Assembly (NCBI RefSeq): GCF_900182635.1
Contig: NZ_FXTD01000002.1
Span: forward strand, 248,001-312,000
DNA: 64,000 nucleotides
Direction of reading: 5' to 3'
From: Halorubrum cibi
Lineage (GTDB): Archaea > Halobacteriota > Halobacteria > Halobacteriales > Haloferacaceae
In this document: positions 1 through 64,000 of the stretch, piece by piece
Layout: the number at the start of each line of letters is the position of its first letter
How positions within the stretch are numbered: position 1 is the stretch's first letter
The notes under the pieces: model-generated
Database searches by the model: none
Told to the model about the DNA's origin: nothing
The model's input: the letters and a program-made list of their open reading frames with translations, nothing else
Program-made: the position numbers and the translations under genes

Positions 1-839
1 TCCCGTTCGACGGTGACCTCGCGCTCCCCGTCGCCGTCGTCGACGAGCATCGAGACGTCCGCGTCGGCGTCCGAGAGCGCGGACTCGAACTCGGCGGCGT
101 CCGCGACCGGCTCGCCGGCGACCTCAACGATCCGGTCGCCCCGCGTCAGGTCGGCAGCCGCGGCCGGCGATCCGGGGTTCACCTCGCCGACCGCGTAGCC
201 GGGCGCGACGCCCATCGCGCCGACGACCGGACCGAAGAGCAGCGCGAAGACGACGACCGTGAGGACGACGTTCGCGGTGACGCCGGCGGCGAACATCCGG
301 GCGCGCGCGCCGCGGGACGCCTCCCGGGTCGCCTCCTCGTCCGGCTCGACGAACGCGCCGACGGGGAGGACCGCGAGGAAGACGAGCCCCATCGAGTCGA
401 TCTCGATGTCCTCGACCCGACAGAGCAGTCCGTGTGCCCCCTCGTGGACGACCATGGCGATCGCGAGCCCGCCGACGATCTCGGGCGCGACCGACAGCGG
501 GAGGAAGTCGTTGACGCCGGGGATGATGAGGAAGTTCTGCGGCTGCTGGATCGCCGACGGCTGCGTGGCCGACAGCGCGGAGAGCCCCGAGGAGACGATG
601 AGGACGAACGAGCCGACCATCGCGACGAGCGCGCCGCCGAGCCCGAGGTTCGCGACCGCGCGCCAGAACCGCCGCGGTCGGGCCAGTCGCTCGAGGAACA
701 TCCGCCCGCGACGGGTGTGGAGGGTCGTGAGCGGGCCGGAGACCCGCACGGAGTCCGGGAGGATCCCCCGGTTCCGGAGCCACGTCATGGCCGCCGTGTA
801 CGCGAGGACCCCCGTCAGGACCCACAGCACCGTGTTCAT
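1..839 (-). CDS. Site-2 protease family (M50) intramembrane metalloprotease, C-terminus cut by window edge
   Basis: Reading down from an ATG at 839, about 279 residues are visible before the window ends. The zinc-binding motif HEGAH lies at residues 132-136, inside a hydrophobic segment, and several other membrane spans flank it. After about residue 205 comes a PDZ-like stretch (PGSPAAAADLTRGDRIVEVAGE region), typical of M50/S2P proteases that cleave membrane-bound regulators. The C-terminal catalytic Asp motif lies outside the window. A TATA-like CTTACACC about 33 bases upstream supports this start. The substrate cannot be told from context. Confidence 0.88.
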   Translation of the reverse strand, partial: MNTVLWVLTGVLAYTAAMTWLRNRGILPDSVRVSGPLTTLHTRRGRMFLERLARPRRFWRAVANLGLGGALVAMVGSFVLIVSSGLSALSATQPSAIQQPQNFLIIPGVNDFLPLSVAPEIVGGLAIAMVVHEGAHGLLCRVEDIEIDSMGLVFLAVLPVGAFVEPDEEATREASRGARARMFAAGVTANVVLTVVVFALLFGPVVGAMGVAPGYAVGEVNPGSPAAAADLTRGDRIVEVAGEPVADAAEFESALSDADADVSMLVDDGDGEREVTVER

Positions 840-985
840 GTCGAACCCGTCAGAGTCGGCCGGGTGTAAGGCGTTCGGTTCGGTGAATCCGGCTCGACTG
901 ACGAGCCGAGGGCGATCGGTGTCGGTCCGTGCGGGCTCGACTCGCGAACTAAAACCCCAAGTACCCCCCCGACCAACGTCCGGCC

Positions 986-1225
986 ATGATCGCGCTCATC
1001 GACTTCGTCTCCCGGCTGGTCGGCGACGTCGGCCGGTTCGTCGACATCTTCGCGAACGACCTGATCCTCGGCGCAGGCGACCCGCTCTCGGCGCTTCTCG
1101 TCGTCGTCGGACAGGTATTGATCGTCGCCTCCGTGGCCGCGTTCGGCTACGCGGCGGTCGGCGCGCTCCTCGGCGAGATCGGCGTGAAACTCCCGTCGCT
1201 CGGCGGCCGCGGGCGGAGCGAGTAG
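986..1225 (+). CDS. Small haloarchaeal membrane protein, unknown function
   Basis: 79 residues with haloarchaeal codon use. An amphipathic N-terminal part is followed by one clear membrane span (about residues 38-66, LLVVVGQVLIVASVAAFGYA) and a short basic tail. A TATA-like CTAAAACC sits about 33 bases before the ATG, so the transcript is nearly leaderless. It is transcribed divergently from the site-2 protease. No known domain was recognised; it is called real from codon use, the promoter and a plausible membrane segment. Confidence 0.65.
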   Translation: MIALIDFVSRLVGDVGRFVDIFANDLILGAGDPLSALLVVVGQVLIVASVAAFGYAAVGALLGEIGVKLPSLGGRGRSE

Positions 1226-1280
1226 ACGTCGGGAAGCGTCCGGATCGCCGAGACCGGGCGATCCGCTGGCGTCGAATCGG

Positions 1281-1328
1281 TCCGTTTTCGACGTCCGGTC
1301 CGTTTTTGACGTCCGGTCCGTTTTCGAC
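1281..1328 (+). terminator. Tandem 18-bp T-tract repeat, likely terminator of the 79-aa gene
   Basis: Two full copies of an 18-bp unit (tccgtttt/ttcgacgtccgg type) at 1281-1298 and 1299-1316, and a partial third to 1328. Each brings a run of four or five T on the plus strand. It starts 55 bases after the stop codon of the upstream gene. Archaeal intrinsic termination uses T-rich tracts on the non-template strand, so three in series make a plausible terminator; this role is inferred. Confidence 0.5.
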
Positions 1329-1338
1329 TGCTCCGCGA

Positions 1339-3138
1339 TCAGTCGTCGCTCGAGGTCGACTGCGGTTCCGCCCGTTTCGTCGTCTCCCCCTCCGCCGCCG
1401 CGATCTTCGTCTCCGGTTCCGTCGTCTCCCCCTCCGCCGCCGCGATCTTCGTCTCCGGTTCCGTCGTCTCCGTGGGCACCGTGAACTCGTCGAGCGTCGC
1501 CAGCAGTTCGGCGGACCGATCGGCGAGTGCGTGGACGTGTCGGGTCACTTCCGAGACCGTCGCCGTCTGTTCCTCGGCCGCAGCCGCGACGGTTTCTGCC
1601 TCCGTCGCGGTCTGCCCGCTGACCGCCGCGATGTCGTCGACCATGTCCACGACCTCCTGTGTCGTCCGAGCCTGGTCGTCGGTCGCGTCGCTTATCTCCT
1701 GGACCGTCTCGTCGACCGTCGTCACGCCCTCGACGACCTCCTCGAACTCGCGGAGGGTGGACTCGATCGTGTCGACGCTTTCCGCCACCTGCGACTCCAT
1801 CGCCTCCACGTCGCCGGCGGCCTCCTCGGAGGCCGCCTGGACCTCCTCGATCCGCCCGGAGATCTCGGCCGCCTCCCCGCGGGTCTCCTCCGCGAGCGAC
1901 TTTACCTCGTCGGCGACGACCGCGAACCCGTTCCCGGAGCCGTTCGCCCGCGCGGCCTCGATCGAGGCGTTGAGCGCGAGCAGGTTCGTCTCCTCCGCGA
2001 TCCCGTCTATCACGGAGGCTATCTCGTCGATCTCGCCGACCCGGTCGACGAGGTCCGCCACCGCGGCGGACACCGCCGCGATCCGCGTCTCGAGCGTCTC
2101 CAGCTCCGCGATCGCCTCCGCGGCCTCCTCTCGGCCCGCGCGCCCGCGGTCGGCCGCGCCGCGGGCGGTTTCGGCGGCGTCGTCCGCCGACGCCGCGATC
2201 TCCTCGACGGTCGCCGACAGCGTGCTCATCTCGCCGGAGACCGCCTCCAACTGGTCGGTCTGGGCGGCCGCGCCGTCCGATATCTCCTGGACCGAGCGGG
2301 CGACCTCCTCGCTCGCGCGGTCTACCTCGTCCATGCTCGCCCGGACGTCGTCGCTCGCGGCCGCGACGTCGCCGGTGAACGACTGGACGTCGCCGACGGT
2401 CCCGCCGAGCGTGGCGACGAGCCGGTTGTAGTTCCCGACGAGCTCGGCGTAGCGCTGCCGGTCGGTCGCCAGCGCGTCGGCGTCGATCGTCGCCGTGAGG
2501 TCTCCGTCCTGTGCGCGCTCCGCGGCATCTCCGAAGGCGTCGACGAGCGACTCGAGCTCCGTCGTGTACGCCTCGAGGTTCGCTGCCATCTCCGAGAGCG
2601 ACTCGCCGAAGGAGCCGGGAACCTCCTCCTCGAGCGCGGGGTCGTCGAACGCCTGAGCGGCGAGCGCCTCCGCCTGCGACGACACGGTTCCGAGGTAGCG
2701 CTGGACCTCGGTGAAGGAGTTCACGAGGCTGCCGATCTCGTCGGGCTGATCGCTGCCGGCGAGCGCGGTGCCGGCGTCTCCGATAGTTCCGGCTCCCGCC
2801 TCACCTCCGCCACCGCCGACGTCCCCGGCCGCTATCGCGTCCGCGCCGGTCTCCAGCTCTCGGAGCGGAGCGACGAAGTCGCGTCGCACGATGAGGAGGG
2901 TGTTGTAGATCGCCACGATCGCGCCGAGGAACAGGGCTCCCGAGACGACGTACGAGAGCGGGCCGGCGAACAGGAACGGCGTGAGGAAGATCGCGACGGT
3001 GACGAGGAACTGGATCCCGACCGCGGTGACGATCTTCCGCTCCATCGACTTCGAGATCCCCAGCCGGTCCATCGTTCCCCAGAGGAGCGACTCGTACCGG
3101 TCCCGGATCCCGGCGCGTCGCTGTCGTGCGGTCGACAT
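1339..3138 (-). CDS. Methyl-accepting chemotaxis-type transducer (Htr family)
   Basis: About 599 residues from the ATG at 3138. Two membrane spans (about 38-58 and 62-84) are separated by only a few residues, so there is no extracytoplasmic sensor domain. A HAMP-like linker and a long helical coiled coil follow, with the conserved signalling hairpin tip ([17 protein letters not shown]), which contacts CheA/CheW. Gln/Glu-rich methylation helices lie on either side. A TATA-like TCATTAC about 27 bases before 3138 favours this start over a GTG at 3174, which would overlap it. The C-terminus holds a 14-residue duplication. It probably senses membrane or cytoplasmic state. Confidence 0.9.
1381..1464 (-). 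repeat. Exact 42-bp tandem duplication in the transducer C-terminus
   Basis: Positions 1381-1422 and 1423-1464 are identical. Each encodes the same 14-residue segment ([14 protein letters not shown]) near the end of the chemotaxis transducer. The reading frame is kept. The perfect identity points to a recent duplication. Confidence 0.95.
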
Positions 3139-3228
3139 ACGGGACGTTCGACGGAACCGGGTAATGAACCTCACCCCGAGGTTATCAGGCTCGATTCTCG
3201 ATTTTCGAACCGTGAGAATCCGGCGGGG

Positions 3229-4212
3229 TCAAAACGGGCCGCCGACGGCGTCTGCGGCGAGGTCGACGCCGGCCTCGAGGTCCGGGCCGAGCGGCGACCC
3301 GACGACCAGTCCGTCCGCGTGTTCTGCCACCGCGCTCGCACGATCGTGGACGGTTTCGGGCGTCCCCGCCATACAGAACGCGTCGATCATCTCGGGGGTC
3401 ACCCGCTCGAAGGCGGCGGAGAAGTCGCCGGCGGAGACGTGCTCGCCGATCGCCGCGGCGGCGTCGCGGTCGATCCCGTGGCGCTTCAGGACGGGCGGGG
3501 CCGCGCCGCCGGCGATGAACGCGACCGGGGGACGGGCCGCCTCGCGGGCCGCCTCGCCGTCCTCGGCGACCGAGACGGCGGCGTAGGCGATCAGATCGAA
3601 GTCGCCCCGCGAGTCGGGCCGGTCGGAGAGCCCGTCGTCGACCTGCTCGCGGGCCCACGCGAGGTCCTTCGGGTGCGAGCCGTTGTACAGCAGGCCGTCG
3701 GCGTGTTTCGCCGCCATCCGACACATGTGCGGCCCCTCGCCGCCGACGTGGACCGGAATCGACGCGCCCTGCGGGGGCTCGTAGTTGAGTCCCGCCTCGC
3801 TGGCGTCGAAGGTCCCCTCGTGGTCGACGCGCTCGCCGGCCCATAATTTTTGAGCGGTCTTGAACGCCTCCAGGACGGAGCGGAGCCCGCGCTCGTCCTC
3901 GAGGCCGAGGTTCCGCAGCGTCGAGGGGTCGCCGGGTCCGATCCCGAAGACGGCGCGCCCATCTGACAGTTCGTCGAGGGTGGCGACCTGCGAGGCGAGC
4001 GTCACGGGATGGGTCTCGTAGGGGTTGGCGACGCCGGGGCCGAGCCGGACTGACTCCGTGGCGGTCGCGAGCCGCGAGAGGACCGCCCACGGGTCGCGGT
4101 TGTTGTAGTGACACGTCGAGTAGACGGCGTCGTAGCCGGCGTCCTCGGCGCGGACGCCGAGGTCGACGATGCGGTTCGGGTCGTGTTCGGGGGTGAGTTC
4201 GATGCCGAGCAT
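3229..4212 (-). CDS. mer: F420-dependent methylenetetrahydromethanopterin reductase-like protein (luciferase-like fold)
   Basis: 327 residues, the usual length of Mer. The N-terminus (MLGIELTPEHDP...VRAEDAGYDAVYSTCHY), the LGPGVANPYETHPV segment and the central HVGGEGPHM segment fit the F420-dependent bacterial luciferase-like family and the Mer subgroup. In methanogens Mer reduces methylene-tetrahydromethanopterin with F420H2. Haloarchaea are not methanogens, so the one-carbon carrier may be a folate or the substrate may differ. It lies 16 bases after cofE, the F420 glutamate ligase, and is probably co-transcribed with it, which supports F420 dependence. Confidence 0.85.
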   Translation of the reverse strand: MLGIELTPEHDPNRIVDLGVRAEDAGYDAVYSTCHYNNRDPWAVLSRLATATESVRLGPGVANPYETHPVTLASQVATLDELSDGRAVFGIGPGDPSTLRNLGLEDERGLRSVLEAFKTAQKLWAGERVDHEGTFDASEAGLNYEPPQGASIPVHVGGEGPHMCRMAAKHADGLLYNGSHPKDLAWAREQVDDGLSDRPDSRGDFDLIAYAAVSVAEDGEAAREAARPPVAFIAGGAAPPVLKRHGIDRDAAAAIGEHVSAGDFSAAFERVTPEMIDAFCMAGTPETVHDRASAVAEHADGLVVGSPLGPDLEAGVDLAADAVGGPF

Positions 4213-4228
4213 TGGTGGTGTCGCGTGG

Positions 4229-4984
4229 CTACGCCTCGTAGTTCCAGTCGCGCAGTGCCTGCCGGACGAAGTCGCCCTCGACCTCGCGGAAGTGACTGTC
4301 CGAGCCGTCGTGGTCGCCGAACGCCCAGTCGCGGACGACGATCACGGGGGTGCCGCCGTCGCCCTCGCCGGCCACGAGGTTGGCGGCCGACGCGAGCTCG
4401 TCGATCACGTTCTGGACGGTGACGCCCATCTCGCGGCCGTCGCGGTCGTGCTCGCCGCGCCAGTCGCGGCTCGCCGGCATGCCGTCCCAGCCGATCGCGA
4501 CCCCGCGCTGGCCGTGGCGGAACGGTCGGCCGCAGGTGTCGGTGACGATCACGCGGTCGGCCGCGAGCCCCTCGCGTATCCGCGCCGCGCTCTCGGAGGG
4601 ACGCTCCGGGAGCAACAGCAGGTCGCCGCCGGGGACGTTCGACCGGTCGATGCCCGCGTTGACGCCGACGTGGCCGAAGCGGGTCGCCGTGAGCAGGAAC
4701 GGGGCCTCCATGATCAGCTCCGTCGACTCCTCGAGGACGGCCTGCGCGAACCGGGGGTCCTTCTCCTCGCCGGATATCTCGGAGAGCCGGTCCGCGATCT
4801 CTCGGGCCCGCGGGCTCGCCAGGAAGTCGTCGAGGTCGAAGGTGCGCCCCTCGGCCTTGGAGACGACGGTGCTGGCCACGACGACGACGTCGTCCTCGCG
4901 GAGGTCGACGCGCTCGTCGACCATGGCCGCGAGGTCGTCTCCCTTCCGGATCTCCGGGAGGTCCGGGACGGCGAACAGCTCCAT
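4229..4984 (-). CDS. cofE: Coenzyme F420-0:L-glutamate ligase CofE
   Basis: 251 residues from the ATG at 4984 (MELFAVPDLPEI). It matches CofE over its full length: the N-terminal VPDLPEIRKGDD, the VVASTVVSKAEGR segment, VGVNAGIDRSNVPGG, and DTCGRPFRHGQRGVAIGWDG. CofE adds gamma-linked glutamates to F420-0 using GTP. The open frame continues upstream to 5278, but that part is in the repeat-rich intergenic element and is compositionally non-coding. A T-rich stretch about 28 bases upstream may be the promoter. It is first in a two-gene operon with the mer-like gene. Confidence 0.93.
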   Translation of the reverse strand: MELFAVPDLPEIRKGDDLAAMVDERVDLREDDVVVVASTVVSKAEGRTFDLDDFLASPRAREIADRLSEISGEEKDPRFAQAVLEESTELIMEAPFLLTATRFGHVGVNAGIDRSNVPGGDLLLLPERPSESAARIREGLAADRVIVTDTCGRPFRHGQRGVAIGWDGMPASRDWRGEHDRDGREMGVTVQNVIDELASAANLVAGEGDGGTPVIVVRDWAFGDHDGSDSHFREVEGDFVRQALRDWNYEA

Positions 4985-5047
4985 ACGCCATCCTGCGCGT
5001 CGGCGAAGAAAAACCCCGCCGGTACCGGGGGCGCTTGACGGTACCCA

Positions 5048-5400
5048 GTGAACCGGATCCGGCGACAGAAGAACATACAAACAGACGCGGTGGCGTGCGC
5101 CGGCGAGCACCGCGAAGCGGTGCGAGCCGCCCGCACGAGGGAGTCGACTGGCCGGAGCGAAGCGGAGGACAGTCGACGAGGCTGGGGAGGCGTGAGGTGC
5201 GGGGCGGTGCTGTGCGGGGCGGTGCTGTGCGGGGTGGGACTCGAAGGGGCAGCCGTGAGGCGGGCGCAGGCGACGCAAGCACTGGAGAGAGTGAGCGAAG
5301 CGAACGACCGAAGCGCACAGCGAGCGTGCGCCCGCCTCACGGCTGGGGCTTTGGAGATCGTCACCGCGCTAGCACTCGTGTACAGCCGAGCGGTTGGGGC
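5048..5400 (+). repeat. Structured GC-rich intergenic element, copy A
   Basis: The 4985-5495 gap holds no convincing gene. It contains nested inverted repeats: GCACCGC/GCGGTGC at 5107-5123, GTCGACTG (5143-5150) with CAGTCGAC (5170-5177), and a perfect 18-bp pair at 5251-5268 and 5327-5344. A 15-bp unit (gcggggcggtgctgt) is tandemly duplicated at about 5199-5228. The stretch GGCGTGAGG...GGGACTCGAAGGGGCAGCC recurs in inverted orientation at about 6075-6127. It could be a non-autonomous mobile element, a structured RNA or a haloarchaeal repeat family. Confidence 0.75.
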
Positions 5401-5465
5401 TTTAGACGTGTCTCTCACCCTCGTCTCCCTCTCGAGATGTGACCGTGCTCTCCCGCTCCGCACAC

Positions 5466-5474
5466 CTTATAAAC
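5466..5474 (+). promoter_or_regulatory. TATA box of tsr3
   Basis: CTTATAAAC lies about 26 bases before the GTG at 5496, the distance expected from an archaeal TATA box to a transcription start. It therefore points to a leaderless mRNA beginning at that GTG rather than at the in-frame ATG at 5439. Confidence 0.75.
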
Positions 5475-5495
5475 GACTCCGCCGATCTCGTACTT

Positions 5496-5999
5496 GTGGA
5501 CCTCCACGTCCGGTACGAGGGTGACGACGACCCCGACAAGTGTACGGCCCGGAAGCTCGCGCGCTTCGATCTCGCGGAACTCCATCGATCGGACCGTTCC
5601 ACCCCGTACGGGGTCGTCCTCAACCCGCACGCCGAGCGGGCGCTCTCGCCGGCGGACGCCGACCTCGCCCGCGAGGAGGCGCTCGTCGCGCTCGACTGCT
5701 CGTGGGAGTCGGCGGGCGAGAAGCAGTTCACCCTACCGGGCGAGCACCGCGCGCTCCCGTACCTCGTCGCCGGAAACCCCGTGAACTTCGGCCGGCCGAT
5801 GCGGCTCACGACCGTCGAGGCGTTCGCGGCCGCGCTCTCGATCCTCGGCGAACCGGATCACGCCGAGCGGGTCATGGCGAAGTTCACGTGGGGTGAGACG
5901 TTCCTCGAACTCAACGAGGAACCCCTCCGGCGGTACGCCGACTGCGAGGACTCAAGCGAGGTCGTCGCGATCCAACAGGAGTACCTCGACCGGGAGTGA
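5496..5999 (+). CDS. tsr3: Tsr3-type 16S rRNA aminocarboxypropyltransferase (DUF367)
   Basis: 167 residues. Family landmarks are all present: [13 protein letters not shown] near the N-terminus, [25 protein letters not shown], the [17 protein letters not shown] core, [16 protein letters not shown], and the C-terminal [19 protein letters not shown]. Tsr3 transfers the aminocarboxypropyl group of S-adenosylmethionine to a hypermodified uridine in small-subunit rRNA. The GTG start at 5496 is chosen from the TATA box; an ATG at 5439 would overlap it. The gene sits between two inverted copies of a repeat element. Confidence 0.93.
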
Positions 6000-6135
6000 G
6001 ACGGTAGAGTATTCGACGTCGCTCGACGGGACGAAGCGAGAGACGTGGGTACGAGGGGGCATCTCCGAAGCCCCCGCCTCCCGGCTGCCCCTTTGCGTCC
6101 CACCCCTCTCGACCGCCCCGCATCCGCACCTCACG
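6000..6135 (-). repeat. Structured GC-rich intergenic element, copy B (inverted relative to copy A)
   Basis: The minus strand of about 6075-6127 matches copy A at about 5186-5262 in order: GGCGTGAGGTGCGG, GGGGCGGT, GGGTGGGAC, AAGGGGCAGCCG and GAGGCGG. A hairpin GGGGGC (6055-6060) / GCCCCC (6070-6075) adjoins it. With copy A it brackets tsr3 in inverted orientation. No open frame in 6000-6186 looks coding. Confidence 0.7.
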
Positions 6136-6186
6136 CCACCGCATGAATCAATTCTCGAAAGATCCGACGGAGCACCGTTCCGGACT

Positions 6187-6549
6187 TCACTCCCCGAGGA
6201 CGCCGCCGATCGCGCCCGCGAGCGCGGAGTCGATCGCGAACAGGAACGTGAGGAAGAGCCCGACGACGAGAACGCCAGCGCCGCCGAGCAGTCCGCCGAG
6301 CGGGCCGCCGGCGAGCCCGACGAGGCCCCCGAACGCCGCGAGCAGCAGCGTGACCACGATCCCGCTCACGGAGCCGGCGAGCAGGCCGTGCCACGTGCCG
6401 GAGAGCAGGCCGCCGCCGGCGACGTAGCCCGCGACGAAGCCGCCGATCAGTCCCGCACCCACGTGCCCGACCACGGGCGCGAACGTCGCCAGCAACCCGG
6501 CGATCACCATGACGACGAACCCGTAGCCGACCGCGCGCCAATCGGTCAT
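6187..6549 (-). CDS. DUF5518-type haloarchaeal membrane protein
   Basis: 120 residues, almost wholly hydrophobic and very rich in Gly and Ala. There are about four membrane spans with glycine-rich turns (GGFVAGYVAGGG, GGLVGLAGGPLGGLLGGAG). This composition and length fit DUF5518, a family common in haloarchaea with no assigned function. The minus strand has a TATA-like GTATTTATTC about 27 bases before the ATG, so the message is probably leaderless. It is divergent from the metal ATPase gene. Confidence 0.75.
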   Translation of the reverse strand: MTDWRAVGYGFVVMVIAGLLATFAPVVGHVGAGLIGGFVAGYVAGGGLLSGTWHGLLAGSVSGIVVTLLLAAFGGLVGLAGGPLGGLLGGAGVLVVGLFLTFLFAIDSALAGAIGGVLGE

Positions 6550-6695
6550 GTCCGACGATAGCCGACCGACGAATAAATACTCGCGGTCGCCGTGCCTAAT
6601 TTATTAAAACATCACCGATAATTGTGAACTACTTATAAATAAATGGCGTAGGATGGCAGGTGGATTAATAACCGTCGGTCGGTTAGGCGTCACCA
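6550..6695 (+). promoter_or_regulatory. Divergent AT-rich promoter region (DUF5518 gene / metal ATPase)
   Basis: This AT-rich gap stands out from its surroundings. ATTAATAA (6664-6671) lies about 26 bases before the ATPase ATG and is the best TATA box for a leaderless message. A second TATA-like CTTATAAATAAA (6632-6643) could serve either strand. GAATAAATAC (6571-6580) read on the minus strand serves the DUF5518 gene. No clear metal-regulator palindrome was found. Confidence 0.6.
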
Positions 6696-9113
6696 ATGAA
6701 CGAACGAAACGGGACGGCCGGCTCCGAGGGCGACGAGCCCGAAGCCGACGCCGCCGGCGCCACCGGTTCCGACGCCACCGGCGCCGAACTCCGACTCACC
6801 GTCCCCGACATGGACTGTGCGTCCTGTGCGGGGAAAGTCGAGGGGGCGCTCGACCGCGCGGGCGTCCTCGCGGTCGACACGCGGCCGACCACCGGGGTCG
6901 TGGTCGTAACCCACGACCCGGCGGTCCTCGACGCCGACGCGATCGTCGCGGCGGTCGAGGGCGCGGGCTACGCCGTCGCCGACGCGGACGCCGACGCGGT
7001 CGCCGACGACCTGTGGCGGAGTCCCCGTGCGATCGCGACCGCGATCGGCGGCGTCTTCCTCGCGGTCGGGCTCGTCCTCGAGTGGCTCCTCCCCGGAGTG
7101 AACCCCGTCTTCGCGACGGTCGGCGAGGGCGTCGGCGTCGTCGGCCCGTGGGAGGCCTCCGGCGCGTCGATCGCGTACCTGCTCGGGATCGCGGCCGCGG
7201 CCCCGCCGATCCTCCGGAACGGCTACTACTCGCTGCGAGGACTGAGCCTCGACATCGACCTCCTGATGTCGATCGGGGTGGTCGCGGCGCTGCTCATCGA
7301 CCTCCCGTTCGAGGCGGCGACGCTGGCGGTGCTGTTCTCGACCGCGGAGCTGTTGGAGCGCTTCTCGATCGACCGCGCGCGCACCTCGTTGCGCGAGCTG
7401 ATGGAGCTCTCGCCCGACGAGGCGGTCGTGATCCGGAACGGCGCGGAGGAGACCGTGCCGACCGCGGCGGTCGCGGTCGGCGAGCGACTCGCCGTCCGGC
7501 CCGGCGAGCGCGTCCCCCTCGACGGGGTCGTCCGCGAGGGATCGGGAGCCGTCGACGAGTCACCGATCACGGGCGAGTCGGTACCCGCGGAGAAGGAGCC
7601 GGGCGACGAGGTGTACGCCGGCTCGATCAACGAGGCGGGCTACCTCGAGGTCGAGGCGACCGTGCCCGCCGAGGAGTCCACCATCGCGAAGGTGGTCGAA
7701 CTCGTCGAGGCCGCGGACGGCGAGGAGACCCGCGCCGAGAGGTTCGTCGACCGGTTCGCGGGCGTCTACACCCCGCTCGTCGTGACCGCCGCGATCGCGA
7801 CGATCGTCCTCGGCACCGTCTTCGTCGGCGGCCCCGCCGAGACGTGGTTCGTCCGCGGGCTCACCCTGCTCGTGATCGCGTGTCCGTGCGCGTTCGTCAT
7901 CTCGACGCCCGTCAGCGTCGTTTCGGGGGTCACCGCCGCCGCGCGCAACGGCGTCCTGATCAAGGGCGGCGAACACCTGGAGGCCGCGGGCGACGTCGAC
8001 GCCGTCGCCGTCGACAAGACGGGGACGCTCACGACCGGCGACCTCGCGGTCACCGACGCCGTCCCGCTCGGCGGGACCGACACCGACGACCTCCTCGCGC
8101 GTGCGACCGCTCTGGAGCGACGGAGCGAACACCCCGTCGCGGAGGCGATCGTGGCGTACGGCGAGGAGCGCGACGAGATCGACGCCGAGAGAGACGACGC
8201 CGACCGAGATGTGACCGGTTTCGAGGCGCTCGCCGGGAAGGGCGTTCGAGCCGAGATCGACGGAGTGGCCCACTACGCCGGCAATCCGTCGCTGTTCGAG
8301 GACCTCGGCTTCGATCTGGGTCACGCCCACGTCAGGACCGACGGCGGGGTCCTCGAGAGGGTTGCGGAGACGAGCGATACCGACGGGATCGACGAGCCCG
8401 AGCCCTGCGAGCACGGGGAGTACCTCGATCTCGCCGGCGAGACGATCCCGCGGCTCCAGGCCGCGGGCAAGACGGTCGTCCTCGTCGGCACCGAGGAGCG
8501 GCTGGAGGGCGTCATCGCGGTCGCCGACACCGTCCGACCGGAGGCGGCGTGGGCGGTCGACCGGCTCCACGCGCTCGGGATCGAGCGCGTCGTGATGCTC
8601 ACCGGCGACAACGAGCGGACCGCCCGCGCGATCGGCGAGGCGGTCGGCGTCGACGAGGTTCGCGCCGAACTGCTCCCGGAGGAGAAAGTCGATGCGGTCC
8701 GCGAGATCGGCGCGGAGAGCGACGGCGGGGTCGCGATGGTCGGCGACGGGATCAACGACGCCCCCGCGCTGGCGGCCGCCGACGTCGGGATCGCGATGGG
8801 CGCGGCCGGCACCGACACCGCCCTCGAGACCGCGGACGTGGCGCTCATGGCCGACGACCTGACCCGGCTCCCGTACGTGATCGACCTCTCGGTGCGCGCC
8901 GGGCGGACGATCCGGACGAACATCGGCGCGTCACTGGCCGTGAAGGCGCTGCTCGCCGCGGGCGCGCCGTTCGGCTACGTCACCGTCGCGATGGCGGTCA
9001 TCGTCGGCGACATGGGGATGAGCCTCGGCGTCACCGGCAACGCGCTCCGGCTCGGGAACGTCGAGCCGGCGGAGCCGCCAGAGGCGACCGCGCCCGCCGA
9101 GACGGTCGAATAG
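6696..9113 (+). CDS. zntA: Heavy-metal translocating P-type ATPase, Zn2+/Cd2+/Pb2+ type (P1B-2)
   Basis: 805 residues. An acidic N-terminal tail is followed by one HMA metal-binding domain with C41-A-S-C44. Paired membrane spans follow, then the TGES actuator loop (292-295) and the CPC transport motif at 396-398 in LLVIACPCAF. The phosphorylation site is D440-KTGTLT, with SEHP in the nucleotide domain and GDGINDAPALAAADVGIAMG in the hinge. The last span has VKALL...VIVGDMGMSL, with the Lys and Asp typical of ZntA-like Zn/Cd exporters and without the Met-Ser pattern of copper pumps. It should export divalent metal ions across the cell membrane using ATP. Confidence 0.93.
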   Translation: MNERNGTAGSEGDEPEADAAGATGSDATGAELRLTVPDMDCASCAGKVEGALDRAGVLAVDTRPTTGVVVVTHDPAVLDADAIVAAVEGAGYAVADADADAVADDLWRSPRAIATAIGGVFLAVGLVLEWLLPGVNPVFATVGEGVGVVGPWEASGASIAYLLGIAAAAPPILRNGYYSLRGLSLDIDLLMSIGVVAALLIDLPFEAATLAVLFSTAELLERFSIDRARTSLRELMELSPDEAVVIRNGAEETVPTAAVAVGERLAVRPGERVPLDGVVREGSGAVDESPITGESVPAEKEPGDEVYAGSINEAGYLEVEATVPAEESTIAKVVELVEAADGEETRAERFVDRFAGVYTPLVVTAAIATIVLGTVFVGGPAETWFVRGLTLLVIACPCAFVISTPVSVVSGVTAAARNGVLIKGGEHLEAAGDVDAVAVDKTGTLTTGDLAVTDAVPLGGTDTDDLLARATALERRSEHPVAEAIVAYGEERDEIDAERDDADRDVTGFEALAGKGVRAEIDGVAHYAGNPSLFEDLGFDLGHAHVRTDGGVLERVAETSDTDGIDEPEPCEHGEYLDLAGETIPRLQAAGKTVVLVGTEERLEGVIAVADTVRPEAAWAVDRLHALGIERVVMLTGDNERTARAIGEAVGVDEVRAELLPEEKVDAVREIGAESDGGVAMVGDGINDAPALAAADVGIAMGAAGTDTALETADVALMADDLTRLPYVIDLSVRAGRTIRTNIGASLAVKALLAAGAPFGYVTVAMAVIVGDMGMSLGVTGNALRLGNVEPAEPPEATAPAETVE

Positions 9114-9173
9114 CCGTCGCCGGCCCGTCCGGCGGTCAGGTTTAACAGCGCGCCACGTCTACCGAGACCCGAG

Positions 9174-10190
9174 ATGCCCTCCGAGAGCGGTTCCGCCGGG
9201 GAGTCGGTCGAGACGGTCGAGTCGGCCGAATCGACCGACACGGCGGACGCGACCGACGCGGTCGTCGAGTCGACCAGTGGTGCGGACTCCCGGACGACGA
9301 CCGAACCGGATCCGGTATCCGACCCGATCGAGTGGGGACCGGTACGACACGATCGGCTCCGGTCGGTCGCGCTCGGCGTGAGTCTCGTCGTCGCGGTCGG
9401 AATCCTCCTCGTCGCCGGGATCGTCGCCGTCGGCGTGACGGAGGCGGTCTGGACCGCGGCGACCGGCGGCGGGTTCGGCGGGGGAAGCGATCTGTGGGTG
9501 CTCGCGGTGCTCCTCCTCGTCGGCGGCCCGTTCTCGCTTCTCTACCTGCTGATCGCCTACGACCAGTCGACTGAAGAGGCTCGATCGAAGGTCCGGTCGG
9601 CGGTCGGCGACTACTCGCTCTCGCGGGAGTCGATCCGGCCCGCGTGGGTGCTCGCGGGTGCGGTCCCGTTCGGCGCGCTCTGGGTGTGGGGACCCTCGCC
9701 GGCCGAGATCGGGCTGTTCTACCTCTTTCCCCTGATCTGGTTCCTGCCGACCCTCGCCGGGTCGAAGGGAACGTCGGTCCGACTCGATCCCGCAGAGCGC
9801 GTCGTCGAGCGGACGGACCACACGCACGATCGGACCCGGTCCGACGACCTCGAATCCGTGGTCCGGACCCGCCGGATCGACCTGCCGTGGACGACGCTGT
9901 TCCTGTTGGCGTACCGGGGGAATGCCTGGTATCGGTCGACACCGTGGCTGTTCGTCCCGAGGGAGCGGGCCGACGCGGTCGAGGACGCACTCGACGGCGT
10001 TCTCGCCCGCTCTCCGGGCCCCGATCGGGCGAGTGTGCCCGAGCGGGTCACACTCGCGATCCTCGGGAGCAGCTCGCTCGTCGTCGGGCTGGCGATGTCG
10101 ATCGCCGGCGCGGACGGCGGTGGGATCGCGTTGGGTCTGCTCTCCGCGCCGTTCACCCTGCTGTTCTTGGCGCTCGCGGCGCGGCTGTGA
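9174..10190 (+). CDS. Haloarchaeal multi-span membrane protein, unknown function
   Basis: 338 residues. The first 60 or so are acidic and rich in Thr and Ser (low complexity). Membrane spans follow at roughly 63-88, 105-128, 162-205 and 285-338, with a soluble loop between. No domain was recognised. A TATA-like GGTTTAACAG about 30 bases upstream fits a leaderless ATG start at 9174. It follows the metal ATPase on the same strand but has its own promoter, so a functional link is not implied. Confidence 0.7.
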   Translation: MPSESGSAGESVETVESAESTDTADATDAVVESTSGADSRTTTEPDPVSDPIEWGPVRHDRLRSVALGVSLVVAVGILLVAGIVAVGVTEAVWTAATGGGFGGGSDLWVLAVLLLVGGPFSLLYLLIAYDQSTEEARSKVRSAVGDYSLSRESIRPAWVLAGAVPFGALWVWGPSPAEIGLFYLFPLIWFLPTLAGSKGTSVRLDPAERVVERTDHTHDRTRSDDLESVVRTRRIDLPWTTLFLLAYRGNAWYRSTPWLFVPRERADAVEDALDGVLARSPGPDRASVPERVTLAILGSSSLVVGLAMSIAGADGGGIALGLLSAPFTLLFLALAARL

Positions 10191-10270
10191 CCCGTCGACG
10201 GAACAGGGACGACGACGCGGGAGATCACCCTCACCGGACGACTCAAATAGCCGCACACCGTACCGAAACC

Positions 10271-10570
10271 ATGGATCGCAAGCGGTTGGAACGGACGTTG
10301 GCCGAGGAGTTCGGGGGGACTCCCGCAGAGCGGCGCGTGATCGCCCGGGCCGCCAACGACCTCGCCGACGCCGGGAAGCCCTCCACCGATCGCGGACACG
10401 CGCTGAGCGTCCCCGGCGTGATCCGGCACCTCTCGGACGCGCCCGAGGGCTCCTCGCTCGTCGAACGCTGGAACTGGTGGATGGGCGCGCTGGAGGCGGC
10501 TTACGGCGGCTACGACTACTTCACCGTCCGGTTCGTCGAGGACGACGAGGAGGCCGGACTCCGGCGATAG
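10271..10570 (+). CDS. Conserved-looking hypothetical protein, 99 aa
   Basis: 99 residues from the ATG at 10271, which has a TATA-like CAAATAGCC about 25 bases upstream. The protein is soluble and mainly helical, with an RKRLERTLAEEFGG start and an aromatic cluster (VERWNWWMGALEAAYGGYDYF) in the second half. No signal peptide or known domain was seen. A longer frame reaching back to 9644 is only the shadow of the preceding gene. It is convergent with the degraded dpp operon. Confidence 0.65.
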   Translation: MDRKRLERTLAEEFGGTPAERRVIARAANDLADAGKPSTDRGHALSVPGVIRHLSDAPEGSSLVERWNWWMGALEAAYGGYDYFTVRFVEDDEEAGLRR

Positions 10571-10626
10571 CGGGCGCGAAAAGTGACGCGGCGTCTCCGG
10601 TCGCCGACTTCAGAGCGGAGACGGAG

Positions 10627-11759
10627 TCACGACATCGGGTCTTGATCCGCGCGTCGTTCGCTGGATTTCCCCAGCCAGTGACAGGCGATCGCGTGCTCGT
10701 CGGAGGACTCCCCGTCGGTGGATATCGCCTCGACGCGTTCCGGTGGAGCGACGGTACCCGATTCGCCCGCGACCGCCCGGAGTTCGGGTTCCGTGTCGGC
10801 ACACTCGTCCCCGAGATACTCCGGACAACGGGTGCGGAACCGACACCCGGACGGCGGGTCGATCGGACTCGGCGGGTTCCCCTCCAACAGCGACTCGTGG
10901 CGTTTCCGTTTTCCGTCCACTCGAGGGATCGAGTGGAGGAGCGCCCGGGTGTACGGGTGTTGGGGGTTCCCGAAGATGTCCTCCTTCCGCCCCTGCTCGA
11001 CGATCTTTCCCAGGTACATCACGGCGACACGGTCGCTGATGTGTTTGACGACGCTGAGGTCGTGCGCGATGAACACGTACGAGAGACCGTACTTGTCCTG
11101 GAGCGCTTCATCAGGTTGATGATCTGCGCTTGAACGCTCACGTCCAGCGCTGAGACGGGCTCGTCGGCGATGATCAGATCCGGTTCGACCGCGAGCGCCT
11201 GCGCGATGACGACGCGCTGGCGCATTCCGCCCGAGAGCTGGTGGGGATACTCCGTCGCCCGCTGTTCGGGCTCGGGGATCCCGACGGTCTCTAAGAGCTC
11301 GATCGCGCGCTGCCAGGAACGGCTCTCCGTCGAGGTGCCGGTGACGTACTTCCGGCGCATCTCGCTCCAGAATCCGGCCCGCTCGCCGGTGTCGCCGTGG
11401 TGGCGGACGACCTCGGCGATCTGCTCGCCGATCGTCATCACCGGGTTCAGACTCGTCATCGGGTCTTGGAAGATCATGCTGATCTCCCCGCCGCGGACCG
11501 AGCGCATCTCGGACTCGCTCAACGAGAGCAGGTCGGTGCCGTCGAACCGCACCTCGTCCGCCTCGACCGTTCCGGCGTCGTCGAGGAGTCGCATCACCGA
11601 CAACGCCGTGACGCTCTTTCCGGAGCCGGACTCGCCCACGACGCCGAACACCTCTCCCTCCTCGATGCTGAAGGAGACGTCGTCGACGGCGGTGAGCCGT
11701 CCCTGCCCGGTCTCGAAGGACGTCGTGAGTCCGCGCACGTCCAACAGCGACTGGTTCAT
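10627..11759 (-). pseudogene. dppD: Peptide ABC transporter ATP-binding protein DppD, broken by a -1 frameshift
   Basis: The first frame gives an ABC ATPase with Walker A (GESGSGKS), Q-loop (MIFQDPMTSLNP), signature (LSGGMRQR) and Walker B/D-loop (LIIADEPVSALDVSVQAQIINLM). At about 11100-11108 one base is missing, and the frame shifts. The rest continues in the next frame with QDKYGLSYVFIAHDLSVV (H-loop) and the Cys-containing oligopeptide C-terminal domain, ending at 10627. Restored, it would be about 380 residues, normal for DppD/OppD. The start overlaps the dppC stop by 4 bases. A sequencing error cannot be excluded, but dppA upstream is also broken and no dppF follows. Confidence 0.85.
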
Positions 11760-12652
11760 TCGCTATCCACCTCCCTGACGTCGAATGCGTCCCGCAACGC
11801 GTCTCCGAAGAGGTTTATGCCAAGTACAGTTATCATGATTAGAAGTCCAAGGAGTATCGAGATCCACCACGCCGTCGTGATGAAGTCACGACCCTGGCCC
11901 AACAGCGCACCCCACGTCGGCGTCGACGGTTTCACGCCGAGTCCGAGGAACGAGAGCGTCGCTTCCGCCAGCATGGCGCGAGCCACGAGCACGGTGAACT
12001 GGACGATGATCGGGGCGACGGTGTTCGGGAACACCTCCTCGAAGATGATCTCGGAGTTTCCGAGTCCGATGCTCTCCGCGGCGAGCACGTACTCCTCCTC
12101 GCGGATGGAGAGGACCTCACCGCGGGTGATCCGCGCGAAGTCGTCGATGTACGCGAACCCGACCGCGATGATGACGTTCCAGACTCCCTGTCCGAAGATC
12201 GCGACGAGCATGATGGCGATGAGCAGCCACGGGAACGCCCACATGACGTCGACGCTCCGCATCAGGAGGTCGTCGATCCAGCCGCCGTAGAACCCGGCGA
12301 CCAGTCCGAGGAGGACGCCGGTGACCGCGCCGAACAGGACGGCACCCAATCCGACGCCGAGGCTGATCCGCGCGCCGTACATCAACCGGGACAGCAGGTC
12401 CCGGCCGAACGAGTCGGTCCCGAGGGGCGTCTCGCTCGAGAGCGCGGGCGCCTGAAGCGGAGTGAAGTCCTGTGCCATCGGGTCGTACGGCGCCAGCTCC
12501 GGCGCGAAGATCGCCGCGATGACGAACAGCGTGACGATCACCACGCCGATCTTGGCCTTCAGGTCCCGGTTGACCGTGTCGATGAACTGTTCGATGAGGT
12601 CGGTTCGAATACCGAACACGCGACCGCCATCGGTGTCGAAACGGCTCGACAT
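11756..12652 (-). CDS. dppC: Dipeptide/oligopeptide ABC transporter permease DppC
   Basis: 298 residues. The N-terminus has a span (VIVTLFVIAAIFAPELAPYDP) typical of DppC/OppC, then GTDSFGRDLLSRLMYGARISLGVG and the permease core with the EAA-type loop EYVLAAESIGLGNSEIIFEEVFPN, which contacts the ATPase. About six membrane spans in total. The start is 2 bases after the dppB stop, and the end overlaps dppD by 4 bases (ATGA), so the operon order dppA-dppB-dppC-dppD is preserved. The gene is intact although its partners are damaged. Confidence 0.92.
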   Translation of the reverse strand: MSSRFDTDGGRVFGIRTDLIEQFIDTVNRDLKAKIGVVIVTLFVIAAIFAPELAPYDPMAQDFTPLQAPALSSETPLGTDSFGRDLLSRLMYGARISLGVGLGAVLFGAVTGVLLGLVAGFYGGWIDDLLMRSVDVMWAFPWLLIAIMLVAIFGQGVWNVIIAVGFAYIDDFARITRGEVLSIREEEYVLAAESIGLGNSEIIFEEVFPNTVAPIIVQFTVLVARAMLAEATLSFLGLGVKPSTPTWGALLGQGRDFITTAWWISILLGLLIMITVLGINLFGDALRDAFDVREVDSE

Positions 12653-12654
12653 CG

Positions 12655-13614
12655 TTACTCATCACCGCCGTACTTGATTCGTGGGTTGATCATCGTATAC
12701 AGGAGGTCGACGACGATGTTCGCGAGAACGAACACGAAGGAGATAATCAGCACCGTACCCTGGATCAGCGGGAAGTCCCGCCGGTTGATCGATCCGATGA
12801 GGAGGCGGCCGAGCCCGCGGATCCCGAAGACGATCTCGACGGCGACGACGCCGCCGAGGACGACAGCGAGGAAGATGCCCGCGAGCGTGACGACCGGGCT
12901 CAACGCGTTCTGTAGCTCGTGTTTGAACAGCACGAGGTTCGAGGTGAGCCCCTTCGCGCGCGCGGTCCGCATGTAGTCCTCGTTGAGCACTTCGAGCATC
13001 GACGAGCGCATCATCCGCATCAAGATCCCGCCGTACGGGAAGCCGACGGCGAACGCGGGTAGGATGATCGATCTGAACCAGGGACTGATTCCCTCCTCGA
13101 TCGGCGTGTATCCGAAGGTCGGTATGGGATCGACGTTCACGCCGATCACGAGGATCAGGACGATGCCGATCCAGAACGCGGGCATGCTGATCCCGAAGAA
13201 CGCGATCGTCGTCGACACGTAGTCCTCTATCTCGTAGCGCTTGACCGAGCTGAGGATCCCCGTCGGGATCGCTATCATGAGCGCGATCGCCATGCCGAGT
13301 GCCGCGATGCTGAGCGTCGGTCCCGCGACCTGGCTGAGAGAACCGAGAACGGGCTCTCCCGTCCGGATAGACTCGCCGAAGTTACCCGTGAGGAGTCGTC
13401 GAAGCCACTGGAAGTACTGGACGTACAGCGGCTGATTCAGTCCCAACTCCTGTCGAAGCGCTTCGAGAGCCGCCGGATCCGCGTCGCCGCCGAGCATCAG
13501 CCGGGCCGGATCGCCCGGGACCGATCGGACCGCGAAGAACACCACCGTGACGACGAAGAACATGACGAACACGGAGTGTATCAACCGCTTGAGCAGGTAT
13601 TGTTTCAACCCCAC
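12655..13614 (-). CDS. dppB: Dipeptide/oligopeptide ABC transporter permease DppB
   Basis: 319 residues with a GTG start at 13614, and GAGGTGA about 10 bases upstream as a Shine-Dalgarno site. The N-terminus YLLKRLIHSVFVMFFVVTVVFFAVRSVPGDPA is the classic DppB/OppB entry. The EAA loop is DYMRTARAKGLTSNLVLFKHELQNAL. Six spans are predicted. It would pair with DppC to form the channel for peptides. It follows the dppA remnant by 82 bases. The gene is intact. Confidence 0.92.
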   Translation of the reverse strand: MGLKQYLLKRLIHSVFVMFFVVTVVFFAVRSVPGDPARLMLGGDADPAALEALRQELGLNQPLYVQYFQWLRRLLTGNFGESIRTGEPVLGSLSQVAGPTLSIAALGMAIALMIAIPTGILSSVKRYEIEDYVSTTIAFFGISMPAFWIGIVLILVIGVNVDPIPTFGYTPIEEGISPWFRSIILPAFAVGFPYGGILMRMMRSSMLEVLNEDYMRTARAKGLTSNLVLFKHELQNALSPVVTLAGIFLAVVLGGVVAVEIVFGIRGLGRLLIGSINRRDFPLIQGTVLIISFVFVLANIVVDLLYTMINPRIKYGGDE

Positions 13615-13696
13615 GAGCGGTCACCTCCCTCGATGTCCTCCGATTCGTTTCGAGTCACGGTAGGGACGTCTGCGGGCGTCACGGGTGGTGCGCTAC

Positions 13697-14299
13697 TCAT
13701 CCATCCAGCGAGGCGTAATGGAAGTTACTCAGCCCTCCCTGGGTTCCCACTCCCGAGACGCCCTCACCGAGCGCCTTCGGGTTCAGCGGGAACACCGTCG
13801 TGATGAACACGGCGTCCTCGATGAACTTCTCGTTGACGTCCTGATACACCTCCGCGCGTCCCTCGAGGTCCGGCGTCGCGTTCGCCTCGTTGAGCAGTTC
13901 GCTGTACTCCTCGTTGAAGTAGAGTCCACGCTGCCAGGCGCCCTCCGTCGTCTCCTCGTTCGGGTAGCCGAACTGTTTGAAATCGGACATCCACGGGTCG
14001 ACGTCCGACGCGCCGCCGTACGCCGTCAGGAGCTGCTCGTACCGGTAGGTGTTGTCCCAGTAGGACGACTGCTGTTGGATGTCGAGTTCGATCTCGATGC
14101 CGACCTCGCTGAGCTGTTCCTGAACGACCGTGAGTTCACGCTGGTCTTCCGGAAGCGCCAGGATCGTCGCTTCGAACCGCGGATCGCCGGTGTAGCCGGC
14201 GTCATCGAGGAGTTCCTCGGCGCGTTCGGGATCGTAATAGAACCCCGGAGAGTGTGTGAGCCGATCGAACGAATCGGCGAAAACACTATCCGTGCTCGA
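13697..14299 (-). pseudogene. dppA: Truncated dipeptide-binding protein DppA, C-terminal third only
   Basis: An open frame of 200 codons ends at 13697 and begins just after an in-frame stop at 14300-14302. It reads as the C-terminal part of a family 5 solute-binding protein: SFDRLTHSPGFYYDPERAEELLDDAGY, then the beta/alpha repeat QEQLSEVGIEIELDIQQ, and the final FHYASLDG. The signal peptide and about the first 350 residues of a normal DppA (about 550) are missing. The homology stops 15-30 bases from the start of the divergent amidase gene, so a deletion or rearrangement removed the 5' part. Confidence 0.85.
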
Positions 14300-14316
14300 T
14301 CAGTCGGCTTCAGGGG

Positions 14317-15825
14317 ATGACCGACCGACCGACCGACGACGACTTCGACCTGCTGGAGGCGACGGTCGCTGAGATACACGACGCCTTCGAGGCGGAGACG
14401 CTGACGGCCGAGGAACTGGCCGAGGCGTACCTCGACCGGATCGAAGAACACGCCGACGACCTCAACGCCGTCCTGACGGTGAACGAGGACGCGCTCGAAC
14501 GCGCTCGAGAGTTGGATGACCGATTCGAGGCTGACGGGGCCGTCGGGCCGCTCCACGGGGTCCCGACGGCGATCAAGGACAACCACGACACGGCCGACAT
14601 GCCGACGACGGCGGGATCGGAACTCTTCGCGGAGTTCGTCCCCGACGAGGACGCGTTCGTCGTCGAGCGGCTCCGGGAGGCCGGCGCGGTGATCCTCGCG
14701 AAGACGAACCTCCAGGAGCTCTCCTTCGGGGTCGACTCCGTGAGCTCGCTCGGCGGCGAGACGCGGAACCCCTACGCGCTCGACCGGCGGCCCTCGGGCT
14801 CGAGCGGCGGGACCGCCGCGGCGATCGCGAGCAACCTCGCGGCGGTGGGCACCGGGACTGACACCTGTTCGTCGGTGCGTTCGCCGCCGGCGTTCACGAG
14901 CCTCGTCGGGCTCCGACCCACGCGGGGGTTGGTGAGCCGCACCGGGATCGTTCCGCTGTCGGCGACGCAGGACACCGCGGGACCGATCACCCGAACGGTC
15001 GCCGACGCGGCGCGGACGCTCGAGACGATGGTCGGGTACGACCCGGCCGATCCGGTCACCGCACTCGGCGTCGGCGAGGTGCCGGAGGAGGGGTACGCGG
15101 CGCACCTCGACGCGGAGGGGTTGGAGGGCGCGCGGATCGGCGTCGCGCGCGACCTCTTCGAGGTGTCCGATCCGGGAAACCCGGCGGCGGACACCGCCGA
15201 GGCGATCGAGACCGTGATCGAGTCCGCGATGGGAGAACTCGAGGCGGCGGGCGCGACCCTCGTCGACCCCGTCGAGGTCGTCGACGGCGAGTTCCTCGAC
15301 TCCGCGCGGGTCGTCGGCAAGGAGTTCGAGCGCGACTACGACGCGTACCTCGCGGCGCGCGACGGGACGCCCGTCGACTCGCTGCGGGAGCTGGCCGAGA
15401 GCGGGACGATGGCCCCGAGCGTCGAGGAGCGCGTGCTGGACGGGGGGATCCTCGGCGTGGCCGAGGGGGTGGACGACGACCTCGAGTACCAGCGGGCGCT
15501 CGCGCGGCGCGAGACGATCCGGACCGAGACGGTGAACCGGCTGGTCGCCGAGGACCTCGACGCGCTGTTGTACCCGCCCTCGATGGCGCTGCCGGTCGAG
15601 ATGCCCGACCACCAGCCCTTCTCGGAGATGCGCTGTGAGCTCTCGGCACACACTGGGCTCCCCTCGATCGTGTTGCCCGCCGGGTTCGCCGCCGCCGACG
15701 GCGAGGAGCTCCCGGTCGGGTTCGAACTCCTCGGCCGGCCGTTCGCCGAACCCCGGCTCCTCGAGCTCGGGTACGCCTACGAGCGGGCGGCCGAACCCCG
15801 CTGGCCGCCGGAGCGGTTCGCGTAG
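14317..15825 (+). CDS. Amidase signature family hydrolase
   Basis: 502 residues. The Ser-cisSer-Lys triad can be placed: Lys87 in GVPTAIKDNHD, cis-Ser in RPSGSSGG (161-165), and nucleophile Ser186 in GTDTCSSVRSP. The last has C-S-S in place of the more common G-G-S, as in a subgroup of the family. The C-terminus has the usual LPVGFELLGRPFAEPRLLELGYAYE. It cleaves an amide of unknown identity. The start lies close to the breakpoint of the dppA remnant on the other strand; no clear promoter was seen in that short space. Confidence 0.9.
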   Translation: MTDRPTDDDFDLLEATVAEIHDAFEAETLTAEELAEAYLDRIEEHADDLNAVLTVNEDALERARELDDRFEADGAVGPLHGVPTAIKDNHDTADMPTTAGSELFAEFVPDEDAFVVERLREAGAVILAKTNLQELSFGVDSVSSLGGETRNPYALDRRPSGSSGGTAAAIASNLAAVGTGTDTCSSVRSPPAFTSLVGLRPTRGLVSRTGIVPLSATQDTAGPITRTVADAARTLETMVGYDPADPVTALGVGEVPEEGYAAHLDAEGLEGARIGVARDLFEVSDPGNPAADTAEAIETVIESAMGELEAAGATLVDPVEVVDGEFLDSARVVGKEFERDYDAYLAARDGTPVDSLRELAESGTMAPSVEERVLDGGILGVAEGVDDDLEYQRALARRETIRTETVNRLVAEDLDALLYPPSMALPVEMPDHQPFSEMRCELSAHTGLPSIVLPAGFAAADGEELPVGFELLGRPFAEPRLLELGYAYERAAEPRWPPERFA

Positions 15826-15946
15826 GCGGCTAGGCGACCCGACCGTCGAACCGGTTTCCCGGCCGCGACCGTCCGAGAGCGCTTCACTTTCAGTTTCACT
15901 CCGCGGTTGGCTCGGTTATAGGGGCGTCGCGTGCGAACTCGGAGGT

Positions 15947-16144
15947 ATGAGCGTGTCATCGGAGGATCGGCCGCGGTACGCGTCGCCGACGCGCGTGGAC
16001 GTCACGGAGTGTCGAACCGACCGCATCGCCGACCGGATCCGGTCGAACCGGGTCGCCGGTGGCGAGGTCCACCTCGAGCGTCGCGGCGGCCGGACGTACC
16101 TCGTGGCGACGCCGACGGACGGGGAGTCAAAGCGGTCGCGGTAG
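15947..16144 (+). CDS. Small basic/acidic hypothetical protein, 65 aa
   Basis: 65 residues from the ATG at 15947 (MSVSSEDRPRYASPTRVDVTE). A TATA-like GGTTATAGG about 30 bases upstream gives a transcript starting within a few bases of the ATG. The second half (VAGGEVHLERRGGRTYLVATP) could form a small beta hairpin. No cysteines and no known domain. It is called from the promoter and codon pattern only. Confidence 0.5.
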   Translation: MSVSSEDRPRYASPTRVDVTECRTDRIADRIRSNRVAGGEVHLERRGGRTYLVATPTDGESKRSR

Positions 16145-16189
16145 GGGGCCGAAACGAGAGGGCGGAACCGAAACGGGAGATCGCGGGCG

Positions 16190-17257
16190 TCAGTCGTCAG
16201 CGGTGATCGGATCGCGGGCGTCGTCGCCGGACGAGAGGAGGCTCTCCAGCCCGACGCCGAGCGCCTCGTTCGTTCGTTCCACCGATTCCGACGCGGAGAG
16301 GTCCGTGGTCAGCGCGCGGATCGCGTCGACGTTCTCGGGGACCACGTCCGCCTCCTGGTGGACGTTCTCGAAGAGGTACAAGTCGCGTCCGGAGACGTTG
16401 ATCGACTCCTCCCAGACGCAGTTCTCCCAGAGGTCACCGCGGGGGCGACCGCGGTCCATCGCGTACTCCTTCAGTTTTCCGGCCCCGTCGATGCCGGCCG
16501 CCTCGGGGATGGTGAAGATCCGGGATTCGTCGGCGAGCAGGTCGCGGACCGCCTCGGTGGTGGGAGCCTGGCGGAGCGTGACGTTGACGCTGTGGGTGTG
16601 CATCGCGGTCACCGGCACCTTCAACGCGGCGGTGTCGACGGCGACGCCCGGCAGGACGGTGTTCACGTCCGGACCGTGGTGAGAGGGGACCGTCGTCGGG
16701 TCGGGCACCACGTCGTTTATCGGGCCGCGGCCGGTCTCGCTCGGGTCGCCACCGCGTCGGACCAACGTGACGCGGGCCTTCTCGACCCCGTACGCTTCGT
16801 CCAGCGGCGCGAGCAGACGAGCGAGCCCCGTGGTGTTACACGAGACGACGCGCAGGGTGTCGGCCCCGCGAGCCGCCTCGAAACTCGTCCGGGCGTTGAA
16901 GGAGGCGTCGGCGACGTCGGCGTCCTCGCCGCCCTGGAAGATCGCGGGCGTGTCGTGTGCCGCGTAGACCGAGCGGTTCCGTGCGCCGATCCCGGAGGGC
17001 GTACAGTCGACGACGACGTCGACGGCCTCGAGGAGATCGGAGAGGGTGCCGGCGGTCTCGACGCCCGCGGCCTCGAACTCGGTCGCGCGGTCGGCGATCG
17101 CAGCGTAGAGGTCGTATCCGCGGCGGATCGCGGCCTCCGCCTCGTAGTTCGGTTTGGTCTTCGTGACGCCCACGAGTTCCATGTCGGGCTGGGCCGTGAC
17201 CGCGTCCGCGACGCGTTTCCCGATCGTCCCGTAGCCGTTGACGCCCACGCGTATCAT
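16190..17257 (-). CDS. gap: Type II glyceraldehyde-3-phosphate dehydrogenase (archaeal)
   Basis: 355 residues. The N-terminal NAD(P)-binding [16 protein letters not shown], the [11 protein letters not shown] region and the catalytic Cys140 in [13 protein letters not shown] identify the archaeal type II enzyme, unlike the bacterial type. GPDVNTVLP and [10 protein letters not shown] lie in the catalytic domain. It interconverts glyceraldehyde-3-phosphate and 1,3-bisphosphoglycerate. In haloarchaea that carry both types, the type II enzyme is tied to gluconeogenesis. A TATA box lies 28 bases upstream, and a 12-bp perfect palindrome lies further upstream. Confidence 0.95.
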
Positions 17258-17460
17258 ATCTTTACGTCCACCGTGTGGCGCTATAATTGTTTCGAGGTTT
17301 TTCTATAGAAATTAACTACGCCGTGAGTAACGACTCCGTTAATTCGGGACGACGAAGCAATACAACCTTGTTACGTAATCGAGTAATAATAGAGTAATCG
17401 CCGCGGTCGTTCTCGACCCGGATGACAAGGACTAACGCCCGCGCCGACTCATGACGGGAC
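17258..17460. promoter_or_regulatory. Divergent regulatory region between gap and the aminopeptidase gene
   Basis: AT-rich spacer. On the minus strand ACAATTATAG (17281-17290) is the gap TATA box. Upstream of it is a perfect palindrome, TTTCTATAGAAA (17300-17311). GAGTA occurs at 17325-17329, 17381-17385 and 17392-17396; the last two form a direct repeat GAGTAAT spaced 11 bases apart. GAGTA is half of the site reported for the haloarchaeal sugar regulator TrmB, but no full TACT-spacer-GAGTA match was found. ACTAAC at about 17430 is the likeliest TATA element for the plus-strand gene. Confidence 0.45.
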
Positions 17461-18411
17461 ATGAGCGAACACCTCGCGGAGGCGGCTCGAACCGCCATCG
17501 GACAGTGTCTGAACGTCGGCGCGGACGAGTCGGTCGTCGTCGTCACCGACGACGAGCGCGAGCCGATCGGCGAGGCGCTGTACGCGGCCGCGACCGCGGC
17601 GACCGACGACGCGACGCTGCTTCGGTACCCGCCGAGCGAGCAGCACGGGACCGAGCCCCCCGCCCCCGTCGCCGCCGCGATGCGCGAAAGCGACGTCTTC
17701 TGTGCGCCGACGACGAAGAGCCTGAGCCACACCCGCGCCCGCGGGGCGGCCTGCGAGGCCGGCTCCCGCGGCGCGACGCTTCCGGGGATCACGGAGGGCG
17801 TGTTCGTCACCGGGCTCGACGCCGACTACGCCGCCATCGACGAGGCCTGCGACCGCGTGCTCGACGCGGTCGGCGACGCCGAGGAAGTCCGGGTCACGTC
17901 GCCGTCAGGGACCGACGTCACGTTCGGGCTCGGCGACCGCGAGTGGCATGCGGACACGGGGATGGTCCACGAGCCCGGCGACTTCTCGAACCTGCCGGCC
18001 GGCGAGGTGTTCATCGCGCCCGAGACCGCGACCGGCACCTACGTCGTCGACGGGACGATGATGCCCCACGGGCTGCTCGAGGAGGGCCAGGAACTCGCCT
18101 TCGAGGTCGAGGACGGACTGGTCACCGTCATCGAGGACGACGCGATCCGCGCCGACGTGGAGGCCGCCGCCGAGGAAGTCGGCGACGCCGCCTACAACCT
18201 CGCGGAACTCGGGATCGGCACCAACGTCGGCGTCGAGGCGCTGGTCGGCTCCGTCCTCCTCGACGAGAAGGCGGCCGGAACGGTCCACGTCGCCATCGGC
18301 GACGACGCCGGGATCGGCGGGGAGACCGACGCGCCGCTCCACCTCGACGGGATCATCAGGGACCCGACCGTCTACGCCGACGGCGAGGAGGTCGCGCTGC
18401 CGACCCCCTGA
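17461..18411 (+). CDS. M29-like metallo-aminopeptidase
   Basis: 316 residues. The C-terminal half carries the M29-type core: NLPAGEVFIAPE, AYNLAELGIGTN, DEKAAGTVHVAIGDDAG and APLHLDGII, which supply metal-binding Glu, His and Asp residues. The N-terminal half has a small alpha/beta domain (ESVVVVTDDEREPIGEAL). The enzyme should release N-terminal amino acids from peptides in the cytoplasm. It is slightly shorter than bacterial M29 enzymes (about 400), as archaeal members often are. It diverges from gap. Confidence 0.82.
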   Translation: MSEHLAEAARTAIGQCLNVGADESVVVVTDDEREPIGEALYAAATAATDDATLLRYPPSEQHGTEPPAPVAAAMRESDVFCAPTTKSLSHTRARGAACEAGSRGATLPGITEGVFVTGLDADYAAIDEACDRVLDAVGDAEEVRVTSPSGTDVTFGLGDREWHADTGMVHEPGDFSNLPAGEVFIAPETATGTYVVDGTMMPHGLLEEGQELAFEVEDGLVTVIEDDAIRADVEAAAEEVGDAAYNLAELGIGTNVGVEALVGSVLLDEKAAGTVHVAIGDDAGIGGETDAPLHLDGIIRDPTVYADGEEVALPTP

Positions 18412-18427
18412 ACGAGCGTCGTCGAGT

Positions 18428-19390
18428 TCATTCCACGGCCGCCAGCGCGACGCCCGCGACCCCGCGAACGCCGAGGACCTGGTGTCGCCACCCGTCGCCC
18501 GCGTCGACACACAGCGTCCCGGCGTCGGTGACCGCGATCGACACGCCGGGTCCGTACCCGAGCGCGACGGGTCGCTCCTCGACCGGAAGGTCCGTGACGC
18601 GCCAGGAATCGGCGTCCCAGCCGGCGTCGCCGGCGCTTCCGTCTTCACCGTCTCTCGTACCGTCGCGAACGAGGAGGTCGCCGTCGACCACCGCGAGGGC
18701 GTGGCCGTCCCCGTCGGCGGCGACGCCGGTCGCGTCCCCGTCGCTCGCCGACATCCAACCGTTCCCGAGCCAGTAGAGCCCGTCCGCGGTCGCGGCCAGC
18801 GGGACCCCCGCGCCCGCGACGTCGCGAGCGTCCTCGAGCCCGACGGACTCGAGCGTGAGAGCGTCGCTCCCGCGGTTCGGCGCCCCGACGACCCGGTGAA
18901 CCCCGTCGCTCGCGGCGACCAGCGGCCCGTCGATCGCGCGCGGGTCGTTCACGTCACCGATCCGGGTCGCGTCGAGTCCCGCAGCCGCGTCGAGATCGGC
19001 GTCGGGGGCGCCGTCGAGGGCGATCCGGTGGATCTCCCCCTCCGCGTCGGCCGCGAGGAACGCCCCGTCGTGGACGCCGACCGCGACTGCGGAGCCGACT
19101 CCGGCGGGCGAGGGGGCGGAGCCGTCGCCGGCGCGGTCACCGTCCATCGAGGCGACGAGGAGGCCGTCCTCGGTCGCGACCGCGAGAACGTCGGCGGCGT
19201 CGGTCCGCGCGAGGACGGCGACGTCGCGGGCGGGGTCGCGGGTCGCCAGCTCGAACTCGCCGACCTTGTCGCCGGAGATCGCGACCCGGACGACGCCGGT
19301 TTCGGTCGCGACGTAGGCGTCCGTTCGGCCTGCGGAACCCGCGTACACGCGTTTCTCCTCGATCGAGATGTCGTCCTCGGCGGGTGCCAT
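18428..19390 (-). CDS. HVO_0234-type beta-propeller protein
   Basis: 320 residues made of repeated beta-rich units such as TDAYVATETGVVRVAIS, AVGVHDGAFLAADAEGEIHRI, LVAASDGVHRV and LAATADGLYWLGNG. This is the pattern of a beta-propeller and fits the haloarchaeal HVO_0234 family, as far as I can recall it. No signal peptide, so it is probably cytoplasmic. The acidic loop DGTRDGEDGSAGDAG is haloadaptive. Function unknown. It is convergent with the aminopeptidase gene and divergent from the nucleoside-recognition gene. Confidence 0.75.
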   Translation of the reverse strand: MAPAEDDISIEEKRVYAGSAGRTDAYVATETGVVRVAISGDKVGEFELATRDPARDVAVLARTDAADVLAVATEDGLLVASMDGDRAGDGSAPSPAGVGSAVAVGVHDGAFLAADAEGEIHRIALDGAPDADLDAAAGLDATRIGDVNDPRAIDGPLVAASDGVHRVVGAPNRGSDALTLESVGLEDARDVAGAGVPLAATADGLYWLGNGWMSASDGDATGVAADGDGHALAVVDGDLLVRDGTRDGEDGSAGDAGWDADSWRVTDLPVEERPVALGYGPGVSIAVTDAGTLCVDAGDGWRHQVLGVRGVAGVALAAVE

Positions 19391-19506
19391 CGCGGGGGGC
19401 TTCTCGGCGGGGAACCATAAGCCGCGCGGAGGATCGGTTCGATGAACCGTCGTCGATCGGCGGCACTTCCGACGGTCATTTGCCCGACCGGGACGTACCC
19501 CCGCGA

Positions 19507-20490
19507 GTGCAATCGGTCGTCGCCGAATTCGCGGGGCTGTTCGCCGAAGTTCTGCCGCGGCTCGCGCGGATCGCCGCGTTCATCGCCGCCGGGGTGTTCG
19601 CCGCGAACGTCGCGGTCGCGTTCGGGCTGATCCGGTACGTGGCCGGGCTCTCGGGGTACCTCACGCGGCCCGCGAACCTCCCGGACGAGGTGGGAACCGC
19701 GATCCTCACGACCGCGGCGTCGACGACCGCGGGCTACGCCACGCTCGCGGAGTACCGCGAGTCGGGGCTGCTCGACGACCGCGCGACGCTCGTCGCCGTC
19801 GTCATCAACACGTTCTTCGGGTTCGTCCAGCACGTGTTCACCTACTACGTCCCCGTCCTGATCCCGATCCTCGGGGCGACCACGGGCGTCCTGTACGTCT
19901 CCGCGCGCGCCGGAATCGCGCTCGCGATCACGGTCACGGGCGTGCTCCTCGGAGGGGTCCTCGTCTCCGAGCGCAACGTGGACCGGTCGGCGCTCGCCGA
20001 CGTCGACGCCGCCGGCCCCGACGAGGACGACCGACCGAGCCGCGAGCGCGTCCGCGAGGCCGCCGTGAAGTCGTGGTCGACGCTCCGGCGGATCGTCCCC
20101 CGGCTGGCGGTCGTGTACACGCTCGTGATCGCGTTCGTGGCCAACTACGACGTGGAGTCGCTGACGGCGGTCGCGGAGCCGATCACGGGGGCGCTCGGTC
20201 TGCCGAGCGCGGCGGTCCCCGTGATCGCGGTGTACACCCTCGACACGACCGCCGGCGCGGTCGCCATCCAGCCGCTGCTCGACGGGACGTTCACGCCGCG
20301 GACCGCGGTCGCGACCCTGCTCATCGGCGGCATTCTCTCCTTCGCCGTCTCGACGTTCCGGCGCTCGATCCCGTTCCAGTACGGGATCTGGGGGGCGTCG
20401 TTCGGGACGAAGGTGATCGCGGTCAACACGGCGTTGAAACTGGTCTTCATCTCGCTCACCGTCGCGCTGCTTCTCGTTCCGGCGTGGTGA
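19507..20490 (+). CDS. Nucleoside recognition (Gate) domain membrane protein
   Basis: 327 residues from the GTG at 19507 (VQSVVAEFAGLFAEVLPRLARI); the open frame extends back to 19384 but that part is compositionally poor and overlaps the neighbouring promoter. It has about eight membrane spans in two Gate-type halves, with NTFFGFVQHVFTYYVPVLIP in the first half and VIAVYTLDTTAGAVAIQPLL in the second. This family is related to nucleoside transporters and SpmA/SpmB, and its true substrate is unknown. It sits between a beta-propeller gene and a convergent MFS transporter. Confidence 0.8.
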   Translation: MQSVVAEFAGLFAEVLPRLARIAAFIAAGVFAANVAVAFGLIRYVAGLSGYLTRPANLPDEVGTAILTTAASTTAGYATLAEYRESGLLDDRATLVAVVINTFFGFVQHVFTYYVPVLIPILGATTGVLYVSARAGIALAITVTGVLLGGVLVSERNVDRSALADVDAAGPDEDDRPSRERVREAAVKSWSTLRRIVPRLAVVYTLVIAFVANYDVESLTAVAEPITGALGLPSAAVPVIAVYTLDTTAGAVAIQPLLDGTFTPRTAVATLLIGGILSFAVSTFRRSIPFQYGIWGASFGTKVIAVNTALKLVFISLTVALLLVPAW

Positions 20491-20529
20491 GGCGGTGCGC
20501 CGCTGCCGTCGACGACGCCGACCCGCGGG

Positions 20530-21825
20530 TCACTCCCCCGCCGCGGCCGCCGCCGCGCCGTCCCGGATCCCGTCGCGGTAGCGAGCCACGATCGCGACCG
20601 TCGCGACCGCCGCGAGCACGGCGAAGACGCCGACGAGCGCGAACGTTCCGCGGTAGCCGCTCGACTCGATGAGGGCGCCGAAGAGGGGCGGTGCGACCGT
20701 GTTCCCGATCATGATCCCGATCGTCACGACCGCGAAGTTCCGGCCGATGTCGCCCCGCGACGACAGCAGGTCGGCGAGCTTGTCGCGGGCGGGCAGCCCG
20801 AGGCTGCCGAGGCTTCCGGCGAGCACGCCGATCCCGAGCGCGACGAGCGGCGGCGCGGCCATCGACGCCAGCGCGAAGACGGCGACGCCGACGAGCAGGT
20901 ACGCGACCGCGAGGATCGGGCCCGGCCGAAACCGGTCGGCCAACACGCCGCCGGCGATGATCAGGGCCGCACCCGCGACGAACATCGCCGTGAGCGAGAG
21001 GCTCGCGATCCCGGAGGCGACGCCGTATCCCTCCTCCAAGAACACCACGAGGTACGAGGAGACGCCCCAGAACGCCGTCGAGGCGAGAAGCGCGATCACG
21101 CCGAGCCCGAGGATCGGCCGCGACGCGCCGAGAGCCCGGATCTCCTCTCGAACGCGGCCGACGCGGGACGTCGCCTCCGTTCGCGCGTCGTCGGCGTCGA
21201 TGGCTCCGGTGTTCGGCCGCGTCACCTCGTCGCTCACGTGTCTGGCGAGCACGTAGCAGGCGATCGCTCCGTAAACCGCCCCGAACACGGCGATGAGCCC
21301 GAAGGCGTGTCGCCACGTCGCGCCCGGCAGCGCCGTGACGCCGAGGATGACCACGGGCGGCGCGGCGAACCCGATATTCCCGGCGAAGCCGTGGGCGCTG
21401 TAGGCCTTCCCGCGCAACTCGGCGCTGCTGGCGTCGGAAAGCAGCGGGAAGTGTGACGGGTGGTGACCGGCGATCCCCGCACCCAGTACCGCCTGCCCGA
21501 CCAGGAGGACCTCGAAGGTGGGCGCGATCGCGAGGACCCCCGCGCCGAGCGCGCCGAGACCGAGACAGAGCGCGAGCGTGACCACGCGGTCGTAGTTGTC
21601 GGAGAGGTAGCCGTACGGAAGCTGTAAGGCGGTGTTGACGAACGCCTGGACGCCCATCGCGACCCCTAACGCGGCTAACCCCACGTCGAAGTCGGCGGCC
21701 AGCGTCCCCAGGATCGGCGGGAACAACACGAGATACAGGTGATTCACGACGTGCGACCCGCTCACGAGCCCGACCACGAGGGCGGTCTCACGCGGCACGG
21801 AATCGAACCCGAGGCGTTCGAACAT
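20530..21825 (-). CDS. Major facilitator superfamily transporter
   Basis: 431 residues with twelve predicted spans. The loop between spans 2 and 3 reads GYLSDNYDRVV, a variant of the MFS signature (G-x-L-x-D-R). NHLYLVLFPPILGTLAADFDVGLAALG at the N-terminus resembles fosmidomycin-resistance-like MFS proteins. A charged cytoplasmic loop (DEVTRPNTGAIDADDARTE) joins the two halves. It is probably a drug or metabolite exporter; the substrate is unknown. Stop codons of this and the preceding plus-strand gene are about 40 bases apart (convergent). Confidence 0.87.
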   Translation of the reverse strand: MFERLGFDSVPRETALVVGLVSGSHVVNHLYLVLFPPILGTLAADFDVGLAALGVAMGVQAFVNTALQLPYGYLSDNYDRVVTLALCLGLGALGAGVLAIAPTFEVLLVGQAVLGAGIAGHHPSHFPLLSDASSAELRGKAYSAHGFAGNIGFAAPPVVILGVTALPGATWRHAFGLIAVFGAVYGAIACYVLARHVSDEVTRPNTGAIDADDARTEATSRVGRVREEIRALGASRPILGLGVIALLASTAFWGVSSYLVVFLEEGYGVASGIASLSLTAMFVAGAALIIAGGVLADRFRPGPILAVAYLLVGVAVFALASMAAPPLVALGIGVLAGSLGSLGLPARDKLADLLSSRGDIGRNFAVVTIGIMIGNTVAPPLFGALIESSGYRGTFALVGVFAVLAAVATVAIVARYRDGIRDGAAAAAAGE

Positions 21826-21910
21826 CTATCGGTCCATCGCGAGATCCGGGGAAAACGGTACGTCAATCGGCCGGCGTTGCCGAGGAGTGGCCCCGTCGGC
21901 TACGGACCCC

Positions 21911-24177
<2,267 letters not shown>

Positions 24178-24204
24178 TCGGCTTCACGATCACGTTCTCG
24201 AGCA

Positions 24205-24216
24205 CAAATAAAAAAG
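24205..24216 (-). promoter_or_regulatory. TATA element for the katG transcript
   Basis: On the minus strand CTTTTTTATTTG. The distance to the small-ORF ATG (24177) fits a near-leaderless transcript; to the katG ATG it would imply a leader of about 125 bases. Confidence 0.5.
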
Positions 24217-24560
24217 TGGCTACTGTCCGGGGAGAGATTCGGCAATAACAACCTCGTTTTCGGATCTATAAATATTCGTTCGGATATTCTAAAACGAAAC
24301 GGGGATCGGCGGGACGTGAGTGGGTATCGACACGAATGGCCCGAGGTGAGAGAGCGGTACCGCGTGGTTGCGGGCGAACGGAAGGGGCCGCGGCCGGGGC
24401 TTCGGAAGGGGCCGCGGCCGGGGCTTCGGAAGCGCCCGCGGAGCCGCGGTCGTTGTCGCCTCCGATAAGTTATAGAGTGGTTCTCTCGTTTCACGAGAGG
24501 TGTCACGCCTTGGGCACACCAAAGAATTATGTCGATCTGGTTCGTACGCCCACGCGGATT
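24217..24560. other. Intergenic region between katG and the 84-aa membrane gene
   Basis: No convincing gene in this gap. It starts AT-rich (several TATA-like stretches, for example TCTATAAATATTCG at about 24269-24282), then holds an exact 24-bp tandem repeat at 24380-24427. A TATA-like AAGTTATAG at about 24468-24476 and a perfect hairpin CTCTCGT/ACGAGAG at 24483-24499 follow. An 11-codon frame at 24528 ends over the next ATG (ATGA), possibly by chance. Confidence 0.6.
24380..24427. repeat. Exact 24-bp GC-rich tandem duplication
   Basis: The unit ggaaggggccgcggccgggg + cttc occurs at 24380-24403 and again at 24404-24427. A diverged third unit (ggaagcgcccgcgg) follows. GGCCGCGGCC within each unit is palindromic. 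Confidence 0.9.
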
Positions 24561-24815
24561 ATGAGTAGGTACTATGACTACGTCCTCGGACTGATCCCGG
24601 CCGCCCTGATCGGCGTGACTGCCTTCCTGAATCTGGTCGGACTGTCGTTGACGGCGGCCGTCCCCGTGGGCGCGGGCGTCGCGCTGGCGCTCATGGGCCA
24701 CGCGATGTTCGTGCGGGCTCCCCTCGGCGACGCGACCCGGACCGCGACCGGTTCGCCCTCCGGAACCGGATCGCCGTCCGATACCAGTCCCCTCGCCGGA
24801 CCGGGCTCGGACTGA
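24561..24815 (+). CDS. Small haloarchaeal membrane protein, 84 aa
   Basis: ATG at 24561 (MSRYYDYVLGLIPAALIGVT). Two membrane spans (about 7-28 and 31-51, with LTAAVPVGAGVALALMGHAMF), then a hydrophilic tail with repeated GSPSGTGSPSDTSP. The N-terminal pattern appears familiar from other haloarchaea, but I cannot name the family. A hairpin and TATA-like element lie 60-95 bases upstream, so the mRNA may have a structured leader. Confidence 0.7.
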   Translation: MSRYYDYVLGLIPAALIGVTAFLNLVGLSLTAAVPVGAGVALALMGHAMFVRAPLGDATRTATGSPSGTGSPSDTSPLAGPGSD

Positions 24816-24862
24816 TCACCGCGTCCTGTATCGTTTAGTTGCTCCCGCCCCACGGGTGGGAC

Positions 24863-25861
24863 GTGACCGATACGCTGTTTCTCACGAGCGACGACGTGGA
24901 CGACCTCGCTGAGCCGGCCGACTACGTCGCGGCCGTCCGGGAGGGGTACCGACAGATCGGCGAGGGCGCGCCGGCGGAACCGCGGACGAAACTCGGCAGC
25001 GAGGACCCGCCGGGAATGCTCACGACCTACGTCGCGCTCCTCCCCGAGACGGGCGCGATGGGCGGGTACACCTACTCGGCCGGCTTCGGCGAGCGGGACG
25101 CGTGGTTCATGACGCCGCTCTTCGACGCGGACTCCGGCGAGCCGCTCGCGCTGATCGACGGCGCGTCGATGAACCCGTTCAAGACGGGCGCCGCGGGCGC
25201 GGTCGCCGTCGACGCGCTCGCCCGCGAGGACGCGACGGAGATCGCCGTGATCGGGAGTGGGTCGCAGGCGCGCGGTCAGCTCCGCGCGGCCGCCACCGTC
25301 CGCCCGTTCGAGGCGGTCCGGGTCTTCTCACCGACGGCCGAGAACCGCGAGTCGTTCGCGGCGGAGTTCGACGACCGGCTCGACGCCGACGTGCGCGCGG
25401 TCGCGAGCGCGAGCGAGGCGCTCTCGGATGCGGACGTGGTGATCACGGCGACGACCTCGAGCGACCCGGTCATCGACGACAACGACGTGGAGGCCGGTAC
25501 CCACGTCACGGCGATGGGCCAGTACGCTCCGGGAAAGAACGAGCTCCCGCCCGAGCTGGTCGCGCGTGCGACGTACATTCCCGACCTGTCCGACCGTGCC
25601 ACGCGCGACGCCGGCTCGTTCCTCGCGGCGCGGGAGGCCGGGCTCGTCGACGAGGGACACGCCGCCGTCGAACTCGGCGACGTCGTCGCCGGTACCCGTC
25701 CGGGCCGGACGGGAGACGAGGAGGTGACCGTCTTCGACTCCGGCGGGACGGGCATCGAGACTGTCGCGGCCGCCCACATGCTCTACGAGCGCGCACGCGA
25801 GGACGGGCTCGGGGAGACGATCGAGTTCGCGCCGGCGAGCGAGGCGCTCACGGGACGATAG
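24863..25861 (+). CDS. Ornithine cyclodeaminase / mu-crystallin family dehydrogenase
   Basis: 332 residues from the GTG at 24863, which has a TATA-like GTTTAGTT about 30 bases upstream (leaderless). The Rossmann motif is VIGSGSQARGQLRA; NPFKTGAAGAVAVDALARED, ADVVITATTSSDPV and VTVFDSGGTGIETVAAAHMLYE are typical of the family. Members act on amino or imino acids with NAD(P): ornithine cyclodeaminase, alanine dehydrogenase, ketimine reductase. The exact substrate is unclear. A second, more alanine-dehydrogenase-like member is encoded at 38349-39365. Confidence 0.85.
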   Translation: MTDTLFLTSDDVDDLAEPADYVAAVREGYRQIGEGAPAEPRTKLGSEDPPGMLTTYVALLPETGAMGGYTYSAGFGERDAWFMTPLFDADSGEPLALIDGASMNPFKTGAAGAVAVDALAREDATEIAVIGSGSQARGQLRAAATVRPFEAVRVFSPTAENRESFAAEFDDRLDADVRAVASASEALSDADVVITATTSSDPVIDDNDVEAGTHVTAMGQYAPGKNELPPELVARATYIPDLSDRATRDAGSFLAAREAGLVDEGHAAVELGDVVAGTRPGRTGDEEVTVFDSGGTGIETVAAAHMLYERAREDGLGETIEFAPASEALTGR

Positions 25862-25883
25862 GGAACCGCGCCGCCCGCGGCCG

Positions 25884-26951
25884 CTACTGGAGCCGGTACC
25901 GGAGGACGGCGGCGATACCACCGAGGTTCGAGAGCTGCTCGCCCGGACCGAACTCCGCCGAGAAGACGACCACGTCGCCGCCCTGTCGCTCGACGGACTC
26001 GATCACCTCGTTGACGTCGATCCCCCAGTCGCCCTCTCCCTGACGTTCGGTCCGGAGCCGGTCGTCGACGACGAGCAGCGTCTCGATCGCGCCGAACTCC
26101 GCGGCCTCCGCCACGTCCTCGGGGCCGTAGGTGGCCTTCGCCCCCGTGGCGATGTTCTCCGTGAGCTCGTCGATGAGGTTCGCCTCCTTGGAGATCCGCG
26201 TCTCCTTTTGTACCTCGTCGACCGCGCCCCGTTTGAGTACCTCGTGGACGCCGCGGTCGCCGGCCGCCGACGTGTCGACGACGCTGATCCGGTCGGCGAG
26301 GTCGCGGTACTCCTCGGCGATGTAGTCACGGGCGTCCTGCTTCGTGAACCCCGGACCCGCGAGGATCACGGCGTCGGCGTCAAGGTGCGAGAGCGCCTCG
26401 GCGAGTTCGGCGAACAGCTCCTCGCGCGGCCGGGAGAACTCTCCTTTGCCCGTCGGCTTCGTGAACGAGGCGTACTCCTCGGTGCCGTACTGTTGGACCG
26501 TGTGGACGTACGCCGCGCCCTCCTCGACGGTCGCGATGGCGACGTCGGGGTTCTCCGCGGCCTCGGTCGCCTCCTCCAGCCGCTCGGTCTGGTCCGGCTT
26601 GAAGTGCTTCTCGACCGTGATCTCGTCGTGTTCCTCGACGTTTATCGTGTGGTGGGCGTTGAGCTGGTCCTCCCGCGAGCAGGCGACGATGACGCCCGAG
26701 ACGCGGAGCCGGTTGGCGAAGCGCGCGAACTCGACGTCGTCGACCTCCAGCGTCACGAAGATGTGCTCGCGCTGGCCGCCCGTGTCCCGCATCCGGTCGT
26801 CGTCCCGCTGGATCCGCCGGGTGGTGTCGCCCTCGACCCGGTCGCCCGGTTCGAGGACGTGCGCGAGGTGCCAGAGGTCGTCGACGTTCTCGGGGACGAG
26901 CGTGAGCCGTTCCCGGCCCTCCTCGCCGTAGCCCCGCTCGGAGATTCGCAT
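25884..26951 (-). CDS. pelA: Pelota (aPelota/Dom34) mRNA surveillance protein
   Basis: 355 residues in the three-domain pelota layout. The N-terminal Sm-like domain starts [37 protein letters not shown] and runs to about residue 130. The central domain has [18 protein letters not shown], and the C-terminal eL30-like domain ends with [19 protein letters not shown]. With aEF1A-type partners it rescues ribosomes stalled on mRNA. It lacks the GGQ motif of the related release factor, as expected. A TATA-like GTTGATACC lies about 27 bases upstream. Confidence 0.95.
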
Positions 26952-27031
26952 ACCCGGGGTTCGATCGGGACGGTATCAACTCTTGGCTTCCGTTCTCGAC
27001 GGATCGCCAGCGGGACCGCGACGACGACGAG

Positions 27032-28192
27032 TCACGTCCCCCAGTCAAACTCGTCGACCGTACCGTCGTCCGGGAGATCGTCGTCGTCGCGGTCGGCGAG
27101 GGGGTCGCCCCCTTTGCCGTCACCGTTGCCGTCGCCGGCACCCTCAACCAGGGAATCGAGAGCGACCGTGCCGACTTCCTCGGGAGGCGGGGTCGCGATC
27201 CCCCGGGGAACGGACCGTCCGGTCTGGACCGCCGGATCGGCCTCCGGACGGACCGATCCGCGTCCCTCCGACGGCTCGGCGAATACAGCGCTCGGCTCGA
27301 TCGAGGCCTCCGAATCGGCGACGCCGTCCTCGTCGTCGACGGGAGTCCGTAATCGAGCGTGGTTGACCACGTCCCCCGCCCCGAGTCCGTACAACGTGTG
27401 GACGACGATCCGAACCGCGAAGACGCCGCCGATCCCGACGAGAAGGGGGACGAACGGCCCCGCGAGGACGTACCCCGTGAGCAGCGTGACCATCGCCAGC
27501 GACCACGCGACCGCGTACTCGCCCGAAAGCGCGACGCGGCCGACCGCGGTCGGTCGGAGTCCGTCGCGGAGCCGGCCCCCCGCGGCGAGTGCGGCGAGCG
27601 CCGCCGGCCTGACGTACGCGAACGCGACGAGGTACGCGAGCGAGACGACGGCGACGAACGCGCCGACGATCCCGTAGACCGGGGCGACGGTCGGCACGCC
27701 CGCTTCGACGCCGGCGGTGCCCCCCGAGTCGGCCCCCGCGATCGACTCCGCGAGCGGCGTCGGATCCACGCGACCGAGTTCGACGAACGCGCCCGCGACC
27801 CCGACGGCGGCCAGCCCGACGACGAGCGGGAGGAGGTACGCGACGGTGAGCAGCGCGGACGCGACCCCGTCGCGGTAGAGTCGCCCCCAGCGAACGAAGG
27901 GCGGGGCCTGCGGGGAGACGTCCGCCGCGGACCCGATCCTAGACCCGGTCACGGTCTCGGTCTCGTCGACCGTCTCGATCCCGACGGCGACCACTCGCAG
28001 GAGGTATCCGCGACCGACGAACGTCGGCGCGAGCGCGAGCGGCGCGGCCAGGACGAGAACGGGCGCGGAGAGCGTCCCGATCACCCAAATCGGTGTGAGA
28101 GTCCACGCGAGAAGCGTCAGTACCGTCCCGATGACCAGCGTTCCGGCCGCGTCCTCGGATCGAAGCGGCGTCGCCAGCGCGGCCCGGAGCAT
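27032..28192 (-). CDS. DUF4013-type multi-span membrane protein
   Basis: 386 residues from the ATG at 28192 (MLRAALATPLRSEDAAGTLVIG). The frame also has an ATG at 28225, but the sequence between them contains the TATA box TTTATAC about 25 bases before 28192, so the shorter form is chosen. About six spans: a pair near the N-terminus, a group around residues 120-230 (YLLPLVVGLAAVGVAG), and another around 240-300. The layout, with LRVVAVGIETVDE and FVRWGRLYRDGVASALL, fits DUF4013. The last 85 residues are acidic and disordered. Function unknown. Confidence 0.75.
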   Translation of the reverse strand: MLRAALATPLRSEDAAGTLVIGTVLTLLAWTLTPIWVIGTLSAPVLVLAAPLALAPTFVGRGYLLRVVAVGIETVDETETVTGSRIGSAADVSPQAPPFVRWGRLYRDGVASALLTVAYLLPLVVGLAAVGVAGAFVELGRVDPTPLAESIAGADSGGTAGVEAGVPTVAPVYGIVGAFVAVVSLAYLVAFAYVRPAALAALAAGGRLRDGLRPTAVGRVALSGEYAVAWSLAMVTLLTGYVLAGPFVPLLVGIGGVFAVRIVVHTLYGLGAGDVVNHARLRTPVDDEDGVADSEASIEPSAVFAEPSEGRGSVRPEADPAVQTGRSVPRGIATPPPEEVGTVALDSLVEGAGDGNGDGKGGDPLADRDDDDLPDDGTVDEFDWGT

Positions 28193-28527
28193 ACCGGCCG
28201 TTCCCCCGGAAGGAGTATAAATCATGTCGGAGACACACGGGCGCACTCGACGGCGATCTCGCGGACGGGCGCTCGCCGGCGGCCGCGTCGATCGGGGGGC
28301 TCCCGCCTGTAAGGCGGATGACTGAAACATCGTTCACCGAGCGTTTATCCCCCGGGATCGAGTACTCGAACTCGGCCGCACGGGACAATCGTGTGCCTCT
28401 GACAGACCCGATATCGGTCGTCGTAACCGACGACCCCCGCCAGCGGCTTTCCGACGGACCTCTCGTCCGAATCGATCCCGGAGCGGCGCGCCGGTACCGA
28501 TTTATCCCGCCCCGACGACCGTCAGGT
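28193..28527. other. Intergenic region with divergent promoters
   Basis: It contains the TATA box of the minus-strand DUF4013 gene (28211-28220) and, for the plus strand, GATTTATCC (28499-28507) about 26 bases before the next ATG. An additional GTTTATCC at about 28342-28350 might be a second promoter. A plus-strand frame opens at 28318, but its first 70 codons look non-coding. Nothing else was seen. Confidence 0.55.
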
Positions 28528-28935
28528 ATGAGCGACGACGAGCCGACGAGCGGGGTCGAACCGACCCTCCGGAGCTACGGCGTAAGCGTCGAGTCGATCG
28601 ACGTCGGCGACCCCCTCGAGGTGACGTACATGACCGCGTTTCCGGGACGCGAGGTCCACCGCCGCGAGATCGGTCGGGCGCTCAACGCGCTCATCGACCG
28701 CGCGGAGGCGGACGCGTGGGACCCCGTCCGCGTTGAGGCGACCGTGGTTCGGTCACCCGGGGACCCGCTCGGGACGTGGAGCGCCGAGCCCGCCTGGTTC
28801 GAGGGGCTCCTCGCGGACGAGCTGACCGAGACCGAGTTCTCGACGCGCGTTCTCGAAACGCTCACGCACGTCGCCGAGGCGGACGGCGGCGACGACCGAA
28901 ACGGCGAGGGATCCGAGGGGGACCGGACGCCGTGA
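28528..28935 (+). CDS. Hypothetical haloarchaeal protein, 135 aa
   Basis: ATG at 28528 (MSDDEPTSGVEPTLRSYGVSVESI), supported by a TATA box 26 bases upstream (leaderless). The middle part alternates strand and helix: PLEVTYMTAFPGREVHRREIGRALNALIDRAE, then WDPVRVEATVVRSPGDPLGTWSAEPAWFEGLL, and an acidic tail. This looks like a small folded alpha/beta domain. I do not recognise the family. It overlaps or abuts the following hydrolase gene (GTGA at 28932), so the two probably form an operon. Confidence 0.65.
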   Translation: MSDDEPTSGVEPTLRSYGVSVESIDVGDPLEVTYMTAFPGREVHRREIGRALNALIDRAEADAWDPVRVEATVVRSPGDPLGTWSAEPAWFEGLLADELTETEFSTRVLETLTHVAEADGGDDRNGEGSEGDRTP

Positions 28936-28949
28936 CTCGACGCGACCCG

Positions 28950-29870
28950 ATGAACCGCGCCCAGCGGCGGCTCGCCCGGCCGCCGAGAGAACGCTTCTCG
29001 ACGCGTGGGCTCGCCTTCGACGTCGGCGGCGAGACCTGCCGGGGGACCCTGTACCTCCCGAGCGGCGAGGACGACGATCCGCCGGCGATCGTCATGGGAC
29101 CGGGGCTCGGTGCGGAGCGGAGCTTCGGTTACCCGGCGATCGCCGAGCGGTTCGCGGACGCCGGCTACGCCGCGTTCAGCTTCGATTACCGCGGGTTCGG
29201 CGACTCCGAGGGCGACTCCCAACTGGTCCATTCGGGCCGCCAGCGGGCCGACTACGCGGGCGCGCTCGAGCGCCTCGACCGCGTCGACGCGCTCGGTCGG
29301 GATCGGGTCCTCTGGGGCGCGTCGCTGTCGGCGGGACACGTCCTGACGCTCGCGGCCGAGCGCCGGGACGTCGACGCCGCGATCGCGGTGACGCCGCTTC
29401 TCGACGCGCGGTCGACCGCCGTCGACCGCGGCGGCAAGTACCTCGCACGCGCGGGTCTCGCGGGCCTCCGAGACCTGCTCGGTCATCGTGTCGGTCGCGG
29501 CCGATCCGTCCCGATCGTCGGCGAAACCGCGGAACTCGCGGCTATCACCGAGCCGGGAACGAAACGCGGCTACCTCGACCTCGTCGACCGGGAGTCGGCC
29601 TGGCGGAACGAGACGCCCGCCCGGTCGCTCCTCCGGCTCGTCAACTACCGACCGGGCGAGCGGCTCGCGGAGATCCACGCGCCGACGCTGCTTCTGGCCG
29701 GCACCGACGACTCGATCGTCCCGATCGAGTCGGTCCGCGATGCGGCTGAGGACCTCCGACGCGGCACCGTCGTCTCGATGCCCGCCGACCACTTCTCGCC
29801 GTTCGGGGCGGACTTCGAGCCGGCGGTCGGCCATCAGCTCTCGTTCCTGCGGGACGCCCTCGAGGGGTAG
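28950..29870 (+). CDS. Alpha/beta hydrolase
   Basis: 306 residues from the ATG at 28950; a GTG at 28932 overlapping the upstream stop (GTGA) would add six. The oxyanion region is VMGPGLGAERSFG, and the segment FDYRGFGDSEGDS is typical of the fold. The nucleophile elbow is W-G-A-S-L-S-A-G. The late Asp lies in LLLAGTDDSIVPIESV, and the His in MPADHFSPFG. It lacks a signal peptide and is probably a cytoplasmic esterase or peptidase-like hydrolase of unknown substrate. Confidence 0.85.
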   Translation: MNRAQRRLARPPRERFSTRGLAFDVGGETCRGTLYLPSGEDDDPPAIVMGPGLGAERSFGYPAIAERFADAGYAAFSFDYRGFGDSEGDSQLVHSGRQRADYAGALERLDRVDALGRDRVLWGASLSAGHVLTLAAERRDVDAAIAVTPLLDARSTAVDRGGKYLARAGLAGLRDLLGHRVGRGRSVPIVGETAELAAITEPGTKRGYLDLVDRESAWRNETPARSLLRLVNYRPGERLAEIHAPTLLLAGTDDSIVPIESVRDAAEDLRRGTVVSMPADHFSPFGADFEPAVGHQLSFLRDALEG

Positions 29871-29974
29871 CCGAAGCGGGCGCGAGAAGGCGGGCCGCCG
29901 ACGGTGGCGGGCGGATGCGGTTTTCGCGGCAGTCGGGTGCGGCCTTTATTCCATCGAGGCACGTACGCTCGCAC

Positions 29975-30286
29975 ATGACCGTCGTCGCCCTGTTGAGCGT
30001 CGCACCGGTGATCGAAGGGAGCATGGCCGAGGAGGTCGCGGAGGCGGTGGCCGCCCTCGACGACTTCGACGTGAGCTACGAGACGAACCCGATGGGGACC
30101 ACCATCGAGGCCGACGACGTCGACACGCTCCTCGACGCCGTCGGGGCCGCACACCGAGCGGTCGAGGGCGACCGCGTCTCCACGTTCCTGAAGATCGACG
30201 ACAAGCGGACCGTCGAGACGACCGCCGACCGGAAGGTCGAGGCCGTCGAGGAGCACCTCGGGCGCGAGGCGAAGCGGGAGCGGTGA
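29975..30286 (+). CDS. MTH1187/YqgV family thiamine-binding-type protein
   Basis: 103 residues from the ATG at 29975, with a TATA box CTTTATTCC about 27 bases upstream. The pattern VVALLSVAPVIEGSMAEEVAEAVAALDD...SYETNPMGTTIEA...VSTFLKIDDKRTVETTADRKVEAVEEHLGR matches the MTH1187 (DUF77) family, whose ferredoxin-like fold binds thiamine or its precursors in some members. It is a small cytoplasmic protein. The precise role in haloarchaea is unknown. Confidence 0.88.
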   Translation: MTVVALLSVAPVIEGSMAEEVAEAVAALDDFDVSYETNPMGTTIEADDVDTLLDAVGAAHRAVEGDRVSTFLKIDDKRTVETTADRKVEAVEEHLGREAKRER

Positions 30287-30319
30287 GGTAGCGGGAGCGG
30301 TGAGGTAGCGCCGGCCGGC

Positions 30320-30733
30320 TCAAAGCGGCCGACGCGCGGCTCCGGCGGCGTCACCGCGACCCCGTCCGTCCTCGACGAGGGCGGACCGCACACACCAGCG
30401 GCAGTAGCGGTACCCCGTCCGGTTTCTCGCGCCGCAGTTCCCGCAGACGACCGTCTCCTCGTCGGTCTCGAGCGGCGGCGGGTCGTCGGCCGACGGGCGA
30501 GCGGCGGCCGGCGAACGGTCGTGCCTCGACGCGTCGTCGCCGTCGGGGGAGGGGTCTCGGGCGGTCCCCTCGGCGAGGAGTGCGTCGAATCCGGTGTGAC
30601 CGTCGTTCGACGGCCTCCCCTCCGCGTCGGGCGCGTCGTCGGGTCCGCGGTTCCGGCGGGCGAGCGTCCACGCGACCGCCACGTTGATCAGGAGCATCCC
30701 CGCCAGCAGCGCGGCGAGCAGTACCACCGACAT
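30320..30733 (-). CDS. Membrane-anchored zinc-ribbon protein
   Basis: 137 residues from the ATG at 30733 (MSVVLLAALLAGMLLINVAVAWTLARR). One N-terminal membrane span, an acidic disordered linker of about 70 residues, and a C-terminal zinc ribbon with C-G-N-C and C-R-W-C pairs (VVCGNCGARNRTGYRYCRWC). A TATA-like CATAATAG about 28 bases upstream supports the start. Such proteins are common in haloarchaea with unknown roles. It is divergent from ridA. Confidence 0.72.
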   Translation of the reverse strand: MSVVLLAALLAGMLLINVAVAWTLARRNRGPDDAPDAEGRPSNDGHTGFDALLAEGTARDPSPDGDDASRHDRSPAAARPSADDPPPLETDEETVVCGNCGARNRTGYRYCRWCVRSALVEDGRGRGDAAGAARRPL

Positions 30734-30826
30734 GTAATAATAGTTAACATTCAACGCTATTATGCTCGGCGGTCGGATCGGCCGCGTCCCCGACACACTT
30801 AGTGGTCCGGGCCGAAGGGCGGACGC

Positions 30827-31207
30827 ATGACGGACATCATTCACACGAACGCGGCCCCGGAGGCGGTCGGCGCGTACAGCCAGGCGACGACGAACGGCGA
30901 GCTCGTGTTCACGGCCGGGCAGATCCCGTTGACGCCGGAGGGCGACCTGCTCGAGGACGCGCCGATAGCCGAGCAGACCGAACAGGCGCTCGACAACCTG
31001 CTGGCGGTCTTAGCGGAGGCCGGCGCGGAGCCGGAGGACGTGCTCAAGACGACCGTCTTCCTCGGCGACATCGACGACTTCGAGGAGATGAACGAGGTGT
31101 ACGCCGACTACTTCGACCGAGCGCCGCCGGCGCGGTCGGCGGTCCAGGCCGGCGCGCTCCCGAAGGGCGTCGGCGTCGAGATCGAGGCCGTCGCGAGCGT
31201 GGAGTGA
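30827..31207 (+). CDS. ridA: RidA-family enamine/imine deaminase
   Basis: 126 residues, full length for the family. The N-terminus IIHTNAAPEAVGAYSQA, the central LVFTAGQIPL and VLKTTVFLGDIDDFEEMNEVYADYF, and the catalytic Arg in PPARSAVQAGALPKGVGVEIEAVA are all present. RidA hydrolyses reactive enamine/imine intermediates such as 2-aminoacrylate made by PLP enzymes. It probably acts as a trimer in the cytoplasm. The next gene starts 1 base after its stop. Confidence 0.95.
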   Translation: MTDIIHTNAAPEAVGAYSQATTNGELVFTAGQIPLTPEGDLLEDAPIAEQTEQALDNLLAVLAEAGAEPEDVLKTTVFLGDIDDFEEMNEVYADYFDRAPPARSAVQAGALPKGVGVEIEAVASVE

Positions 31208-31208
31208 G

Positions 31209-31478
31209 ATGACCGAGGGCGGCGAGGAGCGCGGCGGCGACGCGCCCGGCGTCCCCGCCACGCGGCGGAACCGACTGCGCTCGGCGGCGCTGTGGGGGGC
31301 GATCGGCGGGTTCGCGTTCCTCGTCGCCGCGCAGGGGTACCTCCTCGTCGGCGGCTCGTTCCCCTTCGGGTACGCGCGGCTGTTCGGACTGGCCGCGGTC
31401 GTCGCCGTCGCCGCCGCGGCGCTGGCGTACGTCACGGAACACCGGATCGCTCGACGGGGGGCGAAAAGAAGGACTTAA
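31209..31478 (+). CDS. Small two-span membrane protein
   Basis: 89 residues starting 1 base after ridA, so it is likely in the same operon. A charged N-terminus is followed by two spans (about 26-47, ALWGAIGGFAFLVAAQGYLLV, and 54-76, LFGLAAVVAVAAAALAYV) and a basic C-terminus (HRIARRGAKRRT). No known family was recognised. Confidence 0.7.
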   Translation: MTEGGEERGGDAPGVPATRRNRLRSAALWGAIGGFAFLVAAQGYLLVGGSFPFGYARLFGLAAVVAVAAAALAYVTEHRIARRGAKRRT

Positions 31479-31505
31479 CAGTCCCACCGGATTACTCCCG
31501 GACGA

Positions 31506-31587
31506 GCCAGGATGGCCGAGTGGTAAGGCGCACGCCTGGAAAGCGTGTTCCCTTCCGGGATCGGGGGTTCAAATCCCTCTCCTGGCG
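31506..31587 (+). tRNA. tRNA-Ser (GGA anticodon)
   Basis: 82 bases folding as a class II tRNA. The acceptor stem GCCAGGA pairs with TCCTGGC, with discriminator G at 31587 as in tRNA-Ser. The anticodon arm ACGCCTGGAAAGCGT gives GGA, reading UCC/UCU. A variable arm lies before the T arm GGGGGTTCAAATCCCTC. CCA is not encoded. A TATA-like ACTTAACA at about 31475-31482 lies 25-30 bases upstream. The 3' end is partly duplicated downstream. Confidence 0.95.
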
Positions 31588-31713
31588 TTTTCGACGAACG
31601 ACACGGCGAGCGGAGCGAGCCGTTCGTCGAAAACCGAGACTGAGGGATTTGAACCAGAGAGTGGAGCGAGCGGAGCGAGCGGAACGACTGAGGTTCAAAT
31701 CCCTCTCCTGGCG
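31587..31713. repeat. tRNA-Ser 3'-end duplications and hairpins (att-like remnant)
   Basis: The 22 bases that end the tRNA (31566-31587, ggttcaaatccctctcctgg + cg) recur exactly at 31692-31713. A 14-base inverted copy (gagggatttgaacc) lies at 31642-31655, so 31642-31705 can form a 14-bp hairpin. Directly after the tRNA a second perfect 14-bp hairpin spans 31587-31600 and 31621-31634, followed by A-rich sequence. This is what remains when an element integrates at a tRNA 3' end and is then deleted, but it may also be a structured terminator. Confidence 0.75.
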
Positions 31714-31837
31714 CTTTTGCTGTCGCAATAACGAACGAGGAGCGGAGCGACGAGTGAGTTCGCGCCGAGCGACGGCGACGGATTTCAACGTCCCTACATA
31801 ATCTTCATATGTGTGGGAAGTGTTGTCACGGGTGACG

Positions 31838-32008
31838 ATGCCAGACACGAAATCGGGACGCGAACGGAAGGGGAGAGGAAAGCGCCGGCAGCTCGAGAAC
31901 CACCTCACCCGACGGGAGCTGGAAGCCGACGAGGAACCGCCGGAACCGACGCTCGAGACGATCGATTCGGAGTATCTCGACGAGCCCGGCGAGGCCGCCG
32001 CCGAGTAA
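31838..32008 (+). CDS. Small highly charged haloarchaeal protein, 56 aa
   Basis: ATG at 31838 (MPDTKSGRERKGRGKRRQLE). A strongly basic N-terminal third is followed by an acidic C-terminal half (ADEEPPEPTLETIDSEYLDEPGEAAAE). The pattern seems conserved-like, but I cannot name the family. An in-frame GTG at 31832 is an alternative start. A T-run at about 32034-32041 after the stop may end transcription. Confidence 0.65.
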   Translation: MPDTKSGRERKGRGKRRQLENHLTRRELEADEEPPEPTLETIDSEYLDEPGEAAAE

Positions 32009-32041
32009 CCGTCCCGACCGCGCAGTCGAGCGCTTTTTTTG

Positions 32042-34564
32042 CTACTCGCCGAGGATCGACGCGAGCTCGCTCAGCCCCGCCCGCGGGTCGTCCGTGATCG
32101 TCCGTCGCAGCACCTGCCCGATCGTCGACTGCTCGCGATACCACGTCTCCGTCGGCGGCTCGACGATCGCGTTCTCGGCCATGAACCGGATCGCCGGCGC
32201 GTGCGACGCGTACGGCGACGACGACGCGGCGTCTATCGAGAAGGGGTCCCCGTTCATCGTGGGGAGCTGCCCGTTCGCGACGAGCAGCGATCCGACGGCT
32301 TCCGAGCGGAACCCCCGGGCGACCGCGAGCGCCTCGCCGAGCAGTTCCGTGTTGGGGTTGACGACGACGTACTGGCCGTACAGGTTCGTCCGGGACGTGA
32401 CCGATCCCGTGGGCATCGGCATCATGCCGATCGGCTCGGAGTCGCCCTGTACGTCCATCGCGATCGAGGGCGGGAGCAGCGCGGCGACGGCTTCTCCGGT
32501 GCGGAACGCGTTCAGAACCTCGGGGAACCCGTACTCGAGCACGTTCTCGGAGGACGTCTGTTGGACCGGCGGGTCCGCCCGGTCGCCGCCAAGCGCGAGG
32601 TCGTGGAGGACGTTCGCCGCCCGGACGCCCGGCGTGTCCGCGATCGTCACCACGGCGTCGTCTCCGGGTGCCGTGTCCCCGGTCTCGTAGTACGAGCCGC
32701 CGAAGCCGCCGAGCACGCCGGTGAACGCCGGCCGGAGCAGAGGGGGCTGGCCGGTCCAGACGAACCCCTGGTTCTGTCGGGCGGCCGCGACCATCTCCGA
32801 CCACTCCGTCCACGTCGGGGGAGCGGTCATCCACTCGTCGGTGTCGTCGATCCCGGCCTCCTCGAACGGTCGCTTCCGATAGACGATGGGGAAGGGAGCG
32901 AACGAGTACGGTAGCGCGTGGACCTCGCCGTCCTCGGGGTGCCGGGCCGCGGTGTCGAGCGCGGGGAACGACCGGTCCAACACCTCGCCGATCCGATGGT
33001 CGCCCGCGTGCGTCGAGAGCGGCTCGGTCGCTCCCGCCGAGAAGAGCGGGCCGAGTTCCTGGAGGCCGGCGAGCAGCACGTCCGGCTTCGGATCGCCGGC
33101 CTCGATCCGGGAGAGGATCTCGTCGATCGATCTCGAGCCGTCGGTGTCGGACCGGACCTCCACGTCGACGGCGTCGGGAACGTCCGACTCGTCGATCGCT
33201 TCCGGAAGGTCCTGTAGCCACTGGTAGTACCGGGCGTCTACGGTGACGGTCCCGCCCGTGATCTCGGTCGCCGCCTCCTCCTCGGAGGCCGGTTCGGACT
33301 GGGTCTCGGATTCGCTCCCGGTCCCGGATTCGGAGCCCGACCTGGACGCTCCCGTTCCGTCCTCGATCGCCCGAAGCGACGGTTCGTTCCGATCCATCGC
33401 GATGAGTCCGCCCACGCCGACGCCGGCGAGCGCGAACGCGCCGACCCCGTACTTGAGGAACGACCGTCTGGAGCCGCCTCCGTCAGAACCGTCGCCGTCC
33501 GCACCTCCATCGTTCGATCCCGCGCCTCCCGACCCGTCGACGCCTGCGGCCGTGGATTCGGTCGTCCCGTCGTCCGGGTCGTCCGCGTCCGAGCCGTCGT
33601 CGCCCGTCGCGGGTGCGGCGGCGCCCGCGCCCGCGTCCTCGGCCTCCGCCCCGGCGTCCGGCTCGTCGGCGTCGGGCTCCTCGGGAGTCGGGGCGACGGT
33701 CGCGGCGAGCGCGTCCGCCTCGCGGTCGCCCGTGTCGACCATCGGAACGGCGTCGAGGAGGTCCCGGCCGAGAGGGTACGTCGTCGCGTACCGGTCCGCC
33801 GGGTCGCTCTCGGTGGCCCGGGTGACCGGTCGAACCGCTCCCTCCGGGAATTCGTCGCCGAGCGCGTCGGCGTCGATCCCCCCGCGGATCGCGTCGGCCA
33901 GCGCCGCCGGGTCGTCGGCGTCGACGCCGGGGAAGGGAGACCCGTCGCCGAGCGCCGCAGCCGCGAGCGCGCCGATCCGATAGACGTCGGTCCGCTTCGA
34001 GGCGTGGTCGCCCTCGAGCTGTTCGGGCGCGGTGTAAGGGGTCGTCGGGGGGTCCTCGACGAGTCGGCTGAGGCCCCAGTCGTCGACGACCGCGACGGGT
34101 CCGTCGGCGTCGACCCGGAAGGAGAGACAGTCGGGGTGGAGCGCGAGGTGACACGGCGTGGAGCCGTACCGGGAGTAGGTACGGAGGACCTCACACACGT
34201 CGAAGAGCAGTTCGGCTCGCGTCCGCGGGTCGCACGCTCGCGCGGTCTCGAGGGTAGTTCCGGTCGCCCACGCCTCGAGCTCGTCGGGGACGTACTCGAC
34301 GGCGACCCACGGCTCGGGATCGGTCCCCCAGTCGAGCAGCCCCCTGACGGTCCGGCGCTCGTCGACGGTTCCCCACTGACGGGCGAGCGCGTCGAACCGG
34401 TCGTACCGGTCGCCGGGAACCGTCCCGGTCGGCGTCCGGATCGCGACGGGAGACCCCTCCTCGTCCGTCCCGCGATACGTCGTCCACCGGGTCGTCTTCC
34501 CGGCGCGGTCGCCGACCGACCACGTCCCGTTTCGGCCCTCCACGGGGCCTTCGAACCCATCCAT
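32042..34564 (-). CDS. Pseudokinase / membrane span / extracellular solute-binding protein fusion
   Basis: 840 residues. Residues about 20-270 are a protein-kinase-like domain: VAIR (40-43) for the VAIK strand, HLALHPDC (139-146) where HRDLKPEN is expected, D-W-G (162-164) for DFG, and TAPEQ (178-182). The catalytic-loop Asp and Asn are missing, so it is probably a pseudokinase. A Gly/Asp/Ser-rich linker (about 285-365) follows. Then S-R-R-S-F-L-K (365-371), a perfect twin-arginine motif, and a span (372-390). Residues about 436-840 are a MalE-type solute-binding domain. N-inside, C-outside is expected. No permease or ATPase gene is adjacent, so a sensor role is likelier than transport. A TATA box lies about 28 bases upstream. 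Confidence 0.85.
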   Translation of the reverse strand: MDGFEGPVEGRNGTWSVGDRAGKTTRWTTYRGTDEEGSPVAIRTPTGTVPGDRYDRFDALARQWGTVDERRTVRGLLDWGTDPEPWVAVEYVPDELEAWATGTTLETARACDPRTRAELLFDVCEVLRTYSRYGSTPCHLALHPDCLSFRVDADGPVAVVDDWGLSRLVEDPPTTPYTAPEQLEGDHASKRTDVYRIGALAAAALGDGSPFPGVDADDPAALADAIRGGIDADALGDEFPEGAVRPVTRATESDPADRYATTYPLGRDLLDAVPMVDTGDREADALAATVAPTPEEPDADEPDAGAEAEDAGAGAAAPATGDDGSDADDPDDGTTESTAAGVDGSGGAGSNDGGADGDGSDGGGSRRSFLKYGVGAFALAGVGVGGLIAMDRNEPSLRAIEDGTGASRSGSESGTGSESETQSEPASEEEAATEITGGTVTVDARYYQWLQDLPEAIDESDVPDAVDVEVRSDTDGSRSIDEILSRIEAGDPKPDVLLAGLQELGPLFSAGATEPLSTHAGDHRIGEVLDRSFPALDTAARHPEDGEVHALPYSFAPFPIVYRKRPFEEAGIDDTDEWMTAPPTWTEWSEMVAAARQNQGFVWTGQPPLLRPAFTGVLGGFGGSYYETGDTAPGDDAVVTIADTPGVRAANVLHDLALGGDRADPPVQQTSSENVLEYGFPEVLNAFRTGEAVAALLPPSIAMDVQGDSEPIGMMPMPTGSVTSRTNLYGQYVVVNPNTELLGEALAVARGFRSEAVGSLLVANGQLPTMNGDPFSIDAASSSPYASHAPAIRFMAENAIVEPPTETWYREQSTIGQVLRRTITDDPRAGLSELASILGE

Positions 34565-34778
34565 ACGCCGTCGTTTTCGGTGCCGCCTAATAACGAATGG
34601 GCATCGATCTCACGAGTGGTATACGTGTTATAAAGCGACCCTTTCGAGGTCGCGGACACCGAAGAACATCCATGAGAATAGTCAACATTATACTCAACCT
34701 GTGGGCACGCTGTCGTCGAGTTTCGTCGTCAAACCGGTCGTCGCTGCCGACGGTTCCATCGGAGTCGCTTGCGATGGA

Positions 34779-34787
34779 TTTATATAG
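34779..34787 (+). promoter_or_regulatory. TATA box of the thermosome gene
   Basis: TTTATATAG, a strong TATA box, is centred about 26 bases before a transcription start that would lie at the thermosome ATG (34811). Intergenic 34565-34778 also holds a TATA-like GTTATAAAG at 34628-34636 of unknown use. Archaeal thermosome promoters are usually heat-induced; no specific heat-shock operator was identified. Confidence 0.75.
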
Positions 34788-34810
34788 AATCACAAACAAT
34801 CGAACGCTGT

Positions 34811-36472
34811 ATGAGCCAGCGAATGCAGCAGGGTCAGCCGATGATCATCATGGGCGACGACGCCCAGCGCGTCAAGGACAAGGACGCACAGGAGTACAAC
34901 ATCTCCGCGGCACGCGGCGTCGCCGAGTCCGTACGTTCGACGCTCGGACCGAAAGGGATGGACAAGATGCTCGTCGACTCGATGGGCGACGTCACCATCA
35001 CGAACGACGGCGTCACCATCCTCCAGACGATGGACATCGACAACCCGACCGCCGAGATGATCGTCGAGGTCGCCGAGACCCAGGAGGACGAGGCCGGCGA
35101 CGGCACGACGAGCGCGGTCGCCATCGCGGGCGAGCTGTTGAAGAACGCCGAGGAGCTCCTCGAGCAGGACATCCACCCCACCGCGGTGATCAAGGGCTTC
35201 AACCTCGCGAGCGAGCACGCCCGCGAGCAGGTCGATGACATCGCCACCGCCGTCGAACCCGACGACACGGAGACGCTGAAGAGCGTCGCCGAGACGTCGA
35301 TGACGGGGAAGGGCGCGGAGCTCGAGAAGGACGTCCTCGCGGACCTCGTCGTCCGCGCGATCCAGGAGGTCACCGTCGAGGCCGAGGACGGCTCGCACGT
35401 CGTCGACCTCCAGAACCTGAACATCGAGACGCGGACCGGTCGCTCGGCCGGCGAGTCCCGGCTGCTCTCCGGTGCCGTCATCGACAAGGACCCGGTCCAC
35501 GACGACATGCCCACCGACTTCGAGGAGGCGAACGTCCTCCTCCTCAACGAGGCCATCGAAGTCGAGGAGGCCGACGTCGACACCTCCGTCAACGTCGACT
35601 CGCCCGACCAGCTCCAGAAGTTCCTCGATCAGGAGGAGGAGCAGCTCCGCGAGAAGGTCGACGCGATCGTCGAGAGCGGCGCGGACGTCGTCTTCTGTCA
35701 GAAGGGGATCGACGACCTCGCCCAGCACTACCTCGCGAAGGAGGGTATTCTGGCCGTCCGTCGGACCAAGAAGTCCGACATGAAGTTCCTCAAGAACGTC
35801 CTCGACGCGGCGATCGTCACCGACCTCGACTCGCTGTCGGCGGACGACGTCGCGGTCGGCTCGGTCACTCGTGACGCCGACGAGGAGCTGTTCTACGTCG
35901 AGGGCGAGAACCCCCACGGCGCGACGCTCCTGCTCTACGGTTCCACCGAGCACGTCGTCGACGAGCTCGAGCGCGGCATCAACGACGCGATCGACGTGGT
36001 CGCGACGACCGTCTCCGACGGTCGGACGCTCCCCGGCGGCGGCGCGATCGAGGTCGAGCTCGCGAGCCGGCTCCGCGACTACGCGGACTCCGTCTCCGGG
36101 CGCGAGCAGCTCGCCGTCGAGGCGTTCGCCGACTCCCTCGAGTTGATCCCCCGCGTCCTCGCCGAGAACGCCGGACTCGACTCCATCGACCTCCTGGTCG
36201 ATCTCCGTGCGGCTCACGAATCCGGCGACGAGAACGCCGGGCTCAACGTCTTCACCGGCGAGGTCGAGGACACCTTCGATGCGGGCGTCGTCGAGACGGC
36301 CCACGCCAAGGAGCAGGCGATCTCCTCCGCCACGGAGGCCGCGAACCTCGTCCTCAAGATCGACGACATCATCGCGGCCGGCGACCTCTCCACCTCCGGC
36401 GACGGAGACGAGGGTGGTGCCGGCGGCATGGGGGGTATGGGCGGCATGGGCGGAATGGGCGGTGCGATGTGA
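34811..36472 (+). CDS. thsA: Thermosome (group II chaperonin) subunit
   Basis: 553 residues. Group II chaperonin landmarks are STLGPKGMDKMLVD near the N-terminus, GDVTITNDGVTIL, GDGTTSAVAIAGELL (ATP site), the apical domain with VVFCQKGIDDLAQHYL, and LPGGGAIEVELASRL in the equatorial domain. It ends in a Gly-Met-rich tail (GGMGGMGGMGGM) like the GroEL-type C-terminus that lines the cavity floor. It folds proteins in the cytoplasm in double rings, often with one or two paralogous subunits elsewhere in the genome. Confidence 0.97.
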   Translation: MSQRMQQGQPMIIMGDDAQRVKDKDAQEYNISAARGVAESVRSTLGPKGMDKMLVDSMGDVTITNDGVTILQTMDIDNPTAEMIVEVAETQEDEAGDGTTSAVAIAGELLKNAEELLEQDIHPTAVIKGFNLASEHAREQVDDIATAVEPDDTETLKSVAETSMTGKGAELEKDVLADLVVRAIQEVTVEAEDGSHVVDLQNLNIETRTGRSAGESRLLSGAVIDKDPVHDDMPTDFEEANVLLLNEAIEVEEADVDTSVNVDSPDQLQKFLDQEEEQLREKVDAIVESGADVVFCQKGIDDLAQHYLAKEGILAVRRTKKSDMKFLKNVLDAAIVTDLDSLSADDVAVGSVTRDADEELFYVEGENPHGATLLLYGSTEHVVDELERGINDAIDVVATTVSDGRTLPGGGAIEVELASRLRDYADSVSGREQLAVEAFADSLELIPRVLAENAGLDSIDLLVDLRAAHESGDENAGLNVFTGEVEDTFDAGVVETAHAKEQAISSATEAANLVLKIDDIIAAGDLSTSGDGDEGGAGGMGGMGGMGGMGGAM

Positions 36473-36811
36473 GCTCCGGCAGGTAAGACTCACACGGATC
36501 CCGTCCACCACCGACCGCCGAACCGCGTCAGTCGAACGACGTTCGGACCCGCTTCCCGACGTTTCGCTTTTCGATGTTTCGCTGACCGATACCGCCAGCG
36601 TTGCCTCCGCGTCACCACGCGTCCGACCTCTCCCTTCCGATTCGAATCGAGCCGTCGAACCGTCTCACGCCGTCGTGCCGTTTTGTGTGGCCGTTTCGTG
36701 TGACCGCTTCGCGTGATCGTTTCGATCCGCCGTCCGCCGCGGAGGGAGTCCGTTACAGATCGTGATAATCGGCGCCGAAACGTCTTGTGTCGGCGGTGTG
36801 ATCTCCGGACA
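36473..36811. other. Intergenic region with T-rich imperfect repeats
   Basis: No gene is supported here. T-rich patches at about 36560-36590 may end the thermosome transcript. At 36675-36726 four imperfect 12-13-base units (gtgccgttttgt, gtggccgtttcgt, gtgaccgcttcgc, gtgatcgtttcga) follow each other. The minus-strand frame across this gap gives an Arg-rich peptide that looks non-coding. GTGATAATC at about 36763 may be the promoter of the kinase gene. Confidence 0.5.
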
Positions 36812-38272
36812 ATGTCTGGATCGACAGACATCTCCGTACTCTACGTCAACGACGGTCCTGAACTCCTCCAGTTGGTCGCTCGACGGCTCGAGCGCGAGGA
36901 CGATCGGATCGGCGTTCGAACGGCCGAGTCGGTCGACGCGGCGGAGGGAGTCCGCTCGCGTCACGACGTCGACTGTATCATGAGCGATCACCACATGCCG
37001 GGCCGGACCGGCCTCGAATACCTCCGGTCGCTCCGCGGGAACGACGACGGGATCCCGTTCATCCTCTTCACCGAAACGGGCGACGAAGCGGTCGCGAGCG
37101 AGGCCATCTCCGCCGACGTCACCGACTACGTCATTCACCGGGCGATCGGTGACCCCTCCCCGCTTCTGGCGCGAAAGGTGTGCTCGGCCGTCGAACACCG
37201 ACGGACCAAGCGGCGGATGGACCGAACGGCCCGACAGCTCCGGTCGGTCGCCGAGGCGACCAACGACGCGCTGTGGATCTTCTCGGCGGACTGGGGGGAG
37301 CTCCACTTCATCAACTCCGCGTACGAGAGCGTCTTCGGGCAGCCGGCCGCGGAGCTCCGGGCGGAGCCGCGATCGTTTCTCGATCGGGTACACCACGAGG
37401 ACACCGACCGCGTCGAGCGGGCGATGGCCCGCGCTTCGAGCGGGGAGCACGTCCGGATCGAGTACCGCGTGAACAAGTCCACGGAACTCCAGTCGTGGGT
37501 CGAATCGCGGTGTACGCCGGTCACCGACGACGAGGGAGAAACCGATTTCATCAGCGGGTTCAGCCGGGAGATAACCGATCGGAAGTACTACGAAGCGAGC
37601 CTCGTCGAGAAGAACGAGCAGTTGGAACAGTTCGCGTCGAGGGTCGCACACGACCTGCGTAACCCGCTGAACGTCGCCGACGGGAACGTCGACCTCGCGA
37701 GGGAGGACGACGACGGTCCCTACCTCGAGACCACCGCCCGGGCGCTCGCGCGGATGGACGACCTCATCGACGACCTCCTGACGCTCGCGAAGCGAGGAGC
37801 GACGATCGACGAACTGTCGCCGATCGGGTTCGAATCGCTGGTTCGCTCCTCGACCGAGAACCTCCTCTTTCCGGATTCGACCCTCGAGATCGTCGGATCG
37901 GGGACAATCCGGTGTGACCCGGCTCGGACGAGGGAGGCGCTGGAGAACCTCTTCCGTAACGCGCTCGATCACGGCGGTGAGGCGGTGACCATCACCGTGG
38001 GCGTGCTCGAGGTGAGAAACGGGTTCTACGTCGAGGACGACGGACCGGGAATCGACCCGTCCGACCGCGAGACCGTCTTCGAGCGGGGCCATACCATCTC
38101 CGAGCACGGCAGCGGCCTCGGGCTCGCGATCGTCGACCGGATCGTCACGGCACACGGCTGGGAGATCGAGATCGCGGAGGGGGCCGACGGCGGCGCGCGT
38201 TTCGAGATCGTTGGTCCCGATCTCGACCCGACCGAAGCCGCCGATCCGAAGCCGGCCGAATCCGGGACGTAG
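36812..38272 (+). CDS. Hybrid sensor histidine kinase: degenerate receiver, PAS, HisKA, HATPase
   Basis: 486 residues from the ATG at 36812. Residues 7-125 are a receiver-like domain with the phospho-acceptor Asp59 (DCIMSDHHMPG), but the first acidic pair is N13-D14 and the conserved Lys is His109 (TDYVIHR). A PAS domain follows (about 142-255). The phosphorylation His280 is in ASRVAHDLRNPLN. The ATPase domain has the N-box LFRNALDHGG, G1 DDGPGID and G2 GSGLGLAIV. No membrane span, so it is a soluble sensor. A receiver-PAS protein lies 5.5 kb downstream and might be a partner. Confidence 0.93.
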   Translation: MSGSTDISVLYVNDGPELLQLVARRLEREDDRIGVRTAESVDAAEGVRSRHDVDCIMSDHHMPGRTGLEYLRSLRGNDDGIPFILFTETGDEAVASEAISADVTDYVIHRAIGDPSPLLARKVCSAVEHRRTKRRMDRTARQLRSVAEATNDALWIFSADWGELHFINSAYESVFGQPAAELRAEPRSFLDRVHHEDTDRVERAMARASSGEHVRIEYRVNKSTELQSWVESRCTPVTDDEGETDFISGFSREITDRKYYEASLVEKNEQLEQFASRVAHDLRNPLNVADGNVDLAREDDDGPYLETTARALARMDDLIDDLLTLAKRGATIDELSPIGFESLVRSSTENLLFPDSTLEIVGSGTIRCDPARTREALENLFRNALDHGGEAVTITVGVLEVRNGFYVEDDGPGIDPSDRETVFERGHTISEHGSGLGLAIVDRIVTAHGWEIEIAEGADGGARFEIVGPDLDPTEAADPKPAESGT

Positions 38273-38348
38273 CCGGTCGTCCCCCGTCTCCGCTCCTCGG
38301 TAGCGACGCTTCAGCACTCATAAGTACCCCTCCGGCAAGAGTTGCGAT

Positions 38349-39365
38349 ATGCAGACGCTGCTCCTCAACGACGAGGACGTCGACGAGAACGCACGGATGG
38401 ACCGCGTCATCGAGGCGGTCGAGGGTGCGTTCGCCGCCTACGAGCGCGGCGACGCCCAGATGCCGCCGAAGTCGTACATCGACCTCCCCGAGTACAACGG
38501 CGACTTCCGGTCGATGCCCGCGTACATGGACGCCGGCGACTGGGACGCCGCGGGGATCAAGTGGGTGAACGTCCACACGGACAACCCCGCCGACCACGAC
38601 CTCCCGACCGTGATGGGAACGATGATCTACTCGGACCCCGAGACCGCCTTCCCGCTCGCGATCATGGACGGGACCGAGCTCACGATGAAGCGGACCGGCG
38701 CGGCCGCCGCGGTCGCCACCGACCACCTCGCGGTCCCGGACGCCGCCTCGATGGGGATCGTCGGGGCGGGCGTTCAGGCGTACACCCAGCTCGAGGCGAT
38801 CTCGACCGTTCGAGACGTCGAGGAGGTCGTCGTGAGCGACCTCGACGAGGAGCGAGTGGCGAACTTCATCGACGCGTTCGAGGACCGCTTCGACGTGCGC
38901 GCGGGGTCGATCTCGGAGGCCGGCCACTGCGACGTGCTCTCGACGGTGACTCCCGTCGAGGACCCGATCGTCGGTCCCGACGACGTGGGCGAACACACCC
39001 ACGTCAACGCGATGGGAGCCGACGCCGAGGGCAAACACGAACTGGCCGACGAGCTGTTGCTCGACGCGACCGTCGTCATCGACGACCACGCGCAGTGTAC
39101 CCACTCCGGTGAGATCAACGTCCCGTACGCCGCGGGCGTCCTCGGCGACGACGACATCTACGGCGAGATCGGCGAGATCGTCGTCGGGAACCGGCCCGGG
39201 CGCGTGGGTGTCAGGGGCACGGGCGACGAGGGCGTGACCGGCGTCACCGTCTTCGACTCGACCGGCCTCGCGATCCAGGACGTCGCGGCCGCCCGCGTCG
39301 TCTACGAGGAGGCCGACGACAACGACAACGGCTACCCGTTCGACCTGCTCGGGGTCGCGGAGTAG
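38349..39365 (+). CDS. ala: Archaeal-type alanine dehydrogenase (ornithine cyclodeaminase family)
   Basis: 338 residues with a TATA box CATAAGTA (38318-38325) about 27 bases before the ATG. AQMPPKSYIDLPEYNGDFRSMPAYM, GIKWVNVHTDNP, LTMKRTGAAAAVATDHLA and the Rossmann GIVGAGVQAYTQLEAI match the Archaeoglobus-type alanine dehydrogenase within the mu-crystallin family. It should interconvert alanine and pyruvate plus ammonia with NAD. Assignment of alanine over ornithine rests on the overall pattern, not on a single residue. Confidence 0.83.
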   Translation: MQTLLLNDEDVDENARMDRVIEAVEGAFAAYERGDAQMPPKSYIDLPEYNGDFRSMPAYMDAGDWDAAGIKWVNVHTDNPADHDLPTVMGTMIYSDPETAFPLAIMDGTELTMKRTGAAAAVATDHLAVPDAASMGIVGAGVQAYTQLEAISTVRDVEEVVVSDLDEERVANFIDAFEDRFDVRAGSISEAGHCDVLSTVTPVEDPIVGPDDVGEHTHVNAMGADAEGKHELADELLLDATVVIDDHAQCTHSGEINVPYAAGVLGDDDIYGEIGEIVVGNRPGRVGVRGTGDEGVTGVTVFDSTGLAIQDVAAARVVYEEADDNDNGYPFDLLGVAE

Positions 39366-39440
39366 AAGGAGCCAGCGTCTCGACCGGGAGGACACCGCAC
39401 CCCGCGTGGATTTTTATACCACAGCGCCCCAGCGACGGGT

Positions 39441-40019
39441 ATGCGACTCGTCAGCGTCGCGGCGGTGGCCGAGAACGGCGTGATCGGGAACGACGGGGAG
39501 GTTCCCTGGCCGCACATCGAGGCGGACGTCCGCCAGTACCGCGAGCGCGTCGCGGACTCCCCCGTCATTCTCGGCCGGCGCACCTTCGACTCGATGCGCG
39601 ACGACCTCCCCGGGAGCCGCCAGATCGTCGTGAGCCGGAGCGTGACGTCGGTCGACGTCCCGACCGCGGTCGTCGTCGACGGCGTCGAGGCGGCGATCGA
39701 ACTCGCGAGAGAGATCGTCGGCGACGCGGACGCGGACGACGGCGTGGATCGCGACGACGTGGATCGCGGCGACGCGGACGCGGACGACGGCGCGGATCGC
39801 GACGACGCGGACGACGCCGTCTACGTCCTCGGCGGCGGGACGATATACGAGCTGTTTCAGCCGCACGTCGACGAATTGGTGTTGAGTCACGTCGACGGGA
39901 GCTACGAGGGGGACACGCGGTTTCCCGAGTGGAGAGACGAGGAGTGGGAGGTGCTCGAGGAAACCGACTACGAGCGGTTCACGTTGCGGAGGTGGCGGAG
40001 ATCCCTCGCGATGGAGTGA
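39441..40019 (+). CDS. folA: Dihydrofolate reductase with an acidic repeat insertion
   Basis: 192 residues. DHFR landmarks are [24 protein letters not shown] (substrate loop), [12 protein letters not shown] and [13 protein letters not shown]. It reduces dihydrofolate to tetrahydrofolate with NADPH for thymidylate and purine synthesis. Between residues about 94 and 126 an Asp-Ala-rich insert is made of a 16-residue unit repeated twice, just before the conserved GGG cofactor loop. Typical DHFRs are about 160 residues. A TATA box (TTTTTATACC, 39411-39420) fits a leaderless ATG. Confidence 0.93.
39723..39818 (+). repeat. 48-bp tandem repeat in the DHFR gene
   Basis: Two 48-bp units (39723-39770 and 39771-39818) share the start gacgcggacgcggacgacgg and encode [16 protein letters not shown] and [16 protein letters not shown]. 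The frame is kept. The second copy has diverged at its end. Confidence 0.85.
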
Positions 40020-40024
40020 CTCGC

Positions 40025-40798
40025 CTACGACTCGACCCGCTCGGCGAATCCGAACCGTGGTTTGACGTCCTGGACCTCGATCTCGACGGTCTCGCCGGGG
40101 TCCGTTCCGGGGACGAAAAGCGTGTAACCGTCGACGTACGCGATGCCGTCTCCCTCCTCGCCGCGCTCCTCGACGGTGACTTCCAGCCGGTCGCCGACCG
40201 CGACCGTGGCGGTCATCCGGCCCTTTCCGATCAGGTACACCTCCGAGGAGGCGTCGCGAGAGGCCGGCGGTGAGGCCGTCTTGACGTACTCGAACGCCTC
40301 GGCGACCTCGTCGCGGAACGCGTCGAGGTCCTCACCCTGGAACACCTTCACGACGAAGTCGCCGCCGGGCGCGAGCAGCTCCTCCGCCACGTCGAACGCC
40401 TGCCGGGCGAGGTGGACCGATCGGGCGTGGTCCAGCGAGTACTCGCCGGTCATGTTCGGAGCCATGTCGCTCACGACGACGTCGGCTCCCGACTCGCCGA
40501 CCGCCTCCCGGAGGTAGTGGCGGGTGCGCTCCTCGGTCATGTCGCCGCGGATCGTCTCGACGTCGTGTTCCTCGAGGTCGTCGATGCGCTGGAGGTCGAC
40601 GCCGATGACGGTGCCGCCCTCGCCCACGGCCTCGGCGGCCACCTGGAGCCAACCGCCGGGTGCGGCCCCGAGGTCGACGACGGTGTCGCCCGGCGAGAGG
40701 AGGTCCGCGTCCTCGTCGAGCTGTTTCAGCTTGTAGGAGGCGCGGCTTCGGTACCCCTGCTGTTTCGACCGGTTGTAGTAGTCGTCCTTTCCGCTCAT
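40025..40798 (-). CDS. rlmE: 23S rRNA 2'-O-methyltransferase RlmE/FtsJ with C-terminal TRAM domain
   Basis: 257 residues. The N-terminal methyltransferase has GYRSRASYKLKQLDED (first catalytic Lys), the SAM site VVDLGAAPGGWLQVA, the catalytic Asp in VSDMAPNMTG, Lys in DFVVKVFQGED, and Glu in SSEVYLIG. From about residue 200 a TRAM-like RNA-binding domain follows (VGDRLEVTVEE...VPGTDPGETVEIEVQDV). This fusion is usual in haloarchaea. It methylates a uridine in the peptidyl-transferase region of 23S rRNA. A TATA-like GATAAACC lies about 28 bases upstream. Confidence 0.94.
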   Translation of the reverse strand: MSGKDDYYNRSKQQGYRSRASYKLKQLDEDADLLSPGDTVVDLGAAPGGWLQVAAEAVGEGGTVIGVDLQRIDDLEEHDVETIRGDMTEERTRHYLREAVGESGADVVVSDMAPNMTGEYSLDHARSVHLARQAFDVAEELLAPGGDFVVKVFQGEDLDAFRDEVAEAFEYVKTASPPASRDASSEVYLIGKGRMTATVAVGDRLEVTVEERGEEGDGIAYVDGYTLFVPGTDPGETVEIEVQDVKPRFGFAERVES

Positions 40799-40945
40799 TT
40801 GCTCCCCGTAGGCCCGCGGACGGTTTATCGGCGTCGTTCGGGAGCGATCGGCAAGGTCCGGCGGGCCGGCCGCGTCTCTCGAACACGACCGGATCGACCC
40901 GACACGGCCGTTAGAGTCAAACGGTCACGCGTGTCAGGTTCCGGT

Positions 40946-41365
40946 ATGAGCGTCGAAGGGACGGGACGGACCGTGCGGTGTCTGGTCGCGAAGGTGGGCC
41001 TCGACGGCCACGACCGGGGGGCACACGTGATCGCGCGGGCGTTCCGCGACGCCGGCTTCGAGGTGGTCTACTCGGGGCTCCACCGCGCGCCGGAGGAGAT
41101 CGTCCAGGCGGCGGTCCAGGAGGACGTCGACGTCCTCGGCATCTCGATCCTCTCGGGGGCGCACAACACCCTCGTGCCGAAGGTGATAGACGGGCTCAAG
41201 GAGTACGGCGCGTTCGAGGACACCCTGATCCTCGTCGGCGGGATCATCCCCGAGGACGACGTGACGGAGCTGAAGGCGCTCGGCGTCGCAGAGGTGTTCG
41301 GGCCGGGGACGCCGATGTCGGAGACGATCGAGTTCGTCCGGAACAACGCCCCGGAGCGCGAGTAG
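40946..41365 (+). CDS. mcmA2: Methylmalonyl-CoA mutase B12-binding subunit
   Basis: 139 residues from the ATG at 40946. The cobalamin motif D-G-H-D-R-G is in KVGLDGHDRGAHVIARAF, followed by VDVLGISILSGAH and the GG of LVGGIIPEDD, all typical of the small B12-binding subunit. It would join a separately encoded large subunit to convert methylmalonyl-CoA to succinyl-CoA. The MeaB gene starts immediately after its stop codon, so the two are co-transcribed. The large subunit gene is not in this window. Confidence 0.94.
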   Translation: MSVEGTGRTVRCLVAKVGLDGHDRGAHVIARAFRDAGFEVVYSGLHRAPEEIVQAAVQEDVDVLGISILSGAHNTLVPKVIDGLKEYGAFEDTLILVGGIIPEDDVTELKALGVAEVFGPGTPMSETIEFVRNNAPERE

Positions 41366-42589
41366 ATGACCGGGCCGGACGCGAACGAGGGGACGGGCTC
41401 GACTCGGCGGCGAACCGGACCCGCCGACCGGACGGCCGACCTCCGCGACGACGACGCCGATCTCCTCGAGAGCCTCCTCTCGGGGGATCACCGCGCGCTC
41501 GCCCGCGTCATCACCCGGATCGAGGAGCGTGAGCCGGGGTACCGCGGGCTCGTCTCGGCGCTGTACGATCACACGGGCGGGGCGGACGTGATCGGCGTGA
41601 CGGGCGCGCCGGGCGCGGGCAAGTCCACGCTCGTCGACAAGCTCGCGGCGGCCTACCGCGACCGCGGCGACACCGTCGGCGTCGTCGCCGTCGACCCCTC
41701 CTCGCCGTACTCCGGCGGCGCGGTGCTCGGGGACCGGATCCGGATGGCCTCGAACGTCGGCGACATGGACGTGTTCTTTCGGTCGATGAGCGCGCGCGGC
41801 CAGCTCGGCGGGCTCTCGATGGCGACCGCGGACGCCGTGAAGGCGCTCGACGCCTTCGGGAAGGACGTGGTCCTGATAGAGACCGTGGGAGCCGGACAGA
41901 ACGAGGTCGACGTGGTCCGCACCGCGGACACCGTCGCGGTGCTGGTCCAACCCGGCTCCGGCGACGACGTCCAGACGCTGAAGGCGGGGATATTGGAGAT
42001 CGGCGACGTCTTCGTCGTCAACAAGGCCGACGTGGACGGCGCCGAACGCGCCCTCGCGGAGTTGGAGGAGATGGTCCACAGACGGGAGGGGTCGACCGCG
42101 ACCCCCGGAGCCGCGGGCCACCACGGACCGCACGGCGGAGGCGGCGCCCCGAACGTAGCCGCTGACTCCGACGCCCCGAACGTAGCCGCCGACTCCGACG
42201 CCCCGGACGCAGCCGCCGACTCGGATGCCTCGAACGACGCCGAGTGGACACCCGAGGTGTTGGGAACCGTCGCGGAGACGGGCGAGGGCGTCGCGGAGCT
42301 GATCGACGCGTTCGACGCGCACGCGACCCATCTCCGCGAGTCCGGCGATCTGGCGCGGACCCGGCGGCGGCGGTACGCCGAGGAGATCCGGACGCTGGTG
42401 CGCGCGGACGTCGGCACGCTCGCGACTGAGGCGATCGACCGCCGGGGCGGGATCCAGACGCTCGCGGACCGCGTCCGACGGAAGGAAGCGGATCCGTACG
42501 GCGTCGCGGCCGAGATCGTCGACCCGATCGCGGCGTGTCTCGAGGACCGCGACGACCCGAACGGGGACCGCGAACGCGCCGACGAGTAG
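41366..42589 (+). CDS. meaB: MeaB, GTPase chaperone of methylmalonyl-CoA mutase
   Basis: 407 residues, starting directly after the mutase small subunit. The P-loop is GVTGAPGAGKSTL; VGVVAVDPSSPYSGGAVLGDRIRM and VLIETVGAGQNEVDV are MeaB signatures; the base motif is VVNKAD. MeaB protects and reloads the B12 cofactor of the mutase. Between the G domain and the C-terminal dimerisation region, residues about 258-293 hold an Ala/Asp/Ser repeat absent from usual family members (about 330 residues). Confidence 0.94.
   Translation: MTGPDANEGTGSTRRRTGPADRTADLRDDDADLLESLLSGDHRALARVITRIEEREPGYRGLVSALYDHTGGADVIGVTGAPGAGKSTLVDKLAAAYRDRGDTVGVVAVDPSSPYSGGAVLGDRIRMASNVGDMDVFFRSMSARGQLGGLSMATADAVKALDAFGKDVVLIETVGAGQNEVDVVRTADTVAVLVQPGSGDDVQTLKAGILEIGDVFVVNKADVDGAERALAELEEMVHRREGSTATPGAAGHHGPHGGGGAPNVAADSDAPNVAADSDAPDAAADSDASNDAEWTPEVLGTVAETGEGVAELIDAFDAHATHLRESGDLARTRRRRYAEEIRTLVRADVGTLATEAIDRRGGIQTLADRVRRKEADPYGVAAEIVDPIAACLEDRDDPNGDRERADE
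42146..42226 (+). repeat. 27-bp tandem repeat in meaB
   Basis: Three 27-bp units (42146-42172, 42173-42199, 42200-42226) encode APNVAADSD, APNVAADSD and APDAAADSD, with a partial fourth. The first two differ by a single silent base in the part inspected. Confidence 0.9.
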
Positions 42590-42678
42590 CGGGGCCACGC
42601 GAACTCGGGCGGCGACTTCACGTCTTTGCGATCGGCGACTCCACGTGTTATAAGTCGCCGGCGAACCAACGGGATTCC

Positions 42679-43632
42679 ATGAGACTCAGGAACCTCGCCG
42701 GGACGGCCCTCCTCGGCGTCGGTGCGATGGCGGCGACGAACGCCGGGCTCCGCTACGAGGGCGACCTCGAGTCGCCTCTCGTCGGCGACGACGGCACCTT
42801 CCGCTGGCGCGGCATGGACGTCGCCTACACCGAGGGGGGCGACCCCGAGGACCCCGACCTCGTGCTGCTCCACGGGATCAACGCCGCCGGCTCCTCCGGG
42901 GAGTGGCGCGAGGTCTTCGGTGACCTCACCGCCGACCACCACGTCGTCGCGCCCGACCTGCCGGGATACGGCCGGTCGGACCGCCCGCCGCTTCGGTACT
43001 CGGCGGCGCTGTACGAGGACTTCGTCGGCGACTTCCTCGCCGAGTTCGACGAGCCCGCCGTGGTCGCCTCGTCGCTGTCGGCGGCGTACGCGGCCGGCGC
43101 GCTCGCGGGCGACGCGGCGAGAGATGACCTCGAGGTGAGCGGATTCGTCGGCGTCTGTCCCACGGCCGTCGCCGGACCGAGCCCGCCGAAGCCCTGGCTC
43201 CGAGAGCTGATCCGGTCGCCGCTCGTCGGTTCGGCGTTTTTCAACCTGATCGCCTCGAAGCCCTCGATCCGGTATTTCAACGCCGACCACGGCTACTACG
43301 ACCCCGACGCCCCCGCGGAGGAGTGGGTCGACTACGAGTGGCGGACCAGCCACGTCGAGAACGCGCGGTTCGCCCCGGCGTCGTTCGTCTCGGGGTACCT
43401 CAACAGCGACGTCGACCTGGCGGCCGCGCTCGCCGACCTCGAGGTGCCGGCGACGATCGTGTGGGGACGCGAGGCCGACGTGAGCCCGCTGTCGGACGGC
43501 CGCGAGCTCGCGGACGCGTCGGGCGCGCGGCTCGTCGTCTTCGACCGCGCCGCGCTGTTGCCACACGTCGAACACCCGAACCGCTTCCTCGAGACCGTCC
43601 GCGAGAGCCTCGTCGCCGGCGCGACGGCCTAG
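42679..43632 (+). CDS. Alpha/beta hydrolase
   Basis: 317 residues from the ATG at 42679, with TATA box GTTATAAG (42647-42654) upstream. Residues 1-25 look like a weak signal or membrane segment (LRNLAGTALLGVGAMAATNAG). The oxyanion site is LVLLHGINAAGSS, DLPGYGRSDRPP is typical, and the nucleophile elbow is A-S-S-L-S. The late His is in LLPHVEHPNRF and the Asp side in IVWGREADVSPLS. Substrate unknown. It is not linked to the mutase genes upstream because it has its own promoter. Confidence 0.85.
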   Translation: MRLRNLAGTALLGVGAMAATNAGLRYEGDLESPLVGDDGTFRWRGMDVAYTEGGDPEDPDLVLLHGINAAGSSGEWREVFGDLTADHHVVAPDLPGYGRSDRPPLRYSAALYEDFVGDFLAEFDEPAVVASSLSAAYAAGALAGDAARDDLEVSGFVGVCPTAVAGPSPPKPWLRELIRSPLVGSAFFNLIASKPSIRYFNADHGYYDPDAPAEEWVDYEWRTSHVENARFAPASFVSGYLNSDVDLAAALADLEVPATIVWGREADVSPLSDGRELADASGARLVVFDRAALLPHVEHPNRFLETVRESLVAGATA

Positions 43633-43739
43633 CGGAACGCGCCCCGTCCCCCGGCGGCGTCCCCGTTTCAACCACCGCCGATATCAGAACTGAATAGCGG
43701 GGGACAAACGATTTATGTCGCCTCGGTGGACGCGGATAC

Positions 43740-44495
43740 ATGACCGACGACCCGCTACGAGTGCTCTGTGTCGACGACGAGCCCGGGCTCGCGGGTCTCG
43801 TCGCAGCGCACCTCGAACGCGCCGACGGGTTCGACTGCGAGACGACCGTCGAGACGGACCCGAACGCGGCGCTCGATCGGATCCGTTCCGAGCCGTTCGA
43901 CTGCGTCGTCACCGACTACGACATGCCCGCTCGGACCGGCGTCGAACTCCTCTCGTCGGCCCGCGAGACGCGTCCGGAGCTTCCGTTCCTGTTGTTCTCG
44001 GCGACTGAGCCCGACGAGATCGCCGCCGAGATGGTCCGCGTCGGCGTCACCGACTACGTGAACAAAGGCGGCGGAACCGAGGCCTACACGACGCTCATCC
44101 GCCGGGTCGAACACGCGGTCGACGCGGAGGCGAGCGCGAGCGGAGACGCCGGATTCGACGCGGAGAACGTCTCGGTTGACGGCGTCTGTACGGTCGGGCC
44201 GGACGGCACCTTCGAGTACGTCTGTGCGGAGTACGGTGAACTGTACGGCTACGATCCCGACGATCTGGTCGGCGAGCGCTGGCAGCGGCTCCACCCCGAC
44301 GAGGAGATCGAACACATCCGGACGGACGTGCTCCCGGCCGTCATGGAGGGAGACCGGTGGACCGGACGGAGCACCGGACTCCGGGCGGACGGAAGCACGT
44401 TCCCCGAGTCGAAGATGGTGAGCACGACGAGCGACGGTCGCCTCCTGATATCGGTGTCGGAGTACGGCGAATCGGCCGTTCGCGCCGACGACTGA
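43740..44495 (+). CDS. Receiver-PAS response regulator
   Basis: 251 residues. The receiver domain is complete: D12-D13 (LCVDDEPGL), phospho-acceptor D59 (CVVTDYDMPARTG), and K109 (TDYVNKGG). A PAS domain (about 145-245) follows with ENVSVDGVCTVGPDGTFEYVCAEYGELYGYDPDDLVGERW. There is no DNA-binding or enzymatic output domain, as is common in haloarchaea. It probably relays signals through protein contacts. TATA box ATTTATGTC (43711-43719) gives a leaderless ATG. Confidence 0.9.
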   Translation: MTDDPLRVLCVDDEPGLAGLVAAHLERADGFDCETTVETDPNAALDRIRSEPFDCVVTDYDMPARTGVELLSSARETRPELPFLLFSATEPDEIAAEMVRVGVTDYVNKGGGTEAYTTLIRRVEHAVDAEASASGDAGFDAENVSVDGVCTVGPDGTFEYVCAEYGELYGYDPDDLVGERWQRLHPDEEIEHIRTDVLPAVMEGDRWTGRSTGLRADGSTFPESKMVSTTSDGRLLISVSEYGESAVRADD

Positions 44496-44533
44496 GCCGG
44501 AATCGGTCCCGCCCTTCCGATGTCGAAGCCGCC

Positions 44534-45052
44534 TCAGCCGTCGCGCCGCACGTACAGCGTCTTCCGACAGGTCGCGCGGACGGTGCCCGCCTCGTCGACG
44601 AGCGAGACGTCGTACTCGCGGTCGGTCGACTCGCCAGGCGAGAGCGCCCCACGGATCGCCTCGATCTCGTCGGGTGGGAGTTCGAACTCCGCGTACAGCG
44701 TCCCGCGCCCGGGTTCGATGAACTCCATCGCGGCCGACTTGTCCCAGACGGTGAACTCGTCGCCGAGGGTCCGCCGGAGCATGGTCATGTAGACCGGGTC
44801 GAGCGCGCCGTAGAGGCTCCCGCCGAAGGTCACGCCGAGCCCGTTCCGCGTCCGCCAGTTGAACGGGACCCGCACGCGGACGTACCGCCACGCCGCGCCG
44901 ATGTGGTCGACCCGCCCGCCGGTCCCGCGGTAGGCGGGGAGCAGGTTGAACGCGTGTCGCCACAGGCGGGTACGGAGGCTCTCGGCCGGCGGGTCCGGAT
45001 CGATCGGCCGCGGGTCCGGGTCGCGGTCGATCCCGGTCGAAGAGTCGCTCAC
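44534..45052 (-). CDS. DUF4442 (hotdog-fold thioesterase-like) protein
   Basis: 172 residues from the GTG at 45052 (VSDSSTGIDRDPDPRPIDPD); the frame extends upstream but through non-coding-like sequence. RHAFNLLPAYRGTGGRVDHIGAAWRYVRVRVPFNWRTRNGLGVTFGGSLYGALDPVYMTML is the DUF4442 pattern, a hotdog fold related to acyl-CoA thioesterases. The active residues of true thioesterases are not obvious. It is divergent from ncsA. Confidence 0.82.
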   Translation of the reverse strand: MSDSSTGIDRDPDPRPIDPDPPAESLRTRLWRHAFNLLPAYRGTGGRVDHIGAAWRYVRVRVPFNWRTRNGLGVTFGGSLYGALDPVYMTMLRRTLGDEFTVWDKSAAMEFIEPGRGTLYAEFELPPDEIEAIRGALSPGESTDREYDVSLVDEAGTVRATCRKTLYVRRDG

Positions 45053-45206
45053 GTCCGCTCCAGTCGTCCCCGACGACAAACCGGTATCGGAACGCCGAAC
45101 AACTCGCGCCCGGTTGCCGCGCGGCGTCACGGTCGCGGGAACCGTCAGAGCGGCGACCCGCGAGCGCCCGAAACCGGTATCCCCGCGCGTCCGCAATCGG
45201 AGACCG

Positions 45207-46250
45207 ATGGAGTGTGACAAGTGCGGGGCCGACGCGATCCACCACGCCACCTACTCGGGGGCGCACCTCTGTGGCGAGCACCTCTGTCGCTCGGTCGAGA
45301 AGCGCGTGAAACGGCGGGTTCGCGAGGACGGACTGCTCGATCCCGACGCGACCCCCGACGACCCGGACCGGTGGGTGCTCGGACTCTCGGGCGGGAAGGA
45401 CAGCGTAGTCCTCACCCACATCCTCGAGGAGGTGTTCGGAAGGGATCCCCGCGTCGAGATGCTCGCGCTCACGATCCACGAGGGGATCGAGGGGTACCGC
45501 GACGAGAGCCTCGACGCCTGCGTCGAGTTGGCCGAGGACCGCTCGATCCGCCACGAGGTCGTCTCCTACGACGACGAGTTCGGCGTCCGCATGGACGACG
45601 TGGTCGAAACCGACCCGGAGGACATGGCCCCGTGTGCGTACTGCGGGGTGTTCCGCCGGGACGTTCTCGAACGATACGCCGAGGAGTTCGACGCGGACAA
45701 ACTGCTGACCGGCCACAACCTCGACGACGAGGCCCAGACCGCGCTGATGAACTTCCTCGAAGGCGACGTCAAACAGGTCGCGAAACACTTCGACGCCTCG
45801 CTCGGGCCCTTCGACGAGCGCGGCGAGACCGACGCGTTCGTCCCACGCGCCAAGCCGCTTCGGGACGTGCCCGAGAAGGAGATCGCCCTCTACTGTCACG
45901 TCCGCGACCTCCCGGTCCACATGGCCGAGTGCCCCCACGCCGCCGAGGCGTACCGCGGCGAGATCCAGTCACTCATCCACGACCTCGAAGAGAACCACCC
46001 CGGCACGCGCCACTCGATCATGGCCGGCTACGAGGAGCTGTCGGCGATCACCGCGGAGCGGTATCGGGGCGGGAACGGGGACGGCGGTGACGACGAGGCC
46101 GACGGAAACGGCGGGGCCGAATCCGGCGACGAGAGCGACCGCGACGGCGACTCCCGCTCGCTTCGCGAGTGTTCACGCTGCGGCTCGACGACAAGCCGCG
46201 AGGTGTGCCGGAAGTGCCGGCTGCTCGATGCGATCGAGGCGGCGTCGTAG
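45207..46250 (+). CDS. ncsA: tRNA 2-thiolation protein NcsA (TtuA/Ncs6 family)
   Basis: 347 residues. Two zinc-binding parts frame an ATP pyrophosphatase domain: N-terminal MECDKCGADAIHHATYSGAHLCGEHL, the PP-loop LGLSGGKDSVVL, the conserved Cys in APCAYCGVFRR, GHNLDDEAQTALMNFLEGD, and the C-terminal CSRCG/CRKC pair. An acidic spacer (GGNGDGGDDEADGNG) precedes the last ribbon. It thiolates U34 of certain tRNAs, with sulfur carried by a ubiquitin-like SAMP. A SAMP2-like gene is at 61362. It is convergent with ftsZ2. Confidence 0.93.
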   Translation: MECDKCGADAIHHATYSGAHLCGEHLCRSVEKRVKRRVREDGLLDPDATPDDPDRWVLGLSGGKDSVVLTHILEEVFGRDPRVEMLALTIHEGIEGYRDESLDACVELAEDRSIRHEVVSYDDEFGVRMDDVVETDPEDMAPCAYCGVFRRDVLERYAEEFDADKLLTGHNLDDEAQTALMNFLEGDVKQVAKHFDASLGPFDERGETDAFVPRAKPLRDVPEKEIALYCHVRDLPVHMAECPHAAEAYRGEIQSLIHDLEENHPGTRHSIMAGYEELSAITAERYRGGNGDGGDDEADGNGGAESGDESDRDGDSRSLRECSRCGSTTSREVCRKCRLLDAIEAAS

Positions 46251-46308
46251 CTCGCGGGGTCGAGCGGGCGAAAAACGCGGTGTAAAACGGCTCCGAGAGC
46301 GTCCGCCT

Positions 46309-47517
46309 TCAGCGGATGACGTCGAGCCCGTTGTTCTTCTCGACGGGCTCGGTGCCGCCGTCGGACTCCCAGGCGGCGTGCTCGGAACCGCCGGATCCCT
46401 GAACGCCGTTCGTCGCCTCGGCTGCCCGCGAACGGGAGTCGCCGAGGTCGTCGGCGTCGACCGCGGCGCGGGACTTGTCCGCCTGCTTCTGGGTCGACGG
46501 GCCGAGCACCTGCGCGCTCTGGACGCCCGTCATGATCGCCATGACGCGGACCTTCCCCTTGTACTCGTCCTGGATGCGCGCGCCCCAGATGACGTTGGCG
46601 CTCGCCTCCAGTCGCTCGGTGATGTTGTTCGCGATCCCCTCGGCCTCCTTCAGCGTGAGGTCCGGACCGCCCGTGATGTGGACGAGTCCGCCCGAGGCGC
46701 CGCGGTAATCGACGTCCAAGAGCGGGTGGTTCATCGCGTCGTTGACCACCTCTTGGGTCTTGTTCTTGTCCTGGGTCTCGCCGACGAGCATGACCGCGAC
46801 CCCGCCCTGGTTCATGATGGTGGACATGTCGGCGTAGTCCAGGTTGATCAGGCTCGGCTGGGTGATCGTCTCGGAGATACCCTTGACCGTCTCCGCGATG
46901 ATCTGGTCCATCACGGAGAACGCCTTGCCGATCGGTAGGTTCGGGACGTAATCGAGCAGGCGGTTGTTGTCGAGGACGATGATCGAGTCGGCCTCGTTGC
47001 GGAGGCTTTCTAACCCTTCCTCGGCTTTCACCGTGCGGGCGCGCTCGACGTTGAACGGCGTCGAGACCATCCCGACGACGATCGCCCCCTGCTCTTTGGC
47101 GATCTTCGAGACGACGGGCGCCGCGCCCGTGCCGGTGCCGCCACCCATGCCGGCCGTGACGAAGACGAGGTCGGCGTCGCCGAGCACCTCCTTGATCGTC
47201 CCCTGGGCCATCTCGGTCGCGCGCTCGCCCATCTTGGGGTCGCCGCCGGCACCCAGTCCCTGCGTGAGCGACTTGCCCACCAGGATCTTGGTGTCGGCCT
47301 CGATCATCTTGAGGTGCTGTTTGTCCGTGTTGATCGCGACGGTGTCGGCGCCGTCGACGCCGATGTTGTACAGGCGGTTGACGGTGTTGTTACCGGCGCC
47401 GCCGGCGCCGACGATGACGATCCGGGGGTCCCCGAACTCGTCGTCGTCCATGCTGGCGTCCATCTCGCGCTTCTCCGCTTCCGCGTTGTCGAGGGCGTCC
47501 TGAACGAGATCCTGCAT
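46309..47517 (-). CDS. ftsZ2: Cell division protein FtsZ2
   Basis: 402 residues. The tubulin signature GGGTGTG is at 125-131, the N-terminal nucleotide site is [16 protein letters not shown], and the T7 loop N225-L-D227-Y-A-D230 supplies catalytic Asp residues for GTP hydrolysis. The acidic N-terminal tail and the long variable C-tail ([16 protein letters not shown] end) fit haloarchaeal FtsZ2, which acts in constriction of the division ring. It starts 4 bases after cdrS, forming the known cdrS-ftsZ2 operon, and follows ncsA in reverse. Confidence 0.95.
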
Positions 47518-47521
47518 CGAT

Positions 47522-47701
47522 CTACACCTTGGCCCAGCTGCGGTTGCGGCCGCGCTCCTCGCGCTCGCCGTCCTGTTCGCTCAACATGTCTCGGACGGCC
47601 GACCGGATCGCCTCGCTCCGGTTCGGGAACTCACCCGTCTCGACCATCTGTTCGACCTCGTCTATCTGCTGTTTCGGGATCCGTAGTGTCACACGCTCCA
47701 T
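47522..47701 (-). CDS. cdrS: CdrS, ribbon-helix-helix regulator of cell division
   Basis: 59 residues from the ATG at 47701 ([20 protein letters not shown]). The beta strand RVTLRIP and helices [11 protein letters not shown] and [16 protein letters not shown] make a complete ribbon-helix-helix DNA-binding unit. In Halobacterium and Haloferax, CdrS is encoded next to ftsZ2 and controls it and other division genes. Here it is 4 bases upstream of ftsZ2. Its own leader holds several copies of GTAAGAC. Confidence 0.92.
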
Positions 47702-47717
47702 TTGTTGTATTCCCCCG

Positions 47718-47873
47718 GTAAGACGACGTCCACGACACACGCCGTGCGTCTTACGGCCTCGGATCGCCCGACGGCGGGGACGTCCCTTCGTCGGACGACG
47801 GCTGTAAGACGGTCGTCTTACGCGATTGTAGTCACCGAGGCTACCCTTATAAAATTAACGACGGTCGTAAGAC
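47718..47873. promoter_or_regulatory. cdrS promoter with five GTAAGAC motifs (putative CdrS/CdrL operator array)
   Basis: GTAAGAC occurs at 47718-47724, 47804-47810 and 47867-47873, and its complement GTCTTAC at 47748-47754 and 47815-47821. The pair at 47804-47821 is a palindrome (gtaagacg gt cgtcttac). The minus-strand TATA box (ttaattttataag, 47846-47858) sits between this palindrome and the 47867 copy, which puts the palindrome at the expected transcription start. About 120 bases of leader then precede cdrS. Repression by CdrS or CdrL is inferred. Confidence 0.65.
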
Positions 47874-47921
47874 ACTCTCTAAAACTGCCGTATACTCGTC
47901 TGAGAACGTCGTTTTCGCCGG

Positions 47922-48530
47922 TTACCTGTCTTTCAACACGTCCGCAGCGGGGGTCCGCCGTCCGCAACCGGGGCAGAACGCCCAGTCCGTTCGGACTTCG
48001 TCGCCGCACTCACAGAACGCGCGATGGGACTGTTTCTCACCGCAGTTCGGGCAGTATACGTGGTCTTCCGGGACGTTTTCGCCACATCCTCCGCAGGCGT
48101 TTTCGCCCGTTTGCACCCCGCGATCGGCGCGTGTCTTACGCGAATCCGGATCGATCTCCGGTTCCGTCTCCCGTGTCACACGCGCATCGCCGCCGTCGGC
48201 CCCAGGGGCGTCGAGCGTGACGTTTACGTTGATCTCGCCCGGTGTAGACGGCGTATACGCGTCTTCGGGCTCGCGGCGATCCGCGGCTCCGAACCGCTCG
48301 TCCAACGCGGCGTCGAGCCGGTCGTCGATCAGGTCGTCGATCCGCTCGGAGAGGGCGGCGTCCACGCTTCCCTCTGGGCGGTCGACATCGGGTCCGTCCG
48401 TCACATACCCGTCCGCCGCCTCGTCGAGGTGGGCGCGAAGCGCCTCGCGCATCACCTCGCTTTTCGAGGCCTCACACGCTTCCAGCCGCTCGACGAGCTC
48501 GTCGTCGGCCCGAAACGTGATCTTACTCAT
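47922..48530 (-). CDS. cdrL: CdrL, ribbon-helix-helix protein with zinc ribbons
   Basis: 202 residues from the ATG at 48530. The N-terminal ribbon-helix-helix is SKITFRADDELVERLEACEASKSEVMREALRAHL. An acidic middle part follows. The C-terminus has two double-Cys zinc ribbons (CGGCGENVPEDHVYCPNCG and CECGDEVRTDWAFCPGCG). In haloarchaea CdrL is the longer regulator encoded upstream of cdrS-ftsZ2. A TATA-like AAAATACT lies 30 bases upstream, so the message is leaderless. Confidence 0.87.
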   Translation of the reverse strand: MSKITFRADDELVERLEACEASKSEVMREALRAHLDEAADGYVTDGPDVDRPEGSVDAALSERIDDLIDDRLDAALDERFGAADRREPEDAYTPSTPGEINVNVTLDAPGADGGDARVTRETEPEIDPDSRKTRADRGVQTGENACGGCGENVPEDHVYCPNCGEKQSHRAFCECGDEVRTDWAFCPGCGRRTPAADVLKDR

Positions 48531-48672
48531 ACCGAGGTGATATCCACCACAGTACAAGTATTTTCCCCTGCGTCCGCTCAACGGCAGACACGTTTCAGCG
48601 GCTCGAAACGTCCGGTACGGCCGGATCGGCGATCCACCGTTCGGGGAACGCTCGACGTCCATGTGGTGTGGT

Positions 48673-48700
48673 CACACGTGTGTCTGACACAGGTTTATAC
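48673..48700 (+). promoter_or_regulatory. Two palindromes and TATA box ahead of the coiled-coil/smc/scpA genes
   Basis: CACACGTGTG (48673-48682, perfect) overlaps GTGTCTGACAC (48680-48690, perfect around a central T). They abut the TATA box GTTTATAC (48693-48700), which is 26 bases before the ATG at 48726. Their position at the TFB-recognition site suggests a regulator binding site. This is inference; the region also lies between divergent cdrL and the smc cluster. Confidence 0.5.
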
Positions 48701-48725
48701 GCCTCGCGCGGGCATACGTGAGCAC

Positions 48726-49190
48726 ATGAGTAACCGCGTCGAGGACCTCGAACGGCAGGTCGCGGAGCTGCAGGCGGCGGTCAACGGGCTTACCGAGGAG
48801 CTCGTGGAGATGAAAGAGCGCGTCCGACAGGTGGAGGACGCCCAGGAGGTGGCGGTCGACGCGGAGGCGGAAGCCGCCGCGGCCGCTTCCCCCGAGGAAC
48901 CGTCTTCCGACCCGTCGGACGCGTCCGACGCGTCCTCGCCGACCGGCGGCGAACGCCGAACCCACTCCGACGACCACGTCGAGGTCGTCGAGCGAACGGG
49001 CGGACCGTCGACCGACGGAACGTCGGCCATCGACGAAACCGGCGACGCGAACGGCGACTCGCCCGATGCGGACGGCGAGGAACCCGCGCCCGAAACGGCG
49101 ACGTCCGACGCCGAGGCGGCCGCGGCCGACGCGGACGGTGGCGACGCCGAGGACGGGGAGTCCGACGACAGCGACATCATCGTCGCGTAA
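48726..49190 (+). CDS. Coiled-coil haloarchaeal protein upstream of smc
   Basis: 154 residues. The first 45 (MSNRVEDLERQVAELQAAVNGLTEELVEMKERVRQVEDAQ) form a clear heptad coiled coil. The rest is acidic and disordered, with many Asp, Glu, Ser and Ala, ending SDDSDIIVA. It is 20 bases upstream of smc and probably co-transcribed. A short coiled coil next to SMC could be an accessory binding partner, but no function is established that I can name. Confidence 0.78.
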   Translation: MSNRVEDLERQVAELQAAVNGLTEELVEMKERVRQVEDAQEVAVDAEAEAAAAASPEEPSSDPSDASDASSPTGGERRTHSDDHVEVVERTGGPSTDGTSAIDETGDANGDSPDADGEEPAPETATSDAEAAAADADGGDAEDGESDDSDIIVA

Positions 49191-49210
49191 GCCGGCGTCC
49201 GTATCCCGCC

Positions 49211-52200
49211 ATGCACATCACTGAAGTAGTCCTGGACGGTTTCAAGAGCTTCGGGCGGACCACGAGGATCCCCTTCTACGAGGACTTCACGGTCGTCACG
49301 GGGCCGAACGGCTCCGGGAAGTCGAACATCATCGACGGGGTGCTGTTCGCGCTCGGACTGGCGCGCACCCGCGGGATCAGAGCCAAGAAGCTCACCGACC
49401 TCATCTACAACCCCGGCCACGACGACGGCGAGGCGGCCGGCGGCCCGAAGGAGGCGTCCGTCACGGTCGTCCTGTCGAACGAGGACGGGACGCTCGACCG
49501 CTCGCAGGTCGTCTCGGCGGCCGGCTCCGAGAACGTCGGCGACGTCTCGGAGATCACGATCAAGCGGCGGGTGAAGGAGACCGAGGACAACTACTACTCG
49601 TACTACTATCTCAACGGGCGGTCGGTGAACCTCTCCGACGTCCGCGACCTGCTCGCGGCCGCCGGCGTCACGCCCGAGGGCTACAACGTCGTCATGCAGG
49701 GTGACGTGACCGAGATCATCAACATGACCCCCTACCAGCGCCGGGGGATCGTCGACGAGATCGCGGGCGTCGCGGAGTTCGACGAGAAGAAGGAAGCGGC
49801 CTTCGAGGAGCTCGACACGGTAAAAGACCGGATCGGCGAGGCCGACCTCCGGATCGACGAGAAGGAGGAGCGGCTCGATCAGCTCTCCGAGGAACGCGAG
49901 ACCGCCCTCGAGTACCAGTCGCTCCGCGAGGAGGTGGAGCAGTACCGCGGCTACCGGAAGGCCTCGGAGCTGGAGGACAAACGCGATTCGTTCGCCGCGG
50001 TCGAAGACGAGATCGACGACGCCGAGGCGGACCTCGAGGAGCTCCGCGTCGAACTCGACACCAGACAGGGGACGGTCACCCGCCTCGAGGAGGACCTGGC
50101 CGACCTCAACCACGAGATCGAGACCAAAGGCGAGGACGAACAGATCGCCATCCGGTCGGAGATCGAGGAGATCAAAGGCGAGATCTCCCGCCTCGAGGGG
50201 AAGATCGAGGCAGCGGAGGAGCGCGCCGACGACGCCGAGACGGAACGGCGGAACGCGTTCGTCCAGATCGACCGCAAACAGGAGACGATCGACGACCTCG
50301 ACTCGGAGATCCGGGAGACGAAAGTCGAGAAGGCGTCGCTCAAGTCCGAGCTCGCGACGAAGCGCTCGGAGCTGGCTGAGGTGGAAGCCGAGATCGAGGG
50401 CGCCGACACCGAGTTCGACGAGCTGAAGACCGAACTCGCCGAGAAGAAGGAGCGGCTCGAGTCCCTCCGCGAGGAGAGGAACCGCCACCAGCGCGAGAAG
50501 GACCGGCTGCTCGACGAGGCCCGCCGTCGCTCGAACGCGGTCGAGGAGGCCCGCGCCGACCTCGAGGCGGCCCGCGAGGAGGTACCCGACCTGAACGCGC
50601 GGATCTCGGAGCTCCACAGCGAGCTCGACAAGGCCGAGAAGAACGAGTCGAAGATCGAGGACGTCGTCGCCGACCTGTTCGCAGAGAAGGCCGAACGGAA
50701 GGAGGAGCTGGAGGCGATCGAGGACGACCTCCGCGGGAAGCAGAACGAGTACGCGAAGCTGGAGGCGGCCGCGAGCGAGCGCGGTGACACCTCCTGGCCG
50801 CGGGCGGTCACTGAGGTGAAAAACGGCGGCATCGACGGCGTTCACGGCGCGGTCGGTGAACTCGGGTCCGTCGAGGCGGAGTACGCGGAGGCGTGTGAGA
50901 CGGCCGCCGGCGGGCGGCTCGCGAACGTCGTCGTCGACGACGACGGCGTGGGCTCGACGTGTATCGACTACCTGAAGCGGCGCAACGCGGGGCGGGCGAC
51001 GTTCCTCCCGATCACGAAGATGGACGACCGCGGCCTCCCCCGCAAACCCTCGATGCCGGGCGTCGTCGACTTCGCGCGGAACCTCGTCGAGTACGACTCG
51101 CGATACGAGACGATCTTCTCGTACGTGCTCGGGTCGACGCTCGTCGTCGAGGACATGGCGACCGCCCGCGATCTGATGGGCGACTACCGGATGGTCACCC
51201 TCGAGGGCGACCTCGTCGAGAAGTCCGGGGCGATGACCGGCGGCTCCGGCGGCGGCTCCCGGTACGCGTTCACGAAGTCGGGCGGAGGCAAGCTCGAGCG
51301 GCTCGCCACGGAGATCAGCGACCTGGAGGACGAGCGGCGCGAGCTCGAGTCGGAGATCGACGACCTGGACGCCGACATCGAGGACGCCCGCGAGCGGAAG
51401 GCGGACGCCGCCGACCGCGTCCGGTCGCTGGAGGCCGACATCGAGCGAGCCGAGGAGGAGTTGGCGGCGACCGAAGACCGGATCGAGGAGCTGGAGGGGA
51501 GACTCGAGGAGCTCCGTGCGGAGCGCGAGTCGGTCGACGAGGAGATGAGCGGGATCGACGGGACGCTCGACGCGCTCGATTCGGACGTCGACCGGATCGA
51601 GGCGGACGTCGAGGAGATCGAGTCCGAACTCGCCGACTCGAAGATCCCGGAGCTCTCGGAGAGGGCCGACGGGATCCGCGAGGAGATCGCCGAGCTGGAG
51701 GATCGCATGGACGACCTCGACGCCCGGCGAAACGAGTTGGAACTCGAAAAGGAGTACGCCGAGGAGGCCGTCGACGACCTCCACGACACCGTCGAGGAGG
51801 CACAGAACGCGAAGAGCGAGGCGGAGGAGACGATCGCCGACCACGAGGCGGCGATCGCCGAGAAGGAGGAGACGCTGGAGACCAAACGCGAGTCGATAGC
51901 GGAGCTGGAAGCGGAGATCGCGGACCTGAAAGGGGACCGCGAGGAACTCCGCGAGGAGATCCGGGAGGCGACCCGGAAACGCGACGAACAGCGCTCGCTC
52001 GTCGCGGACGCGGAGTCCGAGCTGTCGGATCTCACGGACCGACGGGACCGCCTGAAGTGGGAGATAGACGAGCTGGAATCGCAGGTCGGCGAGTACGACC
52101 CCGAGGAGGTCCCCGACATCGACGAGGTCGAGTCGCGGATCGAGGAGCTGGAAGCCGAGATGGAGGCGTTGGAGCCGGTCAACATGCTCGCGATCGACGA

Positions 52201-52804
52201 GTACGACGAGGTCGAGGCCGAGCTCGAGACGCTCCAGGAGCGCCGGGACGTGCTCGCGGAGGAGCGCGACGCGATCACGGAGCGGATCGAGGGGTACGAG
52301 GCCGAGAAGAAGGCGACGTTCATGGAGACGTTCGAGTCGATAAATGACCACTTCCGGGACATCTTCTCGCGGCTGTCGGCGGGTAGCGGCGAACTCGTCT
52401 TGGAGAACCCCGAGGACCCCTTCGAGGAGGGGCTGACGATGAAGGCACAGCCCGCGGACAAGCCGGTCCAGCGGCTCGAGGCGATGAGCGGCGGGGAGAA
52501 GTCGCTGACCGCGCTCTCCTTTATTTTCGCGGTCCAGCGGCACAACCCCGCTCCGTTCTACGCGCTCGACGAGATCGACGCCTTCCTCGACGCGGTCAAC
52601 GCCGAGCGGGTCGGCGAGATGATAGAGGAGCTGGCCGCCGAGGCGCAGTTCGTCGTGGTCGGACACCGCTCGGCGCTTCTGGAGCGCTCGGACCGGGCCA
52701 TCGGCGTCACGATGCAGGGCGACAACCTCTCTGCCGTGACCGGGATGCGGTTCGGCGACGGCGAGGACGGCGACGAGGAGGCGGAGGTGAGCGCGGATGA
52801 CTGA
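49211..52804 (+). CDS. smc: Chromosome segregation ATPase SMC
   Basis: 1197 residues. Walker A is GPNGSGKSN (31-39). Two long coiled-coil arms flank the hinge, about residues 505-680 (GDTSWPRAVTEVKNGGIDGVHGAVGEL and RTLVEY-type region, with the glycine-rich GAMTGGSGGGSRY after it). The C-terminal head has the signature EAMSGGEKSLTALSFIFA and Walker B FYALDEIDAFLD. It organises and segregates chromosomes as a dimer with ScpA. The scpA start lies 8 bases inside its end. Confidence 0.98.
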   Translation: MHITEVVLDGFKSFGRTTRIPFYEDFTVVTGPNGSGKSNIIDGVLFALGLARTRGIRAKKLTDLIYNPGHDDGEAAGGPKEASVTVVLSNEDGTLDRSQVVSAAGSENVGDVSEITIKRRVKETEDNYYSYYYLNGRSVNLSDVRDLLAAAGVTPEGYNVVMQGDVTEIINMTPYQRRGIVDEIAGVAEFDEKKEAAFEELDTVKDRIGEADLRIDEKEERLDQLSEERETALEYQSLREEVEQYRGYRKASELEDKRDSFAAVEDEIDDAEADLEELRVELDTRQGTVTRLEEDLADLNHEIETKGEDEQIAIRSEIEEIKGEISRLEGKIEAAEERADDAETERRNAFVQIDRKQETIDDLDSEIRETKVEKASLKSELATKRSELAEVEAEIEGADTEFDELKTELAEKKERLESLREERNRHQREKDRLLDEARRRSNAVEEARADLEAAREEVPDLNARISELHSELDKAEKNESKIEDVVADLFAEKAERKEELEAIEDDLRGKQNEYAKLEAAASERGDTSWPRAVTEVKNGGIDGVHGAVGELGSVEAEYAEACETAAGGRLANVVVDDDGVGSTCIDYLKRRNAGRATFLPITKMDDRGLPRKPSMPGVVDFARNLVEYDSRYETIFSYVLGSTLVVEDMATARDLMGDYRMVTLEGDLVEKSGAMTGGSGGGSRYAFTKSGGGKLERLATEISDLEDERRELESEIDDLDADIEDARERKADAADRVRSLEADIERAEEELAATEDRIEELEGRLEELRAERESVDEEMSGIDGTLDALDSDVDRIEADVEEIESELADSKIPELSERADGIREEIAELEDRMDDLDARRNELELEKEYAEEAVDDLHDTVEEAQNAKSEAEETIADHEAAIAEKEETLETKRESIAELEAEIADLKGDREELREEIREATRKRDEQRSLVADAESELSDLTDRRDRLKWEIDELESQVGEYDPEEVPDIDEVESRIEELEAEMEALEPVNMLAIDEYDEVEAELETLQERRDVLAEERDAITERIEGYEAEKKATFMETFESINDHFRDIFSRLSAGSGELVLENPEDPFEEGLTMKAQPADKPVQRLEAMSGGEKSLTALSFIFAVQRHNPAPFYALDEIDAFLDAVNAERVGEMIEELAAEAQFVVVGHRSALLERSDRAIGVTMQGDNLSAVTGMRFGDGEDGDEEAEVSADD

Positions 52805-53810
52805 CGACGGCTCGGCCGACGCCGGAGCGGGCGGCGGCGTGCCCGATCTGGACCTGACGAGCGAGCGAGACGGCGCGACGCCGACGTTCGGCGGAGGGGT
52901 CGACGACGGCGACCCTTCGGCCGACGGGGCGACCGCCGCCGATCCCACCGATGCCGCAGATCCCGATTCCGCAGAACTCGCCGATGCCGCAGACCCCACC
53001 GGTGCCGACCCCGACGACGACGAAGTCGAGCCCGTCGAACTCCTCGTCCAGCTCGCCGAGGAGGGCGAGATCGAACCGTGGGACATCGACATCGTCCGAG
53101 TGACCGACGCCTTCCTCGAGAAGCTCGATCAGACCGACCTCCGGACGACGGGTCGGGCGCTGTTCTACGCGAGCGTCCTGCTCCGGATGAAAAGCGACGG
53201 AATGCTCGCAGAGGACGACGAGGACGACGAACCCGAGGCGGAGCCGTGGGAGCTGGCGATGGAGGGCGGCGCGGCCGACCCCGCCGATCCGGAGTTCGAT
53301 CCGATCGACCGGCTGGAGGCGGAGATGGATCGCCGTCTCGACCGCAAGAACACCCGCGGGTCGCCGGAGACGCTGGACGAGCTGGTCCGCGAGCTGCGCG
53401 AGGCCGAGCGCGACTCGTGGTGGAAGGACTCCCGGGAGTACGACACCTCGGAGTCGCCGAGCGGCTACGCCCGCGGGACGCAGACGCTGGATTACCACGC
53501 CGGCGACGAGTTCCGCCGCGACGGCGAGCCGACCGCCGGGGAGGCGACCGACCGAACCCACGACGAGGACATCGAGGAGGTGATAACGGAGGTGGAGACC
53601 GCCCTCCGACCCCACTTCGAGGGCGGGCGCGCGGAGGTGCTGTTCGCCGAGGTGGAGTCGTCGGGCGGCCGCCCGTTCATGACGTTCCTCGCGCTGTTGT
53701 TCATGGCCCACCGAGGAAGCGTCCGACTCCGACAGGACGACCTGTTCGGGGACCTGTGGATCCGGGACCCGGCGGCGGCGACGGGAGAGACGGAAGCGAT
53801 CGCGGACTGA
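52797..53810 (+). CDS. scpA: Segregation/condensation protein ScpA (kleisin)
   Basis: 337 residues, overlapping the smc end by 8 bases. After an acidic Ala/Asp-rich tail (about 1-75), the kleisin N-domain begins PVELLVQLAEEGEIEPWDIDIVRVTDAFLEKL, then RALFYASVLLRMKSDGML. A charged linker leads to the C-terminal winged helix (EVLFAEVESSGGRPFMTFLALLFMAHRGSVRLRQDDLFGDLWI). It closes the SMC ring. Archaea usually lack a separate ScpB, and none is seen here. Confidence 0.93.
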   Translation: MTDDGSADAGAGGGVPDLDLTSERDGATPTFGGGVDDGDPSADGATAADPTDAADPDSAELADAADPTGADPDDDEVEPVELLVQLAEEGEIEPWDIDIVRVTDAFLEKLDQTDLRTTGRALFYASVLLRMKSDGMLAEDDEDDEPEAEPWELAMEGGAADPADPEFDPIDRLEAEMDRRLDRKNTRGSPETLDELVRELREAERDSWWKDSREYDTSESPSGYARGTQTLDYHAGDEFRRDGEPTAGEATDRTHDEDIEEVITEVETALRPHFEGGRAEVLFAEVESSGGRPFMTFLALLFMAHRGSVRLRQDDLFGDLWIRDPAAATGETEAIAD

Positions 53811-53859
53811 GTCGTCCAGGGGCACGGTGTCGGGCGCAGACGGACGCCCGCTCGCGTCG

Positions 53860-54759
53860 TTACAGGTACTCGCCCAACAGCGGCTCGACGCGCTCTTTGG
53901 TCTCCTCGGGGATCGACTCGGTCGGCGTGTTGATCGTTCCCTCGAGCGACGTGTGTGCGTCGCACTCGTGGTCCGCGGGGAGCGTCCGGACCGCCTCCTC
54001 GACGGCGGCCTTGATCGCCGTCTGGTTCCGCTCGGCGTTCTCGAGGACCTCCTCAAGCGTCACCTCGCTGTCCGTCTTCCAGACGTCGTAGTCGGTGACG
54101 CCCGCGATCGTCGCGTAGGCGATCTCCGCCTCGCGGGCCAGTTTCGCTTCCGGGATCGCCGTCATGCCGACGAGGTCCCACCCTTGCGACTTGTAAAACT
54201 CCGACTCCGCGCGCGTGGAGTACTGCGGCCCCTCGATACAGACGTAGGTGCCGCCCTTCACGACCCGCGCGTCGCCGGAGTGATCGTCATCGTCGCCGTC
54301 GGCCTCACCGCCGACGGCGGACTCCGCGGCCTCGGTCAGGTGGTCGACGAGTTCGGGGCTGTAGGGGTCCGCGAAGGGCTGGTGGACGACGACGCCGTCC
54401 CCATAAAACGAGAGGTCGCGTCGTTTGGTCCGGTCGTAGATCTGGTCGGGGACGACCAGCGTGCCGGGTTCCAGTTCCTCCTTGAGGCTCCCCACCGCGT
54501 TCGACGCGAAGACGTGGGTCACGCCCGCCTTCTTCAACGCGTACATGTTGGCGCGGTACGGGAGGTCGGTGGGCGAGACGCCGTGGTTCGAGCCGTGTCG
54601 CGGGAGGAACGCGACCTGCCGGCCCGTGTCGGCGAACTCGCCGATCGTGACCGCGTCGCTCGGCTCGCCGTAGGGGGTGTCGTACTCGACCTCGCGCACG
54701 TCGTTCAGGGGAAGCGCCTCGTAGATCCCGCTGCCGCCGATGAATCCGATCGTGCTCAT
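53860..54759 (-). CDS. mtnP: S-methyl-5'-thioadenosine phosphorylase
   Basis: 299 residues. The N-terminus TIGFIGGSGIYEALPL, the phosphate-binding PRHGSNHGVSPTDLPYRANM, FASNAVGSLKEELEPGTLVVPDQIYDRTKRR and the substrate site GWDLVGMTAIPEAKLAREAEI are typical of MTAP. It splits methylthioadenosine from polyamine or SAM metabolism into adenine and methylthioribose-1-phosphate. An acidic insert (GGEADGDDDDHSG) is haloadaptive. The TATA box CGATATAAGTA (54781-54791) gives a leaderless start. Confidence 0.94.
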   Translation of the reverse strand: MSTIGFIGGSGIYEALPLNDVREVEYDTPYGEPSDAVTIGEFADTGRQVAFLPRHGSNHGVSPTDLPYRANMYALKKAGVTHVFASNAVGSLKEELEPGTLVVPDQIYDRTKRRDLSFYGDGVVVHQPFADPYSPELVDHLTEAAESAVGGEADGDDDDHSGDARVVKGGTYVCIEGPQYSTRAESEFYKSQGWDLVGMTAIPEAKLAREAEIAYATIAGVTDYDVWKTDSEVTLEEVLENAERNQTAIKAAVEEAVRTLPADHECDAHTSLEGTINTPTESIPEETKERVEPLLGEYL

Positions 54760-54928
54760 ACCCCGGATCCGCCCGCTCGCTACTTATATCGACGGAAGAC
54801 TCGGCGATGTCGCGACGGGAGTTCCCGATGGGGTCGAGGAGGGCCGGAAAAAGCGAGGGTACTGAAAAAAACGGGAGTACGCGGGTCTCGTCAGTACGCA
54901 GATCTCGTCCTCCGCCGAGGGCGACGAG

Positions 54929-55390
54929 CTAGGCAGGGGCCGCCGACTCGGCCGCGACCTCGGCCTCGACGAGGTCCTTCGTGTTCCGGAGGTGGTTCTC
55001 GAGTTGCCGCTCGTTGTAGCGGCTGGCGACCGGTTTCAGGATCCGATCCAAGAGGGAGTCTCCCATCTCGTAAGTCGCTCGGTGGGAGAGTCGGGTCCCG
55101 GCGGCGATTTCCGAGTAGCGGTTCCGGATCTCGCCGCTCATCTCGTCGCTTTCGATCGTGACGAGCAGTTCCTCGTTCGGTTCGACGACCGTCATCTCCA
55201 TTTCCACCTCCATCGAGATCCCGAACACGCCGTAGGTCCCGGTCATCCGCGCGCCGTGATCGGTCTCCTCGACGACCTCGAGGTCGCGCAGGCTGGCCAT
55301 CGTCCGTGACCAGTTCTCGGGGGTGCTGTCGAACGCGAAGACGTGTTCGACGGGTGCGGCGATCTCGATGGTGTGTTCGAATGTCGTCAT
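54929..55390 (-). CDS. SRPBCC-fold protein
   Basis: 153 residues. TFEHTIEIAAPVEHVFAFDSTPENWSRTM is the classic N-terminus of the START/SRPBCC fold; strands continue through MTVVEPNEELLVTIES and TRLSHRATYEM to a long C-terminal helix (YNERQLENHLRNTKDLVEAEVAAES). These proteins bind hydrophobic ligands or act as polyketide cyclase-like enzymes. The nearest good TATA element (TTTAATATC, about 55490-55500) implies a leader of roughly 80 bases, which includes a CCGGAG/CTCCGG hairpin at 55431-55447. Confidence 0.85.
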   Translation of the reverse strand: MTTFEHTIEIAAPVEHVFAFDSTPENWSRTMASLRDLEVVEETDHGARMTGTYGVFGISMEVEMEMTVVEPNEELLVTIESDEMSGEIRNRYSEIAAGTRLSHRATYEMGDSLLDRILKPVASRYNERQLENHLRNTKDLVEAEVAAESAAPA

Positions 55391-55549
55391 GTGGTCTCAA
55401 CTCGGTCGTCGAACCGGTCCACGCGTTCGGCCGGAGTTCTACTCCGGATCGTGATCCGATCGCGCCGGGGCGACTGAGGTACCATACGCCGTCCGAGATA
55501 TTAAACCAGTAACTGAGGCGTGTACACCCGCGTCACGGACGAGAGCGGG

Positions 55550-56545
55550 TCATAGAAGCGCTCGCACCGCCGCGAGCGCGACCGTGCTCACGACGAGCAG
55601 GTGAACGAGCACCGCGCCAACGGGCGCGGCTCCGACCGCGCGCATGTCGTCGATCCGGATCGACAGCCCGAGACCGACGAACGCCAGCGTGAACAGCGCG
55701 TCGGAGATCCGCCCGATCGACGCGAGCGCGGCCGGCGAGAGGAGCCCGCTGTTGGCGACGGCGGCCACGAGGAGGAACCCGAGCAGGAACTTCGGGAACT
55801 CCGCCCACAGCCGCCGGACGCCGGGATCGGCCGCCGATCGCGCCGCGTACGCGAGCGAGTACGCGACGGCGACGCCACCGAGCAGGGCGTTGCGCGCGAG
55901 TTTCGTCACGGTCGCCCACTGTCCCGCCTCGGTCGAGTGCGCGAACCCCGCTGCCGCGACGGGGCCGGTCGAGAACATGCTCACGCCCGCCCAGACGCCG
56001 AACTGCCGGCTCGACAGCCCGAGCCACTCGCCGGCCAGCGGGAACACGACGAGGGTCACCGCGTCGAAGAGCAGGATCGTCGCGGCCGCGAAGGTGATCG
56101 CGGCGCCGCGCGCGTCGAGGACGCGGCCGATCGCGACGACCGCCGAGACGCCGCAGATACCGGCGCCGGCCGCCAGCAGCGACGACGTGGGAGTTCCGAT
56201 CCGGAACAGCGTGCGCGCGACGACCTCCGCGAACAGGATCCCTCCGGCGACGAACGCGATCACCAGCCCGAGGACCGTCGGTCCCGCCGCGAGGAACTCC
56301 TCGACGGCGACCGCCGCGCCGAGCAGCACGATCCCGGTCTCCAAGAACAGCTTGTCGACGTCGACTCCCGGCTCCGCGGACGCCGGGGTGCCGACCGCGT
56401 TCCCGACGAGCGCGCCGATCGCGACGGCGACGACCAGCGGCTGGACGCCGGGAACCGCGTCCGCGACGACGACCGAAAGCAGCGCGCCCCCGCCGAGCAG
56501 AACCAGTCCGGGGACGTACGGTCGGAAATCGTCGAGAATCGTCAT
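55550..56545 (-). CDS. YeiH/UPF0324 family putative anion exporter
   Basis: 331 residues from the ATG at 56545; an upstream in-frame start would run through the preceding gene. About ten spans. VVAVAIGALVGNAVGTPA, the LETGIVLLGAAVAV segment, LLAAGAGICGVSAVVAIGRVLDA and VWAGVSMFSTGPVAAAGF match the YeiH family, annotated as sulfate or sulfonate exporters by similarity. Its ATG overlaps the stop of the small preceding gene (TAATG). Confidence 0.85.
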   Translation of the reverse strand: MTILDDFRPYVPGLVLLGGGALLSVVVADAVPGVQPLVVAVAIGALVGNAVGTPASAEPGVDVDKLFLETGIVLLGAAVAVEEFLAAGPTVLGLVIAFVAGGILFAEVVARTLFRIGTPTSSLLAAGAGICGVSAVVAIGRVLDARGAAITFAAATILLFDAVTLVVFPLAGEWLGLSSRQFGVWAGVSMFSTGPVAAAGFAHSTEAGQWATVTKLARNALLGGVAVAYSLAYAARSAADPGVRRLWAEFPKFLLGFLLVAAVANSGLLSPAALASIGRISDALFTLAFVGLGLSIRIDDMRAVGAAPVGAVLVHLLVVSTVALAAVRALL

Positions 56546-56715
56546 TAGACCGGATAGATCACGAGGTGGACGAAAACGATCGCGAGTCCCAGACACAGCG
56601 CCTGCCAGCCGCGGTCGAGGGCTCGCCAGCGGCGAGCGAGGCGCGTACCGCCGACGTCGTCCGCGTGGTCGACCGCGCGACCCTCGCTCGCGTCGTCGAC
56701 GTCCTCGTCGGTCAT
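56545..56715 (-). CDS. Small single-span membrane protein upstream of the YeiH-type gene
   Basis: 56 residues from the ATG at 56715 (MTDEDVDDASEGRAVDHADD). An acidic N-terminus, then one C-terminal span (ALCLGLAIVFVHLVIYPV). The stop overlaps the YeiH-type start by one base (TAATG), so translation is probably coupled. A TATA-like GATACCGG about 30 bases upstream supports the start. It may be an accessory of the transporter. Confidence 0.65.
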   Translation of the reverse strand: MTDEDVDDASEGRAVDHADDVGGTRLARRWRALDRGWQALCLGLAIVFVHLVIYPV

Positions 56716-56809
56716 ACGGGAGCGGATCCGCACGTCGGGGTCTTACCGGTATCGCTCGACGGGAGGATCTCCGGAAAACGGTCCGAGATCCGTCGTGGGG
56801 CAGGCTCGA

Positions 56810-58240
56810 TCAGTCGTCCGCCTCGACTGCCGTCGAGGCGTCCTCGGGGGCGGCCGCGTCGTCGCTACCGTCCTCGTCGCCGTCGCTACCGTCCTCGGCG
56901 TCACCGAGCCGTGGGAAGTTGTCGATCGTCTCCGCGCGGAACGCCTCCTCGTCGAAGGAGTACTCCGTATCGAGGAACTCGAGGACGGTTCGCGTGTCAA
57001 CCATGGCGTTCTTCAGCGCGGTCGACGCGCCCGGCGAGGGCGTGATGTTGAAGAGAATGCCGTCGCCGCGGATCTTCGCTTCGCCCATGTCGAGCTCCTT
57101 CGAGTCGGTGTCGACGATCTGCGGGCGGACCCCGCCGTACCCCTTCGCGCGGTCGATGTCCTCGAGTTCGACGCTCGGGACGACCTTCCGTACGTGCGGG
57201 AGGAACCGTCGCTTACCCACGACCGGCAGGTCGTACACCAGGTTCCGGACCACGTACGGGAACAAGATCTTATCGGCGAGGATGTTCGCGTAGCTCAAAA
57301 ACGACGACGGCGTGAAGCCGAAGACGTCTGCGAAGTCGCCCACCGTCGAGAGCTCCCCGCGCTCGAGCGCGGGGACGAGCTTCGCCGTCGGGCCGAACCG
57401 GGTGACGCCGTCGTCGTGGACGTCGGCGTCCCCATGAACCGCGGCGAAGGGCAGCTTCTTCATCTGGAGGGTGTACACCTTGCCGTTCAACAGGTCGTCG
57501 GCGAGGAAGAAGCTCCCCGCGACGGGGAGAAGCGACATGTCCTCGCCGTACCCCATCTTCTGAGCGAACTGGAGGCTGTGTGACCCGGCGGCGACCGCGA
57601 CCGCGTCGGCCGCGAAGTCGCCGTCGTCGGTCTCGACGGTGAAGCCGTCACCGCCCTCGTCGACGTTCGTCACCGTCGTCCCGAGGTGGACCGAGACGCC
57701 CTCCTCGCCGCGGGCGGCCTCGACGAACGACTCCGCGATCATGCCGTAATCGAGGACGTAGCCGTCGGGCGTCTGGAGCGCCAGAAGTTCGGTGTCGGGG
57801 TCCCGGCCCTCGACGACCTTCGGTTCGATCTCGGCTATCTCCTCGCGGCCGATCGGCTCGAGTTTGGGGAAGAGCTCGCCGAACCCCTCGTCGTGGTAGC
57901 GAGCCTCCAGCTCCGCGACCTCCTCCTCGCCGACCGCGAGCACCATCTTGCTGCGCTTGCTGTGCATCTCGCGGTCGGGGTCGACGTTCTCGAGGTACCC
58001 CGCGAGCAGCTCCGCACCCTCCTTGACCTCCTCGGCCTTCTCGAGCGTGTAGTTCGTCTCGATGTCGCCGAAGTGGAGCGTCTGGGAGTTGTTCGTGTGG
58101 TGGGAGTTCACCGCCGCGATCTCGGGCTCCTTCTCGATGAGTGTGACGTCGTCGACGTCGGTGAACTTCGAGACCGTGTACAGAAGCGATGCCCCGCTTA
58201 TTCCCCCGCCGATGACGATGAGGTCGGTGTGATCGGACAT
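56810..58240 (-). CDS. mqo: Malate:quinone oxidoreductase-like FAD enzyme
   Basis: 476 residues. The FAD motif is LIVIGGGISGASLLYTVSKF at the N-terminus. HHTNNSQTLHFGDIETNYTLEKA resembles the conserved region that follows in Mqo. ADAVAVAAGSHSLQFAQKMGYG, LPVAGSFFLADDLLNGKVYTLQMKKLPFAAVHGD and PSPGASTALKNAM are further family patterns. Mqo oxidises malate to oxaloacetate and passes electrons to quinone at the membrane surface. The last 40 residues are acidic and unordered. Another dicarboxylate or hydroxy acid substrate is possible. Confidence 0.82.
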   Translation of the reverse strand: MSDHTDLIVIGGGISGASLLYTVSKFTDVDDVTLIEKEPEIAAVNSHHTNNSQTLHFGDIETNYTLEKAEEVKEGAELLAGYLENVDPDREMHSKRSKMVLAVGEEEVAELEARYHDEGFGELFPKLEPIGREEIAEIEPKVVEGRDPDTELLALQTPDGYVLDYGMIAESFVEAARGEEGVSVHLGTTVTNVDEGGDGFTVETDDGDFAADAVAVAAGSHSLQFAQKMGYGEDMSLLPVAGSFFLADDLLNGKVYTLQMKKLPFAAVHGDADVHDDGVTRFGPTAKLVPALERGELSTVGDFADVFGFTPSSFLSYANILADKILFPYVVRNLVYDLPVVGKRRFLPHVRKVVPSVELEDIDRAKGYGGVRPQIVDTDSKELDMGEAKIRGDGILFNITPSPGASTALKNAMVDTRTVLEFLDTEYSFDEEAFRAETIDNFPRLGDAEDGSDGDEDGSDDAAAPEDASTAVEADD

Positions 58241-58371
58241 GCGTGAGGCTCCGTCTCACGGAGTGTACCGTCTTGGGAGTTAACTGACTTCCTATTCCGC
58301 GCCGGCGGGATCGACCATCCCGACACCGGCCCGTCGGAGGTCGAACCGGGGTCGTCTCCTCCGACGCGAGA

Positions 58372-59001
58372 TCAGGATCGCAGCGTCCGGTACCGCTCCC
58401 GGAGTTGCTCGAAGAGCGCACGTCCGGCGTCGGTCCGGATCCGCGGCTCCGTCGTCGCGAAGAACTCCTCGAGCGCGTCGTACTCCGCGAACGCCTCGGG
58501 CGTTCCGTCGGCGGGGTCGTACCGGCCGTCGCGCTCGTAGACGATCGCTTGGAGGCAGGTGTCGAGGAGGTCACACTCCTTGACGAGGACCGCCTCCGGC
58601 GTCTCGCGGGCCTCGTACGCCTCCCACGCGTCGCGGACGCGCTCGGGGAGCGGCCCGGCGAGGTCCGCCATCGCGGCGCGTTCGCGCGCCTCCTTCTCGT
58701 CGCGGTCGACCGACTCCGCCGTCGAGTCCGCTCGCGTCGCCACGTCGCCCGTCTCCGCCTCGGCGACGTCGTGGACGACGGCGAGCCGGAGGGCGCGGTC
58801 GAGGTCGACGCCGGGTAGGTCCTCGCGAAAGCGGTCGCCGAGCGCCAACACGAGGTACGCGACGCCCCACGCGTGGGCGGCCACCGACTCCGGGGCGTCG
58901 ACGCCGCGGAGCTGCCATCCCGTGCGACCCTCGTCTTTGAGCGCGTACGCGTCGAGGACGGCCTCGAGAACCGGGTCGGGTTCCGGACCCTCCGACCCCA
59001 T
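58372..59001 (-). CDS. HD-domain phosphohydrolase (YfbR/HDDC2-like)
   Basis: 209 residues. The HD metal site residues are visible: His in SVAAHAWGVAYL, HD in LRLAVVHDVAEAETGD, and a late Asp in LVKECDLLDTCLQAIVYE. This fits 5'-deoxynucleotidase-like HD proteins (YfbR, HDDC2), which dephosphorylate nucleoside monophosphates. The start is 3 bases after the phosphoribosyltransferase stop, so the two form an operon for nucleotide turnover or salvage. Confidence 0.87.
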   Translation of the reverse strand: MGSEGPEPDPVLEAVLDAYALKDEGRTGWQLRGVDAPESVAAHAWGVAYLVLALGDRFREDLPGVDLDRALRLAVVHDVAEAETGDVATRADSTAESVDRDEKEARERAAMADLAGPLPERVRDAWEAYEARETPEAVLVKECDLLDTCLQAIVYERDGRYDPADGTPEAFAEYDALEEFFATTEPRIRTDAGRALFEQLRERYRTLRS

Positions 59002-59004
59002 CGC

Positions 59005-59700
59005 TCACTCCGCGAGCGCCCAGGTCTCCTCGCCGACCGCCTCGACCACGCCGCGGCGCTCCATCTCCGCGAGCACCTCGTCGAGCCGGCCCGGCTGTGC
59101 GACCTCCATCTCGATTCGACCGACCCCGTGGTCGGCCTCGAGGTGGTGGCGGACCGCCTCGCGGTCGAAGGTCGTCGCGTCCGCGCGCTCCATCGCGCCC
59201 GCGATGATATCTATCATGTCCTCGATGAAGTTCCACGGGTAGACGACCCACGTCCACGTCTCGAGCCGTTCGCCGACGAAGTCGGGCTCGAACTCGGAGG
59301 TCGAGAGGAGCTGGAGCGTCGCGGTGCGGACCGTGCCGGCGTCGCGGTCCTCGACGTACTCCTCGGCGCGGCGGATCGACCCGCCGGTGTCGGCGATGTC
59401 GTCGATGATCAACACGTCCTTGTCCTCGACGCTTCCCTCCGGCATCGGGTAGCGGATCTGCGGCTCGTTCGATTTGTCGGCCGCGCCGACGTAGTGTTCC
59501 ATCTTGAGGCTCGTGAGGTCGTCGAGGCCGAGGAAGTCACAGATACAGCGGCCGGCGAACCACCCGCCTCGGGCGAGTGCGACGACGACGTCCGGCTCGA
59601 AGTCGGCGCGTTTCACCGCGTTCGAGACGTTCCGACAGAGGCCGTAGATGTACTCCCAGTTGGTCACGGTACAGTCGAAGTCGTCCGGGAGATCGCTCAT
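59005..59700 (-). CDS. Purine-type phosphoribosyltransferase with C-terminal helical extension
   Basis: 231 residues. The PRPP motif is DVLIIDDIADTGGS, and VVALARGGWFAGRCICDFLGL is the upstream loop. The layout WEYIYGLCRNVSNAV and YPWNFIEDMIDIIAG fits archaeal hypoxanthine/xanthine-guanine phosphoribosyltransferases of the gpt-like group. The last 55 residues (VRHHLEADHGVGRIEMEVAQPGRLDEVLAEME) look like a winged helix. It would salvage a purine base. A TATA-like CTTATGC about 27 bases upstream fits a leaderless start. Confidence 0.85.
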   Translation of the reverse strand: MSDLPDDFDCTVTNWEYIYGLCRNVSNAVKRADFEPDVVVALARGGWFAGRCICDFLGLDDLTSLKMEHYVGAADKSNEPQIRYPMPEGSVEDKDVLIIDDIADTGGSIRRAEEYVEDRDAGTVRTATLQLLSTSEFEPDFVGERLETWTWVVYPWNFIEDMIDIIAGAMERADATTFDREAVRHHLEADHGVGRIEMEVAQPGRLDEVLAEMERRGVVEAVGEETWALAE

Positions 59701-59844
59701 ACCTCGGGAGTCGCCCGCGCGAGCATAAGGGTTTGTGGAACGGCCTCCGTGGAGCCCGACCGATCTCGGCGTCCCGCTTCCGTCGAACCTCCGCGTCCGT
59801 CCGTGCCGACACGATTTAGGTGGCCCGCCCGCAACGACCCGCTA

Positions 59845-61332
59845 ATGAGCACACGGGCCGCAACCGAGGAGCGGGCGGTCGTGATCGGGCTGGAGGTCCA
59901 CGTCCAGCTCGAGACCGACACCAAGGTCTTCTGTGGCTGTTCGACGGAGCCGGCCGACGACGAGGAGCCGAACACGCGCACCTGCCCGACCTGTCTCGGG
60001 CTGCCGGGCGCGCTGCCGGTCCTCAACGAGGCCGCCGTCGAGAGCGCGGTGAAGATCGGGAAGGCGCTCGACGCCGACATCCCCGAGACGACCACGTTCC
60101 ACCGGAAGAACTACTACTACCCCGACCTGCCGAAGAACTTCCAGCTCACCCAGTACGACGCGCCGATCTGCGCCGACGGCGAACTCGAGGTGTCCGTCGA
60201 CGGCGAGCGACGCACCATCGGGATCACCCGCGCGCACCTGGAGGAGGACCCCGGGAGCATCCAGCACGCGGGCGGCTCCATCGAGTCGGCGACGCACACG
60301 CTCGTGAACTACAACCGCGCGGGGACGCCGCTGATGGAGGTCGTCACCGAGCCCGACTTCCGGTCGCCGGCGGAGACTCGCACGTTCCTCGCGAAGCTCG
60401 AGGAGGTGCTGGAGTACCTCGGGGTCTTCGACGCGACGCGGGACGGCAGCCTCCGGGTCGACGCCAACGTCTCGCTCGTCGACGCCGGCGAGGTACGAGA
60501 GGACGGCTCGGTTCCCGAGTCGGTGCTGGCCGACGCCAACCGCGCCGAGGTGAAGAACATCTCGAGTCACAAGGGCGCGGAGAAGGCGCTCGCCTACGAG
60601 ATCACCCGCCAGCGCAACGTCCTCCGTCGCGGCCGTGAGATCGAACAGGAGACCCGCCACTGGGACGAGGCGCGCGGCGTCACCGTCTCGATGCGCTCGA
60701 AGGAGGCCGAGAAGGACTACCGCTACTTCCGGGAGGCCGACCTGCCCGCCCTGGAGGTGTCCGACTGGAAGGACCGGATCCCGATCCCCGAACTGCCCGA
60801 CGCCCGCCGCGAGCGCTTCGGTACGGAGTACGGCCTCGACGACGAGGCGGCCTCCAAGCTCACCTCGACGAAGGAGGTCGCGGACTTCTTCGAGGACGTC
60901 GCCGGCGAGTACGACCCCGACCTCGCGGCGACGTGGGTCGCGGACAACCTACTCGGCGAACTCAACTACCGCGAGCTGGAGATCACGGACGTGAGCGACC
61001 GACTCGACGAGTTCAAACGCCTGATCGAGTTGGTCGCCGCCGAGGAGCTGACGGTGAAGAACGCCGAGGAGATCGTCCTCCGCGAGATGCTCGACGAGGG
61101 AGAGGACCCCGAGGCAGTTATCGACCGCGAAGGGCTCGGGAAGGCCGAAGCGGGCGAGGTCGAGACCGCGGTCGAGTCCGCCATCGACGAGAACCCCGAC
61201 GCCGTGGCCGACTACCACGACGGCGACGACGGGGCGATCAACTTCCTCGTCGGCCAGGTGATGCAGGAGACCGGCGGGAGCGCCGACCCCGGACAGGTGA
61301 ACGGACTCCTCCGCGAGCGGCTGGACGGGTAG
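59845..61332 (+). CDS. gatB: Asp/Glu-tRNA(Asn/Gln) amidotransferase subunit GatB
   Basis: 495 residues from the ATG at 59845. IGLEVHVQLETDTKVFCGCS and CPTCLGLPGALPVLN hold the zinc-site Cys residues. GITRAHLEEDPGSIQHAG, VNYNRAGTPLMEVVTEPD and SMRSKEAEKDYRYFREADLP are strict GatB motifs. The YqeY-like tail ends NFLVGQVMQETGG. With GatA and GatC it turns mischarged Glu-tRNA(Gln) and Asp-tRNA(Asn) into Gln- and Asn-tRNA. gatA and gatC are not in the window. TATA-like GATTTAGG lies about 28 bases upstream. Confidence 0.96.
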   Translation: MSTRAATEERAVVIGLEVHVQLETDTKVFCGCSTEPADDEEPNTRTCPTCLGLPGALPVLNEAAVESAVKIGKALDADIPETTTFHRKNYYYPDLPKNFQLTQYDAPICADGELEVSVDGERRTIGITRAHLEEDPGSIQHAGGSIESATHTLVNYNRAGTPLMEVVTEPDFRSPAETRTFLAKLEEVLEYLGVFDATRDGSLRVDANVSLVDAGEVREDGSVPESVLADANRAEVKNISSHKGAEKALAYEITRQRNVLRRGREIEQETRHWDEARGVTVSMRSKEAEKDYRYFREADLPALEVSDWKDRIPIPELPDARRERFGTEYGLDDEAASKLTSTKEVADFFEDVAGEYDPDLAATWVADNLLGELNYRELEITDVSDRLDEFKRLIELVAAEELTVKNAEEIVLREMLDEGEDPEAVIDREGLGKAEAGEVETAVESAIDENPDAVADYHDGDDGAINFLVGQVMQETGGSADPGQVNGLLRERLDG

Positions 61333-61361
61333 TCGATGGAGTCGCTCGACACACCGAACGC

Positions 61362-61589
61362 ATGGACGTGACCGTCGACGTCGTCGGCGGCGAGGAACGC
61401 GAGTGCGTCCTCGAGGACGACGCGACCTACGCCGACCTGATCCGCGCCGCGGGTTTTCACCCACAGGAGGCGTCGGTCCTCGTCGACGGTTCGCCCGTCC
61501 CCGGGGACCGCCCCGTCGACGCCGACCGCGTTCGGCTGCTCCGGCTGATCCAGGGCGGATCGAACGACCACCTCGAGGCCGAGGGGTGA
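61362..61589 (+). CDS. samp2: SAMP2-like ubiquitin-fold protein with C-terminal extension
   Basis: 75 residues. MDVTVDVVGGEERECVLEDDATYADLIRAAGFHPQEASVLVDGSPVPGDRPVDADRVRLLRLIQGG is a beta-grasp fold close to SAMP2 of Haloferax, which is 66 residues and ends in GG. Here the GG falls at exactly residues 65-66, but nine more residues (SNDHLEAEG) follow before the TGA. SAMPs act as protein tags and as sulfur carriers for tRNA thiolation. The extension would have to be removed before activation. It lies between gatB and a GNAT gene. Confidence 0.88.
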   Translation: MDVTVDVVGGEERECVLEDDATYADLIRAAGFHPQEASVLVDGSPVPGDRPVDADRVRLLRLIQGGSNDHLEAEG

Positions 61590-61593
61590 CGCC

Positions 61594-62127
61594 GTGGCGG
61601 ACCCCGCCGACCGCAACTCCGCCGACCGCGACGCTCTCGACCGCAACTCCGCCGACTCCGACTCCGACTCCGCCGACCACGCACCGGTCCCGGAGCGGAT
61701 CGCGATCGAGCCGGCGACGGCCGGCGACCGGCTCGACGCCCTCCGCGTGCTCGACGCGGCGATGTTGGAGACCGACGCCGACGACCTCTCCGCCCGGATC
61801 GACGCCGGGGACGCCCTCGTCGCCCGCTTCGAGCGGACCGGATCCGTGGTCGGGGCGCTGGTCGTGACCCGGCCGGAGCCGGGACGACGCCACGTCGACG
61901 CGGTCGCGGTCCGTCGCGCGCGGCGCGGCCGGGGGATCGGGTCCGCGCTCGTCGCTCGTGCGGTGCGGGACGCGCGAGCGGACCCCGACGCCGACGCGAT
62001 CACCGCGACCTTCGACGCGGATCTGAGGGGGTTCTACGCGGAACTCGGATTCGCGGTCGAGCCGGTCGAGGGAGGTCGGCTCCGCGGCCGGCGGGCGGTT
62101 GGAAGTCCCGACTCGAACGGCGGGTGA
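61594..62127 (+). CDS. GNAT-family N-acetyltransferase
   Basis: 177 residues from the GTG at 61594, 4 bases after the SAMP2-like stop, so probably the same transcript. The first 35 residues are a low-complexity repeat of RNSAD/SDSDSAD type. The GNAT core starts at IAIEPATAGDRLDALRVLDAAM; the acetyl-CoA site is AVRRARRGRGIGSALVARA, and FYAELGFAVEPVEG closes the fold. Substrate unknown. Coupling to samp2 may hint at lysine acetylation that competes with SAMP attachment; this is speculation. Confidence 0.86.
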   Translation: MADPADRNSADRDALDRNSADSDSDSADHAPVPERIAIEPATAGDRLDALRVLDAAMLETDADDLSARIDAGDALVARFERTGSVVGALVVTRPEPGRRHVDAVAVRRARRGRGIGSALVARAVRDARADPDADAITATFDADLRGFYAELGFAVEPVEGGRLRGRRAVGSPDSNGG

Positions 62128-62237
62128 CGGTTCGGTCGCTCCGCTCCGGTTCGCCTCGTACCCTCCCACGTCGTCCCGTACCGATCCGTTTCGCCCACTA
62201 CCGATCCGTTTTATCTCATGCCGAGGGAGCGATCGCC

Positions 62238-62663
62238 ATGGAACGCCCTCGACTCGGAACCGACACGAACGCGGGACTGCTTCTCCGGCGCGGGGGCGCG
62301 CTGGTCGCCGACGCGCTGCTCGTCGCGACGCTGCTCGGGCTCGCCGAACTCGCGTTTCGACTCCTCGTCGGATCTCCCCTTCCGGCGGGGCGGTGGCTCC
62401 TCCCGGTCGCGTACCTCGGCTACTACGTCGCCTTCGAGGGGGCGTTCGGACGAACGCCCGGGAAGCGTCTCCTCGGGCTCGTCGTCCGCGAACGCGACGG
62501 CTCCCCGTGCGGACTCCGGGCGGCGTTCGTCCGGAACCTGCTCCGGGTCGTGGACGGCGCGGTCTTCTACCTCGTCGGGACCGCCGCCGTCGTTCTCACG
62601 GACGGCGACCGACGCGTCGGCGACCACGTCGCGGGGACGCGGGTTGTGCGGTCCGAGGACTAA
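62238..62663 (+). CDS. RDD-family membrane protein
   Basis: 141 residues with TATA box GTTTTATC (62208-62215) about 26 bases before the ATG. The RDD pattern is visible: GLLLRRGGALVADALLVATLLGLAELA (Arg-Asp in the first span), GRTPGKRLLGLVVR in the loop, and LLRVVDGAVFYLVGTAAVVLTDGDRRVGDHVAGT. About three spans. RDD proteins have been linked to ion transport in some halophilic bacteria, but roles vary. Direct repeats (taccgatccgttt) lie upstream at 62179-62191 and 62199-62211. Confidence 0.87.
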   Translation: MERPRLGTDTNAGLLLRRGGALVADALLVATLLGLAELAFRLLVGSPLPAGRWLLPVAYLGYYVAFEGAFGRTPGKRLLGLVVRERDGSPCGLRAAFVRNLLRVVDGAVFYLVGTAAVVLTDGDRRVGDHVAGTRVVRSED

Positions 62664-62705
62664 CCGCGTCGTCGGATCGGAAACAGTGACGTCGGCGACG
62701 ACCGC

Positions 62706-63170
62706 CTACCGCTTCCCGAATCGCTCGTCGAAGAGGGCGACCACCCGCCGTTCGATCTCGTTGCGGATCGGCCGCACCTCCTCGATCGGTCGCTCGCCGG
62801 GGTCCTCGAGGTCCCAGTCGTCGGTGTCGACGCCGGGTAACTCCAGAGTCGAACAGCCCATCGTCGCGACGAAGTCGGACTCCGCGAGCGCGTCCTCCGA
62901 GACGTGCTGCGGGGTACGTCCGTTCACGTCGAGGCCGACCTCGGCGAGCGCCTCGACGACCACGTCGTGTACTTCGTCCGCGGGGGCGGTCCCGCCCGTG
63001 ACGATCTCGACTCGGCCCTCGAGTCCGCGTTCCCTCCGTTCGCGTTCGGCGAACGCGGTCGCCATCTGACTGCGGCCGGCGTTCCGAACGCACATGAACG
63101 TGAGCGTCGTCGGTTCGGTTTCGTCGCCGTTCGATTCCGGGCCGTCGTCCGGGGTGTTGGTGGACGTCAT
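62706..63170 (-). CDS. arsC: Arsenate reductase-like low-molecular-weight phosphatase
   Basis: 154 residues. After an acidic tail, the P-loop CVRNAGRSQM is the ArsC/LMW-phosphatase type (C-x5-R-S). Further motifs are VTGGTAPADEVHDVVVEALAEVGLDV and MGCSTLELPGVDTDDWDLEDP, the latter with the general-acid Asp and late Cys region of thioredoxin-coupled arsenate reductases. It lies 38 bases after phoU. Arsenate resembles phosphate, so linkage with pst-phoU is sensible. A protein-phosphatase role cannot be excluded. Confidence 0.84.
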   Translation of the reverse strand: MTSTNTPDDGPESNGDETEPTTLTFMCVRNAGRSQMATAFAERERRERGLEGRVEIVTGGTAPADEVHDVVVEALAEVGLDVNGRTPQHVSEDALAESDFVATMGCSTLELPGVDTDDWDLEDPGERPIEEVRPIRNEIERRVVALFDERFGKR

Positions 63171-63208
63171 GGTGGATCGGAGTCGCCTCCCGGCGACTCG
63201 GTGGGCTT

Positions 63209-63913
63209 TCAGTAGATCAGCTCGTCGTCGTTCTCGATCATGTACAGCGCGCGGGCCGCGATGTTGACCGCGTGGTCGCCCACGCGCTCAAGGTCGCGGA
63301 CCGCCAGCAGCGCGCGGGAGACCTCGTCGAGCGCGCCCGCCAGCTCCTCGGAGTCCGGGTCCGACTCGCCGCTCCGGTTCGCCTCGACGCGGGCGCGGTC
63401 GGCCTCGAGCAGGTCGCGGACGACCGCCTCGCTGGCCCGTCGGCACCGCTCGTCGAGGTCGTCGTCCCGGGCGGCGACCGCCCGGCAGGCGTCGGGGTCG
63501 CCGGACTCGTAGGCGGCCACCGCGTCGGCGACCATCGTGCCCGCCTCGTCGCCGATCTCGCGGAAGTCGACCGCGGGGTGGAGCCCGCCGTCGTCGCCGC
63601 CGTAGCCCGCGAGGTTGGTCGCGAGGTCGCCGACGCGCTCGAGATCGGTGATGACCTTGAACGAGGCCGCCACCAGCCGGAGGTCGCCCGCGACGGGCTG
63701 TTGGAGCGCGAGAAGCTCCGTACACTCCTCCTCGAGCCCGAGGTAGCGTTCGTTGACCTCGTAGTCGCCCTCGATAACTTCGCTAGCGAGGTCGTCGTCG
63801 CCGGTCTCGGCCGCCTCGAGTGCGGCGTCGTACCGCTCGAGAACGAGATCGCCCATGCCGACGACGCCCGTTCGAAGGTCCTCGAGCCGCTGTTGGTAGT
63901 TCTCTCTGGGCAT
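63209..63913 (-). CDS. phoU: Phosphate-transport regulator PhoU
   Basis: 234 residues. Two repeats of the three-helix PhoU unit: LRTGVVGMGDLVLERYDAALEAAETGD...EGDYEVNERYLGLEEECTELLALQQPVAGDLRLVAASFKVITDLERVGDLATNLAGYG, and a second one ending DEVSRALLAVRDLERVGDHAVNIAARALYMIEND. The E/D-x3-D metal-binding motifs (ITDLERVGD, VRDLERVGD) are intact. PhoU restrains Pst phosphate uptake. Its ATG directly follows the pstB stop with no gap. Confidence 0.95.
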   Translation of the reverse strand: MPRENYQQRLEDLRTGVVGMGDLVLERYDAALEAAETGDDDLASEVIEGDYEVNERYLGLEEECTELLALQQPVAGDLRLVAASFKVITDLERVGDLATNLAGYGGDDGGLHPAVDFREIGDEAGTMVADAVAAYESGDPDACRAVAARDDDLDERCRRASEAVVRDLLEADRARVEANRSGESDPDSEELAGALDEVSRALLAVRDLERVGDHAVNIAARALYMIENDDELIY

Positions 63914-64000
63914 CTATCCGAACTTCCCCGTGATGTAGTCCTCGACGCGCTGCTCTTCGGGATCCTCGAAGATCTTCGCCGTGTCGTCGTACTCGACGAG
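63914..64000 (-). CDS. pstB: PstB, phosphate ABC transporter ATP-binding protein (C-terminal fragment; rest beyond window)
   Basis: Only the last 28 residues are seen, ending LVEYDDTAKIFEDPEEQRVEDYITGKFG before TAG. This matches the conserved C-terminus of PstB (phosphate-importing ATPase), where EYD-T-x-IF-x-P is followed by YITG-x-FG. The stop codon touches the phoU ATG, as in many pst operons. The gene continues past the right edge. Confidence 0.88.
   Translation of the reverse strand, partial: LVEYDDTAKIFEDPEEQRVEDYITGKFG

Follow-up and report, generated by a model that had tools for sequence, protein, structure and literature searches.

A predicted pseudokinase joined to a solute-binding domain through an internal twin-arginine motif in Halorubrum: a candidate single-polypeptide membrane receptor

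Results and discussion

The reading frame and its locus

The analysed window comprises 64,000 nucleotides of Halorubrum cibi (contig NZ_FXTD01000002.1, positions 248,001 to 312,000), and all coordinates below refer to it unless another region is named. Its minus strand carries an open reading frame (32042–34564) that starts with ATG, runs from 34564 down to 32042 and encodes 840 residues. In order, these residues form a Hanks-type pseudokinase domain (residues 1–280; 33725–34564), an acidic, fast-evolving linker (residues 281–364; 33473–33724), a Tat-type anchor with an internal twin-arginine (RR) motif (residues 365–390; 33395–33472), a predicted extracellular stalk (residues 391–431; 33272–33394) and a MalE/TMBP-type solute-binding domain (residues 432–840; 32045–33271), all on the minus strand. 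A preceding sequence-only reading of this DNA had proposed such a fusion of kinase-like domain, linker, anchor and binding domain in a single frame, and each part was located where it had been placed. A TATA-like TTTATAAC (34627–34634, minus strand), as read from the sequence, precedes the start codon by about 60 nt; it falls within the gap that separates the frame from the divergently oriented thermosome gene.

The annotated neighbours include genes for pelota, a DUF4013 protein, a hydrolase, a thiamine-binding protein, a DUF7577 protein, RidA, tRNA-Ser, a thermosome subunit and a histidine kinase, among others. None of the adjoining genes encodes a permease or an ABC ATPase, in agreement with the initial assessment. 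Nor was a co-located partner gene found: genomes that lack the fusion gene have the same tRNA-Ser, RidA and thermosome neighbours as those that carry it. The thermosome gene is immediately followed downstream by one for a histidine kinase (36713–38272, plus strand) that combines a PAS domain with a receiver domain at its N-terminus and is present in nearly all orthologue loci.

The fusion was found in nine of 52 Halorubrum genomes, and eight complete sequences were aligned; carriers named are Halorubrum halodurans, H. alkaliphilum, H. rubrum, H. aquaticum, strain 48-1-W and a strain labelled Halobellus captivus. In the carriers the gene sits between the genes for h89-RidA and the thermosome subunit, with only the thermosome side in common in one of them (L005). 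Most of the non-carriers that were fetched show only a short gap between these two genes, so that a single gene is present or absent at this one position. An apparent split into two genes in the ninth carrier (G311) was rejected, the break being a stretch of N in the assembled sequence. Behind the tRNA-Ser(GGA) gene (31506–31587) lie an inverted 14-nt piece (31642–31655) and a 26-nt repeat of the tRNA 3′ end with 96% identity (31692–31717). Integration at this tRNA was considered as the origin of the gene and discarded, as non-carriers have the 3′-end copies too and no copy occurs beyond the far side of the gene. As similar copies occur with and without the gene, the repeats appear to mark an old site of integration unrelated to the fusion. 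A plasmid search did not return the whole fusion.

The N-terminal kinase-like domain

In Pfam, the fusion protein gives a sub-threshold Pkinase score (E 0.006). As Pfam and NCBIfam alone left the assignment below threshold, a fold comparison was needed. The AlphaFold model of residues 1–284, folded with 13 relatives, has a pLDDT of 87 and a pTM of 0.86, and the experimental structures closest to it are those of bacterial Hanks kinases. The best match in VIA-align is PknA of M. tuberculosis (4ow8; Z 24.4, 254 aligned, rmsd 3.0), further matches being Stk1 (Z 23.5) and PknB (Z 23.4). The kinase fold that had been suggested for residues 1–280 is supported by these values.

The catalytic residues of this fold are largely replaced. 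Alignment of the eight complete orthologues shows Arg in place of the β3 lysine, Lys43 of VAIK, in every copy (VAIR, residues 40–43; 34436–34447), while HLALHPDC (residues 139–146; 34127–34150) marks the catalytic loop, in which the HRD aspartate, Asp141, is Ala or Gly and Asn146 is Cys in all eight. The position of the αC glutamate, residue 60, is Leu in the window protein (34385–34387), as judged by comparison with intact and degenerate relatives, and no GxGxxG loop was found in the orthologue alignment. By contrast, the DFG equivalent DWG (residues 162–164; 34073–34081) and APE (residues 179–181; 34022–34030) are kept, and Asp162 of DWG is retained in all orthologues. The sequence-only reading had correctly noted the exchange of the HRD aspartate next to preserved DWG and APE motifs, and indeed no orthologue has an intact HRD loop and no complete copy is split into two genes; it underestimated the extent of the loss, as the changes at Lys43, the Glu60 position and Asn146 had been missed. 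Its suggestion that the domain may bind nucleotide did not hold up: because the Lys–Glu pair, the Gly-rich loop and the asparagine are gone, with only DWG and APE left, nucleotide binding appears doubtful.

A comparison with 140 haloarchaeal domains of the same kinase-like family places these losses in context. Asp141, Asn146 and Asp162 are retained in 47 of them, nearly always together with Lys43 and Glu60 (the latter in 44 of the 46 intact relatives that have a residue at this position). In the remaining 93 degenerate domains Lys43, Glu60 and Asp141 were mostly lost together (kept in five, four and five domains, respectively), while Asp162 persists in 56. The approximate 2 : 1 ratio of degenerate to intact domains is not a census, as most of the queries used to collect the domains were themselves degenerate. 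In a tree of 70 domains, the group that contains the window family is mainly degenerate (SH-aLRT 94) and separate from that of the intact domains, and the labels change six times as compared to 23 times in shuffles.

Selection was estimated with the Nei–Gojobori method on 21 orthologue pairs, giving dN/dS values of 0.17 for the kinase domain, 0.38 for the anchor, 0.53 for the binding domain, 0.55 for the stalk and 0.67 for the linker. The kinase domain is the most constrained part of the protein even though it is predicted to be catalytically dead, and this speaks for a functional role other than catalysis. It combines a kinase fold, at least one missing catalytic motif and purifying selection, the features of a pseudokinase, and is predicted from model and alignment to be a Hanks fold devoid of catalytic capacity. 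The low dN/dS could also reflect another type of catalysis, for example SelO-like nucleotidyl transfer via the DWG aspartate, in line with the occurrence of Asp162 in all orthologues and in over half of the degenerate domains. However, some degenerate domains lack Asp162, and the joint loss of the β3 lysine, the αC glutamate, the HRD aspartate and the asparagine, together with the missing GxGxxG loop, makes this very unlikely. Gene decay, i.e. an accidental fusion heading for loss, would be compatible with the small number of carriers among the Halorubrum genomes. It is hardly credible given that all eight complete copies are open, that the ninth is interrupted solely by an assembly gap, that the kinase domain is under such strong constraint, and that even copies with no more than 54% identity preserve the domain order and the anchor motif.

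The internal anchor

The motif SRRSFLK occupies residues 365–371 of the fusion, and no membrane span precedes residue 365. SRRS[FL]LK[YA]G is invariant among the eight complete orthologues; the span behind it is rich in Gly and weakly hydrophobic, with a Kyte–Doolittle value of 1.73 in the window protein. Shuffling gives a probability of 0.3% for an RR ahead of the anchor by chance in this protein, while it was observed in all eight copies. One weakly hydrophobic span after the RR motif is, by sequence, what an internal Tat anchor would look like; the h-regions of Tat signals have lower hydrophobicity and more glycine (PMC7317946). The N-terminal lipoprotein or secretory signal of an ABC solute-binding protein is replaced here by an internal signal, and the lipobox cysteine is absent from the fusions, in which the alignment shows LAG-Val/Ile or similar instead of LAG-Cys. 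Conversely, a lipobox was detected in 22 free-standing binding-protein relatives, every one of which is a Tat lipoprotein of the SRRxF..AGC type. It is plausible that the anchor of the fusion arose from such a lipoprotein signal that turned into an uncleaved anchor.

For the architecture survey, 100 regions with other members of the kinase-like family were fetched. Ten kinase-first architectures have an RR at the anchor, with a chance probability of 0–2.5% for each by shuffling. Their spans mostly range between 1.3 and 1.8 in hydrophobicity, the exception being L086 (2.16). Kinase-first relatives that lack the RR, i.e. the CarboxypepD type (L070, L071) and L089, have strongly hydrophobic spans (2.4–2.5). 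A Tat-type motif behind a folded domain had been called unusual, which holds in general; as a one-off it does not, since the arrangement is recurrent among haloarchaea.

Alternatively, the two arginines may represent ordinary positive-inside charge, with the span inserted by Sec and the internal motif meaningless as a Tat signal. Sec insertion, too, needs one span flanked by positive charge in the cytosol. We consider this quite unlikely: the full x-R-R-x-hydrophobic-hydrophobic consensus is present, low hydrophobicity and high glycine content match Tat h-regions (PMC7317946), the motif is invariant in the orthologues and recurs across the ten architectures, the CarboxypepD paralogues without it have the more hydrophobic spans, and the same motif is a true Tat lipoprotein signal in the free-standing homologues. 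As Sec insertion concerns one step only, the confidence assigned to it overlaps with that of the other alternatives. The preferred assignment, an internal Tat-type anchor, has a partial counterpart in the actinobacterial Rieske protein Sco2149, a dual Sec–Tat substrate (PMC5449189). Both have an uncleaved internal Tat signal, predicted in the case of the fusion, with a weakly hydrophobic span and an exported C-terminal domain; the RR of Sco2149 follows Sec-inserted spans, whereas in the fusion the RR is preceded by a folded soluble domain and by no membrane span.

The outer solute-binding domain

Pfam assigns SBP_bac_1 to residues 466–740 (E 4e-11). The model of the outer domain has a pLDDT of 92 with the two-lobed fold fully kept, and it matches MalE3 of Thermotoga (6dtr; Z 41.5) and the trehalose/maltose-binding protein TMBP of Thermococcus litoralis (1eu8; Z 37.8), which share its fold; a profile search likewise returned 1eu8 at E 2e-54. 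The fold of a MalE-type protein, as initially proposed, is therefore well supported, while the attribution to sugar is not, as the pocket motifs are all replaced. Five motifs are near-invariant in 22 transporter-type relatives (MD[SN]GW, CCxF, RNW, GGW and [PA]RP), and every one is replaced in all eight fusions. Four of the five (D..W, RNW, GGW and PRP) align with 1eu8 as well and presumably surround the sugar there. TMBP and the haloarchaeal transporter proteins hence have pocket motifs in common that differ from those of the fusion. The first pocket loop also varies between the fusion orthologues, and other positions of the outer domain are invariant among them. Replacement of the five conserved motifs indicates that the ligand was changed or that binding was lost; judging from the alignment, the ligand of the fusion probably differs from that of the transporter relatives. 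Three free-standing relatives were examined, each with an adjoining permease gene and one also with a gene for a MalK-type ATPase.

Exchange of outer domains among related proteins

The RR-anchored design recurs with a variety of ectodomains. In addition to SBP_bac_1 in the window family, Pfam identified PBP_like_2, i.e. a PstS-like domain (L082, E 7e-25), SBP_bac_5 (L088, 3e-60), the LivJ-like Peripla_BP_6 (L079, 5e-30), Copper-bind (twice in L095, and in L197), Laminin_G_3 (L199) and PQQ propellers (L195 and L205); no named ectodomain was detected by Pfam in L086. The RR-anchored proteins of L095, L197 and L199 have intact kinases. In L205, a PQQ receptor (3194–5245, plus strand) has a kinase-like domain that has lost nearly every motif, yet retains the RR anchor. 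Among the window-type orthologues, three out of eight (L006, L007 and L008) have a halocyanin domain in the stalk, between span and binding domain. As these three do not form one clade in the kinase tree, it was probably gained or lost more than once. Copper-bind E values are 2e-11 in L006 and 2e-13 in L008, and the copper ligands H, C, H and M are apparently complete by sequence.

The composition of this set bears on the main rival to a ligand-sensing receptor, namely that the outer domain was captured as a scaffold or as an adhesion-like surface domain, with the protein tying a cytosolic partner to the envelope and sensing no small molecule. The replacement of all five transporter motifs in every fusion and the elevated dN/dS of the binding domain would fit a scaffold, and the ectodomains of relatives include types other than classical ligand sensors (CarboxypepD_reg, LamG and the PQQ propeller). 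Yet SBP_bac_5, PstS-like and LivJ-like domains in other members point to solute binding, the two-lobed fold is intact, and other positions are invariant among the fusions. We therefore regard a non-sensing scaffold as unlikely, albeit as the alternative that carries the most weight. Ligand sensing is the preferred function of the outer domain. The exchangeable domains seen so far comprise four solute-binding families, halocyanin, the PQQ propeller and LamG. They may belong to a modular class of single-span receptors in haloarchaea, in which a folded kinase or pseudokinase stays in the cytosol, an internal Tat signal exports a pre-folded, exchangeable sensor, and the inner domain signals without phosphorylation in most members found; we put this generalisation forward tentatively, at slightly below even confidence.

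Proposed mechanism and signalling context

For the window protein itself, we favour with some confidence a single-polypeptide, ligand-sensing and non-phosphorylating membrane receptor. The model builds on the computed domains, loss of catalytic residues, anchor conservation, purifying selection and recurrence with other ectodomains, from which we infer Tat dependence, topology, ligand, partner and signalling direction. Residues 1–280 would form a cytosolic, catalytically inert domain with the fold of a Hanks kinase. The Tat-type signal in the middle of the protein would export the C-terminal binding domain and remain as single membrane anchor with N-in/C-out topology. Binding of a small molecule to the outer domain would close its two lobes, and the span would transmit this closure to the pseudokinase, which would act by binding a partner protein instead of by phosphorylation.

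A partner kinase encoded elsewhere in the same genome was considered and dropped, nothing exceeding the Pfam cut-off. In this genome, which is 99.5% complete, Pfam gave no Pkinase above its cut-off, no FHA and no PP2C_2 domain. Partners of phospho-Ser/Thr signalling are thus not apparent, which fits an output by protein contact. The absence of FHA and PP2C_2 would be compatible with the presence of other phosphatases or readers.

Comparison with known systems

Each part of the design has a precedent. For mycobacteria, control of a kinase by a solute-binding protein has been described, as have single polypeptides that unite the two (PMC6069109). The actinobacterial SBP-kinases (MSMEG_1200 and relatives; PMC6069109), to which the fusion is likened by description, also combine a kinase fold and a solute-binding domain in one chain, so that the parallel drawn earlier is justified; the fusion differs in being archaeal, in lacking the catalytic residues and in its internal Tat-type anchor. 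In the GlnH–GlnX–PknG system of mycobacteria and corynebacteria (PMC6069109, PMC9769921), a solute-binding protein likewise informs a cytosolic Hanks kinase, although three separate proteins and an active kinase are involved there, as compared to one polypeptide with a degenerate kinase. According to the parts of the EssB/YukC report consulted (PMC9600267), that protein resembles the fusion in its N-terminal pseudokinase, single span and extracellular domain, and in its degraded Gly loop, VAIK and catalytic motifs, and serves as precedent for a membrane pseudokinase that acts by protein contacts. It belongs to type VIIb secretion, its ectodomain is unrelated to that of the fusion, and those parts describe no Tat motif. 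Finally, the bacterial pseudokinases ActPs1–3, GLW, CP1, DYD and DLHK have a Hanks fold with all or some catalytic motifs diverged, and in some of these families a span lies C-terminal to the kinase (PMC12599244). Internal Tat anchors complete the list of precedents.

The literature searched yielded no archaeal family that combines these parts and has exchangeable ectodomains. The haloarchaeal DWG set with swapped ectodomains is not found in the bacterial pseudokinase classification (PMC12599244), and a composite-gene survey of haloarchaea (PMC5992828) leaves kinases unmentioned. A literature search that covered few subscription journals returned no description of haloarchaeal pseudokinases, of this fusion or of internal Tat kinases. 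If the proposed receptor is correct, signalling by a dead kinase would operate in archaea, in a genome in which no canonical Hanks kinase, FHA or PP2C_2 was found, and the known Tat topologies would be extended to an anchor behind a folded soluble domain. The matched receptors, which differ in ectodomain, in the presence of the RR and in whether the kinase is intact or dead, are a natural test bed for pseudokinase function.

Clustering of kinase-like genes

Further members of the family were observed in the same genome on contig C7 (region L070). A degenerate, kinase-first protein with CarboxypepD_reg repeats and a plain span (9326–10138, minus strand) is encoded close to a PQQ propeller with a C-terminal degenerate kinase-like domain (4392–7144, plus strand). 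In region L002, a 468-residue protein (2533–3939, minus strand) lies beside a CarboxypepD pseudokinase; it has a similar span and repeats and no kinase domain, and looks as if it were a duplicate of the ectodomain half alone. Clusters of several such kinases within 20–70 kb occur in L072 and L073 (G215), L094 and L095 (G051) and L211–L213 (G059). These clusters mix PQQ, multi-span and soluble architectures, and a Halarchaeum plasmid has seven kinase places.
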